A DNA stretch of 64,000 bases from positions 1 to 64,000 of the forward strand of contig NZ_JAIWPR010000023.1 in the NCBI RefSeq assembly GCF_021191635.1. Direction: 5' to 3'. The notes under the pieces were generated by a model, which was given only the letters and a program-made list of their open reading frames with translations, had not been told where the DNA came from and ran no database searches. Source of the stretch: Alterluteimonas quercicellularis (lineage in GTDB: Bacteria; Pseudomonadota; Gammaproteobacteria; Xanthomonadales; Xanthomonadaceae). The position numbers and the translations under genes are program-made. How positions within the stretch are numbered: the first letter of the stretch is position 1; each line of letters begins with the position of its first letter. Positions 1 to 64,000 of this stretch are shown here, piece by piece.

Positions 1-237
1 CCCGCCGCGGCGTCCGGCGCAGCGCCCGCGGCGGAAGCCGCGCCGCCCACCGCCGCCCCTCCCGCCGTGCGCGGCCGCGTGCTGCGCGAGGTCCCGGCCG
101 ACCCGCCGGCGGCCGCCGGCGCGCCATGGCAGCCCTTCGTCCTGCTGTCGCTGCTGGCCTGCTGCCTCGGCCTCGGCGGCTGGCGCTACCGCCGCTCGCA
201 GGCCGCCCTCTCCCTCCCGGATGCCCCTACGCCATGA
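1..237 (+). CDS. C-terminal fragment of a membrane-anchored protein, probably a CobN/HmuS-like chelatase
   Basis: This reading frame enters from outside the window and stops at a TGA that overlaps the next ATG (ATGA). Visible are an Ala/Pro-rich linker and one hydrophobic segment (LLSLLACCLGLGGW) followed by a short basic tail, so this end is a C-terminal membrane anchor. The catalytic part is not present. The CobN/HmuS assignment is inferred only from context: an ExbB-like and a DUF2149 gene follow directly, and a HmuR-like receptor lies opposite. That gene set is known from the hmu haem-uptake loci of Bacteroidetes, where the large protein is a CobN-type chelatase homologue. Any other membrane-anchored protein with this tail would fit the sequence equally well. 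Confidence 0.5.
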   Translation, partial: PAAASGAAPAAEAAPPTAAPPAVRGRVLREVPADPPAAAGAPWQPFVLLSLLACCLGLGGWRYRRSQAALSLPDAPTP

Positions 238-728
238 ACTCGCTCGAAGCCCTGCTCTACGACGTCGCCCACCTGTTCCTGTGGCCGGTGCTGCTGCTGA
301 TCCTGCTGGCGCTCGGCTACGCCTTCCTCGTGCTCGGACAGTTCCTGTTCGAGGCGGTGCAGCGCCGCCGCGGGCGCCACCGCTCCGAGCTCGCCGCCGT
401 GCACGCGCGCGGCGCGGCGATCAGTTCCGACGACCTCGAACTGTGGATCCTGCGGCGCCTGGAATGGCTGCGGATCACCGCGCGCACGGCGCCGATGCTG
501 GGCCTGGTGGCGACCATGATCCCGATGGGCCCGGCGCTGCTGGCGCTGACCCGAAACGACGCGCAGGCGGTGGGCGAGAACCTGGTGGTCGCCTTCTCCG
601 CGGTGATCCTGGCGCTGGTCGCGGCCAGCATCGCCTTCCTGGTGCTCACCGTGCGCCGGCGCTGGCTGCTGGAGGAGCTGCGCGCGATCGAGCGCGCGCA
701 GGCCGCGGCGCCGGCGGAGGCCGGCTGA
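234..728 (+). CDS. MotA/TolQ/ExbB-type proton channel family protein
   Basis: 164 aa. The ATG at 234 overlaps the stop of the upstream gene, and its own TGA overlaps the next ATG at 728, so the three genes are translationally coupled. There is an N-terminal hydrophobic segment (residues about 12-33) and two C-terminal ones around TAPMLGLVATMIPMGPALL and VVAFSAVILALVAASIAFLVL. These match the core of the TolQ/ExbB fold. The likely role is an energy-transducing inner-membrane channel using proton-motive force, with the DUF2149 protein as its small ExbD-like partner. It is shorter than classical ExbB (about 240 aa), as expected for the compact version found in CobN-linked operons. The longer frame starting upstream at 126 lies inside the preceding gene and is not used. 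Confidence 0.8.
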   Translation: MNSLEALLYDVAHLFLWPVLLLILLALGYAFLVLGQFLFEAVQRRRGRHRSELAAVHARGAAISSDDLELWILRRLEWLRITARTAPMLGLVATMIPMGPALLALTRNDAQAVGENLVVAFSAVILALVAASIAFLVLTVRRRWLLEELRAIERAQAAAPAEAG

Positions 729-1057
729 TGCGCTTCCTGGAAGGCGACGAGGCCGACGACCCGATCCTGTCGGTGGTCAACCTGATCGACCTGTTCCTGG
801 TCGTGATCGGCATCCTGATGATCGTCATCGTGCGCAACCCGCTCAACCCGTTCTCGCAGGCGAACGCGGTGGTGATCGAGAACCCCGGCGAGGCCGACAT
901 GCGCATCACGATCAAGCAGGGCGAGGAACTGACCCGCTACGAGTCCACCGACGAGATCGGCGAGGGCGGCGGCGTGCGCGCGGGCGTCACCTACCGCCTG
1001 CCGGACGGGCGGATGGTCTACGTGCCCGAGGGCGGCGCGCCGAGCGGCGAGCCGTAG
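728..1057 (+). CDS. DUF2149 (ExbD-like) membrane protein
   Basis: 109 aa. The start overlaps the upstream stop by one base (TGATG). The protein has a short cytoplasmic N-terminus, a single membrane helix (VNLIDLFLVVIGILMIVIV, residues about 16-34) and a small soluble C-terminal domain. This is the topology of ExbD/TolR, including an acidic residue in the helix (D in NLIDLF) where ExbD carries its proton-handling aspartate. DUF2149 proteins are known as the last gene of CobN-ExbB-like operons. The role is inferred: stator partner of the preceding channel, energising an outer-membrane receptor or the chelatase. The gene ends 47 bp before the convergent thioredoxin gene. Confidence 0.8.
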   Translation: MRFLEGDEADDPILSVVNLIDLFLVVIGILMIVIVRNPLNPFSQANAVVIENPGEADMRITIKQGEELTRYESTDEIGEGGGVRAGVTYRLPDGRMVYVPEGGAPSGEP

Positions 1058-1088
1058 CCGCGGCGGCAGGTGCGCGGCGAGAGCCACC

Positions 1089-1108
1089 TCGCGCGAGCGC
1101 GCGCCTAC
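1089..1108. repeat. REP-type palindrome, reverse orientation
   Basis: GC-only palindromic core followed by CTAC on the + strand, a variant of the repeat family seen throughout the window. It overlaps the last codon of the thioredoxin gene and fills the convergent intergenic space. Confidence 0.6.
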
Positions 1109-1680
1109 GGGGGCGGAACGGCCTGTGCGCCGGCGCGTTCGACCCAGGCGCGCAGCACCGGCGCCAGGCCCTCGTAGCGGCGCCCGGCCCAACCGCTGGC
1201 CAGCACCGTGCCGTCGCGGTCCAGCAGCACCAGGTTCGGCGGCGCCATGCCGCCCAGTGCGCGCAGCCCCGGCATGCGCTCGACACGGCGGTGGTCGATC
1301 GCCGGCCACGGCATCGCCTGCCGGGCCATGTAGCGGTGCATCTCGCGCTCGGACGCGTCGAGGCTGACGTAGACCACCTCGGTATCGGCGCCGGCCGCGC
1401 GCAGCGCGTCGTGGACCGCGCGCAGTTCCGGCACGAAGGCGTGGCAGGGCGCGCACCAGTCCGCGCCGTAGTAGAGCGCCACGATCTCCGGCTCGCGCGG
1501 CCAGCGGTAGGCGGCGAAGCGCGGGCCCTGCGGGCGCACCAGCGCGCCGGCGACCGCCTCGCGCAGCCCGGGCGGCGCCGGCGCTGGATCGTTCGCGCGC
1601 GCGGGCGCGGCCGCCGTGGCCCACGCCAGCGCGGCCGCGAGCGCGAGGCGCGCGCTAGAACGAGAAGCGCAGGCTGGCAT
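1105..1680 (-). CDS. Periplasmic thioredoxin-like (TlpA/nucleoredoxin-type) protein
   Basis: 191 aa with an N-terminal signal peptide (residues 1-30, ending ATAAAPARA) and a thioredoxin-fold domain. The redox motif WCAPC (Cys76, Cys79) follows the strand EIVALYYGAD. A cis-Pro equivalent is seen at APPNLVLLD. It acts in the periplasm as a disulfide reductase or oxidoreductase. The start codon lies inside the 3' end of the TonB receptor gene (26-bp overlap), so it is the second gene of that operon. The receptor plug contains a CxxC-type pair (Cys99/Cys102) that could be its substrate; this is inference. The stop codon TAG is part of the GTAGG head of a REP palindrome. Confidence 0.85.
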   Translation of the reverse strand: MPACASRSSARLALAAALAWATAAAPARANDPAPAPPGLREAVAGALVRPQGPRFAAYRWPREPEIVALYYGADWCAPCHAFVPELRAVHDALRAAGADTEVVYVSLDASEREMHRYMARQAMPWPAIDHRRVERMPGLRALGGMAPPNLVLLDRDGTVLASGWAGRRYEGLAPVLRAWVERAGAQAVPPP

Positions 1681-3817
1681 GGACCGAGCGCGCGAAGCGC
1701 GGGCCGTAGACGTAGTCGCTGTCGCGCCCGGGGCCGGTCTCCAGGTCGCGCTGGCGCTGGTCGAACAGGTTGCGCACGCCCAGCGACAGGTCCCAGTGGC
1801 GCTCGCCCGCGCCGAAGTGCCGCGTCGCGCCGGCGTCCACCACCCAGAAGTCGCGCACGCGCCCGAGACGGGCGGTGTTGTTGTTGAGCACGTGCATGCG
1901 GCCGGTGTACTTGAGCCCGAGGTAGAGGTCCCAGGCCTCGCTCGGCGCCCAGGCCGCCTGCGCGACCCCGCTCCAGGCCGGGGTCTTGAGATAGTCGCGG
2001 GTGGCCAGCACGGTGTCGCCGTCGTCGAAGACCACTTGCGCCTCGTCGTAGCGCGAGCGGTACCAGGCCACGCCGCCGGTCAGGCGCAGCGCGTCGGCGG
2101 CCTGCCAGCCGATGTTGGTCTCGAACCCGGCCACGCGCGAGCCGGACGCGTTCTCGCGCACCTGGTAGAGCGCGCCGTCGCCGTCGCGGCGGATCTCGCC
2201 GAGCACGAAGGTGTCGCGGATGCGCGTCCACGATACCGCGGCGTCCCACATCCAGCGCGGGTCGGCCGGGTCGGAACGCCAGTCCAGGCCGAGCATGGCG
2301 GTGGTGGCGCGCTCCTCCGACAACCCCTCGGCGTTGCGGATGCGCACCGGCTCCGCGCCGAGGGTGTCCACGTGCAGGTCCTCGCTGAAGATCTCCGGCG
2401 CGCGGAAGCCGGTGGAGATCCCGGCGCGCAGCTTGAGCCCCTCGCTGGCCTGGAAGGCCAGCGCCGCGCGCGGCGAGAACACCGCGTCGTCGAGCGTGGA
2501 GCTCTTGTCCGCGCGCGCGCCCAGCACCAGGTCGATCGCCTCGCCGACCGCCCACTCGTCCTGCACGAAGACGCCCAGGTTGCTGAAGGTCTCCTTCCCG
2601 GCGCGCGCGAGCACCGCGCCGGCGGCGTCGCGGTTCTCGTCGCGCACGCTCTCTCGCCGGTACTGCGCGCCGAACGCGATGAGGTGCGCGCCGGCGCGCC
2701 AGTTCACCTGGCTGTCCAGGTAGTGCAGCGGGTTCTCGGTGTAGCCGTACTGGGCGTAGGCGCGCGCGGCCGCGCTGCCGGGCCGGGCGGGGTCGAGCTC
2801 GCCCGGGTCGTAGCCCGGATCGGCCGGGTCGGTCGCCACGTCGCCCAGGCCGCCGTAGAAGCTGTCGCGCTCGATGTAGGCGAAGGAGTAGCCGAGGCTG
2901 AAGTCGAGGTCGTCGCCGACGATCTGGTCCCAGTGCAGGCCGCCGCGGTGGTAGTCGGTGTCCAGCGATTCGGCGACGTTGGCCAGCCATTCCGGCTGGT
3001 CGAGGCGGTTGCCGCCGCGCCGCGATTCGCGGGTGAACTGGTAGTCCGCGCGCAGCGTGCCGCCCTCGCCGACCGCCAGCCAGCCCTGCGCGCCGGCGAC
3101 CTTGCGGTCCTTCTCGGTGATCTCGCTGTAGCCGTCGCCGTCGAAGTCGATCGCGTCGTTGCGCGCGGCCTGGCCCACCAGCGACAGGCCGTAGCGGCCG
3201 CCGGCGTCGACCCGGTCGACGCGGCCGTCGAGCACGTGCAGCGGCTCGCCCTTCTGCACCTCGGTGGCGGCCTGCACGAAGCCGCCGCTGCGCAGCGGCC
3301 GCTCGGAGACCAGGTTGACCACGCCGGCCACCGCGCCCGGCCCGTAAAGCGCCGAGCCGCCGCCCTTGACCACCTCGATGCGGTCGATGAAGGCGGCCGG
3401 GATCTGCTCGATGCCGTACACCCCGCCCAGCGTGGACAGCAGCGGCGTGCCGTCGAACAACAGCTGGCTGTACGCCCCGCCCAGCCCCAGCAGCTGCACC
3501 TCCGAGGTGTTGCAGTTCTGGCAGTTGCTCTCCACCCGCAGGCCGTTGATCAGCTCCACCGCGCGCGAGAAGTCGGTCGCGCCGCGCAGCCGGATGTCCT
3601 CGCCGCGCAGCACCTCGGTGCGCACCGGCACGTCGGCCAGCAGGCGCTCGGTGCGCGTGGCGGTGCTGACGGTGACCTGCACCGCGTCCAGTTCCACCGC
3701 GCGGCGGGCGCCCTCGTCGGCGGCTGCCACGGGCAAGGCGGACAGGGCGAGCGAGACGGCGACCGGCAGGCGGCGGGGCGCCGGGCGCGGCGGGCGCGGC
3801 GGGACGGTTCGGGACAT
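1655..3817 (-). CDS. TonB-dependent outer-membrane receptor, HmuR/haem-receptor-like
   Basis: 720 aa. There is a signal peptide (about residues 1-33), a plug domain (about 45-170) and a 22-strand barrel ending in aromatic F (RFSF). The plug has NCQNC (Cys99, Cys102) followed by LLGLGGAYSQLLFDG and VVKGGGSALYGPGAVAGVV, which resemble Bacteroidetes HmuR-type haem receptors. The expected role is TonB-driven import of haem, another tetrapyrrole or a metal complex. It is followed by an overlapping thioredoxin gene and faces the CobN/ExbB/DUF2149 operon. A sigma70-like promoter on the minus strand (TTGCTA, 17 bp, TATATC) lies upstream with an MntR-box-like palindrome across its spacer and -10. Control by manganese or iron status is therefore likely. 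The actual ligand cannot be read from sequence. Confidence 0.88.
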   Translation of the reverse strand: MSRTVPPRPPRPAPRRLPVAVSLALSALPVAAADEGARRAVELDAVQVTVSTATRTERLLADVPVRTEVLRGEDIRLRGATDFSRAVELINGLRVESNCQNCNTSEVQLLGLGGAYSQLLFDGTPLLSTLGGVYGIEQIPAAFIDRIEVVKGGGSALYGPGAVAGVVNLVSERPLRSGGFVQAATEVQKGEPLHVLDGRVDRVDAGGRYGLSLVGQAARNDAIDFDGDGYSEITEKDRKVAGAQGWLAVGEGGTLRADYQFTRESRRGGNRLDQPEWLANVAESLDTDYHRGGLHWDQIVGDDLDFSLGYSFAYIERDSFYGGLGDVATDPADPGYDPGELDPARPGSAAARAYAQYGYTENPLHYLDSQVNWRAGAHLIAFGAQYRRESVRDENRDAAGAVLARAGKETFSNLGVFVQDEWAVGEAIDLVLGARADKSSTLDDAVFSPRAALAFQASEGLKLRAGISTGFRAPEIFSEDLHVDTLGAEPVRIRNAEGLSEERATTAMLGLDWRSDPADPRWMWDAAVSWTRIRDTFVLGEIRRDGDGALYQVRENASGSRVAGFETNIGWQAADALRLTGGVAWYRSRYDEAQVVFDDGDTVLATRDYLKTPAWSGVAQAAWAPSEAWDLYLGLKYTGRMHVLNNNTARLGRVRDFWVVDAGATRHFGAGERHWDLSLGVRNLFDQRQRDLETGPGRDSDYVYGPRFARSVHASLRFSF

Positions 3818-3871
3818 CGGGCGGGCTCCGGGTTGCGGGTGCGGGGTTGCGGGTGCGGAACGGGTCCGGTG

Positions 3872-3893
3872 CGATATAGCTTATGCTATATCG
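3872..3893. promoter_or_regulatory. MntR-box-like operator palindrome
   Basis: GATATAGCTTATGCTATATC (3873-3892) is a perfect 8+8 palindrome, 9+9 with the flanking C/G. It contains the ATAGC-N4-GCTAT core of the enterobacterial MntR box. A further half site (TATAGC) follows at 3894-3899. It lies between the receptor gene and the mntR-like gene and overlaps the receptor promoter. Binding by the adjacent regulator is inferred. Confidence 0.7.
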
Positions 3894-3901
3894 TATAGCA
3901 A
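3873..3901 (-). promoter_or_regulatory. Predicted promoter of the TonB receptor operon
   Basis: On the minus strand, TTGCTA (3901-3896) is separated by exactly 17 bp from TATATC (3878-3873), about 56 bp upstream of the receptor ATG. The palindrome covers the spacer and the -10 box, the usual arrangement for repression. Confidence 0.6.
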
Positions 3902-3988
3902 TAGACCATTTGATGAGTACGAACTTTGTTTTCTGCCCCGGGCGCGAATTGGCGACAATGCCGGCTCCGCCACTGCACCGGGACCGGC

Positions 3989-4471
3989 ATGTCGAACAAG
4001 CGCCCCGCCCCGCGGGAGGCCTCCACCGCCTCCGCGCTGGTCGACGCCCGCATCCAGGTCGAGAGCTTCCGGCAGGTCCGCGAGGCCCATCGCTCGGAAC
4101 TCGTCGAGGACTACGTCGAGCTGATCTCCGACCTCATCGCCGACGGCGGCGAGGCGCGCCAGGTCGACATCGCCGAGCGCATGGGCGTGGCCCAGCCGAC
4201 CGTGGCGCGGATGCTGCAGCGCCTGGCGCGCGAGGGCCTGGTGTCGAAGCGCCCCTACCGCGGCGTGTTCCTGACCGAGTCCGGCGAAGCCCTGGCCAGC
4301 GCCAGCCGCGAGCGCCACCGCACGGTCGAGGACTTCCTGCTCGCGCTGGGGGTGCCGGCGGACATCGCCCGCCGCGACGCCGAGGGCATCGAGCACCACG
4401 TCAGCCGCGAGACGCTGGAGATCTTCGCCGCCTTCGCGCGCGGCACGCGCAAGCCCGGCCGCCGCGCGTAG
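3989..4471 (+). CDS. mntR: DtxR/MntR-family metal-dependent transcriptional regulator
   Basis: 160 aa. The start at ATG 3989 (MSNKRPAP) is chosen because family homology begins about 25 residues later. A winged helix (about residues 30-95, with [20 protein letters not shown] as recognition region) is followed by a dimerisation/metal domain with the family motif [10 protein letters not shown]. Proteins of this type bind Mn(II) or Fe(II) and repress metal uptake genes. The gene is divergent from the HmuR-like receptor, with an MntR-like palindrome in the intergenic region. It probably controls the receptor and perhaps itself. No mntH lies in the window. An iron-sensing DtxR role is the alternative. 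Confidence 0.85.
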
Positions 4472-4637
4472 CGCCGCGGGGCGCGGTACGCCGGCGCGCA
4501 CCGGCACGATCGCGGCACGGTGCCGCGGCGCAGCGCGGTGCGCGCAGCGAAGCCCGTAAGACCGCCCGCGCCCGCAGCGGCGGGGCGGCGCGAGGCTTGG
4601 GCAGGGGCAGCCGCGCCGGGCGGCGTCCAGGGGCGAC

Positions 4638-4668
4638 TTGTCCAGGTACATATTGTTACTTTATAACA
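4638..4668 (+). promoter_or_regulatory. Predicted promoter with Zur-box-like operator for the COG0523 gene
   Basis: TTGTCC (4638-4643), an 18-bp spacer, then TATAAC (4662-4667). The -10 is embedded in TGTTACTTTATAACA (4654-4668), an inverted repeat with TGTTA/TAACA arms that resembles the Zur box core (GTTATa..tATAAC). It ends 21 bp before the start codon. Zinc-dependent repression by Zur is inferred from motif plus gene family. Confidence 0.6.
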
Positions 4669-4689
4669 TAACGATCCCATGCCAGGATC

Positions 4690-6033
4690 GTGCCCGTGTC
4701 CCGACCCCGCCCCGCCGATGCCCGCCTTCCCGTCACCGTCCTGTCCGGCTTCCTCGGCGCCGGCAAGACCACCCTGCTCAACCGCGTGCTGCGCAACCGC
4801 GAAGGCCGCCGGGTCGCGGTGATCGTCAACGACATGAGCGAGATCAACATCGACGCGCAGCTGGTGCGCGCCGGCGACGCGGCCCTGCGCCGCACCGAGG
4901 AGACCCTGGTCGAGTTCAGCAACGGCTGCATCTGCTGCACGCTGCGCGACGACCTGCTGCAGGAGGTGCGCCGGCTGGCCGAAAGCGGTCGCTACGACTA
5001 CCTGTTGATCGAGTCCACCGGGATCGGCGAGCCGATGCCGGTCGCGGCGACCTTCGCCGTGCGCGACGCCGACGGCTTCAGCCTGTCCGACGTCGCCCGC
5101 CTGGACACGATGGCGACCGTGGTCGACGGCGCCTCGTTCCTGGCCGATTTCGCCTCGGCCCAGCGCCTGGCCGACCGCGGCCTGCAGGCCGGGCCCGGCG
5201 ACGCGCGCGGCGTGGTCGACCTGCTCGCCGAGCAGATCGAGTTCGCCGACGTGCTGGTGATCAGCAAGTGCGACCTGCTGCCGCCGGGGCGGGCCGAATG
5301 GATCCGCGCGGTGCTGCGGGCGATGAACCGCGACGCGCTGCTGGTCGACTCGCACGGCGACGACGTGCCGCTGTCGCTGCTGCTCGACACCGGCCGCTTC
5401 GACTTCGCGCGCGCGCAGCGCGCGCCGGGCTGGATGCAGGAACTGCGCGGCGAGCACACGCCCGAGACCGAGGCCTACGGCATCGGCAGCTTCGTCTACC
5501 GCGCGCGGCGCCCGTTCCATCCCGAACGCTACGCCCGCCTGCTCGCCGAGGGCCTGCCGGACGTGCTGCGCAGCAAGGGCTTCTTCTGGCTGGCCAGCCG
5601 CATGGACTGGGTGGGCGAACTGTCGACCGTCGGCGGCTCGACCCGGCACCAGGCCATCGGCTTCTGGTACGCGGCGCGCTCGCGCGTGCGCGGCGGCGGG
5701 CCCGACCGGCCGCCCGCGCCGCGCCACGGTCCCGCCGCACCGCTGACCGCGTTCGGCCGGCAGCGCCTGCAGGCCGCGGCCTGGACCGACCCGCCGCCCG
5801 CCCGCGAGGAGACCGGCGACGAGGCCGAGCACGCGGCGCTGCGCGCGCTGTGGCATCCGCTGTGGGGCGACCGGCGCCAGGAGCTGGCGCTGATCGGCAT
5901 CGGGCTCGACCGCGAGGCGACCGTCGCCGCGCTCGACGCCTGCCTGCTCGACGACCGCGAGATGGCGGCCGGACCGGAGGGCTGGCGCGAACTGCCCGAT
6001 CCCTTCCCCGCCTGGGGACGCGCGGCGGCCTGA
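4690..6033 (+). CDS. COG0523 (CobW/ZigA/YeiR-type) GTP-dependent metallochaperone
   Basis: 447 aa, GTG start at 4690; the ATG at 4679 is out of frame. The G3E-family P-loop GTPase domain begins with GFLGAGKTT (residues 20-28) and carries the metal-binding CxCC motif (Cys80, Cys82, Cys83 in [11 protein letters not shown]). The guanine motif appears as ISKCDLL. A CobW C-terminal domain follows (about 300-440). Such proteins deliver Zn(II) or another metal to client enzymes, often under Zur control when zinc is scarce. A Zur-box-like site overlaps the promoter. The neighbouring metal regulator and receptor suggest a metal-homeostasis cluster. No His-rich metal store is seen. Confidence 0.88.
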
Positions 6034-6041
6034 GCGCGTCG

Positions 6042-6758
6042 TCAGGAGGCCACGCGGGCGGCCGGATCGGCCGGCGCGCGGCGCGCGGCCTCGGCGACCA
6101 GCCGGTCGACCAGCGCGTCCACCGCCGCCTCCGCGCTGGCGAGCGAGGCCTGCAGGCGCGCGTCGGCGAACTCGTCGTACTCCACCGCGATGCAGTCGAA
6201 GGCCTCGATGCCCAGGTAGCGCAGCGGCGTCATGACGCCGCGCTCGACGAGGTTGTCCGCCTCCAGCCGGCCGCCGGGGTCGTAGCCGTGGTCGCCGCGC
6301 GCGCCGAGCAGCACCACGCGCCGGTCCTGCCCGGCCAGCAGCGGCCAGTAGGGCGCGCCGGCGCGCGTGCGGTCGAAGCCGAAGGTGCGGCCCACGCGCA
6401 CCACGTTGTCGATCCACGCCTTGACCTGCGCCGGCATGCCGAAGTTGTACATCGGCACCCCGGCGACCACGAGGTCGCTGGCGATCAGCTCGTCGACCAG
6501 CGCGTCGCTCTCGGCCAGCCGTTCGTCCATCCACGGCTCGCGCTGCGCGGGCGGGGTGAAGGCGGCATGGACCCAGCGGCCGTCGACCGGCGCCGGCGGC
6601 GCCTGGCCGACGTCACGGTGGACCACCGGGTCCTGCGGGCGCAGCCGCCGCCAGCGAGCGACGAAGCGGGCGCCGAGCCGGCGGGTATGGGAGCCGTGGG
6701 CGTGTTCGCCGGAACGGCCCGGGCGGGCGCTGCCGTCGAGATGGAGCAGCCTGATCAT
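6042..6758 (-). CDS. FMN-dependent NADH-azoreductase / NAD(P)H quinone reductase
   Basis: 238 aa flavodoxin-fold enzyme. The phosphate-binding start LLHLDGSARPGRS binds FMN. The mid-region VAGVPMYNFGMPAQVKAWID is the AzoR signature. It reduces azo compounds and quinones in the cytoplasm with NAD(P)H. The gene is divergently transcribed from a LysR regulator with a 113-bp gap that contains a perfect inverted repeat. This is the common arrangement in which the LysR protein controls the reductase in response to electrophiles. Confidence 0.85.
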   Translation of the reverse strand: MIRLLHLDGSARPGRSGEHAHGSHTRRLGARFVARWRRLRPQDPVVHRDVGQAPPAPVDGRWVHAAFTPPAQREPWMDERLAESDALVDELIASDLVVAGVPMYNFGMPAQVKAWIDNVVRVGRTFGFDRTRAGAPYWPLLAGQDRRVVLLGARGDHGYDPGGRLEADNLVERGVMTPLRYLGIEAFDCIAVEYDEFADARLQASLASAEAAVDALVDRLVAEAARRAPADPAARVAS

Positions 6759-6786
6759 GATTCACCTGTCGGACTTGGGGGAGAAT

Positions 6787-6801
6787 GCGCCGGTACGGCG
6801 C
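6787..6801. promoter_or_regulatory. Inverted repeat in the azoreductase/LysR divergent promoter
   Basis: GCGCCG-GTA-CGGCGC, perfect 6-bp arms, centred between the two divergent genes. Candidate LysR-type operator; assignment rests on position only. Confidence 0.4.
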
Positions 6802-6871
6802 GTTTTCATGATTGGCGCCGTGTTCCGCCCCGACAAACGATGCTTTCTCAGCCGACGGATGAATCCTTTTC

Positions 6872-7825
6872 ATGCATGAACCGCGCCGCCTGCCGCCGCT
6901 GACCGCGCTGCGGGCCTTCGAGGCGGCCGCGCGGCGGCTGGGCTTCAAGGCCGCCGCCGAGGAGCTTTCGCTCACGCCCACCGCGATCAGCCATCAGGTG
7001 CGGCAGCTGGAGGACTGGCTCGGCCTGCGCCTGTTCGAGCGCGAGGTGCGCCGCGTGCGGCTGACCGAGGCCGGCCAGCGGCTGTACCCGGCGGTGCGCG
7101 ACGGTTTCGACGGCATCGCCGCCGCGGCCGCGACGTTGCGCGCGCGGCGCCCGCGGCCGGCGGTGACCCTGTCCACCACCCGCGGCTTCGCCGCGCGCTG
7201 GCTGCTGCCGCGGCTGCCGGGGCTGGCCGCGGTCGCGCCCGAGGTGGACCTGCACCTGCACGCCGCCGACGAGCCGGTGCCGCTCGCGCCCGGCGCGGCG
7301 GACCTGGCGATCCGCTACGGCCCGCCGCCCGGCCCCGGCGTGGCCGCGACGACGCTGCTGCCCGGCCGCTTCGCGCCGGTCTGCGCACCGGGCCTGCCGC
7401 TGCCCGATCCGGCGGCGCTGGCGCGGGTGCCGCGCCTGCGCTTCGCCTGGCGCCTGCGCGACGCGCACACGCCCGACTGGCCGCGCTGGCGGCGCGCGGC
7501 CGGCCTGCCGGCCGATGCGCCCGGCGGCGAGCTCGCCTTCTCCGACGAGGCGCACGCCATCCAGGCCGCCATCGCCGGCCAGGGCGTGGCCCTGGCGAGC
7601 CTGGCCCTGGTCGCCGACGCGCTGGCCGAGGGCCTGCTGCGCCTGCCCTTCGGCCCGGTGCTCGACGGCCACGACTTCCGCCTGCTCGCCGCCCCGCAGG
7701 CCGCCGGCACGCCCGCGGTGGACGCCGTGCATGACTGGTTGCGCGAGGAGGCGCGGATCTTCCTCGCCCGGCACGCCGGGCTGTTCGCGAACGACGGCGA
7801 GGATCCCGGATCGTCGAAGCCGTAG
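6872..7825 (+). CDS. LysR-family transcriptional regulator (GcvA-like)
   Basis: 317 aa. The N-terminal winged helix (ALRAFEAAARRLGFKAAAEE...SHQVRQLEDWLG, residues about 8-65) is followed by a periplasmic-binding-like effector domain. The pattern resembles GcvA/AmpR-type members. It is divergent from the azoreductase gene and probably regulates it. The TAG stop codon is formed by the GTAGG head of a REP palindrome, so the last residues may differ from those of relatives. Confidence 0.85.
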   Translation: MHEPRRLPPLTALRAFEAAARRLGFKAAAEELSLTPTAISHQVRQLEDWLGLRLFEREVRRVRLTEAGQRLYPAVRDGFDGIAAAAATLRARRPRPAVTLSTTRGFAARWLLPRLPGLAAVAPEVDLHLHAADEPVPLAPGAADLAIRYGPPPGPGVAATTLLPGRFAPVCAPGLPLPDPAALARVPRLRFAWRLRDAHTPDWPRWRRAAGLPADAPGGELAFSDEAHAIQAAIAGQGVALASLALVADALAEGLLRLPFGPVLDGHDFRLLAAPQAAGTPAVDAVHDWLREEARIFLARHAGLFANDGEDPGSSKP

Positions 7826-7972
7826 GAGCGCGCTCGCGCGCGACCGGGCGAGCTGCCACCGGACCGACGGCAGCAGAACGACGCGTCCACACGCGCGGAC
7901 ATCGGCGAACGACGGCCGGCACCATTGCTTCTGGCGCCCGCAGAAGAGCGTCGCGCGCGAGCGCGCTCCTAC
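7822..7972. repeat. REP cassette 1: two inward-facing REP palindromes
   Basis: A forward REP (7822-7843) and a reverse REP (7951-7972) enclose about 107 bp. The unit is repeated in tandem at 7999-8150 with clear similarity in the enclosed segment (CACCGGACCGACGGCAGCAG and GAACGACGGCCGGCA in both). It looks like a BIME or small non-autonomous element. The stretch 7826-8175 holds no gene besides these two cassettes. Confidence 0.75.
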
Positions 7973-7998
7973 GAGAGCACAAGCCAGCACGCTCCCCT

Positions 7999-8150
7999 GT
8001 AGGAGCGCGCTCGCGCGCGACCGGGCGAGGCGCGCCACCGGACCGACGGCAGCAGAACGACGTGTCCCCACGCGCGGACGTGGCGAACGACGGCCGGCAT
8101 CGCTTTCTTTTCGAGCCCGGAGCAGACGTCGCGCGCGAGCGCGCTGCTAC
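7999..8150. repeat. REP cassette 2, tandem copy of cassette 1
   Basis: Forward REP 7999-8020, reverse REP 8129-8150 with one substitution (CTGCTAC). The interior matches cassette 1 at most positions. The two copies are separated by 26 bp. Confidence 0.75.
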
Positions 8151-8175
8151 GAAGGGCGGCGATCCGCCGCAACCG

Positions 8176-8682
8176 TCACGAGAACTCGGCGGCGATCGAG
8201 GGCGACAGCAGACGCTTGGCGATCCAGGCGCACAGCGTCAGCGGCACCAGCGCGAACACCGCCAGCGGCAGGTAGGCCATCGGGCCGACGACGTTGCCCA
8301 GGTCCTTGCCGACCGCGGCGACGATCCGGACCTGAAGCCAGGCCATGGCCAGCGTCCCGAGCATCGTCGCCGCGAGCACGCCGACGAAGCCCAGCCGCCC
8401 CCAGTGCCGTCGCCTGAGCAGGCCGATGGCGCAGACCAGGGACGCGAGCGAGACCAGCACGCCGACGACGGCCCACCACAGCAGGAAGTCGACGAACGGC
8501 GCCGTCGCTTCCCGGGCCGCCGGCGGCTGCGATTGCAGCAGCGCCTGCACTTCGGGATCGTGGTGGATCAGCGGAGCAACCAGGCCCTGCACGCACCAGG
8601 CCAGCGCCGACAGCACGGACAACGCGATGGCGGTCCACGCCACGATGGAGACGAAGGCGGATCGGCCGGCGACTGGCGGCAT
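8176..8682 (-). CDS. Hypothetical four-helix membrane protein
   Basis: 168 aa, family not recognised. Four hydrophobic segments are visible, at about residues 10-36 (IVAWTAIALSVLSALAWCV), 65-90 (FLLWWAVVGVLVSLASLVCA), 95-120 and 135-155. A short acidic loop lies between helices 1 and 2. It is probably an inner-membrane protein. Its 3' end abuts REP cassette 2 and its start lies 150 bp from a tiny divergent open frame. No functional motif is seen. Confidence 0.65.
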   Translation of the reverse strand: MPPVAGRSAFVSIVAWTAIALSVLSALAWCVQGLVAPLIHHDPEVQALLQSQPPAAREATAPFVDFLLWWAVVGVLVSLASLVCAIGLLRRRHWGRLGFVGVLAATMLGTLAMAWLQVRIVAAVGKDLGNVVGPMAYLPLAVFALVPLTLCAWIAKRLLSPSIAAEFS

Positions 8683-8834
8683 GCGGACTCCTCCTGCACG
8701 AACTCCTCGATGCCGGCGAGCTTAGCGGCCGCGTGGGCGGCCCTCCAACCTGGGGCGCGCCCGACCGCCGGCGTTTGCGCCCGCCGCGCGCGGCGCGAAG
8801 AATGGGCGGCCACGCCGCGCCGGGAGAGGCCCGC

Positions 8835-8927
8835 ATGACGCTGCTGCGCTGGATCGGCCTGGGCCTGGCGATCGGCGCGCTGTACGCGGCCGGCCGCGCG
8901 GCCTGGCAGCGCTGGCGCCGGCGCTGA
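8835..8927 (+). CDS. Possible small membrane protein (30 aa)
   Basis: An ATG preceded by GGGAGAGG encodes one hydrophobic helix (LLRWIGLGLAIGALYAAG) followed by a strongly basic tail (WQRWRRR). This is the design of many small inner-membrane proteins. Support is limited to the ribosome-binding site, hydrophobicity and isolation between genes. It could be chance in GC-rich DNA. Confidence 0.35.
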   Translation: MTLLRWIGLGLAIGALYAAGRAAWQRWRRR

Positions 8928-8961
8928 TCCGCGAAACCCGCCGCCAGCGCGCGGGCCGCGC

Positions 8962-10230
8962 TCAGCCCGGCGCCGATTCCGGGTGCCGCACCTGGCCCTC
9001 GCCGCGCACCACGTAGCGCTCGATGGTCAGCGATTCCAGGCCCATCGGGCCGTAGGCGTGCAGGCGGGTGGTGGAGATGCCGATCTCTGCGCCCAGGCCC
9101 AGCTCGCCGCCGTCGTTGAAGCGCGAGGAGGCGTTGACCATCACCGCCGAGGCGGGGATCGCGCGCACGAAGCGCTCGGCCGCCGCGGGATCGGCGGTGG
9201 CGATGACCTCGGTGTGGTCGGAGCCGTGGCGGCGGATGTGGGCGACGGCGGCGTCGAGGTCGTCGACCACGCGCACGGCGAGGATCGGGGCCAGGAACTC
9301 GGCGGCGTAGTCGTCCTCGGTCGCGGGCGCGGCCTGCGGGAACAGCGCGCGGGTGCGCGCGCAGCCGCGGATCTCGGCGCCGCGCGCGGCCAGCGCGGCC
9401 AGCGCGCCGGGCAGCCAGCGCTCGGCGATGGCGGCGTGCACCAGCAGCGTCTCCAGCGCGTTGCACACGCCCGGGCGCGAGAGCTTGCCGTCGATCGCCA
9501 GCCGCGTGGCCACCGCCTCGTCGGCGGCGGCGTCCACGTACAGGTGGCACACGCCCTTGTAGTGCTTGATCACCGGCACGCGCGCGTGCTCGGCGACGAA
9601 GCGGATCAGCGCCTCACCGCCGCGCGGGATCGCCAGGTCGACGAGGTCGGCGAGCTGCAGCAGCTCCAGCACGTGCTCGCGCGCGGTGTCCTCGACCAGC
9701 GACACCGCCTCGGCGGGCAGCCCGCGCGCGCGCAGCGCCGCGTGCAGGCAGCGCGCGATCGCGATGTTGCTGGCGGCCGCCTCGGAGCCGCCGCGCAGCA
9801 GCACCGCGTTGCCCGCGCGCAGGCACAGCGCGGCGGCGTCGGCGGTCACGTTGGGGCGCGCCTCGTAGATCATCGCGATCAGCCCCAGCGGGATGCGCAC
9901 CTTCTCCACCGCCAGGCCGTTGGGCCGGGTGTCGCGGCGGGTGACCTGGCCGACCGGATCGGGCAGCTCGGCCACCTCGCGCAGCGCGCGCACGATGCCG
10001 TCGATGCGCGCATCGTCCAGCCGCAGCCGATCCAGCAGGGCGCCGGCGGTGCCGGCCGCCTCGGCGCGGGCCAGGTCCTGCGCGTTGGCGGCGAGGATGC
10101 CGGCGCGGCCCGCATCGACCGCCTCCGCCATCGCGACCAGCAGGGCCGCGCGGCCCGCGCCGTCGAGCGCGGCGACGGCCTGCGCCGCCTCGCGGGCGCG
10201 CTCGGCCAGGGAACGGACGTAGCCGGACAT
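8962..10230 (-). CDS. proA: Glutamate-5-semialdehyde dehydrogenase (gamma-glutamyl phosphate reductase)
   Basis: 422 aa, normal length for ProA. It converts gamma-glutamyl phosphate to glutamate-5-semialdehyde with NADPH, the second step of proline synthesis. The aldehyde-dehydrogenase fold is evident. The active-site cysteine sits in [13 protein letters not shown], and the substrate region [19 protein letters not shown] is highly characteristic. The gene stands alone: proB is not adjacent. The start ATG at 10230 gives a standard N-terminus ([16 protein letters not shown]). Confidence 0.95.
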
Positions 10231-10445
10231 GGGGAAACCTCCGTGGGGTGCGGACCGCAGCGCGTCGTGGTCGATGCCTGAACGGCCGGGACGATCTTAA
10301 CCTCCGCCGGCACCCGCGTCCGCGCGGCGGCGCAGGTGAACGCGCGGCATCTGAACGCGCGCGCCGCCGCCGCTCGACAGGGATGCCCGGGCTGGTCCAG
10401 CATGTGGGTCGGGAGGGCATGCATCCGCTTCAGCAGGAGATGGCC

Positions 10446-10871
10446 ATGTCCGAGAACGCAACGACCGAACCGCGCCCCACCGAAGCCCGTCTGCTGGAGA
10501 TGGTCTTCCCCGACCACACCAACCACCTCGGCACGCTGTTCGGCGGGCAGGCGCTGGCATGGATGGACATGGCGGCGTTCATCGCCGCCTCGCGCTACGC
10601 GCGCAGCACCGTGGTCACCGCACGTTCCGAGCAGGTCGACTTCAACCAGCCGGTCAAGAAGGGCCAGCTGGTGGAGACCATCGCCCGCATCGTGCGCGTG
10701 GGCCGCAGCTCGATGCACGTGGAGGTCGAGCTGATCGCCGAGGACCTGCTGACCGGCGACCGCAAGCTGTGCACGCGCGGGCACTTCGTCATGGTCGCGC
10801 TCGACGAGCTCGGCCAGCCGGTGACGGCGCCGCCGCTGCCGGTGCGCGCGGCCGAGGCGACCGCGGCGTAG
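10446..10871 (+). CDS. Acyl-CoA thioesterase, hotdog fold (YciA-like)
   Basis: 141 aa. AGGAG at 10434-10438 sits 7 bp before ATG 10446, so this start is preferred over ATG 10440. The hotdog domain has the family signature VFPDHTNHLGTLFGGQAL, followed by ARSEQVDFNQPVKKG and a central strand VGRSSMHVEVELIAED. It hydrolyses acyl-CoA to fatty acid and CoA in the cytoplasm, and the family is usually hexameric. It is monocistronic, between proA and an AraC-type regulator. Confidence 0.85.
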   Translation: MSENATTEPRPTEARLLEMVFPDHTNHLGTLFGGQALAWMDMAAFIAASRYARSTVVTARSEQVDFNQPVKKGQLVETIARIVRVGRSSMHVEVELIAEDLLTGDRKLCTRGHFVMVALDELGQPVTAPPLPVRAAEATAA

Positions 10872-10934
10872 GCGCCCGGGACGGGGGCGGGGGCGATCGA
10901 GTCGTCGATGACGGCCGGGGGCCGGCGCCGCCGC

Positions 10935-11813
10935 TCAATCGCCTCCGTCCCTGTTCGGGCAACGCAGCGGCAGCAGGATGTCGGTCTCGGCCGCGTGTGC
11001 GGGCACGTCTGGGAACAGCCGCCGGCGCTGCAGCACCGGCGGCGCATCGCGCGCGACTTCGCCGCTGGCCGGCAGCCAGCGCGCATACAGGTCGCGCAGG
11101 CACTCGCCGAGCGCGGCCTCGGTGCCGACGTGGCGCAGCCGCGCGTAGCGCCCGCCGGGGATGAGGTCGGCGACCACGCCCATGTCGTTCTCCGCGATCT
11201 CGCCTGCGAAGGCGGCGCACACGTCCAGGCGGAACGCGCCGGGTTCGGTTTGGGCGGGATCGTCGTGGAGCACGTTGTAGGTCGCGCTGCGCGAAGGCGG
11301 CAGGCCGTGCGCGCGACGCCAGGCGATGAAGCGGCGCAGGGTGTCGTCCAGTGCGGCTGGATCCCCCTGGTGCCGCAGCCGGGCGACGGGGACCGGCGCG
11401 CGCACCACCACGTGCACCTCGCCCGGTGCCGGCTGCGGGCGCGGCGGCAAAGCGAAACGGGCTTCCCAGCCGGCGTCGGGCCGCGCGCGGAAGCCGGTGG
11501 GCGACTGCCCCGTCCGGCGGCGGAACGCGCGCGCGAAGGCATCGGTGCTGTCGTACCCGGCGGCGAGCGCGATCTCGGTGATCCGCAGGCCCGGGCGGAA
11601 GGCGAGTTGCCAGGCGGCGCGCCGCAGCCGGCGGCGTTGCAGGTAGGCCTGCACGCCGAGCCCGAAGCGGGCGGCGAACCGGCGCACGAAGTGATGGCGC
11701 GAGCACGCGGCCACTTCGCTGAGGCGGGCGGTGTCCAGGGGTTCGTCGAGGTGCGCGTCGATGTGGTCGAGCACGCGCTCGAAGCGGGGGTCGAAAGCGG
11801 CGGGGGTCTTCAT
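10935..11813 (-). CDS. AraC-family regulator with GyrI-like effector domain
   Basis: 292 aa. The AraC-type double helix-turn-helix is at the N-terminus (residues about 8-110, with LSEVAACSRHHFVRRFAARFG and ITEIALAAGYDSTDAFARAFRR). A GyrI-like small-molecule-binding domain follows (about 130-285, starting VHVVVRAPVPVARLRHQG). This order is typical of Rob/SbmC-like regulators that sense hydrophobic compounds. It follows the nicotinamidase gene on the same strand (60-bp gap) and could be cotranscribed with it. Targets are unknown. Confidence 0.85.
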   Translation of the reverse strand: MKTPAAFDPRFERVLDHIDAHLDEPLDTARLSEVAACSRHHFVRRFAARFGLGVQAYLQRRRLRRAAWQLAFRPGLRITEIALAAGYDSTDAFARAFRRRTGQSPTGFRARPDAGWEARFALPPRPQPAPGEVHVVVRAPVPVARLRHQGDPAALDDTLRRFIAWRRAHGLPPSRSATYNVLHDDPAQTEPGAFRLDVCAAFAGEIAENDMGVVADLIPGGRYARLRHVGTEAALGECLRDLYARWLPASGEVARDAPPVLQRRRLFPDVPAHAAETDILLPLRCPNRDGGD

Positions 11814-11873
11814 GCGGTGCAGGTTAGCGGCGGGGCGAGCGCCCGACCCGGCCGGGATTGCGCGATGCGCGCG

Positions 11874-12512
11874 TCAGCCGCCGTCGACGGCGATGCCGGC
11901 GGCGGCGAGCGCGGCGCGCGTGGAGGCGTCGCCGTCGGGGGTCACCGGCCGGGTCAGCGGCCACAGCACGCGGGCGCGGAAGCCGGCGGCCGCGGCGTCC
12001 TGCGCGGTCCACAGCACGCAGACGTCGCGCGCCAGGCCGCAGACGTGGACCTCGGCGATGCCGCGCTCGCGCAGCCAGCCGGCCAGGCCGGTGCTGGGCC
12101 GCGCGCCGCCGGGGCCGTGGTTCTCGCGGAAGCCGCTGTAGGAATCGACCTGCGGGTCGGTGCCCTTGCGCAGGATCAGGTCGGCCGGCGACCAGTCGAT
12201 GCGCGCATCGAGCCGCGCGCCCGCACTGCCCTGCAGGCAGTGGTCGGGCCACAGCACCTGCGGATGGCCGTGCAGCGCGATGGTCTCGAACGGCGCGCGG
12301 CCCGGATGGCTGGAGGCGAACGAGGCGTGCCCGGGCGGGTGCCAGTCCTGGGTGGCGACCACGGTGCGGTAGCGGCGCTCCGCCAGCAGCGCGGCGATCG
12401 GCGCGACCACCGCGCCGCCCTCGTGGCAGGCGAGCGCGCCGCCGGGCATGAAGTCCGGCTGCACGTCGACCACGATCAGGGCGATGTCGGACGCGTGGCG
12501 CATGGGCCGCAA
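11874..12512 (-). CDS. pncA: Nicotinamidase / pyrazinamidase
   Basis: 212 aa isochorismatase-fold hydrolase. The catalytic triad can be placed: Asp in VDVQPDF, Lys in ILRKGTD and Cys in GLARDVCVLWTA. Metal ligands are indicated by TQDWHPPGHASF. It converts nicotinamide to nicotinate and ammonia for NAD salvage. Two close starts exist (MRP and MRH, three codons apart), and the second may be real. It lies downstream of the CoA-transferase gene with a 67-bp gap. Confidence 0.9.
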   Translation of the reverse strand: MRPMRHASDIALIVVDVQPDFMPGGALACHEGGAVVAPIAALLAERRYRTVVATQDWHPPGHASFASSHPGRAPFETIALHGHPQVLWPDHCLQGSAGARLDARIDWSPADLILRKGTDPQVDSYSGFRENHGPGGARPSTGLAGWLRERGIAEVHVCGLARDVCVLWTAQDAAAAGFRARVLWPLTRPVTPDGDASTRAALAAAGIAVDGG

Positions 12513-12579
12513 CCGGAATGGGGACGGGGGCCATTAGGCCATCGAGCCGCGGCGAGCGCCAACGGCGGAAGCCGACGAT

Positions 12580-13749
12580 CTAGTCGGCCGCGTCCCCGTT
12601 CTTGATGGCGGCGGTGTGCTGGCCGAGCAGCGGGGCGCCGAAGGGCGCCGGGCCCGGGGTGCGGCCGAAGCGGATCGGCCGCGCCACGCCGCGGTAGCTG
12701 CCCAGGTTGGGATGCGCGATGGTGGCGACCATCTCCTCGGCCAGCACCTGCGGGTGCTCGAACATGTCCTCGACCGAGCGCGCGGCGGCGCAGGGCACGG
12801 CGTCGCCGAACGCCGCTTCCCATTCCAGCGCGCTGCGGCGGGCCAGCGCGGCGTGCAGCTGCGGCACGATCTCGTCGGCGTGCGCGGCGCGCTTGCGCAC
12901 GGTGTCGTAGCGCGGCTCGGCGGCAAGCGCGTCCAGGCCGGTCCGCTCGCACAGGGCCTGCCAGAAGCGCGGCGTGTTGGCGGAGACGTACAGCCAGCCT
13001 TCCCGCGTGGGATGGATGCCGGTCACGCCGCCGGAACGCATGTCGCGGCCGATGTCGAGCGCCTCGCCCTCGGCCCAGACCATGCGCGCGGACTGCATGG
13101 TCAGCGCGGCTCGGAGCAGCGAGACGCCGACGAACTGGCCCAGCCCGCTGCGCTCGCGCTCGTACAGCGCCGAGGCCACGCCCGCGGCCAGCAGCGCGGC
13201 GGCGTAGTAGTCCACCACCGAGCCGTAGACGATCTCCGGCGCGCCGCCGCGCTTGCCCTGCAGCGTGCAGATGCCGGTCATGGTCTGCAGCACCTGGTCG
13301 TAGCCGGCCTTGTCCTTCAGCGGCCCGGTCTCGCCGTAGCCGGTGACGGCGCAGTAGATCAGCCGCGGGTTGAGCGCGGCCAGGCCGTCGAAGCCGATGC
13401 CCAGCCGCTCCGGCACACCGGGGCGGAAGTTGTGCACCAGCACGTCGGCCTCGCGGACCAGGCGGTACAGCACCGCGCGCTCGGCCGGGTCCTTGAGGTC
13501 GAGCACCGCGCCGCGCTTGCTGCGGTTGATGCCGACGAAGGCGCGGCTCTCGGCCGCCAGCGTCGAGGGGTAGTTGCGCAGGTTGTCGCCGTCGGGCGGC
13601 TCGACCTTGATGACGTCGGCGCCCTGGTCGGCCAGCAGCGCGCAGCCGTAGGGCCCGGCGATGTAGGCGCTCAGGTCGAGCACGCGCACGCCGCTGAGCG
13701 GGCCTTCGGCGCCCGGGCGGTCGTGGTCGAAGGGGGAGGGTGGTGTCAT
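12580..13749 (-). CDS. CaiB/BaiF family (class III) CoA-transferase
   Basis: 389 aa, normal length. The N-terminal Rossmann part reads LSGVRVLDLSAYIAGPYGCALLADQGADVIKVEPP, and NRSKRGAVLDLKDPAERA is the classic family signature. The catalytic aspartate lies near VLQTMTGICT by position. It moves CoA between carboxylic acids; the substrate is unknown. It sits 124 bp downstream of the GH127 gene in the same direction. It may be the distal end of the catabolic operon or a separate gene. Confidence 0.88.
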   Translation of the reverse strand: MTPPSPFDHDRPGAEGPLSGVRVLDLSAYIAGPYGCALLADQGADVIKVEPPDGDNLRNYPSTLAAESRAFVGINRSKRGAVLDLKDPAERAVLYRLVREADVLVHNFRPGVPERLGIGFDGLAALNPRLIYCAVTGYGETGPLKDKAGYDQVLQTMTGICTLQGKRGGAPEIVYGSVVDYYAAALLAAGVASALYERERSGLGQFVGVSLLRAALTMQSARMVWAEGEALDIGRDMRSGGVTGIHPTREGWLYVSANTPRFWQALCERTGLDALAAEPRYDTVRKRAAHADEIVPQLHAALARRSALEWEAAFGDAVPCAAARSVEDMFEHPQVLAEEMVATIAHPNLGSYRGVARPIRFGRTPGPAPFGAPLLGQHTAAIKNGDAAD

Positions 13750-13873
13750 GGGACGCGGGATCCTTGCCGGACGGCTTCCAGCCGCGTGACGAGTCTGCCG
13801 CGCGCGGCGGCGGCGACCCAGCCCGGCGGCCTATGTTCTGGCGCCACGGAAACTTGCGATGCGCGCGTCGCGT

Positions 13874-15772
13874 TCACATCGCGCCGCAATCGTCGTCGCC
13901 GGCACCGGTGGCGGTGGGCGCCAGCCGCAGCCAGGTCAGCCGCCAGCTGCGGTCGCGGCGGCCGCCCAGGCCGTAGTAGGGCGCGAAATCGATCGGCGCG
14001 CGCTCGTGCAGGTGCAGCCGCAGCGCACGCGGTTCGCCGGGCCCGGCCGGCGGCAGCGGCTCCAGGCGCACGTCGCCGTCGCGCTCGGGCAGGCGCACGG
14101 TCTCGGCCGTGCGGTAGCCGTCGACGAGGCCGGTGGCGTAGACCAGCGGGCCGAGCGCGAACGCGGCGTAGGCCTGGTGCAGCACCTGCTGGCGCACCGG
14201 CGCGCCGTCGGGCGCGCGCGAGGCCTGGGTGTTGGCGTAGACGCGGCGATGCACGCGCGGTGCGATCGGCAGCGCGAGCCGCAGCACGTCGCCGGGCTGC
14301 CAGGTGCGCTCGACCTCGGCGTAGCCGCCGGCCGGGGCGGCGGCGTCGAGCGGCGCGTCGCCCAGCGCCAGCGCGGCGCCCTCGGCCCAGGCGGGCACGC
14401 GCACGCGCAGCCGGAACCGCGAAGGCCGCGCGAGGCCGATCTCCAGCGCGACGACGCCGTCGACGGGATAGCCGGTGCGCTGCGTCAGGCGCAGCTCGCC
14501 GCCATCGGGCAGCGGCAGCACGGCCTCGCCCGGCCCGAGCAGGTTGACCGTCGCGCCGCGGTCGTCGGCGGCGTAGGCCGCGTCCGGCAGCTCCTCCAGC
14601 GCCATCGCGCCGCTGGACTTGCAGCAGCGCCAGTAGGTCGTGTGGATGCGGCGGCCGTTGGCGTAGGAGTAGTAGCACCAGTCCTCGCCGTCGGGCGCCT
14701 GCGCGCCGAGCAGGTCGTTGTAGGCGCTGCGCTCGATCTCCTCGGCGTAGCGGGCCTCGCCGGTGATCGCCAGCAGCTCGCGGTTGAGCTGCACCCAGGC
14801 CAGGATCGAGCAGGTCTCGACGTAGGCTTCCGGATCGAACACGAAGGCGGGATTGAAGACCTCGCGCGAGCGGTGGCCGATGCCGCCGAAGGGGCCGCCG
14901 CCCAGGCTCAGGTGGTGCTCGCGGATGGCCTGCCACTGCGCGTCCACCGCCTGCCGGCAGTCCTCGCGGCCGGTGGCGTGCGCGAACTTGGCCAGCCCGA
15001 CCAGGTTCCAGCACAGCTGATAGGCCTTGCCGGTGGCGATCTCCGACGGATCGGCGCCGGCCAGCGCGCGTTCCAGCAGGGCCAGCCGCGGCTGCGCGTC
15101 GGCCTGCTCGAGGATGCGCGCGGCCAGCTGCAGGCAGCGCGCGTCGCCGGTGGCCGCGTGCAGGTCCATGACCGGGTCGAGCAGCACCGTCGCCGACAGG
15201 CCGTGGTGGTTGCCGGTGCCGGTGATGTCCAGGCCGCGCTCGCAGAAGGTGCGCCAGCACAGGTCGCCGATCCGGCGCGCGACGTCGAGCGCGCCGGCGT
15301 CGGGGAAGCAGCGGTGGACCTGCAGCAGGCCGGCCAGCAGGTAGGCGTGCGTCCACACGTCCCAGGTGCGCAGCGCCGGCTCGCCGTTCCAGCTCTCCGG
15401 CTTCGGCGGCTGCGGCACGGTGAAGCGGCGGTGCGGCGCGTAGGTGCCGAGGTAGCCGTCGCCGTCCTGCACGCGCGCCAGGTACGCGACCACGGCGCGC
15501 ACGCGCGCCGCAAGCGTCGCGTCGCCGCTGCGCGCGGCGGCGCGCGCGGCGGCGTGCAGCCACTTGCCGGCGTGCTCGCCGTACCAGTCGCCTTCCTCGT
15601 TGCGCGCGCGGTGGGCCGGGTCGAAGATCGCGATCGCCGGGCTCTCGGGGCCTTCGACGAAATGCGACAGCCGGCCGCGCAGGTTGGCGTCCAGCGCCTC
15701 GCCCAGCAGGCCGCCCAGGCGCACCCGGCCGGGCGCGGGCGGGCGCTGCGCGCGCGGGCGCGGCTCGCTCAC
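13874..15772 (-). CDS. Glycoside hydrolase family 127-like (beta-L-arabinofuranosidase / DUF1680)
   Basis: 632 aa. The GTG start at 15772 overlaps the upstream stop (GTGA), so longer frames are rejected. The (alpha/alpha)6 barrel protein has the zinc-thiolate active site of GH127: E319 and C321 in VETCSILAW, then C383 and C384 in YWRCCKSSG. In family prototypes the first of the CC pair is the nucleophile and the others bind zinc. Also seen are GLDITGTGNHHG and GIGHRSREVFNPAF. No signal peptide is visible, so it is cytoplasmic. It probably cleaves beta-L-arabinofuranosyl or related residues from imported oligosaccharides. It is the last gene of an overlapping cluster. Confidence 0.85.
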   Translation of the reverse strand: MSEPRPRAQRPPAPGRVRLGGLLGEALDANLRGRLSHFVEGPESPAIAIFDPAHRARNEEGDWYGEHAGKWLHAAARAAARSGDATLAARVRAVVAYLARVQDGDGYLGTYAPHRRFTVPQPPKPESWNGEPALRTWDVWTHAYLLAGLLQVHRCFPDAGALDVARRIGDLCWRTFCERGLDITGTGNHHGLSATVLLDPVMDLHAATGDARCLQLAARILEQADAQPRLALLERALAGADPSEIATGKAYQLCWNLVGLAKFAHATGREDCRQAVDAQWQAIREHHLSLGGGPFGGIGHRSREVFNPAFVFDPEAYVETCSILAWVQLNRELLAITGEARYAEEIERSAYNDLLGAQAPDGEDWCYYSYANGRRIHTTYWRCCKSSGAMALEELPDAAYAADDRGATVNLLGPGEAVLPLPDGGELRLTQRTGYPVDGVVALEIGLARPSRFRLRVRVPAWAEGAALALGDAPLDAAAPAGGYAEVERTWQPGDVLRLALPIAPRVHRRVYANTQASRAPDGAPVRQQVLHQAYAAFALGPLVYATGLVDGYRTAETVRLPERDGDVRLEPLPPAGPGEPRALRLHLHERAPIDFAPYYGLGGRRDRSWRLTWLRLAPTATGAGDDDCGAM

Positions 15773-17961
15773 CGCGCCGGCTCCGCGTCGACGACGCAGC
15801 GGAAGCCGATGCAGCCGCTGCGGTCCTTGCATGGCGCCATCAGCAGGTACTTGCCGTGCTGGTCGAGGCGGTAGGCCTGCGGGAAGTACCAGTGCGAGGT
15901 CTGCGGGCGGTAGCTGCTGCCGCCGCGCAGGATCGCGGCGCGGGTGTGGTCGTCGGCGAACTCGTCGGTCCACTGCCACACGTGCCCCACCAGGTCCTCC
16001 ACGCCGAAGGGCGAGGCGCCCTGCGGATGCGTGCCGACCTCGGCCGGCGGCAGCAGGCGGCGGCCGCGGTTGGCGCGCGGCACGTAGGTGTCGTTCCAGG
16101 CGTCGCCCCAGGGATAGCGGCGCCCGTCCAGGCCCTGCGCGGCGTACTGCCACTCCCATTCGCGCGGCAGGCGCTTGCCGGCCCAGGCGGCGTAGGCGCG
16201 CGCGTCTTCCAGGCAGACCCAGGTGACCGGGCGCCGCTCCCAGCCCGGGCGCGGCGCGCCGTCGGCCCAGTCGAGCAGGAAGTTGTGGGCGTCGCGGGGG
16301 CGGTAGCCGCTGTCGGCCAGGAAGCGCGCGAACTGCGCGTTGGTGACCGGGTGGCGGTCGATGTGGAAGGCGGCCAGCGACATGCGGCGGCGGTGGTGCC
16401 GGTGCGGCGTGTCCTCCCAGGGGTACTGCACGTCGAGCCCGGCCCAGTCGAAGCCCTCGATCTCGATGCCGCCGACCTGGAACAGGAACTCGCCGGCGGG
16501 GATCGCGACCATGCCCTCGGGCGCGCGCGCCTGCGGCGCGGTGGGCGCGACCTCGACGATGCGCTGTGGCAGCGGCCGCCACGCCGCCGAGCACGCGCGC
16601 AGCGGCGTCGCCGCCCGCGCGGCGATGCCGGCGAGGACGTCCTCCAGGCCGTCGACCGCCGCGCCGGGCGCCAGCGCCAGCAGCGCGCCGAAGCCGCGCG
16701 CCTCCAGGGTCAGCTCGACGAGCGCTTCGCCGTCGATCACGCGCGGCGCCAGCGCTCGGCCGTTCCACAGGTCGTAGTAGCGCGTGCCGGCTGCGTGCGG
16801 CAGCGCCAGCTGCTCGCCGTCGAGGTCGAACTCGTTGCGGTTGACCAGGGTCCACAGCGTGCGCCCGCCGCCGGGGAAGCGGCTGGCGAAGACGCCGCGC
16901 TGCAGGCAGCGCTGGTACGGCGCCCAATCCATGGACACGACCAGTTCGGGGAAGGCGCGGTAGATCGTCGCGATGCGCCGCAGGGACTCGGCGTCGCGCT
17001 CGGTGAACCGGTTCCAGATGCCCCAGACGTTCTCCCAGGCGTTGTAGCCGATGCCGTTGAAGAAGCAGTACTGCAGGTCGTGCGCGCGGTCGCGGCCCCA
17101 GCGGTTCTCGTAGTTCACCATGTGCCGGGGTTCGAGCCACTTCCACTTCGACACCGGCGGCACCGGGCCGTCGGGCGCCTTCTTGCCCCAGCTCTGCACG
17201 TTCCAGATCAGCTGCTCCTCGGCGCTGATCGTCGATTCGGGCTGCACGACGACGGCGCGGCCGCGGCGGTCGCAGGCGTCGAAGAACGCGCGCGGCACGC
17301 CGTTGAAGGTGTCGCCGTTGATGCCGTCGGCGCCGACCGCCTCCACGACCTCCGCCATGCCGTCCCAGTGCGTGCAGCCCGGGTCGCGGGTGCCGTGGTC
17401 CCAGGGCTTGGCCGGCAGGAACACGCGCACGCCTCTGGCCTGGAAGGCCTGCACCGCGCGGCGCAGGCCGTCGAGGCCGCCGGGCATGTCGCGGGCGAGG
17501 TCGAACTGGTTGCGGTCGTCGACGCCGATGTTGGGGTAGACGTACCAGATCAGCACCGAGTCGATGCCGCCGAAGCGCTCGACCAGGTCGTCGAGGTAGC
17601 GGTCGACGGTGTACTCGCCGGCGTCGGGATCGTAGAAGTAGCGGTCCTCGACCATCATCTGCGCGTGGACGAAGTTGCGCTGCGCCCACTGCAGCTCCGG
17701 GCGCCGGTATTGGGCATCGTCGTAGCCGATGCGCACCAGGTGCTCGCGGCGCCAGTCGCGCAGCTCGGCCAGCCAGTCCTGCGCGCTCTCGTTGGCGTCG
17801 ATCATCCATGCGCCGATGTCGGCGAAGGGCCAGCCGGGCGCCTTGCCCGGCGTGGGCAGGTAGCGGCCGGTGGTGACGTGGGAGAACTTGTACTCGGTGC
17901 GCAGCGGCGCCGGCCCGTGGTCGGGCACGGCGTCGTCCGGGGTGGCGTAGGGGGTGATCAT
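15769..17961 (-). CDS. Fusion protein: glycosidase-like TIM-barrel domain plus FGE/SUMF1-like domain
   Basis: 730 aa. The first part (about 1-450) looks like a TIM-barrel glycosidase-type domain with a beta-sandwich end (LIWYVYPNIGVDD, ADGINGDTFNGVPRAFFDA, LWTLVNRNEFDLDG). The second part (about 480-725) is a formylglycine-generating-enzyme-like domain: EGMVAIPAGEF, FHIDRHPVTNAQFARFL, KRLPREWEWQYAAQG, EDLVGHVWQWTDE, ILRGGSSY and GFRC. The two copper-binding cysteines that FGE has just after GGS are absent here (GGSSYRPQTSHWYFPQ), so sulfatase activation is unlikely. There is no signal peptide. It overlaps both neighbours by 4 bp. Its function in the sugar pathway is unknown. Confidence 0.75.
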   Translation of the reverse strand: MITPYATPDDAVPDHGPAPLRTEYKFSHVTTGRYLPTPGKAPGWPFADIGAWMIDANESAQDWLAELRDWRREHLVRIGYDDAQYRRPELQWAQRNFVHAQMMVEDRYFYDPDAGEYTVDRYLDDLVERFGGIDSVLIWYVYPNIGVDDRNQFDLARDMPGGLDGLRRAVQAFQARGVRVFLPAKPWDHGTRDPGCTHWDGMAEVVEAVGADGINGDTFNGVPRAFFDACDRRGRAVVVQPESTISAEEQLIWNVQSWGKKAPDGPVPPVSKWKWLEPRHMVNYENRWGRDRAHDLQYCFFNGIGYNAWENVWGIWNRFTERDAESLRRIATIYRAFPELVVSMDWAPYQRCLQRGVFASRFPGGGRTLWTLVNRNEFDLDGEQLALPHAAGTRYYDLWNGRALAPRVIDGEALVELTLEARGFGALLALAPGAAVDGLEDVLAGIAARAATPLRACSAAWRPLPQRIVEVAPTAPQARAPEGMVAIPAGEFLFQVGGIEIEGFDWAGLDVQYPWEDTPHRHHRRRMSLAAFHIDRHPVTNAQFARFLADSGYRPRDAHNFLLDWADGAPRPGWERRPVTWVCLEDARAYAAWAGKRLPREWEWQYAAQGLDGRRYPWGDAWNDTYVPRANRGRRLLPPAEVGTHPQGASPFGVEDLVGHVWQWTDEFADDHTRAAILRGGSSYRPQTSHWYFPQAYRLDQHGKYLLMAPCKDRSGCIGFRCVVDAEPAR

Positions 17962-18890
17962 GCGGTCGATCCGGCGAGGGAGGAAGGCGCGGCGCCGGCG
18001 ACCAGCAGCGCGCGCACCTGCGCGCGCTCGGGCACGCCGGTCTGCGCGCCGGGCGCGGTGCAGGCGAGCGCGGAGGCGGCGGAGGCTTCGCGCAGGGCGT
18101 CGGCCAGCGCCAGGCCGCGCGCGAGCGCGGCGACCAGGGCGCCGCAGAAGGTGTCGCCGGCGCCGGTGGTGTCCACCGCCGGCACCGCGAACGCGGGCTG
18201 GCGCAGCAGCGTGCCGCGGTCGAGCGCCACGCAGCCCGCGGCGCCCAGGGTGACCACGACGCGCGCGACCGGCAGCCGGCGCATGGCCGCGGGCAGGTCG
18301 GCGGCGTCGCCGGCCAGCAGCGCCAGTTCGCCCTCGTTGACCACCAGCACGTCGACCAGGCGCAGCAGCGCCTCGGGCACGTCGCGCGCGGGCGCGGCGT
18401 TGAGCACCACGCAGGCGCCGGCCTCGCGCGCGGCGCGCGCATAGGCGGCCACGGTCTCGATCGGCGTCTCCAGCTGCAGCAGCACGTGGCCGACGCCGTC
18501 GAGCGGCGGCAGGTGCTCGGGGCGCAGCGCGGCGTTGGCGCCGGGGGCGACGGTGATGGCGTTCTCGGCGGCGTCGGACACGCAGATGAAGGCCACCCCC
18601 GTGGGCAGCCCGTGGTCGCGGTGCGCGGTCAGCGCGACGCCGGCCCCGCGCAGCGAGGCCTCCAGCACCGCCGCCGCCGGGTCCCGGCCCAGCGCGGCGA
18701 GCAGGCGCGTCGGCACGCCACCGGCGCGCGCCGCGGCGACCGCCTGGTTGGCGCCCTTGCCGCCGGGATGGGTGGCGAAATCGCGCCCGAGCACGGTTTC
18801 CCCCGGTGCCGGGATGTGCCCGGCGCGGACCACGTAGTCGAGGTTGGCGGAGCCGGCGACGAGGACGGCGCCGGCGGATGCGTCGTTCAT
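17958..18890 (-). CDS. rbsK: Ribokinase-family (PfkB) sugar kinase
   Basis: 310 aa. It has the PfkB signatures HPGGKGANQAVAAARAG near the N-terminus and DTTGAGDTFCGALVAAL near the C-terminus, which contains the catalytic Asp. NEGELALLAGDAADL is the ribokinase mid-motif. It phosphorylates a pentose or pentose-like sugar with ATP in the cytoplasm. It overlaps the serine hydrolase gene and the fusion-protein gene by 4 bp each, so it works in the same pathway. True ribose specificity is uncertain, since the operon also encodes an arabinofuranosidase-like enzyme. Confidence 0.85.
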   Translation of the reverse strand: MNDASAGAVLVAGSANLDYVVRAGHIPAPGETVLGRDFATHPGGKGANQAVAAARAGGVPTRLLAALGRDPAAAVLEASLRGAGVALTAHRDHGLPTGVAFICVSDAAENAITVAPGANAALRPEHLPPLDGVGHVLLQLETPIETVAAYARAAREAGACVVLNAAPARDVPEALLRLVDVLVVNEGELALLAGDAADLPAAMRRLPVARVVVTLGAAGCVALDRGTLLRQPAFAVPAVDTTGAGDTFCGALVAALARGLALADALREASAASALACTAPGAQTGVPERAQVRALLVAGAAPSSLAGSTA

Positions 18891-20155
18891 GGGCTCACGC
18901 GCTGCTGGACGAGATTGTAGAAGGGCAGCGACAGCCGCGGCAGGTCGCCCGGCACGTCGCGCGGCAGGTGCTGGGCGAGCAGGATCGCGATCAGCCGCCG
19001 CTGCGGGTCGATCATGAAGTAGGTGGAGGCCGCGCCCGACCAGCCGACCTGGCCGGGGCTGCCGAGCCGGCCGCGCGCGGCGGGATCGCGCTGCACGGCG
19101 ACGCCCAGGCCGAAGCCCTCGTGTTCGCTGAACTGCGTGTGCGGGCGCGCCAGCCCGCCGAGCTGGTCGCTCAGCATCGCGCGCACGCTATCCTCGCGCA
19201 GGTGGCGGCGGCCGTCGAGCACGCCGCCGTCGAGCAGCATGCGGCACAGGCGCAGGTAGTCGTCTGCGGTGCCGTAGAGGCCGCCGGCGCCGCTGTCGTA
19301 GCGGTTGAGCGGCGCGCCGGGTTCCCGCGCGCGGGGGCCGTCGGCCAGGCGCAGGGTGCCGTCGTCGCCGAGGGTGGTGAGGTCGACCACGCGGCCGCGC
19401 TCGGCCTCGGGCACGGAGAACCCGGTGTCGCGCATGCCGAGCGGGCCGGTCACGCGCGTGCGCAGCAGCTCGGCCAGCGGCATGCCGGCGGCGACTTCGA
19501 GCACCCGCGACAGCGTCTCGGTGGCGGCGCCGTCGTACTCGAACACGCTGCCCGGGTCGTGCGCCAGCGGCGCCTGCGCGAGCCGGTGCACGTAGCCGGC
19601 GAGGTCGCCGGCGCCGTGCGGGTCGGCGCGCTCGCGCGCCCGCAGCGCCGGGCCCTCGGCGACGGCGAAGCCGGCGGTGTGGGTGAGCAGGTGGCGCACC
19701 GTGACCGGGCGCGCCGGCGCACGCAGGCGGCCGTCGGCACCGAGTACCCGCAGCGCGCCGAGTTCCGGCACCCAGCGCGCGGCCGGCGCGTCCAGGTCCA
19801 GCCGCCCGTCCTCGACCAGCATCAGCGCGGCGACCGAGACCACCGGCTTGGTCATCGAGTACAGGCGGAAGATCGCGTCCGGCGCGATCGGCCGGCTGCG
19901 CGCGAGGTCGAGCGTGCCGAAGGCCCGCCGGTAGCGGGTCTCGCCCTCGTGCGCGACCACCGCCACCACGCCCAGGTAGCCCGGCGGCGCCACCGCGGCC
20001 TGCAGCTGCGCGTCCACCGCCTCCCAGCCGGCGCCGGATGGCGCCGGTGTCGCGGCCGCGGCCGCGGCCGCGGCCGACCAGGCCAGCAGCAGCCACGCCG
20101 CCGCGCGGCCGTATCGACGACACGCCCCGATCCTCAATTCCGCGCTCTCCGCCAC
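18887..20155 (-). CDS. Exported serine hydrolase, beta-lactamase/penicillin-binding class C family
   Basis: 422 aa with an N-terminal hydrophobic export signal (about residues 15-37, Ala-rich). The SxxK motif is SMTK in FRLYSMTKPVVSVAALMLVEDG. The tyrosine motif is probably in FEYDGAATETLSRVLE. Members act as esterases, amidases or D-alanyl carboxypeptidases. Its place between a TonB receptor and a sugar kinase suggests a periplasmic esterase that removes acyl groups from the imported substrate. That is inference. It starts 37 bp after the receptor stop. Confidence 0.82.
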   Translation of the reverse strand: MAESAELRIGACRRYGRAAAWLLLAWSAAAAAAAATPAPSGAGWEAVDAQLQAAVAPPGYLGVVAVVAHEGETRYRRAFGTLDLARSRPIAPDAIFRLYSMTKPVVSVAALMLVEDGRLDLDAPAARWVPELGALRVLGADGRLRAPARPVTVRHLLTHTAGFAVAEGPALRARERADPHGAGDLAGYVHRLAQAPLAHDPGSVFEYDGAATETLSRVLEVAAGMPLAELLRTRVTGPLGMRDTGFSVPEAERGRVVDLTTLGDDGTLRLADGPRAREPGAPLNRYDSGAGGLYGTADDYLRLCRMLLDGGVLDGRRHLREDSVRAMLSDQLGGLARPHTQFSEHEGFGLGVAVQRDPAARGRLGSPGQVGWSGAASTYFMIDPQRRLIAILLAQHLPRDVPGDLPRLSLPFYNLVQQRVSP

Positions 20156-20192
20156 CGCCGCGCCCGGCGCACCGCCCGCATCATGCGCCCGC

Positions 20193-22412
20193 TCAGAACA
20201 CGAGGGTATGGGTGAGGGAGACCATGCGCCCGCGGCCGGCCCAGTAGTTCTGCCAGCCCGGCACCTGCGACCAGCTCAGGATGTACTGCTTGTCGAACAG
20301 GTTCTCGATGCCCAGGGTGAGCTTGCCGAAGCGGCGGGTCTCGTAGTTCACGCCGAGGTCGACCAGGGTGTAGCCCTCGGTGTTCTCCTGGTAGGTGTAC
20401 TCGGTGACCTCGCCGTCGACCACGCGGGTGTCCTCGCCGTAGAGGTCGCGGTCGAACAGATGGGTGGCGCCGAGGGTGAGGTCGGCGTTGGGCAGGAAGT
20501 TCCAGGTCACCGAGACCGCCAGCTTGTCGGGATTGACGTCGAGCACGCCCATCGGCTTGTTGAGGCCGCCGGCCGAGTAGCTGCCGTCGGGCGCGTCGGC
20601 CCAGAACGAGGTCTTGCCGCGGATGCGCGAGTAGATGCCCGAGACCTTCCACCGGTCGTCGAAGCGGTACTCGCCGCTGGCCTCCAGGCCCTTGATGCGC
20701 ACCGGCGCGCGCGACATCACGAAGTCGTTGCTGACCGGGTCGACCGCCAGCGAGGAGCCGAACGGCGACTCGGAATCGTAGTAGGAGGCGCCGAACGCGG
20801 CGCGGTCGCCGCGCCAGTTCACGCCGACCTCCTTGTTCTCGACGATGATCGGGTCGAGGTCGGCGATGCGGTCCACCGACTGCCCGGGCACGTTGATGTT
20901 GCGCAGCGGGATGCCGATGTTGGCCAGGCCGAAGCCCTCGCCGTAGGAGACGAACGCCGACCAGGTGTCGGTGATGCGCCAGATCGCGCCGAGGTTGGTC
21001 ATCGTCTCGGTGTACTCCAGCCCGCCGCCCTGCACGAACACGCTGTTGCGGTAGGCGGTGGTGGTGTAGCTGTCCACGTGCAGCTCGCCGTCCTCGCGGC
21101 GCAGGCCGCCGCTGATCGTCAGCGGGCCGACGTCCCAGGTGAGCTGGGCGTAGGGGGCGACGCTGGAGTACTCCATCGGCGGCACCCACACGCGGTCGGT
21201 CAGCGCCAGCCGCTGCGCGGCCTCGTCCTCGACCAGGTCGACGCCGGCGCGCAGCTGCAGGCCCTCGACGCCGAGGAACTCGCCGCGCGTCCACGCCGTG
21301 CGCAGGCCGCGCTTCTTCGAGGTGATCTCGGACTGGTCGTAGATGCGGTCGGCCTCGTCGAAGGTCTCGTCCACCTTGACCAGCTGGCGGTCGTCGCCGT
21401 CCTCGGGCAGGTAGCGCATGGCCTGGTCGGCCCAGTACACGTCGGCGTTGAAGGTGCCGCCGAACAGGTCGCCGTGGCTGTAGTGCAGGGCGGCCTGGCG
21501 GAAGTCGTTGAACTCCGCCAGGGCGCCGGCGATCTGGCCGCGCTCGGAGGTGTTGGTGGTGGGCACCGGGCAGTCGACCGGGTCGTAGCGGCAGCCCTCG
21601 ACCTGGATGTAGTTGGCCTTGCCCTCGATGCGGAAGTCGCTCAGCGACAGCTGCAGGCGCTGCACGCCGCCCTCGCCGAAGTTGACGCCGGCCTTGGCGT
21701 AGAGGTTGCGCGACTCCGAGTCCGACAGCGAGCCGCTGGTGTTCATGCCGATGCGGCGGCCGTTGCCGTCGTAGGAGATGCCGCGGTCGATGTAGGAGCC
21801 GCTGACCAGGGCGTCGAAGGCGTCGTCCTTGTAGGCGTGGGTGGCGCCGACCTTCCAGCCGGCGCTGTCGGTGCCGAACTGGGTCGAGTAGCGCGTGGTC
21901 AGCGTGGTCTCGTGGCCCTCGACGGTGGGCACCTTGGAGATGTAGTTGATGATGCCGCCGGCGGCGCCGATGCCCTCGGAAGCCGAGGGGCCGTTGATGA
22001 CCTCGATGCGGCCGACCAGCCCCATGTCGGTGAAGGTGCCGTTGCGGTTGCCCTCGCGCAGCGGCGAGCCCTGCGGGATGCCGTCGAACAGGCGCAGCGC
22101 GATGCGGCCGCGCAGCGTCTCGCCGGCGTTGCTCATCGCCTGCGAGGACTCGGCGTAGCCGGGCACGGTGCGCGCCAGCACGGCGGTGGCGTCCTCGGTC
22201 AGCGCGAGCGTGTGCTCCACCTGCTCCTTCGACACCAGGTTGATCGCGCCGGGGATCTTGTCGACCGAGGTCGCGACCCGCGTGCCGGTCACCACCACGT
22301 TGTCCAGGTCGACCGCGTCGCGGCGCGACGCCTCGGTCTCCTGCGCGAGCGCGGCGCTGGACACGAGCGCGGTCAGGGCGACGCCGATCGCGGCGGTCAG
22401 GGGCTTGATCAT
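20193..22412 (-). CDS. TonB-dependent outer-membrane receptor
   Basis: 739 aa. Signal peptide 1-23 (MIKPLTAAIG...SSAALA), TonB-box region near VDLDNVVVTGTRV, plug domain to about 160 with IEVINGPSASEGIGAAGGIINYISK, and a barrel ending in F (LTHTLVF). It is the first gene of a five-gene operon ending in GH127. It probably imports the glycan or glycoside that the operon degrades, energised by TonB from outside the window. The iron-siderophore class is the alternative; the operon content argues against it. A 30-bp element shared with the CitE operon lies about 190 bp upstream. Confidence 0.9.
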   Translation of the reverse strand: MIKPLTAAIGVALTALVSSAALAQETEASRRDAVDLDNVVVTGTRVATSVDKIPGAINLVSKEQVEHTLALTEDATAVLARTVPGYAESSQAMSNAGETLRGRIALRLFDGIPQGSPLREGNRNGTFTDMGLVGRIEVINGPSASEGIGAAGGIINYISKVPTVEGHETTLTTRYSTQFGTDSAGWKVGATHAYKDDAFDALVSGSYIDRGISYDGNGRRIGMNTSGSLSDSESRNLYAKAGVNFGEGGVQRLQLSLSDFRIEGKANYIQVEGCRYDPVDCPVPTTNTSERGQIAGALAEFNDFRQAALHYSHGDLFGGTFNADVYWADQAMRYLPEDGDDRQLVKVDETFDEADRIYDQSEITSKKRGLRTAWTRGEFLGVEGLQLRAGVDLVEDEAAQRLALTDRVWVPPMEYSSVAPYAQLTWDVGPLTISGGLRREDGELHVDSYTTTAYRNSVFVQGGGLEYTETMTNLGAIWRITDTWSAFVSYGEGFGLANIGIPLRNINVPGQSVDRIADLDPIIVENKEVGVNWRGDRAAFGASYYDSESPFGSSLAVDPVSNDFVMSRAPVRIKGLEASGEYRFDDRWKVSGIYSRIRGKTSFWADAPDGSYSAGGLNKPMGVLDVNPDKLAVSVTWNFLPNADLTLGATHLFDRDLYGEDTRVVDGEVTEYTYQENTEGYTLVDLGVNYETRRFGKLTLGIENLFDKQYILSWSQVPGWQNYWAGRGRMVSLTHTLVF

Positions 22413-22601
22413 CGATAGGGTCTCGTGAGTCGGCCCGCTGCCGCGCGTCGTGCGCGCACAGGCCGTGGATTCGGGGAAGTCCGGGGCCGCGATCCGCTCG
22501 CGCCCCCCGCGCCGTGCCGGCCTGCCGCTGGCTGCGCGTGGGGCGCGCCGGCGGCATTGCGCGGAAGCCTATGCGCCGCCCCGGGGCGAAGGAATCGGCT
22601 G

Positions 22602-22631
22602 CGCGTATGTTCAAACGCTAGATTTTCTTGC
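22602..22631 (-). promoter_or_regulatory. Shared upstream element, copy B (TonB receptor operon)
   Basis: On the minus strand it reads GCAAGAAAATCTAGCG followed by TTTGAACATACGCG. It aligns without gaps with 27111-27140, 23 of 30 positions identical. It starts 190 bp upstream of the receptor ATG, nearly the same distance as copy A from its gene. It is a candidate promoter/operator for a common regulator. Confidence 0.6.
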
Positions 22632-22651
22632 CTACGACCGCAGAAAACCTT

Positions 22652-22666
22652 TGTTGCTGTGCAACA
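22652..22666. promoter_or_regulatory. Inverted repeat TGTTGC-TGT-GCAACA
   Basis: A perfect 6-bp-arm palindrome between the LysR stop and the receptor promoter element. It could be a LysR-type operator; as a terminator it is weak because no T run follows. Confidence 0.4.
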
Positions 22667-22681
22667 TTCCGGTCGCGCGGT

Positions 22682-23566
22682 TCATGCCGCCGCCTGCGCG
22701 GCCGCCACGCCGCGGCACTCCTCGCGCAGCGCGGCGACCAGCCGGCTGCGCACGGTCACGCTCGACCACACCATGCCCATGCGCCGCGGCACGCAGGCCT
22801 CCGGCAGCGGCAGCCGCGCCACGCGCACGCCCTGCGGCCAGGGCTGCGCCCAGTCCGGCACCAGCGACACCCCGAGCCCGCGGTCGACCATCACCGCGAT
22901 GGCGTTGAGCGCGTTCAACTCGAAGCGCTCGCGCGGGACGATGCCGTGCCGGCGCAGGTACTCGTCGGCCTGGCGCCCGCCCCACTGGTGGCGGTCGTAG
23001 CGGATCAGCGGCTCGTTGGCGAGCAGCTCGTGCGGGTGGCGGTGGGCCATGTCCTCGCGCACCAGCACCACCAGCGGCTCCTCGCGCAGCACTTCCCAGC
23101 GGCAGGTCTTGGGCAGCACGAACGGCGCCTCCAGCACGATCGCCGCGTCCAGCTCGCCGCGCTCGACGTCGCCGTACAGCTCGGCCGAGTAGCCGGGCTT
23201 GATGAAGACGTTGATCTGCGGGAACTTGCTCACCATGCGCGCCAGCACGTCCGGCAGCAGCCCCGCGAGCCCCGTGGGGCAGGCGCCCAGGCGCAGCTCG
23301 CCGGAGACCGAGCGGTCGTTGGCGACGCTGCGCAGGTCGGCCACGTCGCGCAGCAGGTCGCGGGCGCGCTGCAGGATGCGAGAGCCCTCCTCGGTCACGC
23401 TCACCGTGCGCCCGGCGCGCGCGATCAGCGGCACGCCCAGCTCCCGCTCCAGCGTGCGCACCTGCTGCGCCACCGCGGCGGGCGTAATGTTGAGAAAGCG
23501 CGCGGCGGCCGCCATCGAACCGCGGTCGACCACGTTGACGAAGGTGTAGAGAAACTGCGTATCCAA
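22682..23566 (-). CDS. LysR-family transcriptional regulator of the catabolic island
   Basis: 294 aa. The N-terminal winged helix (FVNVVDRGSMAAAARFLNITPAAVAQQVRTLERELG) is followed by a LysR substrate-binding domain. It lies 81 bp downstream of the symporter gene on the same strand and upstream of the TonB receptor operon, between two operons that share a 30-bp upstream element. It is the obvious candidate regulator for both. The effector is unknown, presumably an intermediate of the degraded compound. Confidence 0.85.
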   Translation of the reverse strand: MDTQFLYTFVNVVDRGSMAAAARFLNITPAAVAQQVRTLERELGVPLIARAGRTVSVTEEGSRILQRARDLLRDVADLRSVANDRSVSGELRLGACPTGLAGLLPDVLARMVSKFPQINVFIKPGYSAELYGDVERGELDAAIVLEAPFVLPKTCRWEVLREEPLVVLVREDMAHRHPHELLANEPLIRYDRHQWGGRQADEYLRRHGIVPRERFELNALNAIAVMVDRGLGVSLVPDWAQPWPQGVRVARLPLPEACVPRRMGMVWSSVTVRSRLVAALREECRGVAAAQAAA

Positions 23567-23647
23567 GGTCTCGCCCTCCCGCGAGCGCGCAGCTTGCCCG
23601 AAGCCCGGGGGCCGCGCGAGGGCCGGCCCGCGCCCGGTCGGCCGCCG

Positions 23648-26050
23648 TTACGATTCCGCCTTGCGGGTGTGGATCGTCAGGCCCTCGAGCGAGCGCCCGG
23701 GGGCCGGGAAGCACAGGCTGGCCAGGTAGCCGATCACGATGCACAGCAGGATCGAGACGCCCAGGTAGAAGTACGGGTGCACCAGGTCGAACGACCACGC
23801 CAGCAGGGTCAGCGCGATGCTGCCGGCGATGCCGATCGCCACCCCCGGGGAGTTGGCCCGGCGGGTGAACATGCCCAGGGTGTAGGCGCCGGCGAAGCCG
23901 CCGCCGAGCAGGCCGGCCAGCTCGATCGAGACGTCGAACAGCGAGTGGATGTCGTAGCGCGACAGCAGCAGCGCCAGCCCCATGCCCGCCAGCCCGATCA
24001 CCACCGTCATCCACTCGGCGAAGCGCACGCTGCCCTTCTCGCTCGGGTTGCGCGCCAGCCGGTCGTAGAAGTCCACCGACAGCAGGGTGGCGACGCTGTT
24101 GATGATGCTCGACAGCGTGGACATGGCCGCGGCGAAGATGCCGGCGATGATCAGCCCGGTGACGCCGGCCGGCAGCTCGGCGGCGATGAACAGCGGGAAC
24201 GTCGCGTCGATGGGCTGCAGCGGGTCCAGCCGCTCGGGGTTCTGGCGGTAGTACATCCACAGCGCGGTGCCGATGCTGTAGAAGACGAAGCCGCCCGGGA
24301 TCATGATCGCGGCGAACACCCAGATCGAGCGGCCCGCCTCCTTGTCCGACTTGGTGGCAAGGGTGCGCTGCATCAGCACCTGGTCCTTGGGGAAGGTCAG
24401 CACCACGTCGAACACGACCAGGAACACGAAGCCCCAGACCGTGGCCTTGGTGAGGTCGAAGCTGAAGTCGAGCAGCTTGGTCTTCTCCTCCAGCACCACC
24501 GCCTCGCGCACGGCGTCCAGGTCGCCGCCCAGCGACCACAGGATGAAGAAGATCGCGAACACCGCGCCGCCCATCTTGACGAAGACCTGCACGAAGTCGG
24601 TCCACACCACCGCGCGCATGCCGCCCATCACCGTGTAGACGATGGTGAACACCCCCATGATGAGGATGCTCCAGACCACGTCGATGCCGGTGATGGTGGC
24701 GATCGCCAGGGCCGGCAGGAACAGGATGATGCTGAGCCGGCTGCCGACCTGCATCAGGATCGCCAGGGCGCTCGCGAGCATGCGGATGGCCGGGTGGAAG
24801 CGCGTCTCCAGGTACGAGAACACCGACATCAGGTCCAGCCGGCGCAGCAGCGGCACGATCCACACCGCCACGAACATCAGCCCCAGCACCGCGACCAGGT
24901 TGTTGGTCAGGTACTGCCAGTTGGTCTCGTAGGCCTTGGCCGGGATCGCGATGAAGCTGATCGAGCTGGTGTTGGTGGCGTACAGGCTGATGCCGGCGGC
25001 CCAGAACGGGATGCTGCGCCCGCCCATGAAGAAGTCCGACTCCGAGGCGGTCTGGTCCTTCATGTAGAAGTAGCCGCCGATGCCGAGCATCGCGATCAGG
25101 TAGACCACGATCACCGCCCAGTCGAGCCAGGTCAGCAAGTGCTTGCCGGTGCGGATCTCGTCCAGGCGCATGCGCCCGGCGGCGTCCTGCCAGAGCAGCC
25201 CGTTGCCCCAGCCGGTGGCGAGCGCGGCCCCGGCCGGCGCGGCGGCCGGCAGCGGCGTCCACGCGCTGGTGATGGTGTGGAACAGCCACGCCTGCGGCGC
25301 GGCGCCGGGCGCGACGGGCCGCAGCACGTACAGCAGGTGCGCCTGGCCGATCGGCCGCGCGGGGCCGGCCGCCGCGGCGCCCTCGACCGCGCCGCGTTCG
25401 GCCCAGCCCTCGCCCGGCGTCCACTGCCGCATGCGGCCGTCGTCCGCGATCAGGTACAGCGCGCCCTTCTGCGCCGACAGCGAGCGCGGCGCCGCATCGC
25501 CCGGCCAGCCCTGCAGGCGCCGCCACTCGGGCGCCGGCGCGGCGGACGCCAGCGGCAGCGACCACAGCTCGGCCTCGCCCTGCGCGGACAGGCCGGCCAG
25601 GTAGAGGACGTCGCCCAGCGCCACGCCCTGCGCGGCCGCCAGCGGCGCCGGCAGCGCGGGCAGCGGCGCCACCGCCAGCCGCTCGCCCTGCCAGCTCAGC
25701 GCCTCCGCGCGCTCGGTCGTGCCGTCGCGGCCGAGCAGCCACCAGGCGCGGCCGCCCGCTCCCGTCGCCGCGCCCTGCCAGCGCGCGTGCAGCCCGTCGG
25801 GCACGCCGACCGGCCGCCAGGCGTCAGCCCCGGCCTCCAGGGTCCAGGCGCCCTCGGCGCCCAGCGCGAGCGGACGCTCGCCGACCAGCAGCAGGGCGTC
25901 GGCGGCACGGCCCCCGGGCAGCGCCGGCAGCGCGCGGCTGTCCACGGTGACCAGGCTCTCCGCCAGCGCCGCGCCCGCGGCGCCCCAGCACAGCAGCAGC
26001 GCCAGCAGCCAGCGCAGCGCCGGGCGCGGCCACGCGTGGGTGCGGCTCAC
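23648..26050 (-). CDS. Beta-propeller domain fused to a sodium:solute symporter (SSS family)
   Basis: 800 aa. The GTG start at 26050 overlaps the upstream stop (GTGA). A signal peptide (residues about 10-30) leads into a periplasmic domain of about 260 residues with repeated short strands (ALPALPGGRAADALLLVG, ALGDVLYLAGLSAQGEAELW) suggesting a kelch-like propeller. From about residue 305 a 12-14 helix SSS transporter follows (WAVIVVYLIAMLGIGGYF, FFMGGRSIPFWAAGIS). In known relatives, such propellers resemble sialate mutarotases (NanM type). It probably imports a sugar acid or sugar with sodium after anomer conversion. The substrate is unproven. Confidence 0.85.
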   Translation of the reverse strand: MSRTHAWPRPALRWLLALLLCWGAAGAALAESLVTVDSRALPALPGGRAADALLLVGERPLALGAEGAWTLEAGADAWRPVGVPDGLHARWQGAATGAGGRAWWLLGRDGTTERAEALSWQGERLAVAPLPALPAPLAAAQGVALGDVLYLAGLSAQGEAELWSLPLASAAPAPEWRRLQGWPGDAAPRSLSAQKGALYLIADDGRMRQWTPGEGWAERGAVEGAAAAGPARPIGQAHLLYVLRPVAPGAAPQAWLFHTITSAWTPLPAAAPAGAALATGWGNGLLWQDAAGRMRLDEIRTGKHLLTWLDWAVIVVYLIAMLGIGGYFYMKDQTASESDFFMGGRSIPFWAAGISLYATNTSSISFIAIPAKAYETNWQYLTNNLVAVLGLMFVAVWIVPLLRRLDLMSVFSYLETRFHPAIRMLASALAILMQVGSRLSIILFLPALAIATITGIDVVWSILIMGVFTIVYTVMGGMRAVVWTDFVQVFVKMGGAVFAIFFILWSLGGDLDAVREAVVLEEKTKLLDFSFDLTKATVWGFVFLVVFDVVLTFPKDQVLMQRTLATKSDKEAGRSIWVFAAIMIPGGFVFYSIGTALWMYYRQNPERLDPLQPIDATFPLFIAAELPAGVTGLIIAGIFAAAMSTLSSIINSVATLLSVDFYDRLARNPSEKGSVRFAEWMTVVIGLAGMGLALLLSRYDIHSLFDVSIELAGLLGGGFAGAYTLGMFTRRANSPGVAIGIAGSIALTLLAWSFDLVHPYFYLGVSILLCIVIGYLASLCFPAPGRSLEGLTIHTRKAES

Positions 26051-26913
26051 GGGGCGCCGGCCCGGCGTTCGGCCAGCGCCACGATCGCGCGGGCGCGGCG
26101 CAGGTAGGGCGCGTCGACCATGCGGCCGTCGACGACGAACACCGCCCGCTCGCCGGCCGCGGCGGCCTCCGCGGCGGCGACGATCGCGCGCGAGCGCGCC
26201 AGCTCGTCGGCGTCGAGCACGAACACCGCGTGCGCCGGCGCGACCTGCCGCGGGTGGATGCAGCTCTTGCCGACGAAGCCCAGCCGGTGCGCCATGCGCG
26301 CCTCGGCGAGGAAGCCGGCCTCGTCGCCCAGGTCGGCGTAGGCGCCGTCGCAGGCGAACACCCCGGCTTCCGCCGCGGCCAGCGCGAGCTGGACCATCGC
26401 CGCCTGCACGTGGGCGGGCTCGTCGCGGCGGATGCCGTGCGGCTCGAACAGGTCGCCCAGGCCCAGCTGGAGCCCCGCCACGCGCGGGTGCGCGGCGGCG
26501 ATCTCGGCCGCCAGCCGCAGGCCGCGCGGGGTCTCGACGGTCAGCAGCAGCCGCGCGCCGGGGGCCAGGCCGGCGTCGCGCTCGGCACGCTCGATCCGCG
26601 CCGCCGCATCGCGCACCGCCGCGGCCGACTCGACCTTGGGCAGGTTGATCAGGTCCGGGCGCGCCGGCAGCAGCGCGGCCAGGTCGGCCTCGAAGTGCGG
26701 CGAGTCGGGCGCGTTGACCCGGACCACGGCGAGCTTCGCCGACACGCGCGCGACCGGGCCGGCCAGGAACGCCGCCACCGCCTCGCGCGCCTCGGCCTTG
26801 CGCGGCTCGGCCACCGCGTCCTCGAGGTCGAACGAGACCGCGTCGGCCGCGCCGGCGTAGGCCTTGGCGAACAGCTCCGGCCGCACGCCCGGCACGAACA
26901 GTTTGCTGCGCAT
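26047..26913 (-). CDS. HpcH/HpaI aldolase / CitE-like citrate-lyase-beta family protein
   Basis: 288 aa TIM-barrel lyase. Motifs are SKLFVPGVRPE, AVSFDLEDAVAEPRKAEAR (metal-binding Asp/Glu), INLPKVESA, LLLTVETPRGL and GFVGKSCIHPRQV. Relatives cleave malyl-CoA, citramalyl-CoA or related beta-hydroxy acyl-CoA thioesters, or act as keto-acid aldolases. It overlaps the symporter gene by 4 bp, so the product probably processes the imported compound. It leads the second operon of the catabolic island. CoA dependence cannot be settled here. Confidence 0.85.
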   Translation of the reverse strand: MRSKLFVPGVRPELFAKAYAGAADAVSFDLEDAVAEPRKAEAREAVAAFLAGPVARVSAKLAVVRVNAPDSPHFEADLAALLPARPDLINLPKVESAAAVRDAAARIERAERDAGLAPGARLLLTVETPRGLRLAAEIAAAHPRVAGLQLGLGDLFEPHGIRRDEPAHVQAAMVQLALAAAEAGVFACDGAYADLGDEAGFLAEARMAHRLGFVGKSCIHPRQVAPAHAVFVLDADELARSRAIVAAAEAAAAGERAVFVVDGRMVDAPYLRRARAIVALAERRAGAP

Positions 26914-27287
26914 CCGCCCTCCCTCGCTGGGTCCGCGCGGCCGGCCGGATGCGCCCGGGCGTCGCGGCGCCGGCGTCGGGCCGGCCGGCGGGCGCCGGCA
27001 CGACCGCTGCGCAGGCGATCGGTTCTTGTGCGGGGCGGCGGCGGACCTGTCCGCCCTCGCCCCGGGGTGCCGGGAGTTTGCGCGATCGCTGGCGGGGGAA
27101 AGGCCCGGCCCGCGGAGATTCAGACGATAGTTTTGCTTGCGTCCTGGGCGCGGACCGGAGGCCGGGCCTGCGCAGACGCGCCTTGCGGCGCCGCGACGAG
27201 TTGGCTACAACACGGTGACGATGTGCGCATCACCGGCAGGATCGCCGTGCGCCGAGCCCGCTCCGAGCCTGCCGAGACGATCCCGCC
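26914..27287. other. 374-bp intergenic region between divergent citE-like and response-regulator genes
   Basis: No gene is seen. It contains copy A of the shared upstream element at 27111-27140. A less GC-rich patch around 27117-27145 (GATAGTTTTGCTTGC on +) marks the probable promoter area of the CitE operon. The promoter of the response regulator is not recognisable. Confidence 0.6.
27111..27140 (-). promoter_or_regulatory. Shared upstream element, copy A (CitE-symporter operon)
   Basis: On the minus strand it reads GCAAGCAAAACTATCG then TCTGAATCTCCGCG. It aligns without gaps to the element at 22602-22631 (23/30 identical). It starts about 198 bp upstream of the CitE start codon. Confidence 0.6.
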
Positions 27288-28043
27288 GTGACCGCGCCCC
27301 CGCCCGCCGCCTCCGCGCCCGACGCCACGGGCCAGGACGCGCTGCGCGTGGCCCTGCTGGAAGACGACGACGTGCTGCGCGAGCGGGTGCTGGTGCCCGG
27401 GCTGCGGCGGCACGGCCTCGACGTCCGCGCGGTGCGCACCGCCGCCGGCCTGCTGGCCGCGCTGCCGGCCGAGCGCTTCGACCTGGTGATCCTGGACATC
27501 GGCCTGCCCGACGGCGACGGCTTCTCGCTGACCCAGACCCTGCAGGCCGAGCACCCGGCGCTGGGCATCGTGATCCTCAGCGGCCGCGGCGCCCCGCCCG
27601 ACCGCCTGCGCGGCCTCAACGGCGGCGCCGACGCCTACCTGGTCAAGCCGGTGGAGATCGACATCCTCGCCGCGACGGTGTTCAGCGTGATCCGCCGCCT
27701 GCACCGCGGCGGCGGCGCAGACGCGCCCCGGGACGCCTGGCACCTGCAGGCCGACGGCTGGTGCCTGTTCGCGCCCAACGGCCGCTCGATCGCGCTCACC
27801 GGCTCGGAGCGGCAGGTCGTCGGCAGCCTGTGGGGGCAGCGCGGCCGGCTGGTCACGCGCGAGGCGCTGGTGGACGCCATCCCCGGACGCCCGCGCGACG
27901 AGCGCGGCATCGACACCCACCGCCTCGACGTGCTGCTGCACCGCCTGCGCCGCAAGGTGCTCGAACGCACCGGCCTGGCGCTGCCGCTCGACCCGGTGCG
28001 CGGCGTGGGCTACGTGCTGCACGCGCGGGCGAAGGCGGAGTAG
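27288..28043 (+). CDS. OmpR-type response regulator
   Basis: 251 aa, GTG start. The receiver domain (residues about 19-135) has the acidic pair EDDD, phospho-acceptor D70 in LVILDIGLPDGDG and the conserved lysine in YLVKP. A winged-helix output domain follows (about 155-245, ending RRKVLERTGLALPLDPVRGVGYVLHA). Its gene converges on a histidine kinase gene, with REP elements between, and the two may be partners. The output domain is somewhat divergent from OmpR but keeps the VRGVGYVL wing. Confidence 0.88.
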   Translation: MTAPPPAASAPDATGQDALRVALLEDDDVLRERVLVPGLRRHGLDVRAVRTAAGLLAALPAERFDLVILDIGLPDGDGFSLTQTLQAEHPALGIVILSGRGAPPDRLRGLNGGADAYLVKPVEIDILAATVFSVIRRLHRGGGADAPRDAWHLQADGWCLFAPNGRSIALTGSERQVVGSLWGQRGRLVTREALVDAIPGRPRDERGIDTHRLDVLLHRLRRKVLERTGLALPLDPVRGVGYVLHARAKAE

Positions 28044-28070
28044 CGCGACGGGGGCCGGGCGCATCGTGGG

Positions 28071-28206
28071 TCGCGCGCGAGCGCGCTCCTACCGGAGCGG
28101 TCCCGCCACGCGGCATCGGCGGCTTTCGTCCTTTGTAGGAGCGCGCTCGCGCGCGACGCTCTTTTCTTTCCCTCGGTGCCGGACGCAAAGCGCAGCGTGC
28201 TCCTAC
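28071..28206. repeat. Cluster of three REP palindromes between convergent genes
   Basis: Reverse REP 28071-28092, forward REP 28135-28156 and a degenerate reverse copy at about 28184-28206. The last one provides the TAG stop of the histidine kinase gene. The interval 28044-28202 holds no gene. Confidence 0.7.
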
Positions 28207-29585
28207 GGAAGCGGGCCGGGCCGATCCGCTGCCCGCGGCAGCCGCAGCGTGAAGCGCGCGCCGGCGCCGGGGGCGCTGTCGACCTCGAGCGTGCCGCCGG
28301 CCTGCTCGGCCATCTCGCGCGCCACGGCCAGGCCGAGCCCGGTGCCCTCGCCGGGCGGCTTGGTGGTGAAGAAGGGCTCGAAGGCCTGCCGCATCACCTC
28401 GGGCGGCATGCCGCTGCCGGTGTCGGCGACGACGATGCGCACCGCGTCGCCCTCCTCGCGGGCGCGCAGCGCGAACTCGCCGCCGCCGGGCATGGCGTCG
28501 CGCGCGTTGGCGGCGAAGTTGAGCATCACCAGGTCGAACTGGCTGCGGTCCAGGTGCACGCGCACCGGCGCGTCCGGCAGGTCGAGCGAGACCCGCACGC
28601 GGCCGTCGAACAGCTGCCGCAGCATGGGCTGGAGCTCGCGCAGCGCCTGCGCGGCGTCGAAGCGGGTCGGCACCGCCAGCTCCCGGCGGCCGAAGCTCAG
28701 CAGCTTGCGGCTCACCGCGACGCCGCGCTGCGCGGCCAGCTCGACGCCCTCCAGCGCGTCGCCCAGCCGCCTGGCGTCGGTCTCCGGGTCGAAGTCCAGC
28801 TCGTCGAGGCGGTGGCGCTCGGAGGCGTAGCCGATGATCGCGCCGAGGATGTTGTTGAAGTCGTGGGAGACGCCGCTGGCGAGGTGCCCGACCGACTCGA
28901 TCTTCTGCATGTGCAGCAGCCGCTCGCGCATGCGCTCGCGCTCCTGCATCTCCACGCGCAGGCGCTGCGCGCTGCGCTGCGCCTTCCACAGCGTCTCGCG
29001 CAGCGCGGCCACGGTGCGGTCGAGCACGATCGCGATCATCAGGTAGCTGAAGGCCAGCGAGGGCAGGTTCTGGAAGGCGCGGCCCGCGGCCGCGGGGTCG
29101 CGGCCCCAGGGGCTGGCCATGCCGAGCGCGAACACCGCCGGGATGCACAGGTACACGATCCACAGCGCACGGCGCCCGATCACCAGCGCGGCCAGCGTCA
29201 GCATCACCATCGGGTAGGGATCGAAGGCCTGCAGCTGGTAGCCGAAGGCGAGGTTGGCGGCCACCGCGCAGCACATGACCACCGCCACGAAGGTGGCGAT
29301 GGCGGGCTTCAGCCGGCCGCGCCGGATCATCCACACCGCGCTCCACGCCGCGGCGGTGATCGCCAGGTCGGTGCCGATGTCCACCGCCAGCCGCGCGCCG
29401 CCCATGGCGACGTGGCCGCTCAGCAGGTGGTAGCCCTTGTTGAGCGGGATCTCGACGCCGAGAAAGATCAGCAGCACCTGCAGCGCCGGCGCGTTGCGCC
29501 GATCGACCGGGTCGTCGATGGGCACCCGCCGCAGCCAGGCCCCCGTGCGGCGGAGCCAGGCGGGGACGGACGGCGCGGTCGGCAT
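28203..29585 (-). CDS. Membrane-bound sensor histidine kinase
   Basis: 460 aa; start MPTAPSVP at 29585 chosen over an upstream in-frame ATG because the N-terminus before it is unlike protein. Five or six membrane helices (about residues 33-190) form a small integral sensor without a periplasmic domain. A coiled-coil follows (195-230), then the phospho-acceptor H241 in SGVSHDFNNILG and the HATPase domain with N box, DTGSGMPP, FTTKPPGEGTGLGL. The HDFNN version belongs to HisKA kinases near NtrB/hybrid types. The stop codon lies in a REP head. The convergent OmpR-type regulator may be the partner. Confidence 0.87.
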   Translation of the reverse strand: MPTAPSVPAWLRRTGAWLRRVPIDDPVDRRNAPALQVLLIFLGVEIPLNKGYHLLSGHVAMGGARLAVDIGTDLAITAAAWSAVWMIRRGRLKPAIATFVAVVMCCAVAANLAFGYQLQAFDPYPMVMLTLAALVIGRRALWIVYLCIPAVFALGMASPWGRDPAAAGRAFQNLPSLAFSYLMIAIVLDRTVAALRETLWKAQRSAQRLRVEMQERERMRERLLHMQKIESVGHLASGVSHDFNNILGAIIGYASERHRLDELDFDPETDARRLGDALEGVELAAQRGVAVSRKLLSFGRRELAVPTRFDAAQALRELQPMLRQLFDGRVRVSLDLPDAPVRVHLDRSQFDLVMLNFAANARDAMPGGGEFALRAREEGDAVRIVVADTGSGMPPEVMRQAFEPFFTTKPPGEGTGLGLAVAREMAEQAGGTLEVDSAPGAGARFTLRLPRAADRPGPLP

Positions 29586-29755
29586 GACGTACTCCGGTGG
29601 CGGCGTCCCGCGGCAGGAATTGAGAGTCGAGTGTAAGTCGGCGGTGAGTCCGCGTGCATTGCGCCGGCGAGACGCTGCGGGCTTAGATCGGGGACGGACG
29701 CGATCGCCGCGGCGATCGGTCCGCGCCATTCCCGCCCGCTCACGGAAACCGCACG

Positions 29756-32452
29756 ATGACCGCTCTCCCGCTCGCCGCACGCCCGCTCCACGCGATCGCC
29801 GCTCCCCGCCGGCGCCTCCTGTCCGCCGCCCTGCTGCTGGCGATGTCCGGCGCGGCCGTCGCGGCGACGCCCGCGGCGGACGCGGATGCCGCCGCGGCGG
29901 TGGACGCCGGCCGCGAGCAGGACGCCGCGACGGCGCAGGCGACCGAGGCGCAGGCCGAGGAGACGCCGGTGCGGCCCGCCTCGGCCACCGCGGCGCAGTA
30001 CTACTTCGAGGCCGAAGGGCTGGCCGACGGCACCGACGCGGCCAGCGCCGCCGGCCAGCGCGCGATCGCCGCCGGCGCGCGCGCCAGCGCAGCGGGCGGC
30101 TACGCGGTGGCGATCGGCCACAACGCGCAGGCCTCGGCCACCACCGCGATCGCCATGGGCGACGGCGCGCTGGCCAGCGGCGGCTCGGCGATCGCGATCG
30201 GCGGCAGCTACTTCGGCAGCGCGTTCGGCGACTCCGCCGGCGCGCAGAGCACGGGCTACGGTGCGGTGGCGCTGGGCGCCGCCTCGCAGGCCAGCGGCGG
30301 CAGCGCGCTGGCCACCGGCTGGGGCGCGCGCGCGACCGGCGACGATGCGGTGGCGCTGGGGCCGACCGCGGTGGCTTCCGGGCTCGGCGCGATCGCCGGC
30401 GGCCGCGCGTCCACCGCCTCCGGCCTGCAGTCGCTGACCTTCGGCTACGGCGCGCTGGCCGGCCAGGACGGCGCCGTCGGCCTGGGCGCGTGGAGCTACG
30501 TCACCGGCTACTACGCCATCGGCCTGGGCTACGAGGCCACCGCCAGCGGCAACGGCGGCATCGCCATCGGCGACGCCTCGCTGGCGGCCGGCCAGCAGAG
30601 CGTGGCGATCGGCGCCAGCAACGCCGGCGTGCCCACCCAGGCCAACGGGCTGGGCAGCGTGACCGTGGGCGCGGCCTCGTGGGCGCTGTCGGACTACGCC
30701 ACCGCGCTCGGCTTCGACGCCCACGCCGACGGCGAGCGCGGCCTCGCCGCCGGTTCCGGCGCGCTGGCGACCGCGGCCGACAGCAGCGCGCTCGGCGCCG
30801 GCACCTACGCCGGCGAGCAGTACGCCACCGCCGTCGGCACCGACTCGGCCGCCTACGGCCTGGGCGCGACCGCGCTGGGCAGCGGGGCCTTCGCCCTCGA
30901 CGAGGCCGGCCTCGCGCTCGGCTACAACAGCGCGGCCACCGGTGCGGGCAGCGTCGCGCTGGGCGCGTACTCGGTCGCCGACCGCGACGGCGCGGTCTCG
31001 ATCGGCAGCGCCGGCGCCGAGCGCCAGCTGACCCACCTCGCCGCCGGCACCGAGGCCACCGATGCGGTGAACCTGGCGCAGCTGGACGAGGTGAGCGGCG
31101 CGGTGGACGCGCTGGCGGGCCAGGCGGCGCTGTACGACGGCGCGGACAAGTCGCGGCTGACCCTGGCCGGCGCCGAGGGCACGGTGCTGTCGAACGTGGC
31201 CGCCGGCACCGCCGACACCGACGCGGTGAACCTGGCGCAGCTGAAGGCCGTGAGCGGCTCGGTGGGCGAGCTGGCCGCGAGCGCGGTCGTCTACGACGGC
31301 GAGGACAAGGCCGCGCTGACGCTGGCCGGCGCCGACGGCACGGTGCTGGGCAACGTGGCGGCGGGCGCGGTGGAGGCGGGCGGCCGGCAGGCGGTCAACG
31401 GCGGCCAGCTGCACGCCGGCCTGCAGTCGGCGGCGGGCCTGCTGGGCGGGGGTGCGGCAGTGACGGCGTTCGGCACGCTGTCGGCGCCGGCCTACGCCAT
31501 CCAGGGCGGCACCTACCACGACGTCGGCGCCGCGCTCGGGGCGCTGGATGCGCAGATCGGCCGGCTCGACGGCCGGATCGACGCACTGGCCACGCACGGC
31601 GGGGGCGGCGACGACAAGGTGAGCGTGGGCGGCGACACGGCCTCGGCCGTGGGCGAGGGCACCAATGGGGTGGCGATCGGCTCCGGGGCGCAGGCCAACG
31701 GCGAGAACGGCGTGGCGGTGGGCGGCGGCGCCTACGCGCACGGCCCGGACGACGTGGCGCTGGGCGGCAACGCGCGGGTGGAAGCGGACGGCAGCACCGC
31801 GGTGGGCGCCAACAGCGCGATCGCGGCGCAGGCGTCGAACGCGGTGGCGCTGGGCGAGGGCTCGAGCGTGAGCGCGGCCTCGGGCACGGCGCTGGGCCAG
31901 GGCGCGAGCGTGACGGCGGACAACGCGGTGGCGCTGGGCCGGGGCTCGGTGGCCGACCGCGCGGACACGGTGTCGGTGGGCAGCGCGGGCAACGAACGCC
32001 AGATCGCGAACGTGGCCGCCGGCACGGCGGACACGGACGCGGCCAACGTGGGGCAGCTGAACGCCGGCGTGGCCGACGCCCGGGCCTACGCCGACACCAC
32101 GGCCACGCAGGCGGTGACCACCGCGAATGCCTATACCGACGCGCGCTTCGCGACCTTCGAGGACAGCTTCGAGACCTTCCGCGGCGACGTCGAGCAGCGC
32201 TTCCACCAGGTCGACCGCCGGCTCGACCGGATCGGCGCGATGGGCACCGCCATGTCGCAGATGGCCGCCAACACCGGCGGCCTCTCCGGCGCCAACCGCG
32301 TCGGCGTGGGCATCGGCCAGCAGGGCGGCGAGGAAGCGCTCGCCGTCGGCTACCAGCGCGCCTTCCGCGGCAACCGCGCCAGCGTCTCGGTCGGCGGCTC
32401 GGTCTCCGGCTCCGAGAGCGCGATCGGCGTCGGCGGCGGCTTCAGCTGGTGA
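29756..32452 (+). CDS. Trimeric autotransporter adhesin (YadA-like)
   Basis: 898 aa. A signal sequence (about 1-37) is followed by an acidic Ala-rich stretch. Then comes a head of YadA-type left-handed beta-roll repeats (AIAxG.xAxAxG pattern, about 85-420) and neck/stalk motifs (AAGTEATDAVNLAQL and repeats). A connector follows (YAIQGGTYHDVGAALGALD), then a second head segment (about 625-745). The protein ends with a coiled-coil and a YadA anchor (about 790-898, ending GVGGGFSW). It forms a trimer that displays adhesin on the outer membrane. No extended ESPR signal is seen. The promoter region is divergent from the histidine kinase gene. Confidence 0.92.
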   Translation: MTALPLAARPLHAIAAPRRRLLSAALLLAMSGAAVAATPAADADAAAAVDAGREQDAATAQATEAQAEETPVRPASATAAQYYFEAEGLADGTDAASAAGQRAIAAGARASAAGGYAVAIGHNAQASATTAIAMGDGALASGGSAIAIGGSYFGSAFGDSAGAQSTGYGAVALGAASQASGGSALATGWGARATGDDAVALGPTAVASGLGAIAGGRASTASGLQSLTFGYGALAGQDGAVGLGAWSYVTGYYAIGLGYEATASGNGGIAIGDASLAAGQQSVAIGASNAGVPTQANGLGSVTVGAASWALSDYATALGFDAHADGERGLAAGSGALATAADSSALGAGTYAGEQYATAVGTDSAAYGLGATALGSGAFALDEAGLALGYNSAATGAGSVALGAYSVADRDGAVSIGSAGAERQLTHLAAGTEATDAVNLAQLDEVSGAVDALAGQAALYDGADKSRLTLAGAEGTVLSNVAAGTADTDAVNLAQLKAVSGSVGELAASAVVYDGEDKAALTLAGADGTVLGNVAAGAVEAGGRQAVNGGQLHAGLQSAAGLLGGGAAVTAFGTLSAPAYAIQGGTYHDVGAALGALDAQIGRLDGRIDALATHGGGGDDKVSVGGDTASAVGEGTNGVAIGSGAQANGENGVAVGGGAYAHGPDDVALGGNARVEADGSTAVGANSAIAAQASNAVALGEGSSVSAASGTALGQGASVTADNAVALGRGSVADRADTVSVGSAGNERQIANVAAGTADTDAANVGQLNAGVADARAYADTTATQAVTTANAYTDARFATFEDSFETFRGDVEQRFHQVDRRLDRIGAMGTAMSQMAANTGGLSGANRVGVGIGQQGGEEALAVGYQRAFRGNRASVSVGGSVSGSESAIGVGGGFSW

Positions 32453-32487
32453 CCGCCCCTCCCTCCCTTCCTCCAGGAATCCCCGCC

Positions 32488-34470
<1,983 letters not shown>

Positions 34471-34520
34471 GAACCAATTTGCGGGCTGCTAGCATCGCAG
34501 GGCCTCGAGGAGACCCTGCC

Positions 34521-35834
34521 ATGCCCGTCCGCGCCCGCCTGTTCGCCGCCCTGCTGCTGTCCGCCGCCGTCTCCGCGGCGCTCGCGGCGCCGCGACCGGA
34601 GGCCGAAGCCGCGGCGCGCACGCTGCAGCCGCGCGCGGTGGAATGGCGGCGCGACCTGCACGCGCACCCGGAACTCGGCAACCAGGAGACCCGCACCGCC
34701 GCCAAGGTCGCCGAGCACCTGCGCGCGCTCGGGCTGGAACCGCGCACCGGCATCGGCCCGACCGGCGTGGTGGCGGTGCTGAAGGGCGCGCGGCCCGGTC
34801 CGCGCATCGCGCTGCGCGCCGACATGGACGCGCTGCCGGTGACCGAGCAGACCGGCCTGCCGTTCGCCTCCACCGCCACCGCCACCTACCGCGGGCAGCC
34901 GGTCGGGGTGATGCACGCCTGCGGCCACGACATGCACGTCGCGATCCTGATGGGCGTGGCCGAGGCGCTGGCCGGCATGCGCGACGAGCTCGCCGGCGAG
35001 GTGGTGTTCGTGTTCCAGCCGGCCGAGGAAGGCCCGCCGGAACCGGGCGAGACCTTCGGCGCCAGGCGCATGCTCGACGAGGGCGCGTTCGCCGGCGGCG
35101 AACCCGATGCGATCCTCGGCCTGCACGTGTGGGCCGGCCTGCACACCGGCCAGATCGGCTTCCGCAGCGGCCCGTCGCTGGCCAGCGCCGACGAATGGTC
35201 GCTGACCGTGACCGGCCGGCAGACGCACGGCTCGCGGCCCTGGGACGGCGTGGACCCGATCACCGTCGGCGCGCAGATCCTGCTGGCGACGCAGAGCATG
35301 ATCGCGCGGCAGGTCAACATCGTGAACGCCCCGGTGGTGCTGACCGCGGGCCAGTTCCAGAGCGGCGTGCGCTTCAACATCATTCCCGACGACGCGCGCC
35401 TGGTCGGCACGCTGCGCACCTACGACCCGGCCGTGCGCGAGGACGTGATCGCGCGCTTCGAGCGCATCGCCACCGACTACGCGCACGCCGCGGGCGCCAG
35501 CGCCGAGCTGCAGGTGGTCAACAACGCCCCGGCCACGATCAACGATCCCGAGCTCGCCCGCCGCGTGCTGCCCTCGCTGCAGGCGGCGGTGGGTGCGGAG
35601 CACGTGGTCGAGATGCCGCTGCAGACCATCGCCGAGGACTTCTCGCAGTTCGCCAACGCGGTGCCCGGCGCCTACTTCTTCGTCGGCACCACGCCGCAGG
35701 GCCGGGACCCGGCGACGATGCCGATCAACCACTCCCCGCACTACGCGCCCGACGAGGCCGCGCTGGAGATCGGCATGCGCGCCATGCTGCAGGCGGCGCT
35801 GGACCTGCTCGACGGCGAGCCGCGGCGCGAATGA
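34521..35834 (+). CDS. Exported M20 family amidohydrolase, paralogue 1
   Basis: 437 aa with a signal peptide (1-22, ending SAALAA). The M20/AmiD-like metallopeptidase fold carries metal ligands: Cys/His in VMHACGHDMH, Glu-Glu in QPAEEGPPE and a late His in NHSPHYAPDE. The dimerisation lid includes TVTGRQTHGSRPWDGVDP. Relatives deacylate N-acyl amino acids, hippurate or similar amides. It acts in the periplasm here. A close paralogue lies 0.6 kb downstream. The stop overlaps the next start (ATGA). Confidence 0.9.
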   Translation: MPVRARLFAALLLSAAVSAALAAPRPEAEAAARTLQPRAVEWRRDLHAHPELGNQETRTAAKVAEHLRALGLEPRTGIGPTGVVAVLKGARPGPRIALRADMDALPVTEQTGLPFASTATATYRGQPVGVMHACGHDMHVAILMGVAEALAGMRDELAGEVVFVFQPAEEGPPEPGETFGARRMLDEGAFAGGEPDAILGLHVWAGLHTGQIGFRSGPSLASADEWSLTVTGRQTHGSRPWDGVDPITVGAQILLATQSMIARQVNIVNAPVVLTAGQFQSGVRFNIIPDDARLVGTLRTYDPAVREDVIARFERIATDYAHAAGASAELQVVNNAPATINDPELARRVLPSLQAAVGAEHVVEMPLQTIAEDFSQFANAVPGAYFFVGTTPQGRDPATMPINHSPHYAPDEAALEIGMRAMLQAALDLLDGEPRRE

Positions 35835-36241
35835 CCCCGCGCGAGACCGCGCCGATGCCGGCGATCCGCCATCTCGATCTCGCGGTGCGCGACCTGGAGC
35901 GCAGCGCGCGCTTCTACGCCGCCGCGCTGGCGCCGCTGGGCTTCGCCGAAGTCGCGCGCCACGCCAATCGCGCCGGCGGCTGGACGGTCGGCTTCGGCGT
36001 CCCGCCCGACCCGCTGTTCTGGCTCCGCAGCGATGGCGCGCCGAGCGTGCGCGTGCACGTCGCCTTCCTCGCCGCGGACCGCGCCGGGGTGGAGGCCTTC
36101 CACCGCGCCGCCGTGGACGCCGGCGGCGTCGACCATGGCGCGCCCGGCCTTCGGCCGCACTACGGGCCGGGGTACTACGCCGCCTTCGTGCTCGATCCGG
36201 ACGGGCACAACATCGAAGCGGTCTGCCGGCTCGCCGGCTGA
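35831..36241 (+). CDS. VOC family (glyoxalase/bleomycin-resistance type) protein
   Basis: 136 aa. The start overlaps the upstream stop by 4 bp. The paired beta-alpha-beta-beta-beta modules of the VOC fold are visible: IRHLDLAVRDLERSARFYAAAL at the start and GYYAAFVLDPDGHNIEAVC at the end. Metal ligands would be His in the first strand and Glu in the last. It could be a small-molecule isomerase, dioxygenase-like enzyme or binding protein. No substrate is indicated. It is translationally coupled to the M20 enzyme. Confidence 0.82.
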   Translation: MTPRETAPMPAIRHLDLAVRDLERSARFYAAALAPLGFAEVARHANRAGGWTVGFGVPPDPLFWLRSDGAPSVRVHVAFLAADRAGVEAFHRAAVDAGGVDHGAPGLRPHYGPGYYAAFVLDPDGHNIEAVCRLAG

Positions 36242-36391
36242 ACCGTCGCGTCGGTGCGGCGCGTTCGCAGGCGCCAGGCGCGTGCGAAGCGTGCACGCGC
36301 GCACCTGCGCGCCGGTCGGCACCGGTCTCCGGTCCGACCGCGATGTCCGAAATGTTCTAGCATCGCCGCAACACGTCCGGGAGCCGTTCCG

Positions 36392-37711
36392 ATGCCACGC
36401 CTCGCCACCGCGCTGCTCGGCGCCTGCTGCGCCGTCCTGCCCGCCCTCGCCGCCGCCCAGGATGCGCAACGTCGCGAGGTCGCCGACGCCGCGGCCTCGC
36501 TGCAGGCCAAGGTCGTCGAGTGGCGCCGCGACATCCACCGGCATCCCGAGCTGGGCAACCGCGAGACCCGCACCGCGGCCAAGGTCGCGGAGCACCTGCG
36601 CGGCCTCGGCCTCGAACCCAGGACCGGCATCGCGCATACCGGCGTGACCGCCGTGCTCAAGGGCGGCCGCCCCGGCCCGCGCATCGCCCTGCGCGCGGAC
36701 ATGGATGCGCTGCCGGTCACCGAGCAGACCGGCCTGCCCTTCGCCTCCACCGCCACCGCGGAGTACCGCGGCCAGACCACCGGCGTCATGCACGCCTGTG
36801 GCCACGACGCCCACACCGCGATCCTGATGGGCGTGGCCGAGGCGCTGGTGGCGATGCGCGACGAGTTGCCCGGCGAGGTGCTGTTCGTGTTCCAGCCGGC
36901 CGAGGAAGGCCCGCCGGAAGGCGAGGAGGGCGGCGCGTCGATGATGCTGGCCGAGGGCATCTTCCGCGAGTTCCGGCCCGAGGCGGTGTTCGGGCTGCAC
37001 GTGTTCTCGACGCTGCAGGCCGGGCAGATCGGCGTGCGCGGCGGCCCGCTGATGGCGGCCTCGGACCGTTTCTCGATCGACGTGATCGGCCGGCAGACGC
37101 ACGGCTCGCGGCCGTGGGGCGGCATCGACCCGATCGTCGCCGCCGCCGACCTGATCGGCACCGCGCAGACCATCGTCAGCCGTCGCACCAACATCTCCAC
37201 GCTGCCCGCGGTGGTGACCTTCGGCGCGATCAACGGCGGCATCCGCTACAACATCATCCCCGACCGCGTCGAACTCGTCGGCACCATCCGCACCTTCGAC
37301 GAGGACGTGCGCAAGGCGATCTTCGCCGACCTGCAGAACGTCGCCACCCACGTCGCCGCCGCGCACGGCGCGACCGTCGAGGCGCACATCCCAGCCGAGA
37401 CCGGCAACCCCGTCACCGCCAACGACCCCGACCTCACCGCGCGCATGCTGCCCAGCCTGCAGGCCGTCGCCGGCGCCGGGAACGTCGTCGACCCGTCGTT
37501 GACGATGGGCGCCGAGGACTTCTCGTACTACGCCAGGGAAGTGCCGGGCCTGTTCTTCTTCGTCGGCGCCACCCCGCAGGGCCAGGACCCGCTGCGCGCC
37601 CCCAGCAACCACTCGCCGCAGTTCGACGTCGACGAGTCCGCCCTCGACCTCGGCCTGCGCGCGATGCTGCAGCTGACCCTGGACTACCTCGGCGGCGACA
37701 CCAGCGGCTGA
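36392..37711 (+). CDS. Exported M20 family amidohydrolase, paralogue 2
   Basis: 439 aa with a signal peptide (1-22, ending LAAAQ). Same architecture as the enzyme at 34521: MHACGHDAHTAILMG, QPAEEGPPEGEEGG, VIGRQTHGSRPWGGIDP, and NHSPQFDVDE near the C-terminus. The two paralogues share long identical stretches, such as ALRADMDALPVTEQTGLPFA, consistent with local duplication. Differences in the lid region suggest different amide substrates. Downstream begins the CRISPR array. Confidence 0.9.
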   Translation: MPRLATALLGACCAVLPALAAAQDAQRREVADAAASLQAKVVEWRRDIHRHPELGNRETRTAAKVAEHLRGLGLEPRTGIAHTGVTAVLKGGRPGPRIALRADMDALPVTEQTGLPFASTATAEYRGQTTGVMHACGHDAHTAILMGVAEALVAMRDELPGEVLFVFQPAEEGPPEGEEGGASMMLAEGIFREFRPEAVFGLHVFSTLQAGQIGVRGGPLMAASDRFSIDVIGRQTHGSRPWGGIDPIVAAADLIGTAQTIVSRRTNISTLPAVVTFGAINGGIRYNIIPDRVELVGTIRTFDEDVRKAIFADLQNVATHVAAAHGATVEAHIPAETGNPVTANDPDLTARMLPSLQAVAGAGNVVDPSLTMGAEDFSYYAREVPGLFFFVGATPQGQDPLRAPSNHSPQFDVDESALDLGLRAMLQLTLDYLGGDTSG

Positions 37712-37764
37712 CGTCGAATCCCAGGGCGGCGCCCCCGTTGGGCCCGCTGCTTGAGCGGCTCCGG

Positions 37765-38393
37765 CGATCGAGCTAGCTGCGCGGCAGCGAACGGCATCAG
37801 GCGCATCAACCCGTCGATCCCGATTTTCTGAGCTGCCTGCGCGGCAGCGAACTACGACCTGGTGCTGATGATGATCTCGCACCTCTTCTGAGCTGCCTGT
37901 GCGGCAGCGAACGTACATCCACCCCCAGCCGAATCCCCGTGGGACTTCTGAGCTGCCTGCGCGGCAGCGAACGGCCTGGAGTGGCAGGCGATCCCGTTCC
38001 CCGACTTCTGAGCTGCCTGCGCGGCAGCGAACGGCTCCATCGTTCGTCCGCCGTGCGCCAGTCCACTCCTGAGCTGCCTGCGCGGCAGCGAACGCGACGC
38101 AGACGGGGAACCTGGCCCGAATCAGCTTCTGAGCTGCCTGCGCGGCAGCGAACGTCGAGCAGGCGTTGCTTGGCCCTGCGGATCGCTTCTGAGCTGCCTG
38201 CGCGGCAGCGAACTCCCTGGCCCGACAGGGTAGGGGTCTTCGCCACTTCTGAGCTACCTGCGCGGCAGCGAACAGGAGGGCGACACCATCCAGGAGGCGT
38301 GGAACCTTCTGAGCTGCCTGCGCGGCAGCGAACCACCCGGCGGCGCGCAGCGCTTCGACCTGCAACTTCTGAGCTGCCTGCGCGGCAGATCGC
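37765..38393 (-). CRISPR. Orphan type I-F-like CRISPR array, 11 repeats / 10 spacers
   Basis: 28-bp repeats at 60-bp spacing with 32-nt spacers (one of 33 nt between 38033 and 38065). On the minus strand the repeat starts GTTCGCTGCC, has the hairpin CTGCCGCGCAGGCAG and ends CAGCTCAGAAG, the type I-F consensus. Repeats start at 37765 (degenerate), 37825, 37885, 37945, 38005, 38066, 38126, 38186, 38246, 38306 and 38366 (degenerate). Several carry single changes. Both outermost repeats are damaged on their outer edge. No cas gene and no AT-rich leader lies within the window. The flanking stretch 37712-38557 holds no other gene. Confidence 0.95.
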
Positions 38394-38422
38394 TATCGCA
38401 GGGTCCGTCATCCCCGAGTCGT

Positions 38423-38444
38423 GTAAGAGCGCGCTCGCGCGCGA
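38423..38444. repeat. REP palindrome next to the CRISPR array
   Basis: GTAAGAGCGCGCTCGCGCGC, forward orientation with one change in the head, 30 bp from the last repeat, on the side where the array leader would be expected. Confidence 0.65.
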
Positions 38445-38557
38445 CGCCTTCCCGCCCGGGGAATATGGATTCTAGCGAAGCCCCGTGCGGTCGGCAGGAA
38501 GCACGCCGGACACCCCCTTTCGGCCCGCCCACGGCATGCAGCACCTACACTGCCGCC

Positions 38558-39376
38558 ATGAGCACGCCCCACGATTCCAGCCTCGGCCGCAGCGTCGCCT
38601 ACCCCGACCGCTACGACCCCTCGCTGCTGTTCCCCATCCCGCGCGCGCAGGGCCGCGCCGCGCTCGGCCTCGACGCCGGCGCCCCGCCCTTCGCCGGCGC
38701 CGACCGCTGGCACGCCTACGAACTGGGTTGGCTGGATGCGCGCGGCAAGCCGGTGGTCGCCACCGCCACCCTGACGGTCCCGGCCGACTCGCCGAACCTA
38801 GTCGAGTCCAAGTCGCTCAAGCTCTACCTGAACTCCCTCAACTCCGCCCGGCTCGAATCGCCCGCAGCGGCGTTCGCGACGATCGCCCGCGACCTCTCCG
38901 CCGCCGCCGGCGCGCCCGTGCGGGTGGCGCCCGGCCTGCCGCCCTGTTCCACGGCGCCCGACGCCGCGATCGACATCGACGGCCTCGACCTGGACATCGA
39001 CGCCTACGGCCCGCCCGACCCCGGCCAGCTGCGCACCGACGCCGGCACCCAGGTCGAGGAGACCCTGCGCTCGGCGCTGCTGAAGTCGAACTGCCCGGTC
39101 ACCGGCCAGCCGGACTGGGCCACGGTGCGCATCGCCTACCTCGGTCCGCGCCTGGACCGCGCCGGCCTGCTGCGCTACCTGGTGTCCTTCCGCGACCACG
39201 CCGAGTTCCACGAACAGTGCGCCGAGCGCATCTTCCTCGACATCCTGGCGCGCGCGCGTCCCGAGGCGCTGTCGGTGGAGGCCCGCTACACCCGCCGCGG
39301 CGGGCTCGACATCAACCCCTGGCGCACCACCCCGGGCCTGCCCCCGCCGCCGCCGGCACGCGAACCCCGCCAGTAG
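38558..39376 (+). CDS. queF: NADPH-dependent 7-cyano-7-deazaguanine reductase
   Basis: 272 aa, the long two-module (YqcD/QueF-II) form. The active-site cysteine is C179 in [15 protein letters not shown]. The substrate-binding motif is [13 protein letters not shown] (residues 83-95). It reduces preQ0 to preQ1 with two NADPH in queuosine biosynthesis. ATG 38558 is used; the upstream in-frame ATG at 38465 lacks homology. It lies right after the CRISPR array with its own promoter region. Confidence 0.95.
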
Positions 39377-39478
39377 CCGCGACGCTTCACGCCGGCGCGA
39401 TGCGGCCTTAACTCTCCCCGTGCCACGCTGCCGCCGCTTAGATCGGTTATCCACCACAGCCAGCAGCCCGGAGGGCGC

Positions 39479-39862
39479 ATGAGCGACAACCGCAAGACCC
39501 CAGACCCCGCGTCGCTTTCGCTGGCCAAGGGCAGCGGCGGCGCGAAGACGCCGGCCGCCCCGTCCAAGGCCGATTTCTCCAAGGTGAGCGGCAGCGTGGA
39601 GAGCACCGAGCAGACCGCGAAGTCGCCCAAGGCCGACTTCGGCGGCGTGCGCGGCTCGGTCGAGTCCACCGAGGCGACCGCCGGCGCGCGCTCGCACACC
39701 GTCGCGAAGGGCGAGAACCTCTCCAAGATCTCCAAGCTGTACTACGGTTCGCCGAACCACTGGAAGGACATCTTCGAGGCCAACCGCGACCAGCTCGACG
39801 ATCCCGACCTGATCCAGCCGGGCCAGGTGCTGCGCATTCCCGCGCGCGACGCCGGCGCCTGA
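39479..39862 (+). CDS. Small LysM-domain protein
   Basis: 127 aa. A C-terminal LysM domain (about 72-123: RSHTVAKGENLSKISKLYYG through DLIQPGQVLRIP) binds peptidoglycan or glycan. The N-terminal half holds a duplicated motif KADFSKVSGSVEST / KADFGGVRGSVEST about 21 residues apart. No signal peptide is visible, similar to the YgaU/Kbp-type cytoplasmic LysM proteins, though those also carry a BON domain, which is absent here. The function is uncertain. A lipoprotein gene follows 54 bp downstream. Confidence 0.8.
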   Translation: MSDNRKTPDPASLSLAKGSGGAKTPAAPSKADFSKVSGSVESTEQTAKSPKADFGGVRGSVESTEATAGARSHTVAKGENLSKISKLYYGSPNHWKDIFEANRDQLDDPDLIQPGQVLRIPARDAGA

Positions 39863-39916
39863 GCGCCGGCCGGCCCCGATCCTTTCCCACCTCTCGCGAA
39901 CCCAGGACACACGGAC

Positions 39917-40426
39917 ATGACCCAGACCCGCACTACGCTCGCCCTCGCGATCGCGCTCGCCGCCACCGTCGGCCTGAGCGCCTGCAACCGCGACCGCGGC
40001 GCGCCCGAGGACGCCACGCCCCCGCCGGTCTCGGCGCCCGCGACCCCGGCGCCGACCACGCCGCCCCCGGCCCAGCAGCCGGCGACCCCGTCGGTGCAGG
40101 TGTCGGAGATCGTGCTCGGCACCCAGGCCAGCGGCAGCGAGCGCGTCACCGACGCCAAGACCGACTTCGCCCCGACCGACCGCACCATCGTCGCCTCGGT
40201 GGTGACCCAGTCCACCGCGCCCAGCAGCGGCGAACTGCGCGCGCGCTGGACCTTCCAGGACGGCCAGCTCGTCGACGAGTCCACCCAGCGCTTCGACTTC
40301 TCGGGCCCGGGCGTGACCAACTTCCGCGTCACCAACCCCGAGAACTGGCCGGCCGGCAAGTACCGGCTCGAGGTCTCGCTCGACGGCAACGTCGTGCAGA
40401 CGCGCGAGTTCAACGTCACGCAGTAA
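39917..40426 (+). CDS. Predicted lipoprotein of unknown function
   Basis: 169 aa. A type II signal peptide ends in the lipobox LSAC (Cys at residue 23). A Pro/Ala/Thr-rich linker (about 30-60) leads to a C-terminal beta-rich domain of about 105 residues (ELRARWTFQDGQLVDESTQRFDF, GKYRLEVSLDGNVVQTREFNV) that looks like an immunoglobulin-type fold. It is anchored in the inner or outer membrane facing the periplasm. Family not recognised. Confidence 0.75.
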   Translation: MTQTRTTLALAIALAATVGLSACNRDRGAPEDATPPPVSAPATPAPTTPPPAQQPATPSVQVSEIVLGTQASGSERVTDAKTDFAPTDRTIVASVVTQSTAPSSGELRARWTFQDGQLVDESTQRFDFSGPGVTNFRVTNPENWPAGKYRLEVSLDGNVVQTREFNVTQ

Positions 40427-40451
40427 GCGCGCCCCGGCGCTCGACACCACG

Positions 40452-40487
40452 ACGGGCGCGGCCTCCGGGTCGCGCCCGTTGTCGTTT
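40452..40487 (+). terminator. Hairpin terminator after the lipoprotein gene
   Basis: ACGGGCGCG (40452-40460) pairs perfectly with CGCGCCCGT (40471-40479) over a 10-base loop, followed by TGTCGTTT. The T run is short. Confidence 0.5.
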
Positions 40488-40531
40488 GCGGGCCCGGCTA
40501 TGATCGTGCGCTCTCTCCAGCGGAGGACGGC

Positions 40532-41470
40532 ATGCGGATCCTGGTCCTGGGCGCCGGCGGCACCGGCGGCTACTTCGGCGGCCGGCTGGCGCAGTCGGGC
40601 GCCGACGTCACCTTCCTGGTCCGGCCCGCCCGGGCCGCCGTCCTCGCCCGCGACGGCCTGCGCCTGCGCAGCCCGCTGGGCGACGCCGACATCCCGGTGC
40701 GCTGCGTCACCGCCGAAGACGCGCCCGCGCTCTCCGCGCAGCGGCCGTTCGACCTGGTCCTGCTGAGCTGCAAGGCCTACGACCTCGACGCCGCGATCGA
40801 CGCCATCGCGCCCGCGGTCGGGCCCGACACCGCCGTGCTGCCGATCCTCAACGGCCTGCGCCACTACGGGCCGCTGGACGCGCGCTTCGGGCCCGGTCGC
40901 GTCGTCGGCGGGCTGTGCTTCATCAGCGCCACCCAGGCGCCCGACGGCAGCATCCGCCACCACACCCGCGCCGCCTCGATCACCTTCGGCGAGCGCGACG
41001 GCGATCCCGACAGCGCGCGCTGCCGCGCCTTCGCCGCGCTGTGCGAGGCCGCGGGCATCCGCCACCTGCTCGCGGCGGACATCGCCGGCGAGCAGTGGAA
41101 CAAGTTCGCCTTCCTCGCCACGCTGGCCGCCGCCACCTGCCTGATGCGCTCGGACGTCGGCGGCATCGTCGCCACCGAGGGCGGCGCCGACTTCGTGCGC
41201 GCTCTCTACGCCGAGGCGCTCGTCGCCGCCGACGCCGCCGGCCACCCGGTGCCCGACGCCGCGCGCGAGACCGCGCTACGCCAGCTCACCGAGCCCGGCT
41301 CGCCGATGAAGGCCTCGATGCTGCACGACCTCGAGGCCGGCCGCCGCGTGGAGGCCGCGCACATCGTCGGCGACATGCTCGCCCGCGTGCGCGCCGCCGG
41401 CGCCGACGCGCCGCGCCTCGCGGCCGCCTGGTGCCACCTGCAGGCCTACGAGCGCACGCTGGCGGGTTGA
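40532..41470 (+). CDS. 2-dehydropantoate 2-reductase family protein
   Basis: 312 aa. The N-terminal Rossmann motif is MRILVLGAGGTGGYFGGRLA. The ketopantoate reductase C-terminal domain carries the catalytic Lys region (EQWNKFAFLATLAAATCLMR) and KASMLHDLEAGRRVEA. It reduces 2-dehydropantoate to pantoate with NADPH (panE function) for CoA synthesis. ApbA/PanE paralogues acting on other 2-keto acids exist, so the pathway is not certain. It appears monocistronic. Confidence 0.88.
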   Translation: MRILVLGAGGTGGYFGGRLAQSGADVTFLVRPARAAVLARDGLRLRSPLGDADIPVRCVTAEDAPALSAQRPFDLVLLSCKAYDLDAAIDAIAPAVGPDTAVLPILNGLRHYGPLDARFGPGRVVGGLCFISATQAPDGSIRHHTRAASITFGERDGDPDSARCRAFAALCEAAGIRHLLAADIAGEQWNKFAFLATLAAATCLMRSDVGGIVATEGGADFVRALYAEALVAADAAGHPVPDAARETALRQLTEPGSPMKASMLHDLEAGRRVEAAHIVGDMLARVRAAGADAPRLAAAWCHLQAYERTLAG

Positions 41471-44359
<2,889 letters not shown>

Positions 44360-44383
44360 GCCCGGCGCCCGCCGCATCGCGCC

Positions 44384-44409
44384 GAAGGCCCCGCACCCGC
44401 GGGGCCTTC
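44384..44409 (+). terminator. Rho-independent-type hairpin after icd
   Basis: GAAGGCCCCGC (44384-44394) and GCGGGGCCTTC (44399-44409) form a perfect 11-bp stem with an ACCC loop. There is no T tract, as often seen in this GC range. It may serve both strands, because a small gene ends at 44427 on the other strand. Confidence 0.65.
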
Positions 44410-44426
44410 GCGCATCCGGCGCCCGC

Positions 44427-44627
44427 TCAGCGGAACAGCGAGAGCGCGGTGGTCACCCGGATCGCCGCATCCGGTGCGGCGTCGCGGTCCGCCGGGTCGT
44501 CCGGCGCATCGCCCGGGGCGTCGCCGACGGCATCGGGCGGGATGTTGTCGAGGCCGGCCAGCTCGCGCGCCAGGGTGCGGCTGGCGACGTGGCCGTGGAG
44601 GAACAGCAGGTCCTTGAAGAGGCGCAT
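44427..44627 (-). CDS. Hypothetical small protein (66 aa)
   Basis: The frame starts [25 protein letters not shown] with an amphipathic helix, and continues with an acidic Asp/Pro/Ala-rich stretch. It is divergent from a LysR regulator with a 98-bp gap, the typical place for a LysR target. Family not recognised. Protein-like composition in the first half supports it. Confidence 0.5.
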
Positions 44628-44706
44628 CGATCCACTCCCATGCTTGAGTGGAATCGAAGATAGGCGCAGTCTGATGGCATAAAAAGCGAGGCTTTCGCAA
44701 GCCCGA

Positions 44707-44723
44707 CTTGAAGGAGATTCAAG
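44707..44723 (+). promoter_or_regulatory. Inverted repeat enclosing the LysR ribosome-binding site
   Basis: CTTGAA-GGAGA-TTCAAG, perfect 6-bp arms with the Shine-Dalgarno GGAG in the loop, ending 2 bp before ATG 44726. It may be a LysR autoregulatory operator or an mRNA hairpin that affects translation. Confidence 0.5.
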
Positions 44724-44725
44724 CC

Positions 44726-45679
44726 ATGTCGCGCCCGCCCCTCCACGCCCTGCAGGGCTTCGTCGCCGCCGCGCAGGCCGGCAGCCTGTCGCGCGCGGCC
44801 GAGTCGATGCACCTCACCGTCAGCGCGCTGAGCCACCAGATGCGCACGCTGGAGGACCGGCTCGGCTACCGCCTGCTGGAGCGCCGCCCGCGCGGGGTGA
44901 CGCCCACCCGCGAAGGGCAGCAGCTGCTCGACCAGGTCGCCCCGCACCTGCTGGCGATCTCGCAGGCGCTGCGGCCGTACTCGGCGCGGCGCGACGACGT
45001 GCTCACCCTCAGCATCACCCCGACCATGGCCTCGGCCTGGCTGGTGCCGCGGCTGGGCGACTTCATGCACGCGCACCCGACCATCGAGCTCAACATGCTG
45101 TCGAGCGAACGCTTGGTGGACTTCGCCCGCGATACGCACGTGGACGCGGCGATGCGGGTGGGCCACGGCAGCTGGCCCGGCACGATCGCCGAGCCGCTGC
45201 TCGACGAATGGCTGGTGCCGATGGCGAGCCCGGCGCTGATCGCGCGGATGCGGCGGCAGAAGCGGACGCAGCTGTCGCAGTGGCCGCTGCTCGGCGATCC
45301 CGACGGCGAATGGGAGCGCTGGTTCGAGCTGGCCGGCGAGGCCCCGCCGGCGCGCTACGTCGCGGTGATGGACGACTCCGAATCGCACCACCGCGCCGCG
45401 GTCGACGGCGTGGGCGTCGCGCTCGGCCGCGTCACCCGCGCGCGCTGGCTGCTCGACAGCGGCCAGCTGGTGGCGCTGTCCGAGCATCGGCTGCGCACGC
45501 CCTGGCGGCACTACCTGGTGTACCCGCAGCGCTCGGCCGACCACCAGGGCTTCCTGGCCTTCCGCGACTGGGTGCGGCGCCAGGCCGCCGAGCACACCCG
45601 CCACACGACCGCCGTCGCCGCACCGGAATCCCGCCCCGCCCGCAAGCCGCGCTCACCCCGCCGCCCACCGGCCCGGTAG
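44726..45679 (+). CDS. LysR-family transcriptional regulator
   Basis: 317 aa from ATG 44726, which has AAGGAG 9 bp upstream; the TTG at 44708 is not preferred. The winged helix (LHALQGFVAAAQAGSLSRAAESMHLTVSALSHQMRTLEDRLG) and GcvA-like effector domain are clear. The C-terminal tail is basic and Pro-rich (ARKPRSPRRPPAR) and ends at a TAG formed by a REP-like head, suggesting that REP insertion altered the end. It is divergent from a 66-aa gene. Confidence 0.87.
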   Translation: MSRPPLHALQGFVAAAQAGSLSRAAESMHLTVSALSHQMRTLEDRLGYRLLERRPRGVTPTREGQQLLDQVAPHLLAISQALRPYSARRDDVLTLSITPTMASAWLVPRLGDFMHAHPTIELNMLSSERLVDFARDTHVDAAMRVGHGSWPGTIAEPLLDEWLVPMASPALIARMRRQKRTQLSQWPLLGDPDGEWERWFELAGEAPPARYVAVMDDSESHHRAAVDGVGVALGRVTRARWLLDSGQLVALSEHRLRTPWRHYLVYPQRSADHQGFLAFRDWVRRQAAEHTRHTTAVAAPESRPARKPRSPRRPPAR

Positions 45680-45824
45680 AAGCGCGCGCGCGCCGCTTTA
45701 CGCTCCGGGTGCCGGAAGAAGCGGCGCCGGCCGTCGTTCACCCGCGTCCGCGCGTGGGGACGCGTTCTCCGTCCGCCATGGGTCCGGTGGCGCCTGGCCC
45801 GGTCGCGCGCGAGCGCGCGCCTAC
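45676..45824. repeat. REP cassette 3, inverted relative to cassettes 1 and 2
   Basis: The outer ends are a degenerate REP (from 45676) and a reverse REP (45803-45824). Read on the minus strand, the interior matches cassettes 1/2 over segments such as GTCCCCACGCGCGGAC and GAACGACGGCCGGC. It supplies the stop codon of the LysR gene. Confidence 0.7.
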
Positions 45825-45861
45825 AGGGCTTCCGCGCGGCTTGCGCGACAGCGACGCGCGC

Positions 45862-46218
45862 TCACTGGATGCGCCCCCACTCGATGTCCCGGATCGCGGT
45901 GCGGTCCCGCTCGCGCGCGACGGTGACCGCGACGCCCTCGGTCTCGCCGCCGTGCAACAGCACGTAGACCCAGCCGAGGTCGTCGTCCTCGCGGTCGGGC
46001 CAGTCGCGGCGCGAGGCGGACACCTCGATGCGGTCCGGCTCCGGGCCGGCCCAGTCCACCAGCTCCTGGTAGGCCTCGCGCAGGGCCGACGGCGGCCACT
46101 CCTCGCGCGCCTGCACGCCGAGCAGCAGGTGCGCGCCGGCGAACTGGCGGCGGATCAGCTTGGTCGCGAATTCCACGGCGACCTGGGTGCAGGCGTCGAG
46201 GTCGGCGGTCAGGCTCAT
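45862..46218 (-). CDS. Hypothetical protein (118 aa)
   Basis: Starts MSLTADLDACTQVAVEFATKLIRRQFAGAHLLL. It looks like a small soluble alpha/beta protein: an N-terminal helix, then AREEWPPSALREAYQELVDW, then strands DLGWVYVLLHGGETEGVAVTVARE. No family recognised and no signal peptide. It lies between REP cassette 3 and a small membrane protein gene on the same strand. Confidence 0.6.
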   Translation of the reverse strand: MSLTADLDACTQVAVEFATKLIRRQFAGAHLLLGVQAREEWPPSALREAYQELVDWAGPEPDRIEVSASRRDWPDREDDDLGWVYVLLHGGETEGVAVTVARERDRTAIRDIEWGRIQ

Positions 46219-46282
46219 CGGTTCGGAGGGATCGGTGGACGGTGGGGGCGCCGGCCCCGTGGAGCGCGGCGTCGGCGAAAAG

Positions 46283-46636
46283 CTACGGCAGCTCGTGCGG
46301 CCGGGCAAGCGGTCCGGCGTCCGGCCCGGGGCCGGGGCGACGAGCGGCGCGCCGGCGCGCGCGCCGCCACGGCAGCGCGCAGGCGGCGAACAGCAGCAGT
46401 CCCCACGCGACCGCGTAGGGCACGCCCGGCAGATCGGGCCGCAGCAGCCCGAGCAGCGACAGCGCCAGCAGCCAGACCGACAGCCGCCGCAAGGGCGCGG
46501 AGGCGGCGCGCGCGGCGCACAGCCGCAGCGGGCGGACGCCGCCGGGCGGCGTGCGCCGGCGCCAGCGCGCGGCAAGCACGAGGCCAGTGGCGGCCAGCGG
46601 CAGCCCGCACGCGCCCAGGAGCTGCGTCAGGCCCAT
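46283..46636 (-). CDS. Hypothetical small membrane protein (117 aa)
   Basis: Three hydrophobic segments: LLGACGLPLAATGLVLAA (about 6-23), RLSVWLLALSLLGLL (about 51-65) and VPYAVAWGLLLFAACAL (about 72-88), separated by Arg-rich loops. The C-terminus is Arg/Pro-rich. The layout resembles small inner-membrane proteins of the DUF3325 kind, but the match is not firm. It is 43 bp downstream of the oxidoreductase gene. Confidence 0.55.
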   Translation of the reverse strand: MGLTQLLGACGLPLAATGLVLAARWRRRTPPGGVRPLRLCAARAASAPLRRLSVWLLALSLLGLLRPDLPGVPYAVAWGLLLFAACALPWRRARRRAARRPGPGPDAGPLARPHELP

Positions 46637-46679
46637 TCCCGCGCCGCTCCCGTCCGCGATGGCGCCCAGCCGCCCATGC

Positions 46680-47708
46680 TCAGTCCTCGATCCGGACGAT
46701 GCGCTTGCCGAAGTTGTCGCCGCGCAGCAGGCCGATCAGGCCCTCGGGCGCGTTCTCCAGCCCGTCCACGACGTCCTCTCGGTACCGGATGCGCCCCTCG
46801 CGCAGCCAGCCGCCCATCTCGCGCAGGAACTCGGGGTACAGGCCGATGAAGTCGGTCTGGATGAAGCCGCGCACGGTCAGGTGCCGGCTCAGGATCAGTC
46901 CCATCAGCTGCGGCACGCGGTCCGGCCCGGCCGGAAGCTCGGCCTCGTTGTAGTGGGCGACCAGGCCGCACACCGGGATGCGGGCGAAGTCGTTGAGCAG
47001 CGGCAGCACGGCGTCGAGCACCTTGCCGCCGACGTTCTCGAAGTAGACGTCGACGCCGTCGGGGGCGGCGGCCGCCAGGCGTTCGGCGAAGTCGGGCGCG
47101 CGATGGTCGAGGGCGACGTCGAAGCCGAGCTCGTCGCGCACGTGCGCCACCTTGGCCTCGCCGCCGGCGATGCCGATGGCCCGCGCGCCGTGCAGCCGGG
47201 CGATCTGCCCGACGGTCGCGCCGACCGGCCCGCTGGCCGCGGCCACGACCAGGGTCTCGCCCGGCTTGGGCTTGCCGATCTCGTGCAGGCCGGCGTAGGC
47301 GGTGAAGCCGGGCATGCCGTAGACGCCCAGCGCGGTGGTGACCGGCAGCGCCTCCGGGTCGAGCCGGCGCTGCAGCGCGTCGCCTTCGACGATGGCGTAG
47401 TCCTGCCAGCCGCCGAAGGCCAGCACCCAGTCGCCCGGGGACCACTCCGGGTGCAGCGACTCCACCACCTGCGCCACGGTGGCGCCGACGAAGGTCTCGC
47501 CGATCTCCAGCGGCCGCGCGTAGGAGCGCCCGGCGTTCATGCGCCCGCGCATGTAGGGGTCGAGCGAGAGCCAGCGGTTGCGCAGCAGCACCTGGCCCTT
47601 GCGCGGCAGCGGCAGGATCTCGCTTTCGAGGCGGAAGTCGGCGGGCTTCGGCTCGCCCTGCGGGCGGGCGGCGAGGACGATGCGGCGGTTGCGGACGGCA
47701 GTGCTCAT
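46680..47708 (-). CDS. NADP-dependent medium-chain oxidoreductase (CurA / leukotriene B4 12-hydroxydehydrogenase-like)
   Basis: 342 aa from MSTAVRNRR at 47708. The zinc-free MDR fold has the N-terminal motif LRNRWLSLDPYMRGRM and nucleotide-binding AAASGPVGATVGQIARL. FENVGGKVLDAVLPLL and GFIQTDFIGLYPEFLREM are typical of the prostaglandin reductase/CurA group. It reduces alpha,beta-unsaturated ketones with NADPH. It lies 4 bp downstream of an aldo/keto reductase gene on the same strand, so the two form an operon for carbonyl detoxification. Confidence 0.9.
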   Translation of the reverse strand: MSTAVRNRRIVLAARPQGEPKPADFRLESEILPLPRKGQVLLRNRWLSLDPYMRGRMNAGRSYARPLEIGETFVGATVAQVVESLHPEWSPGDWVLAFGGWQDYAIVEGDALQRRLDPEALPVTTALGVYGMPGFTAYAGLHEIGKPKPGETLVVAAASGPVGATVGQIARLHGARAIGIAGGEAKVAHVRDELGFDVALDHRAPDFAERLAAAAPDGVDVYFENVGGKVLDAVLPLLNDFARIPVCGLVAHYNEAELPAGPDRVPQLMGLILSRHLTVRGFIQTDFIGLYPEFLREMGGWLREGRIRYREDVVDGLENAPEGLIGLLRGDNFGKRIVRIED

Positions 47709-47712
47709 GGGC

Positions 47713-48675
47713 TCACTCGTTGTGGCTGGCCGCATCAAGCGCGGCGATCTCGTCGGCCGACAGCGCCAGCTCCGCGGCGGCGATCAGTTCCTGCAGCTGC
47801 GCGGTGCCGGTGGCGCTGGCGATCGGCGCGGTCACGCCCGGGCGCGCGATCAGCCAGGCCAGCGCGACCTGCGCCGGCGTGGCCCGGTGCGCCGCGGCGA
47901 CGCCGTCCAGCGCCTCGAGGATGCGCTCCCCGCGCGGGTTGAGGTACTTCTCCACCACGCCGGCGCCGCGCGCGCTGCTCTTGGCCGCATCCTCCGGGCG
48001 GCGGTACTTGCCGCTGAGGAAGCCGCTGGCCAGGGCGTAGTAGGTCACCACGCCGAGGCCGTGCTCGCGCGCCAGCGGCTCCAGCTCGGCCTCGTAGCCG
48101 ATGCGGTCGTAGAGGTTGTACTCCGGCTGCAGCACCTCGTAGCGCGGCAGCCCGTCCCGGGCCGACACCTCCAGCGCCTCGGCCAGCCGCGGCGCGCTGA
48201 AGTTGGAGGCGCCGATCGCGCGCACCTTGCCCTGCTCGACGAGCCGGGCGAAGGCGCCCAGGGTGTCGGCGATCGGCACCCGCGCGTCGTCCTCGTGGGC
48301 GAAGTACAGGTCGATCGTCTCCACCTGCAGGCGCCGCAGCGAGTCCTCGGCGGCGCGGGCGATGTTGTCCGGCGACAGGCCCGGGCGCTCGCCCCACTTC
48401 GCGACCTTGGTCGCGATCACCACGTCGTCGCGGCGCCCGCGGCGGGCCAGCCAGCGGCCGATGATGGTCTCGGACTCGCCGCCGCGGTTGCCCGGCACCC
48501 AGGCCGAGTAGACGTCGGCGGTGTCGACCAGGCCGAAGCCGGCGCCGGCGAAGGCGTCGAGCAGGGCGAAGGAGGTCGGCTCGTCGGCGCTCCAGCCGAA
48601 CACGTTGCCGCCGAAGGCCAGCGGGCGGACGCGCAGGCCGGAACGGCCGAGCGGACGCAGGTCGGAAGCGGTCAT
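47713..48675 (-). CDS. Aldo/keto reductase
   Basis: 320 aa (alpha/beta)8 barrel oxidoreductase. The N-terminal DLRPLGRSGLRVRPLAFGGNVFG matches AKR family proteins. The catalytic Asp and Tyr lie in GLVDTADVYSAW, the Lys in VIATKVAKWG and the His in DLYFAHEDD. It reduces aldehydes or ketones with NADPH in the cytoplasm. First gene of a two-gene operon with the CurA-like enzyme. Confidence 0.9.
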   Translation of the reverse strand: MTASDLRPLGRSGLRVRPLAFGGNVFGWSADEPTSFALLDAFAGAGFGLVDTADVYSAWVPGNRGGESETIIGRWLARRGRRDDVVIATKVAKWGERPGLSPDNIARAAEDSLRRLQVETIDLYFAHEDDARVPIADTLGAFARLVEQGKVRAIGASNFSAPRLAEALEVSARDGLPRYEVLQPEYNLYDRIGYEAELEPLAREHGLGVVTYYALASGFLSGKYRRPEDAAKSSARGAGVVEKYLNPRGERILEALDGVAAAHRATPAQVALAWLIARPGVTAPIASATGTAQLQELIAAAELALSADEIAALDAASHNE

Positions 48676-48827
48676 GCAGCGGGTCCTCGCGTGTCGATCG
48701 CCATCAGCCTAAGCCACGACGGGGTCGGCACGCCGCGAAGACGGCGGGAAAGCTGTGTTGCGCACCGGCATGCTCCCGGGCGCGTCACCGGCTAACCTCT
48801 GCGGTTTCCGACATCCGTGGAGCGTCC

Positions 48828-49733
48828 ATGAAACCGCTGCTGCCCCTGCTGCTGCCCCTGGCGCTGCTCGCCGCCTGTACCGCCGACCCGGCGCCGCCGG
48901 CCGATGCCGCGGCGGACCCCACGCCGTCCGCCGCCGCGCCCGCGGCGAGCCCGGCGCCTGCAGCCGCCCGCGCGCTCGATGCCGAGGCCGCCGCCGCGCT
49001 CGACCGCGCGATCGCCGGCGCCTGGCGCACGCCGGAGTTCGCCGCCCGCGACGCCTGGCGCCACCCGAAGGAGACGCTCGCGTTCTTCGGCGTCCGCCCC
49101 GACATGACCGTGGTCGAGATCACCCCCGGCGGCGGCTGGTACACCGAGATCCTGGCGCCCTACCTGCGCGAGCGCGGCACCTACGTCGGCGCGGTGGTCG
49201 CGCCGGACAGCGTGCCCGAGGACCGTCGCGGCTACCCGACCCGCGCGCGCGACGAGCTGCGCGCCAAGCTCGGCGGCGCGCCCACCGAGGTCTACGGCCG
49301 CGCGACGCTGGTCGAGTACGACCCGGCCGCGCCGGCGTTCGGGCCCGACGGCTCGGCCGACGCGGTGCTCACCTTCCGCAACGTGCACAACTGGCTGATG
49401 TCCGGCAATGCGCCGGCCATGTTCGAGGGCTTCCACAAGGTGCTCAAGCCCGGCGGCGTGCTGGGCGTGGTGGAGCACCGGGCCGAGCACGAGCTTCCGG
49501 CCGGCGACCGCTCCGGCTACGTCGCCGAGCAGACCGTGATCGGCCTGGCCGAGGCCGCCGGCTTCCGGCTGGAGGAGCGCAGCGAGGTCAACGCCAACCC
49601 GCGCGACACCCGCGACCATCCCAACGGCGTGTGGACGCTGCCGCCGACCAACCAGCACGAGGAGGCCGACGCGCAGAAGTACCGCGACATCGGCGAGAGC
49701 GACCGCATGACGCTGCGCTTCGTCAAGGGCTGA
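48828..49733 (+). CDS. Lipoprotein-type class I SAM-dependent methyltransferase
   Basis: 301 aa. A lipoprotein signal peptide ends LLAAC (Cys at residue 17) and is followed by an Ala/Pro-rich linker (about 20-60). The methyltransferase-like domain has a glycine-rich motif I (MTVVEITPGGGWYTEILAPYL), FHKVLKPGGVLGVVEHRAEH and ADAVLTFRNVHNWL. Export to the periplasm is surprising because SAM is cytoplasmic; homologues of this kind are known but of uncertain function. It may have lost methyltransferase activity. It is followed 39 bp later by rluE. Confidence 0.82.
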   Translation: MKPLLPLLLPLALLAACTADPAPPADAAADPTPSAAAPAASPAPAAARALDAEAAAALDRAIAGAWRTPEFAARDAWRHPKETLAFFGVRPDMTVVEITPGGGWYTEILAPYLRERGTYVGAVVAPDSVPEDRRGYPTRARDELRAKLGGAPTEVYGRATLVEYDPAAPAFGPDGSADAVLTFRNVHNWLMSGNAPAMFEGFHKVLKPGGVLGVVEHRAEHELPAGDRSGYVAEQTVIGLAEAAGFRLEERSEVNANPRDTRDHPNGVWTLPPTNQHEEADAQKYRDIGESDRMTLRFVKG

Positions 49734-49772
49734 GCCGGCGGCGCTTTTCCCGGTTCCCGGTCCCCCGCCCGA

Positions 49773-50312
49773 GTGCTCGTCGCCTTCAACAAGCCCTACG
49801 GCGTGCTGTGCCAGTTCACCGACCGCAGCGCGCCGCCGCGGCCCACGCTCGCCGGGTTCGGCCTGCCGGCCGGGGTCTACCCGGCCGGCAGGCTCGACCA
49901 CGACAGCGAGGGCCTGCTGATGCTGAGCGACGAGGGCGGGCTGATCCACCGCATCACCGATCCGCGGCACAAGCTGTCGAAGACCTATTGGGTGCAGGTG
50001 GAGGGCGATCCCGGCGACGCCGCGCTCGATGCGCTGCGCGCCGGGCCGGTGCTGCGCGACGGCGCGACGCGGCCGCCGCGCGTGCGCCGGCTCGATCCGC
50101 CCCCGACGCTGTGGCCGCGCGACCCGCCGGTGCGCGCGCGCAGGACGGTGCCCGACGCCTGGCTGGAGGTGGTGCTGCGCGAGGGACGCAACCGACAGGT
50201 GCGGCGCATGACGGCCGCGGTCGGGCTGCCGACGCTGCGGCTGGTGCGGGTGGCGATCGGACCGTGGCGTCTGGACGGGCTGGCGCCCGGTGCGTGGCGC
50301 GCGATTTCCTGA
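49773..50312 (+). CDS. rluE: 23S rRNA pseudouridine synthase, RluE type
   Basis: 179 aa, GTG start. RsuA-family pseudouridine synthase without the S4 domain, as in RluE. The catalytic aspartate is D42 in AGRLDHDSEGLLML. Other family motifs are FNKPYGVLCQFT and LREGRNRQVRRMTAAVGLPTLRLVR. It converts one uridine of 23S rRNA to pseudouridine; in E. coli RluE acts at U2457. It starts directly after the methyltransferase gene. Confidence 0.92.
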   Translation: MLVAFNKPYGVLCQFTDRSAPPRPTLAGFGLPAGVYPAGRLDHDSEGLLMLSDEGGLIHRITDPRHKLSKTYWVQVEGDPGDAALDALRAGPVLRDGATRPPRVRRLDPPPTLWPRDPPVRARRTVPDAWLEVVLREGRNRQVRRMTAAVGLPTLRLVRVAIGPWRLDGLAPGAWRAIS

Positions 50313-50433
50313 ACGCGGCGCTGAACGGTTCAGCGAAACCTGCGGCCCGCCAATCACTTGCAGACTTTTCTGATAGTGCAACCGTTGGTCTTCTGTTACC
50401 GTCCCGCGCATTCCTGTTCAGGGTCATGATTGG

Positions 50434-51555
50434 ATGGTGACGAAGGTAGCCGCCGGACGCATTCTCGTGGTCGACGACCAGCCGGCGAACCTCCGCGTCG
50501 TCAGCGCGCTGCTGTCCCGGAACGGCTACGACGTCCTCAACGCCACAGACGGCGAGGACGCGCTGCGCATCGCCTCCGAGGCGCTGCCGGACCTGATCCT
50601 GCTCGACGTGCTGATGCCGGGCATGGACGGCTTCGAGGTGCTGGCCGAGATCAAGCAGCGCGAGGCGCTGATGCGCCTGCCGGTGGTCTGCCTGACCGCC
50701 GCGCGCGACCGCGAGCAGCTGCTGCGCGCCTTCGACGCCGGCGCGGTGGACTACGTCACCAAGCCCTTCCTGCCCGAGGAACTGCTGGCCCGGGTCAGCG
50801 CCCACGTCGGGCTCAAGCTCACCCGCGACCGCCTGGAGCGGGTGGCCCGCGAGCGCCAGGAACTGGTGAACCTGGTCGCCCACGACCTCAAGAACCCGCT
50901 GAGCTCGGTGCTGTTCGCCAGCGACATCCTGCGCAGCAACGGTGTCGGCCCGGAGCGCGTGCCGCGCTACCTGGACACCATCTACGAGAGCGCCAACGAT
51001 GCGCTGGGCTACATCAAGCGCTACCTGGAGATGCAGCGCAGCACGCGCGAGCACACCGAGCGCAACGCCACCGCCTCGCTCAACGAGACCGTGGACTGGC
51101 TCGAGAACCGCTACGGGCTGCAGCTGGAGGCGCGGCAGCGCTGCATGCGCATCGCCTCGCACGGGGTCGAGGACGTGCGCGTGGCGATCGACCCGCTGGT
51201 GCTGCGCCAGGTCGCCGAGAACCTGGTCAGCAACGCGATGAAGTACGCCGCCGACAGCGACCTCGACATCGCCTGCCGCCCGGGCGCGCCCGGCTACTGG
51301 CAGCTGGTGGTGGAGGACCGCGGGCCGGGCATCGCCAGCTCGCGGCAGCGCGAGCTGTTCAAGCCGTTCGTGCGCCTGCACGACAGCGCCAGCGTCGACG
51401 ACGGCGGCAACTCCACCGGCCTGGGGCTCTCGCTGGCGCGCGAGATCATCGCCAACGCGGGCGGCCAGCTCTGGTACGAGGACCGCGACGGCGGCGGCAG
51501 CCGCTTCGTGGTCGAGCTGCCGCAGGCCCGCGACCGCAAGGGCGCGGCTCCGTAG
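50434..51555 (+). CDS. Response regulator-histidine kinase (receiver at N-terminus)
   Basis: 373 aa cytoplasmic protein. The receiver domain (8-125) has acidic DD at 14-15, phospho-acceptor D58 in ILLDVLMPGMDG and K110 in YVTKPF. A short coiled linker leads to HisKA with H150 (LVAHDLKNPLSS) and a HATPase domain (ENLVSNAMKYA, DRGPGI, STGLGLSLAREI). This REC-HisKA order, without membrane helices, suggests an input from another kinase or a phosphorelay step. The gene stands alone; an AT-richer promoter zone lies at 50345-50430. Confidence 0.9.
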   Translation: MVTKVAAGRILVVDDQPANLRVVSALLSRNGYDVLNATDGEDALRIASEALPDLILLDVLMPGMDGFEVLAEIKQREALMRLPVVCLTAARDREQLLRAFDAGAVDYVTKPFLPEELLARVSAHVGLKLTRDRLERVARERQELVNLVAHDLKNPLSSVLFASDILRSNGVGPERVPRYLDTIYESANDALGYIKRYLEMQRSTREHTERNATASLNETVDWLENRYGLQLEARQRCMRIASHGVEDVRVAIDPLVLRQVAENLVSNAMKYAADSDLDIACRPGAPGYWQLVVEDRGPGIASSRQRELFKPFVRLHDSASVDDGGNSTGLGLSLAREIIANAGGQLWYEDRDGGGSRFVVELPQARDRKGAAP

Positions 51556-51584
51556 GGCGATCCGGTCTCGCGGGGAACGCCCGT

Positions 51585-51605
51585 CACGCGCGAGCGCGCT
51601 CCTAC
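51585..51605. repeat. Single REP palindrome, reverse orientation
   Basis: Ends GAGCGCGCTCCTAC; located in the convergent gap between the sensor gene and a small membrane protein gene. Confidence 0.65.
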
Positions 51606-51697
51606 GGATTGGCTTCGTCGCGGGACAGCACGTCGATGCGCGAAACGCAGGACGCCGGCTTGCGCCGGCGTCCGTGGGCCCGATGACCGCGCGCCGC

Positions 51698-52090
51698 CTA
51701 CTCGGCGTCGGAGCCGCCCGTGGTCTGCGCGCTGCGGCGCGAGCCGGTGCGGCGGCCGGCGGTCTTGCGCGGCGCACGGCGCGCCTCGACCCGGCGCGCG
51801 CGGCCCTCGATGGTCTGCCCCGAACCGGCGGCCTGCTTCTCCTTGCGGCGCTTGTTGGCCCACCACAGCAGGCCGGCGCCGGCGATCACGGCGACCACGA
51901 CCGAGCCGGAGATGGCGGGGTGGCGGCCGATCGAGCGGCCCGCGGTGCTCGTGGCCACGCGCGCCGCGCCCAGCGCGGCGCCGGTCTGCAGCCACTTGGC
52001 GGCGTGGTCGGGAATGGCATGGCGGATGTTGTCGCCGAGATGGCCCGCCAACTCAAGCGCCCGGTCCTGCAGTGCGTCGAACTTGCTCAT
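51698..52090 (-). CDS. Hypothetical small membrane protein with basic C-terminus
   Basis: 130 aa from MSKFDALQDRALELAGHLG. An amphipathic N-terminal part (1-50) precedes one membrane helix (ISGSVVVAVIAGAGLLWWA, about 60-78). Then follows a strongly basic tail (NKRRKEKQ ... KTAGRRTGSRRS). This resembles DUF883/YtxH-like small membrane proteins in layout, but no family can be assigned. A GGGGGATTCC sequence precedes the ATG. Confidence 0.6.
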   Translation of the reverse strand: MSKFDALQDRALELAGHLGDNIRHAIPDHAAKWLQTGAALGAARVATSTAGRSIGRHPAISGSVVVAVIAGAGLLWWANKRRKEKQAAGSGQTIEGRARRVEARRAPRKTAGRRTGSRRSAQTTGGSDAE

Positions 52091-52217
52091 GGGGGATTCC
52101 TTGGTCTGTGCTGCCAAACGGGAAAACGCGTGGCCGTGCAGTATCGGCCGCCCATCGTGGCGGACGCGTGAGCGCCGGCCCCACCGCCACTGAACGATAC
52201 ACCGCGCCGGCCGCGCC

Positions 52218-54728
52218 TCACGTCCCCCGCGGCTTCGCCCGGTGGGTGGCGACGGCGTTCCACGGATCCTCCGGCCACGGGTGCCGGGGGTACCGGCCCT
52301 TCATCTCCTTGCGCACCTCCGGCCAGGTGCGCTCCCAGAAGCTGCGCAGGTCCTGGGTGACCTGCAGCGGCCGCCCCGCCGGCGACAGCAGGTGCAGCGT
52401 GAGCGGGACGCGGCCGTCGGCGATGCGCGGGGTTTCGGCCAGCCCGAACAGCTCCTGCAGCTTGACCGCCAGCACCGGCGGGCGCGGCGTGCCGTCGGCC
52501 TCCAGCGCGTAGTCGATGCGCCGCGCCTGGCCGGACGGCACCGCGATGCGGACCGGCGCCAGGCGCTCCAGCGCCTGCCGCGCGGGCCAGTCGAGCTGCG
52601 CGGCGAGCGCCTCGCCCAGCGCGTCCTCGCCGAGCGCGTCGAGCCGGGTCAGGCCGGCGAAGGCGGGACGCAGCCAGCGGTCCAGGCCGTCGAGCAGCGC
52701 GGCGTCTGACAGGTCGGGCAGGCCGAGCTCGGGCATCCACGCGCGCAGCGAACCGACCCGCGCACGCCATTGCCGCAGGGCCTCGGTCCACGGCAGCGAC
52801 TCGATGCCGAGCGCGCGCACGGCCTCGGTCAGCGCCTGCGCCGCGCGCGCGGGGTCGACCCGGCCGGCGGGCCGCGCGTCCAGCACGATGCCGGCGAAGC
52901 GCCGCACGCGCTCGGAGACCAGCGCGCGCCGCGCCGGGTCCCAGCGCACCTCGTCGGCCTCGGCGAAGCGATCGGCCATGTCGCGGCGCAGGGCGGCTTC
53001 GTCCACCGGCGCGCCGCGCAGCAGCAGCGCGTCGCGGGCCTCGCGCCGCAGTTCGGCGGCGACCAGCCAGGGCTCGCCGACCAGCGCGCTATCGTCGAAC
53101 AGGCGCAGGGTGCGGCCGTTGGCGAGCTGGTAGCGCAGCGAATCGGCGGCGTGGCGGTGGGCGATGCGGTCCGGGAACGCGTGCGCGAGCAGGTCGCCCA
53201 GCGCGTGCGCGGGCACGTGCGCGGGCGGCGCGCGCTCCACGCGCAGGCGCCGGCGCCACTGGCGCGCGGCGGCGTCGACCGCCGCCAGCGCGCCGCGCGC
53301 GGCCGGGTCCGCGTGGCGGCCGGCCCGCCAAGCCGCCAGCGCCTGCCAGCGCGCGGCCACCGCGTCGGAGCGCGAGCGCAGCGGATCGCGCGCCTCCAGC
53401 AGCGCCACCAGGTCGCAGGCCAGCGCGCGCGACGCCGGGTCCGGCGCGGCGTCGAGCATCGCCGCCCAGCGCGGGTGGGTGCCCAGCGCGAGCGCGCGCC
53501 GCCCCGCCGGGGTGATGCGCGCGTCGGCATCGAGCTGGCCCAGCAGGCGCAGCAGCCCGCGCGCCGCCGCCAGCGCGCCGGGCGGCGGCGGATCGGGGAA
53601 GCGCAGCGCGCTCTCGCCCCAGGCGGCCAGCTCCAGCGCGAGCGCGGCCAGATCGACCTGGGCGATCTCCGGCACGCGCTGCGGCTCCAGCCGCTGCGAC
53701 TGCGGCCACAGCCGCCACGCCCAGCCGGCGGCGACGCGGCCGGCGCGGCCGGCGCGCTGGTCGGCCGAGGCCTGCGAGATCGCCACCGTCTCCAGCCGCG
53801 AGAATCCGCTGTTGGGATCGAAGCGCGGCGCGCGCGCCAGCCCGCTGTCGATCACCACGCGCACCCCCGGCAGGGTCACCGAGGATTCGGCGACGTTGGT
53901 GGCCAGCACCACGCGCCGGCGCCCGCCGGGATCGGGGCGCAGCACCCGCGCCTGCTGCTCCAGCGGCAGCTCGCCGTGCAGGGCGAGGACCTCGGCATCG
54001 ACCGCGGCGGCCTGCAGCGCCGCCTGCAGGCGCGCGATCTCGCGCTGGCCGGGCAGGAACGCCAGCACGTCGCCGGGGTGCGCCCGCAGCGCCTGCTCCA
54101 CCGCGCGCCGCGCCTGTGCCTCCAGCGCCTCGTCGCGGCGCGCCGGCAGGTGCGCCACCTCGACCGGGAAGCCGCGGCCGGCGCTGGACAGGCGCGGCGC
54201 GTCGAGGAACGCGGCCAGGCGCTCGCCGTCGAGGGTCGCCGACATCGCCACGATGCGCAGGTCCTCGCGCAGCTGCGCCTGCACGTCCAGCGCCAGCGCC
54301 AGGCCGAGGTCGCCCGCCAGGTGGCGCTCGTGGAACTCGTCGAACAGCAGCGCGGCGATCCCGTCGAGGGTGGGATCGTCCTGGATCATGCGGGTGAGGA
54401 TGCCCTCGGTCACCACCTCGATGCGGGTGCGCGCCGAGACCTTGCGCTCGAAGCGGATGCGGTAGCCGACGGTCTCGCCCACCGCCTCGCCGAGCTGCGC
54501 GGCCATGAAGCCGGCGGCGGCGCGCGCGGCCACGCGGCGCGGCTCCAGCATCACGATCCGGCGGTCGTCCCGCCACGGCGCGTCGAGCAGGGCCAGCGGC
54601 ACCTGGGTGGTCTTGCCGGCGCCCGGCGGCGCCTCCAGCACCAGGCGCGGATGCACGGCCAGGCTGGCGGCGATCCGCGGCAGCAGTGGCGCGATGGGAA
54701 AGGCGACGTCGGTCACGGCGCGACACAC
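52218..54728 (-). CDS. hrpB: ATP-dependent helicase HrpB (DEAH family)
   Basis: 836 aa, typical of HrpB. Walker A is APPGAGKTTQVPLALL, motif II appears as DEFHERHL, motif III as VAMSATLDGERL and motif VI as QRAGRAGRVAAG. HA2-like and HrpB-specific C-terminal domains follow. It is an RNA helicase-like ATPase; function in vivo is not well defined. A GTG a few codons downstream (MCRAVTDVAF) is an alternative start. It is divergent from the endonuclease gene. Confidence 0.93.
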   Translation of the reverse strand: MCRAVTDVAFPIAPLLPRIAASLAVHPRLVLEAPPGAGKTTQVPLALLDAPWRDDRRIVMLEPRRVAARAAAGFMAAQLGEAVGETVGYRIRFERKVSARTRIEVVTEGILTRMIQDDPTLDGIAALLFDEFHERHLAGDLGLALALDVQAQLREDLRIVAMSATLDGERLAAFLDAPRLSSAGRGFPVEVAHLPARRDEALEAQARRAVEQALRAHPGDVLAFLPGQREIARLQAALQAAAVDAEVLALHGELPLEQQARVLRPDPGGRRRVVLATNVAESSVTLPGVRVVIDSGLARAPRFDPNSGFSRLETVAISQASADQRAGRAGRVAAGWAWRLWPQSQRLEPQRVPEIAQVDLAALALELAAWGESALRFPDPPPPGALAAARGLLRLLGQLDADARITPAGRRALALGTHPRWAAMLDAAPDPASRALACDLVALLEARDPLRSRSDAVAARWQALAAWRAGRHADPAARGALAAVDAAARQWRRRLRVERAPPAHVPAHALGDLLAHAFPDRIAHRHAADSLRYQLANGRTLRLFDDSALVGEPWLVAAELRREARDALLLRGAPVDEAALRRDMADRFAEADEVRWDPARRALVSERVRRFAGIVLDARPAGRVDPARAAQALTEAVRALGIESLPWTEALRQWRARVGSLRAWMPELGLPDLSDAALLDGLDRWLRPAFAGLTRLDALGEDALGEALAAQLDWPARQALERLAPVRIAVPSGQARRIDYALEADGTPRPPVLAVKLQELFGLAETPRIADGRVPLTLHLLSPAGRPLQVTQDLRSFWERTWPEVRKEMKGRYPRHPWPEDPWNAVATHRAKPRGT

Positions 54729-54814
54729 TACACCAGCCGCGCGGGCCGTCCCGGCTGGTGGCTGTCATCTTCCCGGGGCTACAGTTGGGAAGACACCACC
54801 GGGGACAACCGAAG

Positions 54815-56599
54815 ATGCGCGATCGCCGCTCCTGCCCGCAGCGCCGCCGGGCGCTGCCGCTCGCCGGCCTCCTGCTGCTGGCCAGCCCCGCGGCCTTCGC
54901 CAGCGTCTTCGTCAACGAGCTGCATTACGACAACGCCGGCGCCGACAGCGGCGAGGCGGTGGAGATCGTGGCCACCGCCGGCGAGGACCTTTCCGGCTAC
55001 CGCGTCTGGCTGTACAACGGCAGCAGCGCGCCGGGCAGCGCGCGCACCTACGGCAACGCGGCGGTGCCGGCGGGACAGGCGGCCGACTGCGACGCGAGCG
55101 TGCGCGTCGCCACCGTCACCTGGCCGCGCGACGGCCTGCAGAACGGCAGCCACGACGGCATCGCCCTGGTCGATGCGCAGGGCACGGTGGTGCAGTTCCT
55201 CAGCTACGAGGGCGCGATCACCGCCGCCGACGGCCCCGCAGCGGGGCGGGCGAGCGCCGACCTGCCGGTGTCCGAAGGGTCGTCCACGCCGGTGGGCCAC
55301 TCGCTGCAGCTGCGCGGCAGCGGCCGCGCGGCGGCCGACTTCGCCTGGGCGGCGGCCTCGGCGCAGAGCTTCGGCCGCTGCAACAGCGGGCAGACCTTCA
55401 CCGGCGGCGGCGGCGGCGGGGACGCGCCGCCCGCGCTGGTCTCCACCGTGCCTGCCGACGGGGCGACCGGCTTCCCCGCCGCAGGCGACCTGGAAGTGGC
55501 GTTCGACGAGCCGGTGACGCTGTCTTCCGGCGCCTTCGCCCTGGCCTGCGCGACCTCGGGCACGGTGCCGCTGTCGCACCCGGCCAGCGGCGACCGCTTC
55601 GCGCTGTCCACCGACACCGCGCTGCACGCCGGCGAGCAGTGCACGCTCGACATCCGCGCCGACCGCGTCGCCGACGCCGGCGGCCTGCACCCGGCGGCCG
55701 ACGTGGCGGTGCGCTTCACCGTGTCCGAGGGGGGCGGCCACCCGGGCGCGCCGGGCGGCTACTACGCGCTGGTGGACGCGAGCACGCCGCAGCAGCTGCG
55801 CTGCACCCTGCACCACACCATCCGCGGCCACACCTCGTACCCCTACAGCGGCAGCGGCACCAGCACCTGGACGATCCTGGAGATCGCCGACGAGGACCCG
55901 CTGGACGAGAACCGCATCCTGGACGCCTACCGCAACCGCAGCTATCCCAAGGGGAGCGGCCGCGCCGGCACCGGCAGCGGGCTGACCTACAACCGCGAGC
56001 ACACCTGGCCGAAATCGCTGGGCTTCAGCAGCGCCACCGGCGACCGCGGCCTGCCCAACGCGCCGCACACCGACGCGCACATGCTCTACCTGACCGACAC
56101 CGACCACAACGCCGCGCGCGGCAACAAGCCCTACGCCGACTGCGGGCCCGCCGCCAACTGCAGCGAGCGCGCCACCGAAGCGCACCACGGCGTGGGCGGC
56201 GGCACCGGCGCCTACCCGGGCAACTCAAACTGGACCAACGCCAGCGGCTTCCAGGTCTGGCAGCACCGCCAGGGCGACATGGCACGCGCGGTGCTGTACA
56301 TGGCGATCCGCTACGAAGGCGGCCAGCACCCGCAGAGCGGCCAGTCCGAGCCCGACCTGGAGCTGACCGACGACCGCGGCCGGATCGTCGCCACCTCCGG
56401 CTCGCCGGCGTACATGGGCCTGCTGTCGACCCTGCTGGCCTGGCACCACGCCGACCCGCCCGACGCCGCCGAGCGCGCGCGCAACGAGGTGGTGTACAGC
56501 TTCCAGGGCAACCGCAACCCCTTCGTCGACCACCCGGAATGGGCGACGCAGGCGCTGTTCGCCAGCGAGCGGCCGGCGACCTGCCAGCTGCCCAACTGA
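54815..56599 (+). CDS. Secreted endonuclease I-family nuclease with lamin-tail and Ig-like domains
   Basis: 594 aa. Signal peptide 1-30 (LPLAGLLLLASPAAFA). Lamin-tail-type domain about 30-180 (SVFVNELHYDNAGADSGEAVEIV), bacterial Ig-like domain about 205-310 (STVPADGATGFPAAGDLEVAFDEPV) and endonuclease I domain about 325-590. The nuclease motifs are TYNREHTWPKSLGF (catalytic His) and DAHMLYLTDTDHNAARGNKPYAD (metal site). It degrades extracellular nucleic acid, likely for nutrient or phosphate supply. Several cysteines suggest disulfides after secretion. Confidence 0.92.
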   Translation: MRDRRSCPQRRRALPLAGLLLLASPAAFASVFVNELHYDNAGADSGEAVEIVATAGEDLSGYRVWLYNGSSAPGSARTYGNAAVPAGQAADCDASVRVATVTWPRDGLQNGSHDGIALVDAQGTVVQFLSYEGAITAADGPAAGRASADLPVSEGSSTPVGHSLQLRGSGRAAADFAWAAASAQSFGRCNSGQTFTGGGGGGDAPPALVSTVPADGATGFPAAGDLEVAFDEPVTLSSGAFALACATSGTVPLSHPASGDRFALSTDTALHAGEQCTLDIRADRVADAGGLHPAADVAVRFTVSEGGGHPGAPGGYYALVDASTPQQLRCTLHHTIRGHTSYPYSGSGTSTWTILEIADEDPLDENRILDAYRNRSYPKGSGRAGTGSGLTYNREHTWPKSLGFSSATGDRGLPNAPHTDAHMLYLTDTDHNAARGNKPYADCGPAANCSERATEAHHGVGGGTGAYPGNSNWTNASGFQVWQHRQGDMARAVLYMAIRYEGGQHPQSGQSEPDLELTDDRGRIVATSGSPAYMGLLSTLLAWHHADPPDAAERARNEVVYSFQGNRNPFVDHPEWATQALFASERPATCQLPN

Positions 56600-56605
56600 C
56601 CACCC

Positions 56606-56738
56606 GCAGGAGCGCGCTCGCGCGCGAAGCGCTTTCCATCCGCGCGGCAGGACCCCGCAAGACGCGCATCGCGCGTCTGGAAAGCCATCTTGCGCGAACA
56701 CTTTCGCTAAAGAACATCGCGCGCGAGCGCGCTCCTAC
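56606..56738. repeat. REP cassette 4 between the nuclease gene and tatD
   Basis: Forward REP 56606-56627 and reverse REP 56717-56738. The interior (89 bp) differs from cassettes 1-3 and includes a perfect inverted repeat AGACGCGC-ATC-GCGCGTCT (56660-56678). The element ends 12 bp before the tatD start codon. Confidence 0.7.
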
Positions 56739-56750
56739 TACACTGCGCGC

Positions 56751-57587
56751 ATGCCTCTGATCGACATCGGCGCCAACCTGACCCACGACAGCTTCGACCG
56801 CGACCGCGCGGCCGTGCTCGAGCGCGCTCGCGCGGCCGGCGTGACGCGCATGGTGGTGACCGGGGCCAGCCGCGAGCACTCGCACAGGGCGCTCGCGCTG
56901 GCGCAGGCGCACCCGGGCGTGCTTTACGCCACCGCCGGCGTGCATCCGCACCACGCGACGGAGTACACCGAGGAATGCGACGCCGAGCTGCGCGCGCTGC
57001 ACGCGCACCCGGAGGTGGTCGCGGTGGGTGAATGCGGGCTCGACTACTTCCGCGATTTCTCACCGCGGCCGGCGCAGCGCCGCGCGTTCGAGCGCCAGCT
57101 GCAGATCGCCGCCGACACCGGGAAGCCGCTGTTCCTGCACCAGCGCGACGCGCACGCCGACTTCCTGGCGATGATGCGCGAGTTCGACGGCCGCCTGGGC
57201 CCGGCGGTGGTGCACTGCTTCACCGGCACCCGCGAGGAGCTGTTCGCCTACCTCGATCGCGACTGGCACATCGGCATCACCGGCTGGCTGTGCGACGAGC
57301 GCCGCGGCGCGCACCTGCGCGAGCTGGCGCCGCACATCCCGGCGCAGCGGCTGATGGTGGAGACCGACGCGCCCTACCTGCCGCCGCGCACCCTGCGCCC
57401 GCCGCCCAAGGACCGCCGCAACGAGCCGGCCTTCCTGCCGCACATCGTCGACGAGCTCGCGCGCGACCGCGGCGAGGACCCCGCGGCCACCGCCGCCGCG
57501 ACCACCGCCACCGCCACCGCGTTCTTCGGCCTGCCCGAACCGCCGTCTCGCCGAGAACTGGACATCCTGGCCGGAACGGCCTTATAA
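56751..57587 (+). CDS. tatD: TatD family 3'-5' exonuclease / metal-dependent hydrolase
   Basis: 278 aa TIM-barrel hydrolase. It starts MPLIDIGANLTHDSFDRDR, the true TatD type (NLT in place of the HxH of YcfH/YjjV). Metal ligands are in GVHPHHA, VGECGLDYFRDF, VVHCFTGTREE and METDAPYLPPRTL. It degrades DNA from the 3' end and helps in oxidative DNA damage repair. A REP cassette sits directly upstream. A clear terminator follows. Confidence 0.93.
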   Translation: MPLIDIGANLTHDSFDRDRAAVLERARAAGVTRMVVTGASREHSHRALALAQAHPGVLYATAGVHPHHATEYTEECDAELRALHAHPEVVAVGECGLDYFRDFSPRPAQRRAFERQLQIAADTGKPLFLHQRDAHADFLAMMREFDGRLGPAVVHCFTGTREELFAYLDRDWHIGITGWLCDERRGAHLRELAPHIPAQRLMVETDAPYLPPRTLRPPPKDRRNEPAFLPHIVDELARDRGEDPAATAAATTATATAFFGLPEPPSRRELDILAGTAL

Positions 57588-57621
57588 TCCACCCCGGATC
57601 GGGGATTCTCGGTCGGCATCA

Positions 57622-57653
57622 GGCCTTGGCGGAAACGCCGAGGCCTTTTGTTT
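57622..57653 (+). terminator. Rho-independent terminator after tatD
   Basis: GGCCTTGGCG-GAAA-CGCCGAGGCC (57622-57645), a 10-bp stem with one wobble pair and a GNRA-type loop, followed by TTTTGTTT. One of the few T-rich terminators in the window. Confidence 0.85.
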
Positions 57654-57656
57654 GTC

Positions 57657-58412
57657 CTAGGGAAAACACTTCAAGCCGTAGCCGTGGAAGTCTCCCGAGC
57701 TGTTGCGATCCAGCTTGGAGGCCATGATCTCCCATGCCCGGTTCTCTTGCTGCGGGCGTAGCTGCTTGATTCCGATCGGCCGCGCGACCAGATCCGCAAG
57801 CTGGAGTCCGATGGAGTTGCTCTTCTTGTCGGCGATGACAGGAACAAAGGGAAGCTTCCGGTTCGGATAATTGTCGCCTTCGCAGATGCGCCGAAACGCC
57901 AATTCCAGGTCTTCGTCCTCGTTGCGGCCTCGCGACTCGCATACGACATGCGTCCACAAGGGGCCGCGCGCGTCGTAGGTCTGGCCCGACTTGCTCAACG
58001 TGTAATAGATACGCTCCAGACAGAATCGCAGGGATATCTCGTAGGGGTTGTGTCCATCGCCACGTTGTTCGAGCAGGCGCCGCTTGTCGATCACCGCGGC
58101 GAACACCGTGATCTTCGCCCGCCGCAGTGCGTCGTTCAACACTTCGAGAAAGGCCGTCTTCCTGCCAGGTTCGCGAAGAATCGCGAAAGGACCGAGGTCG
58201 CGACGGATGTCGCGTTCGTGCAGGACGACCGTGTCGTGTCCGAAGGTGTCGAACTTGATCCTCTGGACGGCCGGTACCACGGTCTCCATGTAATCCTTCT
58301 TGCTGATGAGACAACAGGCGAGCACGAAAAGGGGATAACCGGAATCGATTGCGGCCATGCCGTGATCGCCGCTTTCGTCGACGAACACGATGTAGTCGCT
58401 GAAACCCGCCAT
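57657..58412 (-). CDS. DUF3800 domain protein
   Basis: 251 aa. It opens with DYIVFVDESGDHG, the conserved acidic start of DUF3800. It ends with the family motif KKSNSIGLQLADLVARPIG. The fold is thought to be RNase H-like, so a nuclease role is possible but unproven. Base composition is visibly less GC-rich than the neighbours, suggesting recent transfer. The ATG overlaps the stop of the ABC permease gene by one base (TGATG), so it is read as the third gene of that operon. DUF3800 genes often travel with mobile or defence-linked DNA. Confidence 0.85.
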   Translation of the reverse strand: MAGFSDYIVFVDESGDHGMAAIDSGYPLFVLACCLISKKDYMETVVPAVQRIKFDTFGHDTVVLHERDIRRDLGPFAILREPGRKTAFLEVLNDALRRAKITVFAAVIDKRRLLEQRGDGHNPYEISLRFCLERIYYTLSKSGQTYDARGPLWTHVVCESRGRNEDEDLELAFRRICEGDNYPNRKLPFVPVIADKKSNSIGLQLADLVARPIGIKQLRPQQENRAWEIMASKLDRNSSGDFHGYGLKCFP

Positions 58413-59212
58413 CAGCTGCGCAGCCCCACCCCGCGACGCAGCAGCGCCAGCGCCAGCCACGACAGCGCCGCGACGAAGCCCAGCATCAGCGCGTAGGCGA
58501 CCCACAGCGGCACGTCGGACCGGCCGAGCAGGCCGTAGCGGAACGCGTTGACCATGTAGAAGATCGGGTTGGCGTGAGTCATCGCCTGCGCCCACCCGGG
58601 CAGCAGCGTCACCGAGTAGAACACGCCGCCGAGATAGGTCAGCGGGGTGAGGATGAAGGTCGGCACGATGGTCACGTCGTCGAACTTCCTGGCGTACACG
58701 GCATTGATGAAGCCGGCCAGGGAGAAGATCGTCGCGCCCAGCAGCACCGTGCTGAGGGTGACGAACGGGTGCGGCAGGCGCACGCGGGTGAACAGCATCG
58801 CCACGCCCAGCACGATCACGCCCACCACCAGGCCGCGCGCGACCGCGCCGGCCACGTAGCCCCACAGCACCACCCAGTTGGGCATCGGGCTGACCAGCAG
58901 CTCCTCCACGTGGCGGCCGAACTTGGCGCCGAAGAAGCTGGAGGAGATGTTGCCGTAGCTGTTCTGGATGACGCTCATCATCACCAGCCCGGGGACGATG
59001 AAGTCCATGTAGGACACGCCGCCCATGTCGCCGATGCGCGAGCCGATCAGGCCGCCGAAGATCAGGAAGTACAGCGTCATCGTGATCGCCGGCGGCAACA
59101 GGGTCTGCGCCCAGATGCGCAGGATGCGCACCACCTCGCGGCGGACGATGGTGCCCAGCGCCACCCAGTGGCTGCGCAGGGGAGAGCCGGCGGACGGCGG
59201 CGCGGCGCTCAT
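58412..59212 (-). CDS. ABC-2 type transporter permease
   Basis: 266 aa with six membrane helices. The ABC-2 signature region reads FILTPLTYLGGVFYSVTLLPGWAQ, with FGAKFGRHVEELLVSPMP before the second helix pair. It resembles YadH-type permeases. It pairs with the ATPase encoded just upstream (4-bp overlap) to form an exporter or flippase. The substrate is unknown; relatives export polysaccharides, drugs or lipids. Confidence 0.9.
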   Translation of the reverse strand: MSAAPPSAGSPLRSHWVALGTIVRREVVRILRIWAQTLLPPAITMTLYFLIFGGLIGSRIGDMGGVSYMDFIVPGLVMMSVIQNSYGNISSSFFGAKFGRHVEELLVSPMPNWVVLWGYVAGAVARGLVVGVIVLGVAMLFTRVRLPHPFVTLSTVLLGATIFSLAGFINAVYARKFDDVTIVPTFILTPLTYLGGVFYSVTLLPGWAQAMTHANPIFYMVNAFRYGLLGRSDVPLWVAYALMLGFVAALSWLALALLRRGVGLRS

Positions 59213-60168
59213 GCGGCGCGCTCCGCGTGCTGCGCGGTCATGCTCACGAACAGTTCCTCCAGGCGGTTGCTGCGCGTGCGCATGGAGCGCACGCGGATGG
59301 CCGCGGCGTCGAGCGCGGCGAACACCCGGTTGAGGTCCATCGAGCGCGGCATCTCCAGGTCGAGGGTGTGCCCGTCGCGCGCCTGCAGCCGCACGCCCTC
59401 CACGACCGGCAGCGCCGGCGGCAGCTCGCCGTCGATGTCGAGCACGAAGGCCTCCACGTCCAGCTTCGACAGCAACGCGCGCATCGAGCCCTGCTCGACG
59501 ATGCGGCCATGGTCGATGATGGCGAGGTTGCGGCACAGCGCCTCGGCCTCCTCGAGGTAGTGGGTGGTGAGGATGATGGTGGTGCCGGCGGCGTTGATCT
59601 CCTGCAGCGCCTGCCACATGCCGCGCCGGATCTCGATGTCGACGCCGGCGGTCGGCTCGTCGAGGATCAGCAGCCGCGGCCGCGTCATCATGGCGCGCGC
59701 GATCATCAGCCGGCGCTTCATGCCGCCCGACAGCGTGCGCGACATCGCGCGCGCCTTGCCCCACAGGTGCGCGGCGCGCAGCTCGGCCTCGGCGCGCTCG
59801 GCGGCCTCCGCGCGCGGCACGCCGTAGAAGCCGGCGTAGTTGACCAGGATGTCGAACGGCTGCTCGAACAGGTTGAAGTTGATCTCCTGCGGCACCAGGC
59901 CGAGCAGGCGCATGGCCTCGCCGCGGCGCCGCGCAATGTCCACCCCGAACACCTCCACCGCGCCCGAGGTGGCGTTCACCAGCGAGGACACGATGCCGAT
60001 CAGGGTGCTCTTGCCGGCGCCATTGGGGCCCAGCAGTGCGTAGAAGTCGCCCGGCGCGACGTCCAGCGACACGCCCTTGAGCGCTTCCACGCCGCCGGCG
60101 TAGGTCTTGCGGAGGTCCCGGATGGACAGGGCGGGCGGCGATGCGGCCGCCTCGCGGGATGCGTGCAT
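59209..60168 (-). CDS. ABC transporter ATP-binding protein
   Basis: 319 aa. Walker A GPNGAGKST, Q-loop LVPQE, signature LSGGMKRRL and Walker B LLILDEPTAGVD, followed by the H-loop TTHYLEEAE. The C-terminal 70 residues form an extra domain typical of YadG-like subunits. The first gene of the exporter operon, divergent from the ferredoxin reductase gene. Confidence 0.93.
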   Translation of the reverse strand: MHASREAAASPPALSIRDLRKTYAGGVEALKGVSLDVAPGDFYALLGPNGAGKSTLIGIVSSLVNATSGAVEVFGVDIARRRGEAMRLLGLVPQEINFNLFEQPFDILVNYAGFYGVPRAEAAERAEAELRAAHLWGKARAMSRTLSGGMKRRLMIARAMMTRPRLLILDEPTAGVDIEIRRGMWQALQEINAAGTTIILTTHYLEEAEALCRNLAIIDHGRIVEQGSMRALLSKLDVEAFVLDIDGELPPALPVVEGVRLQARDGHTLDLEMPRSMDLNRVFAALDAAAIRVRSMRTRSNRLEELFVSMTAQHAERAA

Positions 60169-60338
60169 GTGAACGTTCCGGCCGCGAGAGGCGCGGCGAA
60201 TCCCGCTAGTATAGGCGGCTGCCCGGCGGCGCCCTTGCGACGTAGCGTTGCGATCGCCACGGAAACGCCGACCTGTCGCGGCGCCCGCGGGCGCCGGTCC
60301 CCGCGGCCGCGACGCCGCGCCTTGCGAACGATCCGTCC

Positions 60339-61100
60339 GTGGCCATCCAGCAGTTTCCCCTGACCCTGACCGCGCGCCGGATGCTGGCGCCCAGCGTCGC
60401 CCACCTCGGCTTCGAGCGCAGCGACGGCCAGCCCATGGCCTTCGTGCCGGGCCAGTTCATCCAGGTGCACTTCCAGTACGCCGACGGCACCGCCACCAAG
60501 CGCAGCTATTCGCTGGCGACGATCCCCGCCGACGGCGGCGCCACGCGGTCGGTGGAGATCGCGGTGAGCTACGTGCCCGGCGGCGCGGCGACGGCCCTGT
60601 TCGAGGGCCTGGAGATCGGCGACGCGGTCAGCGCCAGCGGCCCGTTCGGCCGCTTCTGCCTGATGCCGCAGGACGCCAACCGCCGCTACCTGCTGATCGG
60701 CACCGGCACCGGCGTCACGCCCTACCGTTCCATGCTGCCGCAGCTGGCGCGGCAGATCGCCGAGCGCGGCGTCGAGGTGGTGCTGCTGTCCGGCGCCCGT
60801 TCGCCGGCCGAACTGCTCTACGGCGACGAGTTCCGCGCCTTCGCCGAGGCCCATCCGGGCTTCCGCTTCGTGCCCTGCTTCTCGCGCGAGCTGCCCGCCC
60901 CCGGTTCGCCGCACCACCACGCCGACGTGCGCCACGGCTACGTGCAGCAGTTCCTGGACGAGTTCGCGCCGCAGGCCGGGGGCGACATCGCCTACCTGTG
61001 CGGCAACCCGAACATGGTCGACGCCTGCTTCGAGGCGCTGAAGGGGTACGGGCTGGGGGTGGCGCAGATCCGCCGCGAGAAGTACGTCAGCTCCAAGTAG
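60339..61100 (+). CDS. Ferredoxin-NADP reductase
   Basis: 253 aa, GTG start. The FAD domain carries the RSYSLAT motif and the NADP domain carries GTGTGVTPYRSM and LCGNPNMVD. The C-terminal RREKYVSSK is typical of bacterial subclass II reductases (Fpr). It moves electrons between NADPH and ferredoxin or flavodoxin in the cytoplasm. The last eight codons and following terminator hairpin are repeated 122 bp downstream. Confidence 0.92.
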   Translation: MAIQQFPLTLTARRMLAPSVAHLGFERSDGQPMAFVPGQFIQVHFQYADGTATKRSYSLATIPADGGATRSVEIAVSYVPGGAATALFEGLEIGDAVSASGPFGRFCLMPQDANRRYLLIGTGTGVTPYRSMLPQLARQIAERGVEVVLLSGARSPAELLYGDEFRAFAEAHPGFRFVPCFSRELPAPGSPHHHADVRHGYVQQFLDEFAPQAGGDIAYLCGNPNMVDACFEALKGYGLGVAQIRREKYVSSK

Positions 61101-61124
61101 GCCCACAGGGCGGCGGATCCCCGG

Positions 61125-61144
61125 CCCGCCGCTCGTGCGGCGGG
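61125..61144 (+). terminator. Hairpin terminator of the reductase gene, copy 1
   Basis: CCCGCCGC-TCGT-GCGGCGGG, perfect 8-bp stem, followed by CGTTCG; no T run. Confidence 0.55.
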
Positions 61145-61246
61145 CGTTCGCCAAGGCGCGCGGCCGTGCCGCGCGAGCTGCCTCGGCTCACCCACCGCGA
61201 GAAGTACGTCAGCTCCAAGTAGGCCCACCGGGCGGCGGATCCCCGG

Positions 61247-61266
61247 CCCGCCGCTCGGGCGGCGGG
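61247..61266 (+). terminator. Hairpin terminator, duplicated copy 2
   Basis: CCCGCCGC-TCGG-GCGGCGGG, the same stem as copy 1 shifted by 122 bp. Confidence 0.55.
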
Positions 61267-61335
61267 CGTTCGCCCAGGCGCGCGGCCGGTGCCGTGCCCT
61301 TACACTCGGGCGTCCGCCACCCCGGGGAAGCCGGC

Positions 61336-62568
61336 ATGAGGGAAGGTGCGACCGCTTCCGGTTCGCTGTATCCGCAGTTCGTGGAGCCGCTGCCGCCGCC
61401 GCTCTGGCGTCGCGTCGCGGGCGTCGTCGCGGGCCTGCTCGGCGGCTTTGCTGCGGGCATGCTCGTGGCGAAGCTGGCGTCCGACGGCTTCGGTCCGCTG
61501 CGCGGCCTTGCCGGCGTCGGGCCGTTCGCCGCGATGGCCGCCTTCGCGCTCGGCCTGTGGCCGCACATCCTCATCCACGAGGCCGGCCACGTCGTCGCCG
61601 GCCTCGCCGGCGGCCAGCGCGCAGTGGCCTTCGGCATCGGCCGCTGGCGCTTCGAGCGCGGGCGCGACGGCTGGCGCGCATGGCGTGGCGCGGCGATCGC
61701 CGGCATCGGCGGCTTCGCCGCGCTGGTGCCGGACCGCGAGCGGGGCGCGGGGGCCGCCGCGCAGGCGCTGTACCTGCTCGGCGGCCCGCTGTCGAACCTG
61801 GTCGTCGCCGCCCTCGCCTGGCTCGTCGCGACCCGCGTCGCCGTGCATCCGCTCGCCGTCGGGGCGTGGCTCGGCGTCGCCGCCGGCGGCCTGCTGGTGG
61901 GTGCGCTCAACCTGGTCCCGTTCCGGACCCAGGGCTGGCGCTCGGACGGCATGGGCCTGCTGGATCTGGCGCGCCGCACCCCCGATGCGGCGCTGCTCCA
62001 GCGCGCGCAGAGCGCGATGGCGCTGTCGCTGGCCGGCGTGCGCCCGCGCGACTGGCCCGACACGCTGCTGCCCGCGGACACGGCGCTGGCGGATGCGGAC
62101 GACGCCGTGGCCACGACGATCCGGCAGCTGCGCCTGGCCCGGTCGATGGATCGCGACGACCGCGACGACGCCCGCGCCGCGGCGCAAGCCCTGGCCACGG
62201 GCGCGCGCCGCCTGCCGAAGGCGCTGCGGGCGCACGTGGCGGTCTCGATGGCCGGCTATGCCGCGCGCTGCAGCGACGACGACCGTCTGCTCGACGCCTG
62301 GCGCCCGTTGTGCGACGGCGGCGTGCTGGATTTCTCGCCGTTCCTGCACTGGATCGATGCCGAGCGCGCCGTCCGCCGGCGCGATAGCGCCGCCGCGGAG
62401 CGCGAACTCGGCCTCGCCCGCGCCGGGCTGGGCCGGGTGCAGGATCCGGCCAGCGCGGAAATCCTCGCCGAGCAGCTCGACCGGCTCGCGCTCGGATTGC
62501 CGGTCCACGGCGCCGGCGATGCCGCGGCGATGCGCGGAGCGGCGTGCGCGCCTGTCAAGGATCCTTGA
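61336..62568 (+). CDS. M50-like membrane metalloprotease homologue
   Basis: 410 aa. Several membrane helices lie in the first 210 residues. The zinc motif HEAGH (H81, E82, H85) is within one of them, and NLVPF (about 196-200) may stand for the second motif of M50 proteases. The remaining half is a soluble alpha-helical, TPR-like domain rich in Ala/Arg/Asp (about 230-400). Site-2-type proteolysis inside the membrane is possible. The last codons and stop overlap an 18-bp palindrome that probably belongs to the next operon. Confidence 0.75.
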   Translation: MREGATASGSLYPQFVEPLPPPLWRRVAGVVAGLLGGFAAGMLVAKLASDGFGPLRGLAGVGPFAAMAAFALGLWPHILIHEAGHVVAGLAGGQRAVAFGIGRWRFERGRDGWRAWRGAAIAGIGGFAALVPDRERGAGAAAQALYLLGGPLSNLVVAALAWLVATRVAVHPLAVGAWLGVAAGGLLVGALNLVPFRTQGWRSDGMGLLDLARRTPDAALLQRAQSAMALSLAGVRPRDWPDTLLPADTALADADDAVATTIRQLRLARSMDRDDRDDARAAAQALATGARRLPKALRAHVAVSMAGYAARCSDDDRLLDAWRPLCDGGVLDFSPFLHWIDAERAVRRRDSAAAERELGLARAGLGRVQDPASAEILAEQLDRLALGLPVHGAGDAAAMRGAACAPVKDP

Positions 62569-62570
62569 CA
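62553..62570. promoter_or_regulatory. Operator-like palindrome 1
   Basis: TGTCAAGGATCCTTGACA, a perfect 18-bp palindrome over the stop of the M50-like gene. Its right arm includes TTGACA, a consensus -35 hexamer. Confidence 0.7.
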
Positions 62571-62595
62571 TCCCGTGGATGCGCGCCCAGGATGG

Positions 62596-62613
62596 TGTCA
62601 AGCTTCCTTGACA
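62596..62613. promoter_or_regulatory. Operator-like palindrome 2
   Basis: TGTCAAGCTTCCTTGACA, the same arms as palindrome 1 with a changed centre. The centre-to-centre distance is 43 bp, about four helical turns. It lies 11 bp before the next ATG. Confidence 0.7.
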
Positions 62614-62624
62614 GGCGCGCCGCC

Positions 62625-63017
62625 ATGACATCCGCCGCACGCCGCTACGCCCGCGAGTTCCTGCCCGCCGTCGCGATCTACCTGGTCGTCCTGCTGGCGT
62701 CGGCGTACGCGCTGCGACGGGTCGATGCCGCACCGGCGCGGGCGGCGCTGGCCTTGCTGCCGCTGGTGCCCGTCGCGTTCGCCGCGCGTGCGCTGCTGCG
62801 CTTCGTGCGCGATATCGACGAACTCCAGCGCAAGCTCCAGCTCGAGGCCTTCGCGCTCGCCGCGCTGGTCCTGAACCTCGGCAGCTTCGCGCTCGGCCTG
62901 CTGGCGGCAGCCGGCGTCGTCGTGCCGCCGTCGGACCTCGTCCTGCTGCTGGTGTTGCCGGCGTTCTGCGTCCTGCACGGGCTCTTCGCCTGCCTGGCCG
63001 CCCGGCGCTACCGGTGA
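62625..63017 (+). CDS. Hypothetical four-helix membrane protein of an XRE-regulated operon
   Basis: 130 aa from ATG 62625. Four hydrophobic segments: FLPAVAIYLVVLLASAYAL, ALALLPLVPVAFAARAL, LEAFALAALVLNLGSFALGLLAAAG and LVLLLVLPAFCVLHGLFACLA. A charged motif RFVRDIDELQRKLQLEA lies between helices 2 and 3. Similar small membrane proteins are often encoded next to a 60-70 aa XRE regulator. The stop overlaps the start of that regulator (GTGA). Confidence 0.75.
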   Translation: MTSAARRYAREFLPAVAIYLVVLLASAYALRRVDAAPARAALALLPLVPVAFAARALLRFVRDIDELQRKLQLEAFALAALVLNLGSFALGLLAAAGVVVPPSDLVLLLVLPAFCVLHGLFACLAARRYR

Positions 63018-63208
63018 ACAGCCGGATCCGCGAACTGCGCGAGGCGCAGGGCTGGTCACAGTCGGAACTCGCCGAGCGTCTGCAGGTATCGCGTCAGACG
63101 GTCAACGCGATCGAGACCGGCAAGTACGACCCCAGCCTGCCGCTGGCCTTCCGCATCGCGCGGCTGTTCGGCAGGCGCATCGAATCCATTTTCCATGACG
63201 AGGACTGA
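63014..63208 (+). CDS. Small XRE-family helix-turn-helix regulator
   Basis: 64 aa, GTG start overlapping the upstream stop. It is essentially only an HTH_3 domain: IRELREAQGWSQSELAERL, then VSRQTVNAIETGKYDPSLPLAF, then RLFGRRIESIF. It most likely dimerises and represses its own operon through the twin palindromes at 62553 and 62596. A partner hydrolase gene starts 3 bp downstream. Confidence 0.9.
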   Translation: MNSRIRELREAQGWSQSELAERLQVSRQTVNAIETGKYDPSLPLAFRIARLFGRRIESIFHDED

Positions 63209-63211
63209 GGC

Positions 63212-64000
63212 ATGAGATCCCGATTGCTGTGGACCGCGGTCATCGGCACCAGCGTCCTGCTGGCCGGCTGCGGCGACCGCGCCGCAGGCCCCGCGGGCGA
63301 CGGCCGCTACGGCCGCCTGGCGCTGGCTCCCTGCGCCACCGGCGAGGGTGCGATGCGGGCCGAGGCGATGTGCGGCACCCTCGAGGTGCCCGAGGACCGT
63401 GGCGCGCCCGGGGGGCGGCGGATCGCGCTCAACATCGCCGTGTTGCCGGCGCGCAACGCCGCCGGCCTGGAACCGGTGTTCTTCCTCGCCGGCGGGCCCG
63501 GCCAGGCGGCCACCGCGCTGGCGGGCCACATCGACGTCGCGCTGCGCGAAGTCCGCCGCTCGCGCGACGTGGTGCTGGTCGACCAGCGCGGCACCGGCCG
63601 CTCGAACCCGCTCGACTGCGTCGCCGCGGACGGCACGCCGCTGCCGTTCGACGCCACCCGGATGAGCGATCCCGCCGCCATCGCCGGCTACGCGCAGCGC
63701 TGCGCGGCGGGCCTGGACGGCCGCGCCGACCCGCGCCACTACACCACCGCCGCGGCGATCGCCGATCTGGACGACGTGCGCGCGGCGCTGGGCGCGGAGA
63801 CCGTCGACCTGGTCGGCGGCTCCTACGGCACCCGGGTCGCCCAGCAGTACGCGGCCCGCTATCCGCAGCACGTGCGCAGCCTGGTGCTCGACGGCGTCGC
63901 CCCGAACGATCTCGTCATCGGGGCCGAGTTCGCCCACACCTTCGAGTCCGCGCTGCGCCTGCAGGCCGCCCAGTGCGACGCGACCGAAGGCTGCCGCGAG
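63212..64000 (+). CDS. Alpha/beta hydrolase lipoprotein (TAP-like), incomplete at window end
   Basis: At least 263 aa, continuing past the window. A lipoprotein signal ends LLAGC (Cys at residue 18). The alpha/beta hydrolase domain has PVFFLAGGPGQAA (oxyanion region), VVLVDQRGTGRSNPLDC and the nucleophile elbow VGGSYGTRVAQQYA. This pattern matches tripeptidyl aminopeptidase/proline iminopeptidase-like exported hydrolases. The stop of the XRE gene is 3 bp upstream, so it belongs to the same operon. Confidence 0.88.
   Translation, partial: MRSRLLWTAVIGTSVLLAGCGDRAAGPAGDGRYGRLALAPCATGEGAMRAEAMCGTLEVPEDRGAPGGRRIALNIAVLPARNAAGLEPVFFLAGGPGQAATALAGHIDVALREVRRSRDVVLVDQRGTGRSNPLDCVAADGTPLPFDATRMSDPAAIAGYAQRCAAGLDGRADPRHYTTAAAIADLDDVRAALGAETVDLVGGSYGTRVAQQYAARYPQHVRSLVLDGVAPNDLVIGAEFAHTFESALRLQAAQCDATEGCRE

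What the first reader, a model, noticed from the sequence alone, without database searches (positions are those of the whole stretch)
3872..3901. MntR-box-like operator across the promoter of a haem-receptor-like TonB gene
Seen: a perfect palindrome with the ATAGC-N4-GCTAT core of the MntR box, a well-spaced -35/-10 pair overlapping it, and an MntR-family gene beside it. Known: MntR boxes control manganese transport, whereas HmuR-type receptors are normally under Fur. Inference: the receptor and the CobN-like system it faces may handle a manganese- or metal-tetrapyrrole-linked substrate, or haem uptake may be switched by manganese status.
Basis: partly seen in the sequence, partly recalled or inferred. 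Interest (0 to 1): 0.75.

Follow-up and report, generated by a model that had tools for sequence, protein, structure and literature searches.

The report
MntR operator on metal receptor genes
A manganese-sensing switch sits on the promoter of an outer-membrane receptor gene, as was recently reported in a related bacterium, and in some other relatives the same receptor gene seems to carry a zinc switch instead.

Summary
Window 3872-3893 is a perfect 22-bp palindrome with the ATAGC-N4-GCTAT core also found at E. coli mntH. It is the only exact core in the 4.5-Mb genome and lies over a TTGCTA-17-TATATC promoter, between a TonB-dependent receptor gene with its thioredoxin-fold partner and a true mntR. 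The core is kept in 6 of 6 other Luteimonas genomes in which the receptor faces mntR. The "haem receptor" label is not supported: the receptor is of the CQNC type. A 2026 paper (PMC13217887) already showed MntR control of the orthologous pair in Stenotrophomonas maltophilia, so the core finding is a new member of a known system.

Two things go beyond that paper. In the seven Luteimonas genomes where the receptor faces mntR, no Nramp (MntH) gene was found. And across 20 orthologous receptors, 15 have an MntR core; of the other 5, 4 have a match to the published Pseudomonas Zur consensus, and 3 of the 5 are divergent from a zigA-like zinc-GTPase gene with no mntR between. The receptor tree needs two changes of the MntR label. 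Five Stenotrophomonas promoters carry both boxes. The regulator seems to have been exchanged on one receptor; Zur binding is inferred only.

The parts
3872..3893 (.). MntR operator, perfect 22-bp palindrome (core 3876-3889)
   Evidence: same core at E. coli mntH (L193)
3896..3901 (-). -35 hexamer TTGCTA of the receptor promoter
   Evidence: sequence; same spacing in G024, G008, G035, G022, absent in G014 and G300
3873..3878 (-). -10 hexamer TATATC, inside the operator arm
   Evidence: sequence; TATAAA or TATATT at this place in G024, G008, G035, G022
1655..3817 (-). TonB-dependent receptor, CQNC type (C99, C102)
   Evidence: Pfam Plug and barrel; CQNC; model mean pLDDT 85
1105..1680 (-). periplasmic thioredoxin-fold protein with CAPC, gene overlapping the receptor's 3' end
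   Evidence: Thioredoxin_8; CAPC in sequence; 60-91% identical matches beside the receptor in the other 19 loci
3989..4471 (+). mntR, with D41, E44, H110, E132, E135, H136 at the metal-ligand places
   Evidence: NF008273 240.9 bits; best solved structure 2h09, 'Transcriptional regulator mntR', 3e-54; positions, ligand list recalled
4655..4667 (.). Zur-type box GTTACTTTATAAC before zigA, the only GTTA-N5-TAAC in the genome
   Evidence: the backwards control occurs 8 times; matches the published P. aeruginosa Zur consensus
4690..6033 (+). ZigA-like COG0523 GTPase
   Evidence: cobW PF02492; NF038288 562 bits, just under its cut-off of 600
1..237 (+). 3' end of a CobN-like gene, cut by the contig end; no Pfam hit on its own
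   Evidence: no family; DNA 90% identical to the 3' end of the L002 gene, whose product scores 955 bits for CobN-Mg_chel
234..728 (+). MotA/TolQ/ExbB-like protein of the CobN unit
   Evidence: PF01618
728..1057 (+). DUF2149 protein of the CobN unit
   Evidence: PF09919

Best explanation
The palindrome is an MntR operator. When Mn(II) is sufficient, Mn-loaded MntR binds over the spacer and -10 element of the receptor promoter and blocks transcription of the receptor-thioredoxin operon; it may also affect the divergent mntR gene. Under Mn shortage the block lifts and a TonB-driven outer-membrane receptor with a plug CQNC motif is made to bring in Mn(II), or a Mn-containing complex. The periplasmic CAPC thioredoxin-fold protein would keep the two plug cysteines reduced. 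Likelihood by step: MntR operator on this promoter, about 0.95 (inferred here from sequence and conservation; supported by reporters for the S. maltophilia orthologue); repression by Mn-MntR, about 0.9; the receptor moves Mn, about 0.5; thioredoxin-fold protein as reductase of CQNC, about 0.4 (also proposed in PMC13217887).
For: The only exact core in the genome is here. An exact core lies within 400 nt upstream of mntR in 45 of 80 relatives and at E. coli mntH. It stands before the receptor in 15 of 20 orthologues, including Stenotrophomonas, where the receptor does not face mntR and has a box of its own about 3 kb away. MntR passes its family cut-off. PMC13217887 (abstract, results 3.1 to 3.8 and passages read) reports for the S. 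maltophilia orthologue a box between -35 and -10, expression only under joint Mn and Fe limitation, loss of expression at 80 nM Mn, and higher expression in a mntR deletion.
Against: No binding or expression data exist for this genome. In S. maltophilia, deleting the receptor or its partner gave no growth phenotype, and Mn still lowered expression without MntR. Cysteine ligands suit Zn or Cu better than Mn (general chemistry). 35 of 80 relatives have no exact core within 400 nt upstream of mntR; 12 of 22 Luteimonas mntR genes have none within 300 nt even with two mismatches. Five of 20 receptor orthologues have no MntR core. Among 120 listed homologues of the receptor, 13 lack CQNC, 6 of them with CQSC. 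The best structural matches are siderophore, cobalamin, PQQ and copper receptors, which does not point to Mn.
Confidence: 0.78

Rival explanations
1. The receptor is a general divalent-metal or metallophore receptor whose regulator is exchangeable: Zur in some lineages, MntR in others, perhaps both in Stenotrophomonas. The regulator reflects which shortage the cell answers, not a fixed substrate.
For: Published P. aeruginosa Zur consensus found in 4 of 5 receptor promoters without an MntR core, 5 of 5 Stenotrophomonas promoters (one clade) and 0 of 10 other MntR-type promoters. Three of the 5 are divergent from a zigA-like gene with no mntR between. C99, C102, E479, D480 and H482 are invariant in all 20; only two positions set MntR-type apart under the criterion used, neither in those motifs. 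Tree: two changes of the label, also when only well-supported branches count; holding the 15 together is disfavoured, p-AU 0.033.
Against: Zur binding is inferred from consensus only; presence of zur in these genomes was not tested. G078 lacks a consensus match. The stricter GTTA-N5-TAAC fits only 3 of the 5. A loose scan also gave a one-mismatch Zur-like hit in MntR-type G215. The AU test was run after the tree had been seen. Substrate is unknown in every case.
Confidence: 0.5
2. The box only autoregulates mntR and does not control the receptor.
For: The box lies in a shared divergent region, 96 bp before mntR.
Against: It covers the receptor's own -35/-10, with the spacing kept in four relatives; 8 orthologues outside Luteimonas have a core before the receptor where it does not face mntR; reporter data for S. 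maltophilia.
Confidence: 0.05
3. Haem or metal-tetrapyrrole uptake switched by manganese, joined to the CobN system.
For: The CobN unit is adjacent in 4 of 20 receptor loci: the window, G014, G078 and G112.
Against: Below the haem-receptor cut-off; no haem receptor among the 50 structural matches listed; the CobN unit has its own receptor and no MntR core upstream in 3 of 3; 16 of 20 receptor loci show no CobN hit, 11 read over 18-20 kb and five Stenotrophomonas over 5 kb.
Confidence: 0.06

Closest known systems
MntR-controlled TBDR-pTFP module of Stenotrophomonas maltophilia Sm18 (PMC13217887)
   Same: Orthologous CQNC receptor (62-64% identity to five Stenotrophomonas receptors; Sm18 itself was not compared) and CAPC thioredoxin-fold partner, MntR box in the promoter spacer
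   Different: Here the receptor faces mntR itself, Nramp MntH was not found, and mntP has a yybP-ykoY riboswitch but no MntR core with up to one mismatch. The paper's main text has no mention of Zur.
mntH-mntR divergent pair (E. coli-type MntR box and regulator)
   Same: Same operator core and regulator family
   Different: Target is an outer-membrane receptor, not the inner-membrane Nramp importer
MnoT, TonB-dependent Mn receptor of Burkholderia thailandensis (PMC8602904, passages)
   Same: TonB-dependent receptor induced by low Mn
   Different: Works with a T6SS effector, TseM; neither a TseM-like gene nor the sequence relation to MnoT was looked for here
Zur-controlled PA1922-PA1925 of P. 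aeruginosa (PMC4542158 and PMC10393844, passages)
   Same: Receptor, CobN-like, ExbD-like and hypothetical gene, like the neighbouring CobN unit
   Different: A different receptor from the MntR-box one (not compared by sequence); exact Zur consensus not met upstream of the CobN-unit receptor in 3 of 3 relatives; within Pseudomonas, Zur control of PA1922 is said to be peculiar to P. aeruginosa
OprC copper receptor of P. aeruginosa (PMC8610252, search listing only)
   Same: Among the structural matches; a listed abstract names a CxxxM-HxM metal site
   Different: Copper and CxxxM-HxM there; CQNC here

Membership tests
E. coli-type MntR box | inverted ATAGC-N4-GCTAT core | tested here: met
   exact; same core at E. 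coli mntH
E. coli-type MntR box | bound by Mn-MntR | not testable with these tools
   needs gel shift or footprint
MntR (NF008273) | score over curated cut-off | tested here: met
   240.9 against 153 bits
CQNC TBDR-pTFP pair | CQNC in the receptor plug | tested here: met
   residues 99-102; all 20 orthologues
CQNC TBDR-pTFP pair | adjacent thioredoxin-fold gene with CAPC | tested here: met
   1105-1680
CQNC TBDR-pTFP pair under MntR | MntR box in the promoter spacer | tested here: met
Complete five-gene MntR module of Stenotrophomonas | MntH present | tested here: not met
   no Nramp in G000
Complete five-gene MntR module of Stenotrophomonas | MntR box before mntP | tested here: not met
   none with up to one mismatch in L150
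HmuR-type haem receptor | haem-receptor family score | tested here: not met
   TIGR01785 84.8 against 316.85 bits
Zur box (zigA promoter) | match to GWWAYWNNNTWHCR | tested here: met
   window and G014
Zur box (zigA promoter) | zur gene present in the genome | not tested
   no search for zur was made
Zur box (zigA promoter) | bound by Zn-Zur | not testable with these tools
   needs gel shift or footprint

The most novel reading that the evidence does not exclude
The CQNC receptor-thioredoxin module is an exchangeable cassette of the zinc and manganese regulons that has changed between Zur and MntR at least twice. In the Luteimonas of the window, mntR lies between receptor and zigA, so that the receptor stands where mntH stands elsewhere. 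Stenotrophomonas carries both boxes, and Zur may be the unexplained MntR-independent control reported there. If so, the receptor serves more than one metal or a shared metal complex.
Probability: 0.5. Interest if true: 0.65.

Novelty: new variant of a known kind. Interest (0 to 1): 0.5.

Why it matters
How Gram-negative bacteria carry manganese across the outer membrane is poorly known; one paper found an MntR-controlled receptor but no phenotype for it. If the same receptor is under Zur in relatives, with its putative metal-site residues unchanged, the substrate question becomes directly testable. It warns against reading substrate from regulator, names a candidate (Zur) for the unexplained second control in S. 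maltophilia, and offers Luteimonas, where no Nramp gene was found to mask it, as a better host for phenotype tests.

Tried and rejected
Generic sigma-70 scan: no promoter at its threshold. AATGTTATAACATT as a stand-alone Zur marker: 3 sites in 2 of 20 genomes, one of them before an ABC ATPase gene of unknown role, so used only as support. Zur control of the CobN unit: near matches upstream of its receptor in G014 (by eye), G112 and G078, but 0 of 3 meet the published consensus, so left as a lead. A cobalamin riboswitch near that receptor in G014 lies on the other strand. Phylum-wide search for the receptor gave 3 of 398 genomes, all three of the window's own family, so no wider regulator survey was possible. 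MntR tree: receptor-facing mntR genes group with the box-less Luteimonas ones (98/95), not with mntH-facing ones, but the fine order is unresolved. The first receptor tree kept MntR-only and MntR-plus-Zur as separate labels; it was rebuilt without two long outgroup rows and with one label, 'MntR core present', for the count used here. Sequence positions that split MntR-type from other receptors: two only.

Full report
What is there. The window starts at base 1 of contig C4 of a 4,515,788-base genome in 109 contigs, close to Luteimonas huabeiensis: mntR 98% and receptor 94% identical. At 3872-3893 lies CGATATAGC-TTAT-GCTATATCG, a perfect palindrome. On its left runs a TonB-dependent receptor gene (1655-3817, minus) with a thioredoxin-fold gene overlapping its end (1105-1680, minus). 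On its right lie mntR (3989-4471, plus) and a ZigA-like GTPase gene (4690-6033, plus). Convergent to these are the end of a CobN-like gene, a MotA/ExbB-like gene and a DUF2149 gene; in L. huabeiensis the full unit also has a second receptor in front.

More than chance. The core ATAGCN4GCTAT occurs once in the genome, with about 0.4 expected there and 0.006 in the window from the window's composition; the backwards control also occurs once in the genome. An exact core lies within 400 nt upstream of mntR in 45 of 80 named relatives, 14 of the 21 that I took as Lysobacteraceae by title among them. It is also at E. coli mntH, read from MG1655. The regulator passes the MntR equivalog cut-off, matches 2h09, 'Transcriptional regulator mntR', best among solved structures, and has D41, E44, H110, E132, E135 and H136 at the places of the B. 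subtilis MntR ligands (positions; ligand list recalled).

Promoter. On the receptor strand TTGCTA, 17 nt and TATATC straddle the operator. TTGCTA at the same distance is seen in G024, G008, G035 and G022, with TATAAA or TATATT as -10; one-letter variants stand in G112 and G215; G014 and G300 lack it. A bound repressor would cover the spacer and the -10.

Conservation. In Luteimonas 10 of 52 genomes hold the receptor and 22 of 52 hold MntR. Of the 22, 7 face the receptor with an exact core between, 3 face an Nramp gene (one exact core, two with one mismatch), and 12 face neither and have no core within 300 nt of the matched start, even with two mismatches. In the family sample 12 of 247 genomes hold the receptor. 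Both samples joined give 20 orthologues, all CQNC; 15 have an exact core within 330 nt upstream. Eight of the 15 lie outside Luteimonas (2 Xanthomonas, 5 Stenotrophomonas, G112) and there the receptor does not face mntR. So the box belongs to the receptor and not only to mntR.

No Nramp. PF01566 found nothing in G000 or in the other 8 Luteimonas receptor genomes searched (one is 89% complete); the tenth, G004, has one beside mntR. Nramp is rare in the genus anyway: over the cut-off in 2 of 13 Luteimonas of the family sample. MntP is present in G000 with a Mn riboswitch just over its gathering score, 45.7 against 45, and without a core at up to one mismatch. By exact matches the MntR regulon of this genome is this one intergenic region.

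Known already. PMC13217887 (abstract, results 3.1 to 3.8, and passages) describes the S. maltophilia orthologues as an MntR-regulated TBDR-pTFP module. It gives reporter data in wild type and mntR deletion and proposes Mn coordination by CQNC and reduction by the thioredoxin-fold protein. Among its 103 genomes it found the complete five-gene set with three boxes only in Stenotrophomonas. Here two Xanthomonas genomes (G215, G260; genus from the contig-length match of G260 to X. codiaei) have MntR, Nramp, MntP and the receptor with its partner, and exact cores between mntR and mntH, before the receptor and before mntP.

Regulator exchange. The five receptors without a core are G304, G030, G004, G124 and G078. 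In G004, G124 and G078 the receptor operon is divergent from a ZigA-like gene with no mntR between; in G004 a MerC gene leads the operon. The Zur consensus printed in PMC10393844 matches 4 of these 5 promoter regions; for G004 I scanned 590 nt in front of the receptor, merC included, against 333 nt for the others. G078 has only an imperfect GTTAT-N4-ATAAC. The consensus matches 5 of 5 Stenotrophomonas promoters, about 70 nt upstream of the MntR box, and 0 of 10 other MntR-type promoters; chance per promoter was 0.001 to 0.013 in shuffles. The stricter GTTA-N5-TAAC, called conserved in many proteobacterial Zur sites by PMC4176598 (passages), fits G304, G030 and G004 only. A loose scan gave a one-mismatch hit also in MntR-type G215. 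The five Stenotrophomonas are one clade, so count as one event; the same element is in 4 of 4 Stenotrophomonas loci that hold the receptor. In the window the only GTTA-N5-TAAC of the genome stands before zigA (its backwards control occurs 8 times). It is also before zigA in L. huabeiensis, G024 and G004, before a short 53-residue zigA match in G008, and beside mntR without zigA in G022.

Tree. With the label 'MntR core present' (15 rows against 5, two outgroup rows), the receptor tree needs two changes, also when only well-supported branches count; a tree holding the 15 together is disfavoured (p-AU 0.033, run after the first tree had been seen). Two gains, or a gain and a loss, fit equally. 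G030 and G004 have an mntR gene elsewhere yet a Zur-type receptor promoter, so loss of mntR does not explain the difference. Searches for CQNC, and for MntR with Zur and TonB-dependent receptor, listed no paper that by title or start of abstract describes such an exchange (listings only, apart from PMC13217887 and passages of PMC5387054).

Receptor. An alignment of 30 of the receptors (29 chosen from the 120 listed) keeps C99, Q100, N101, C102, E479, D480 and H482 invariant; among all 120, 107 have CQNC, 6 CQSC and 7 neither, some of these being partial. The model (mean pLDDT 85) matches Cir, PirA, PfeA, BtuB, PqqU and OprC among its best. Only two positions separate MntR-type from the five other receptors under the criterion used, neither in the CQNC or EDLH motif. 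This fits one substrate class under different regulators but does not identify it.

CobN unit. It neighbours the receptor pair in 4 of 20 loci (window, G014, G078, G112). P. aeruginosa PA1922-1925 lies in a Zur-regulated cluster (PMC4542158 passages), though PMC10393844 calls this control peculiar to that species within Pseudomonas. Here no MntR core was found before the unit's receptor in 3 of 3 relatives and the Zur consensus was not met exactly.

Verdict. The operator is real and its meaning close to published; the haem reading falls. The new and less certain part is the exchange of Zur and MntR on one receptor module.

Noticed in passing
window 37825-38333: Seven Rfam CRISPR-DR4 repeats on the minus strand, 60 nt apart or a multiple of about 60: a CRISPR array.
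   Followed up: no
L178, L157, L159 (G030, G009, G294): Box-less Luteimonas mntR genes sit near a flavodoxin gene and (G030, G009, by eye) thioredoxin and thioesterase genes, and in G294 near a ribonucleotide reductase small subunit; S. maltophilia L005 has a similar-looking reductase gene beside mntH (by eye). A link of MntR to ribonucleotide reductase is possible.
   Followed up: partly
L136:11328 (G022): A zigA-type Zur box stands beside mntR although no zigA match was found there: perhaps a trace of the older gene order.
   Followed up: partly
L096, L108, L146 (G215) and L100, L109, L153 (G260): Two Xanthomonas genomes carry the whole MntR module with three exact cores, which the published survey of 103 genomes reported only from Stenotrophomonas.
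   Followed up: yes
L123:5319-5556 (G014): Cobalamin riboswitch on the strand opposite to the CobN-unit receptor; its target gene was not worked out.
   Followed up: no
Luteimonas genus, 12 of 22 MntR genomes: mntR orthologues over the family cut-off with no recognisable MntR core within 300 nt upstream; their targets are unknown.
   Followed up: partly
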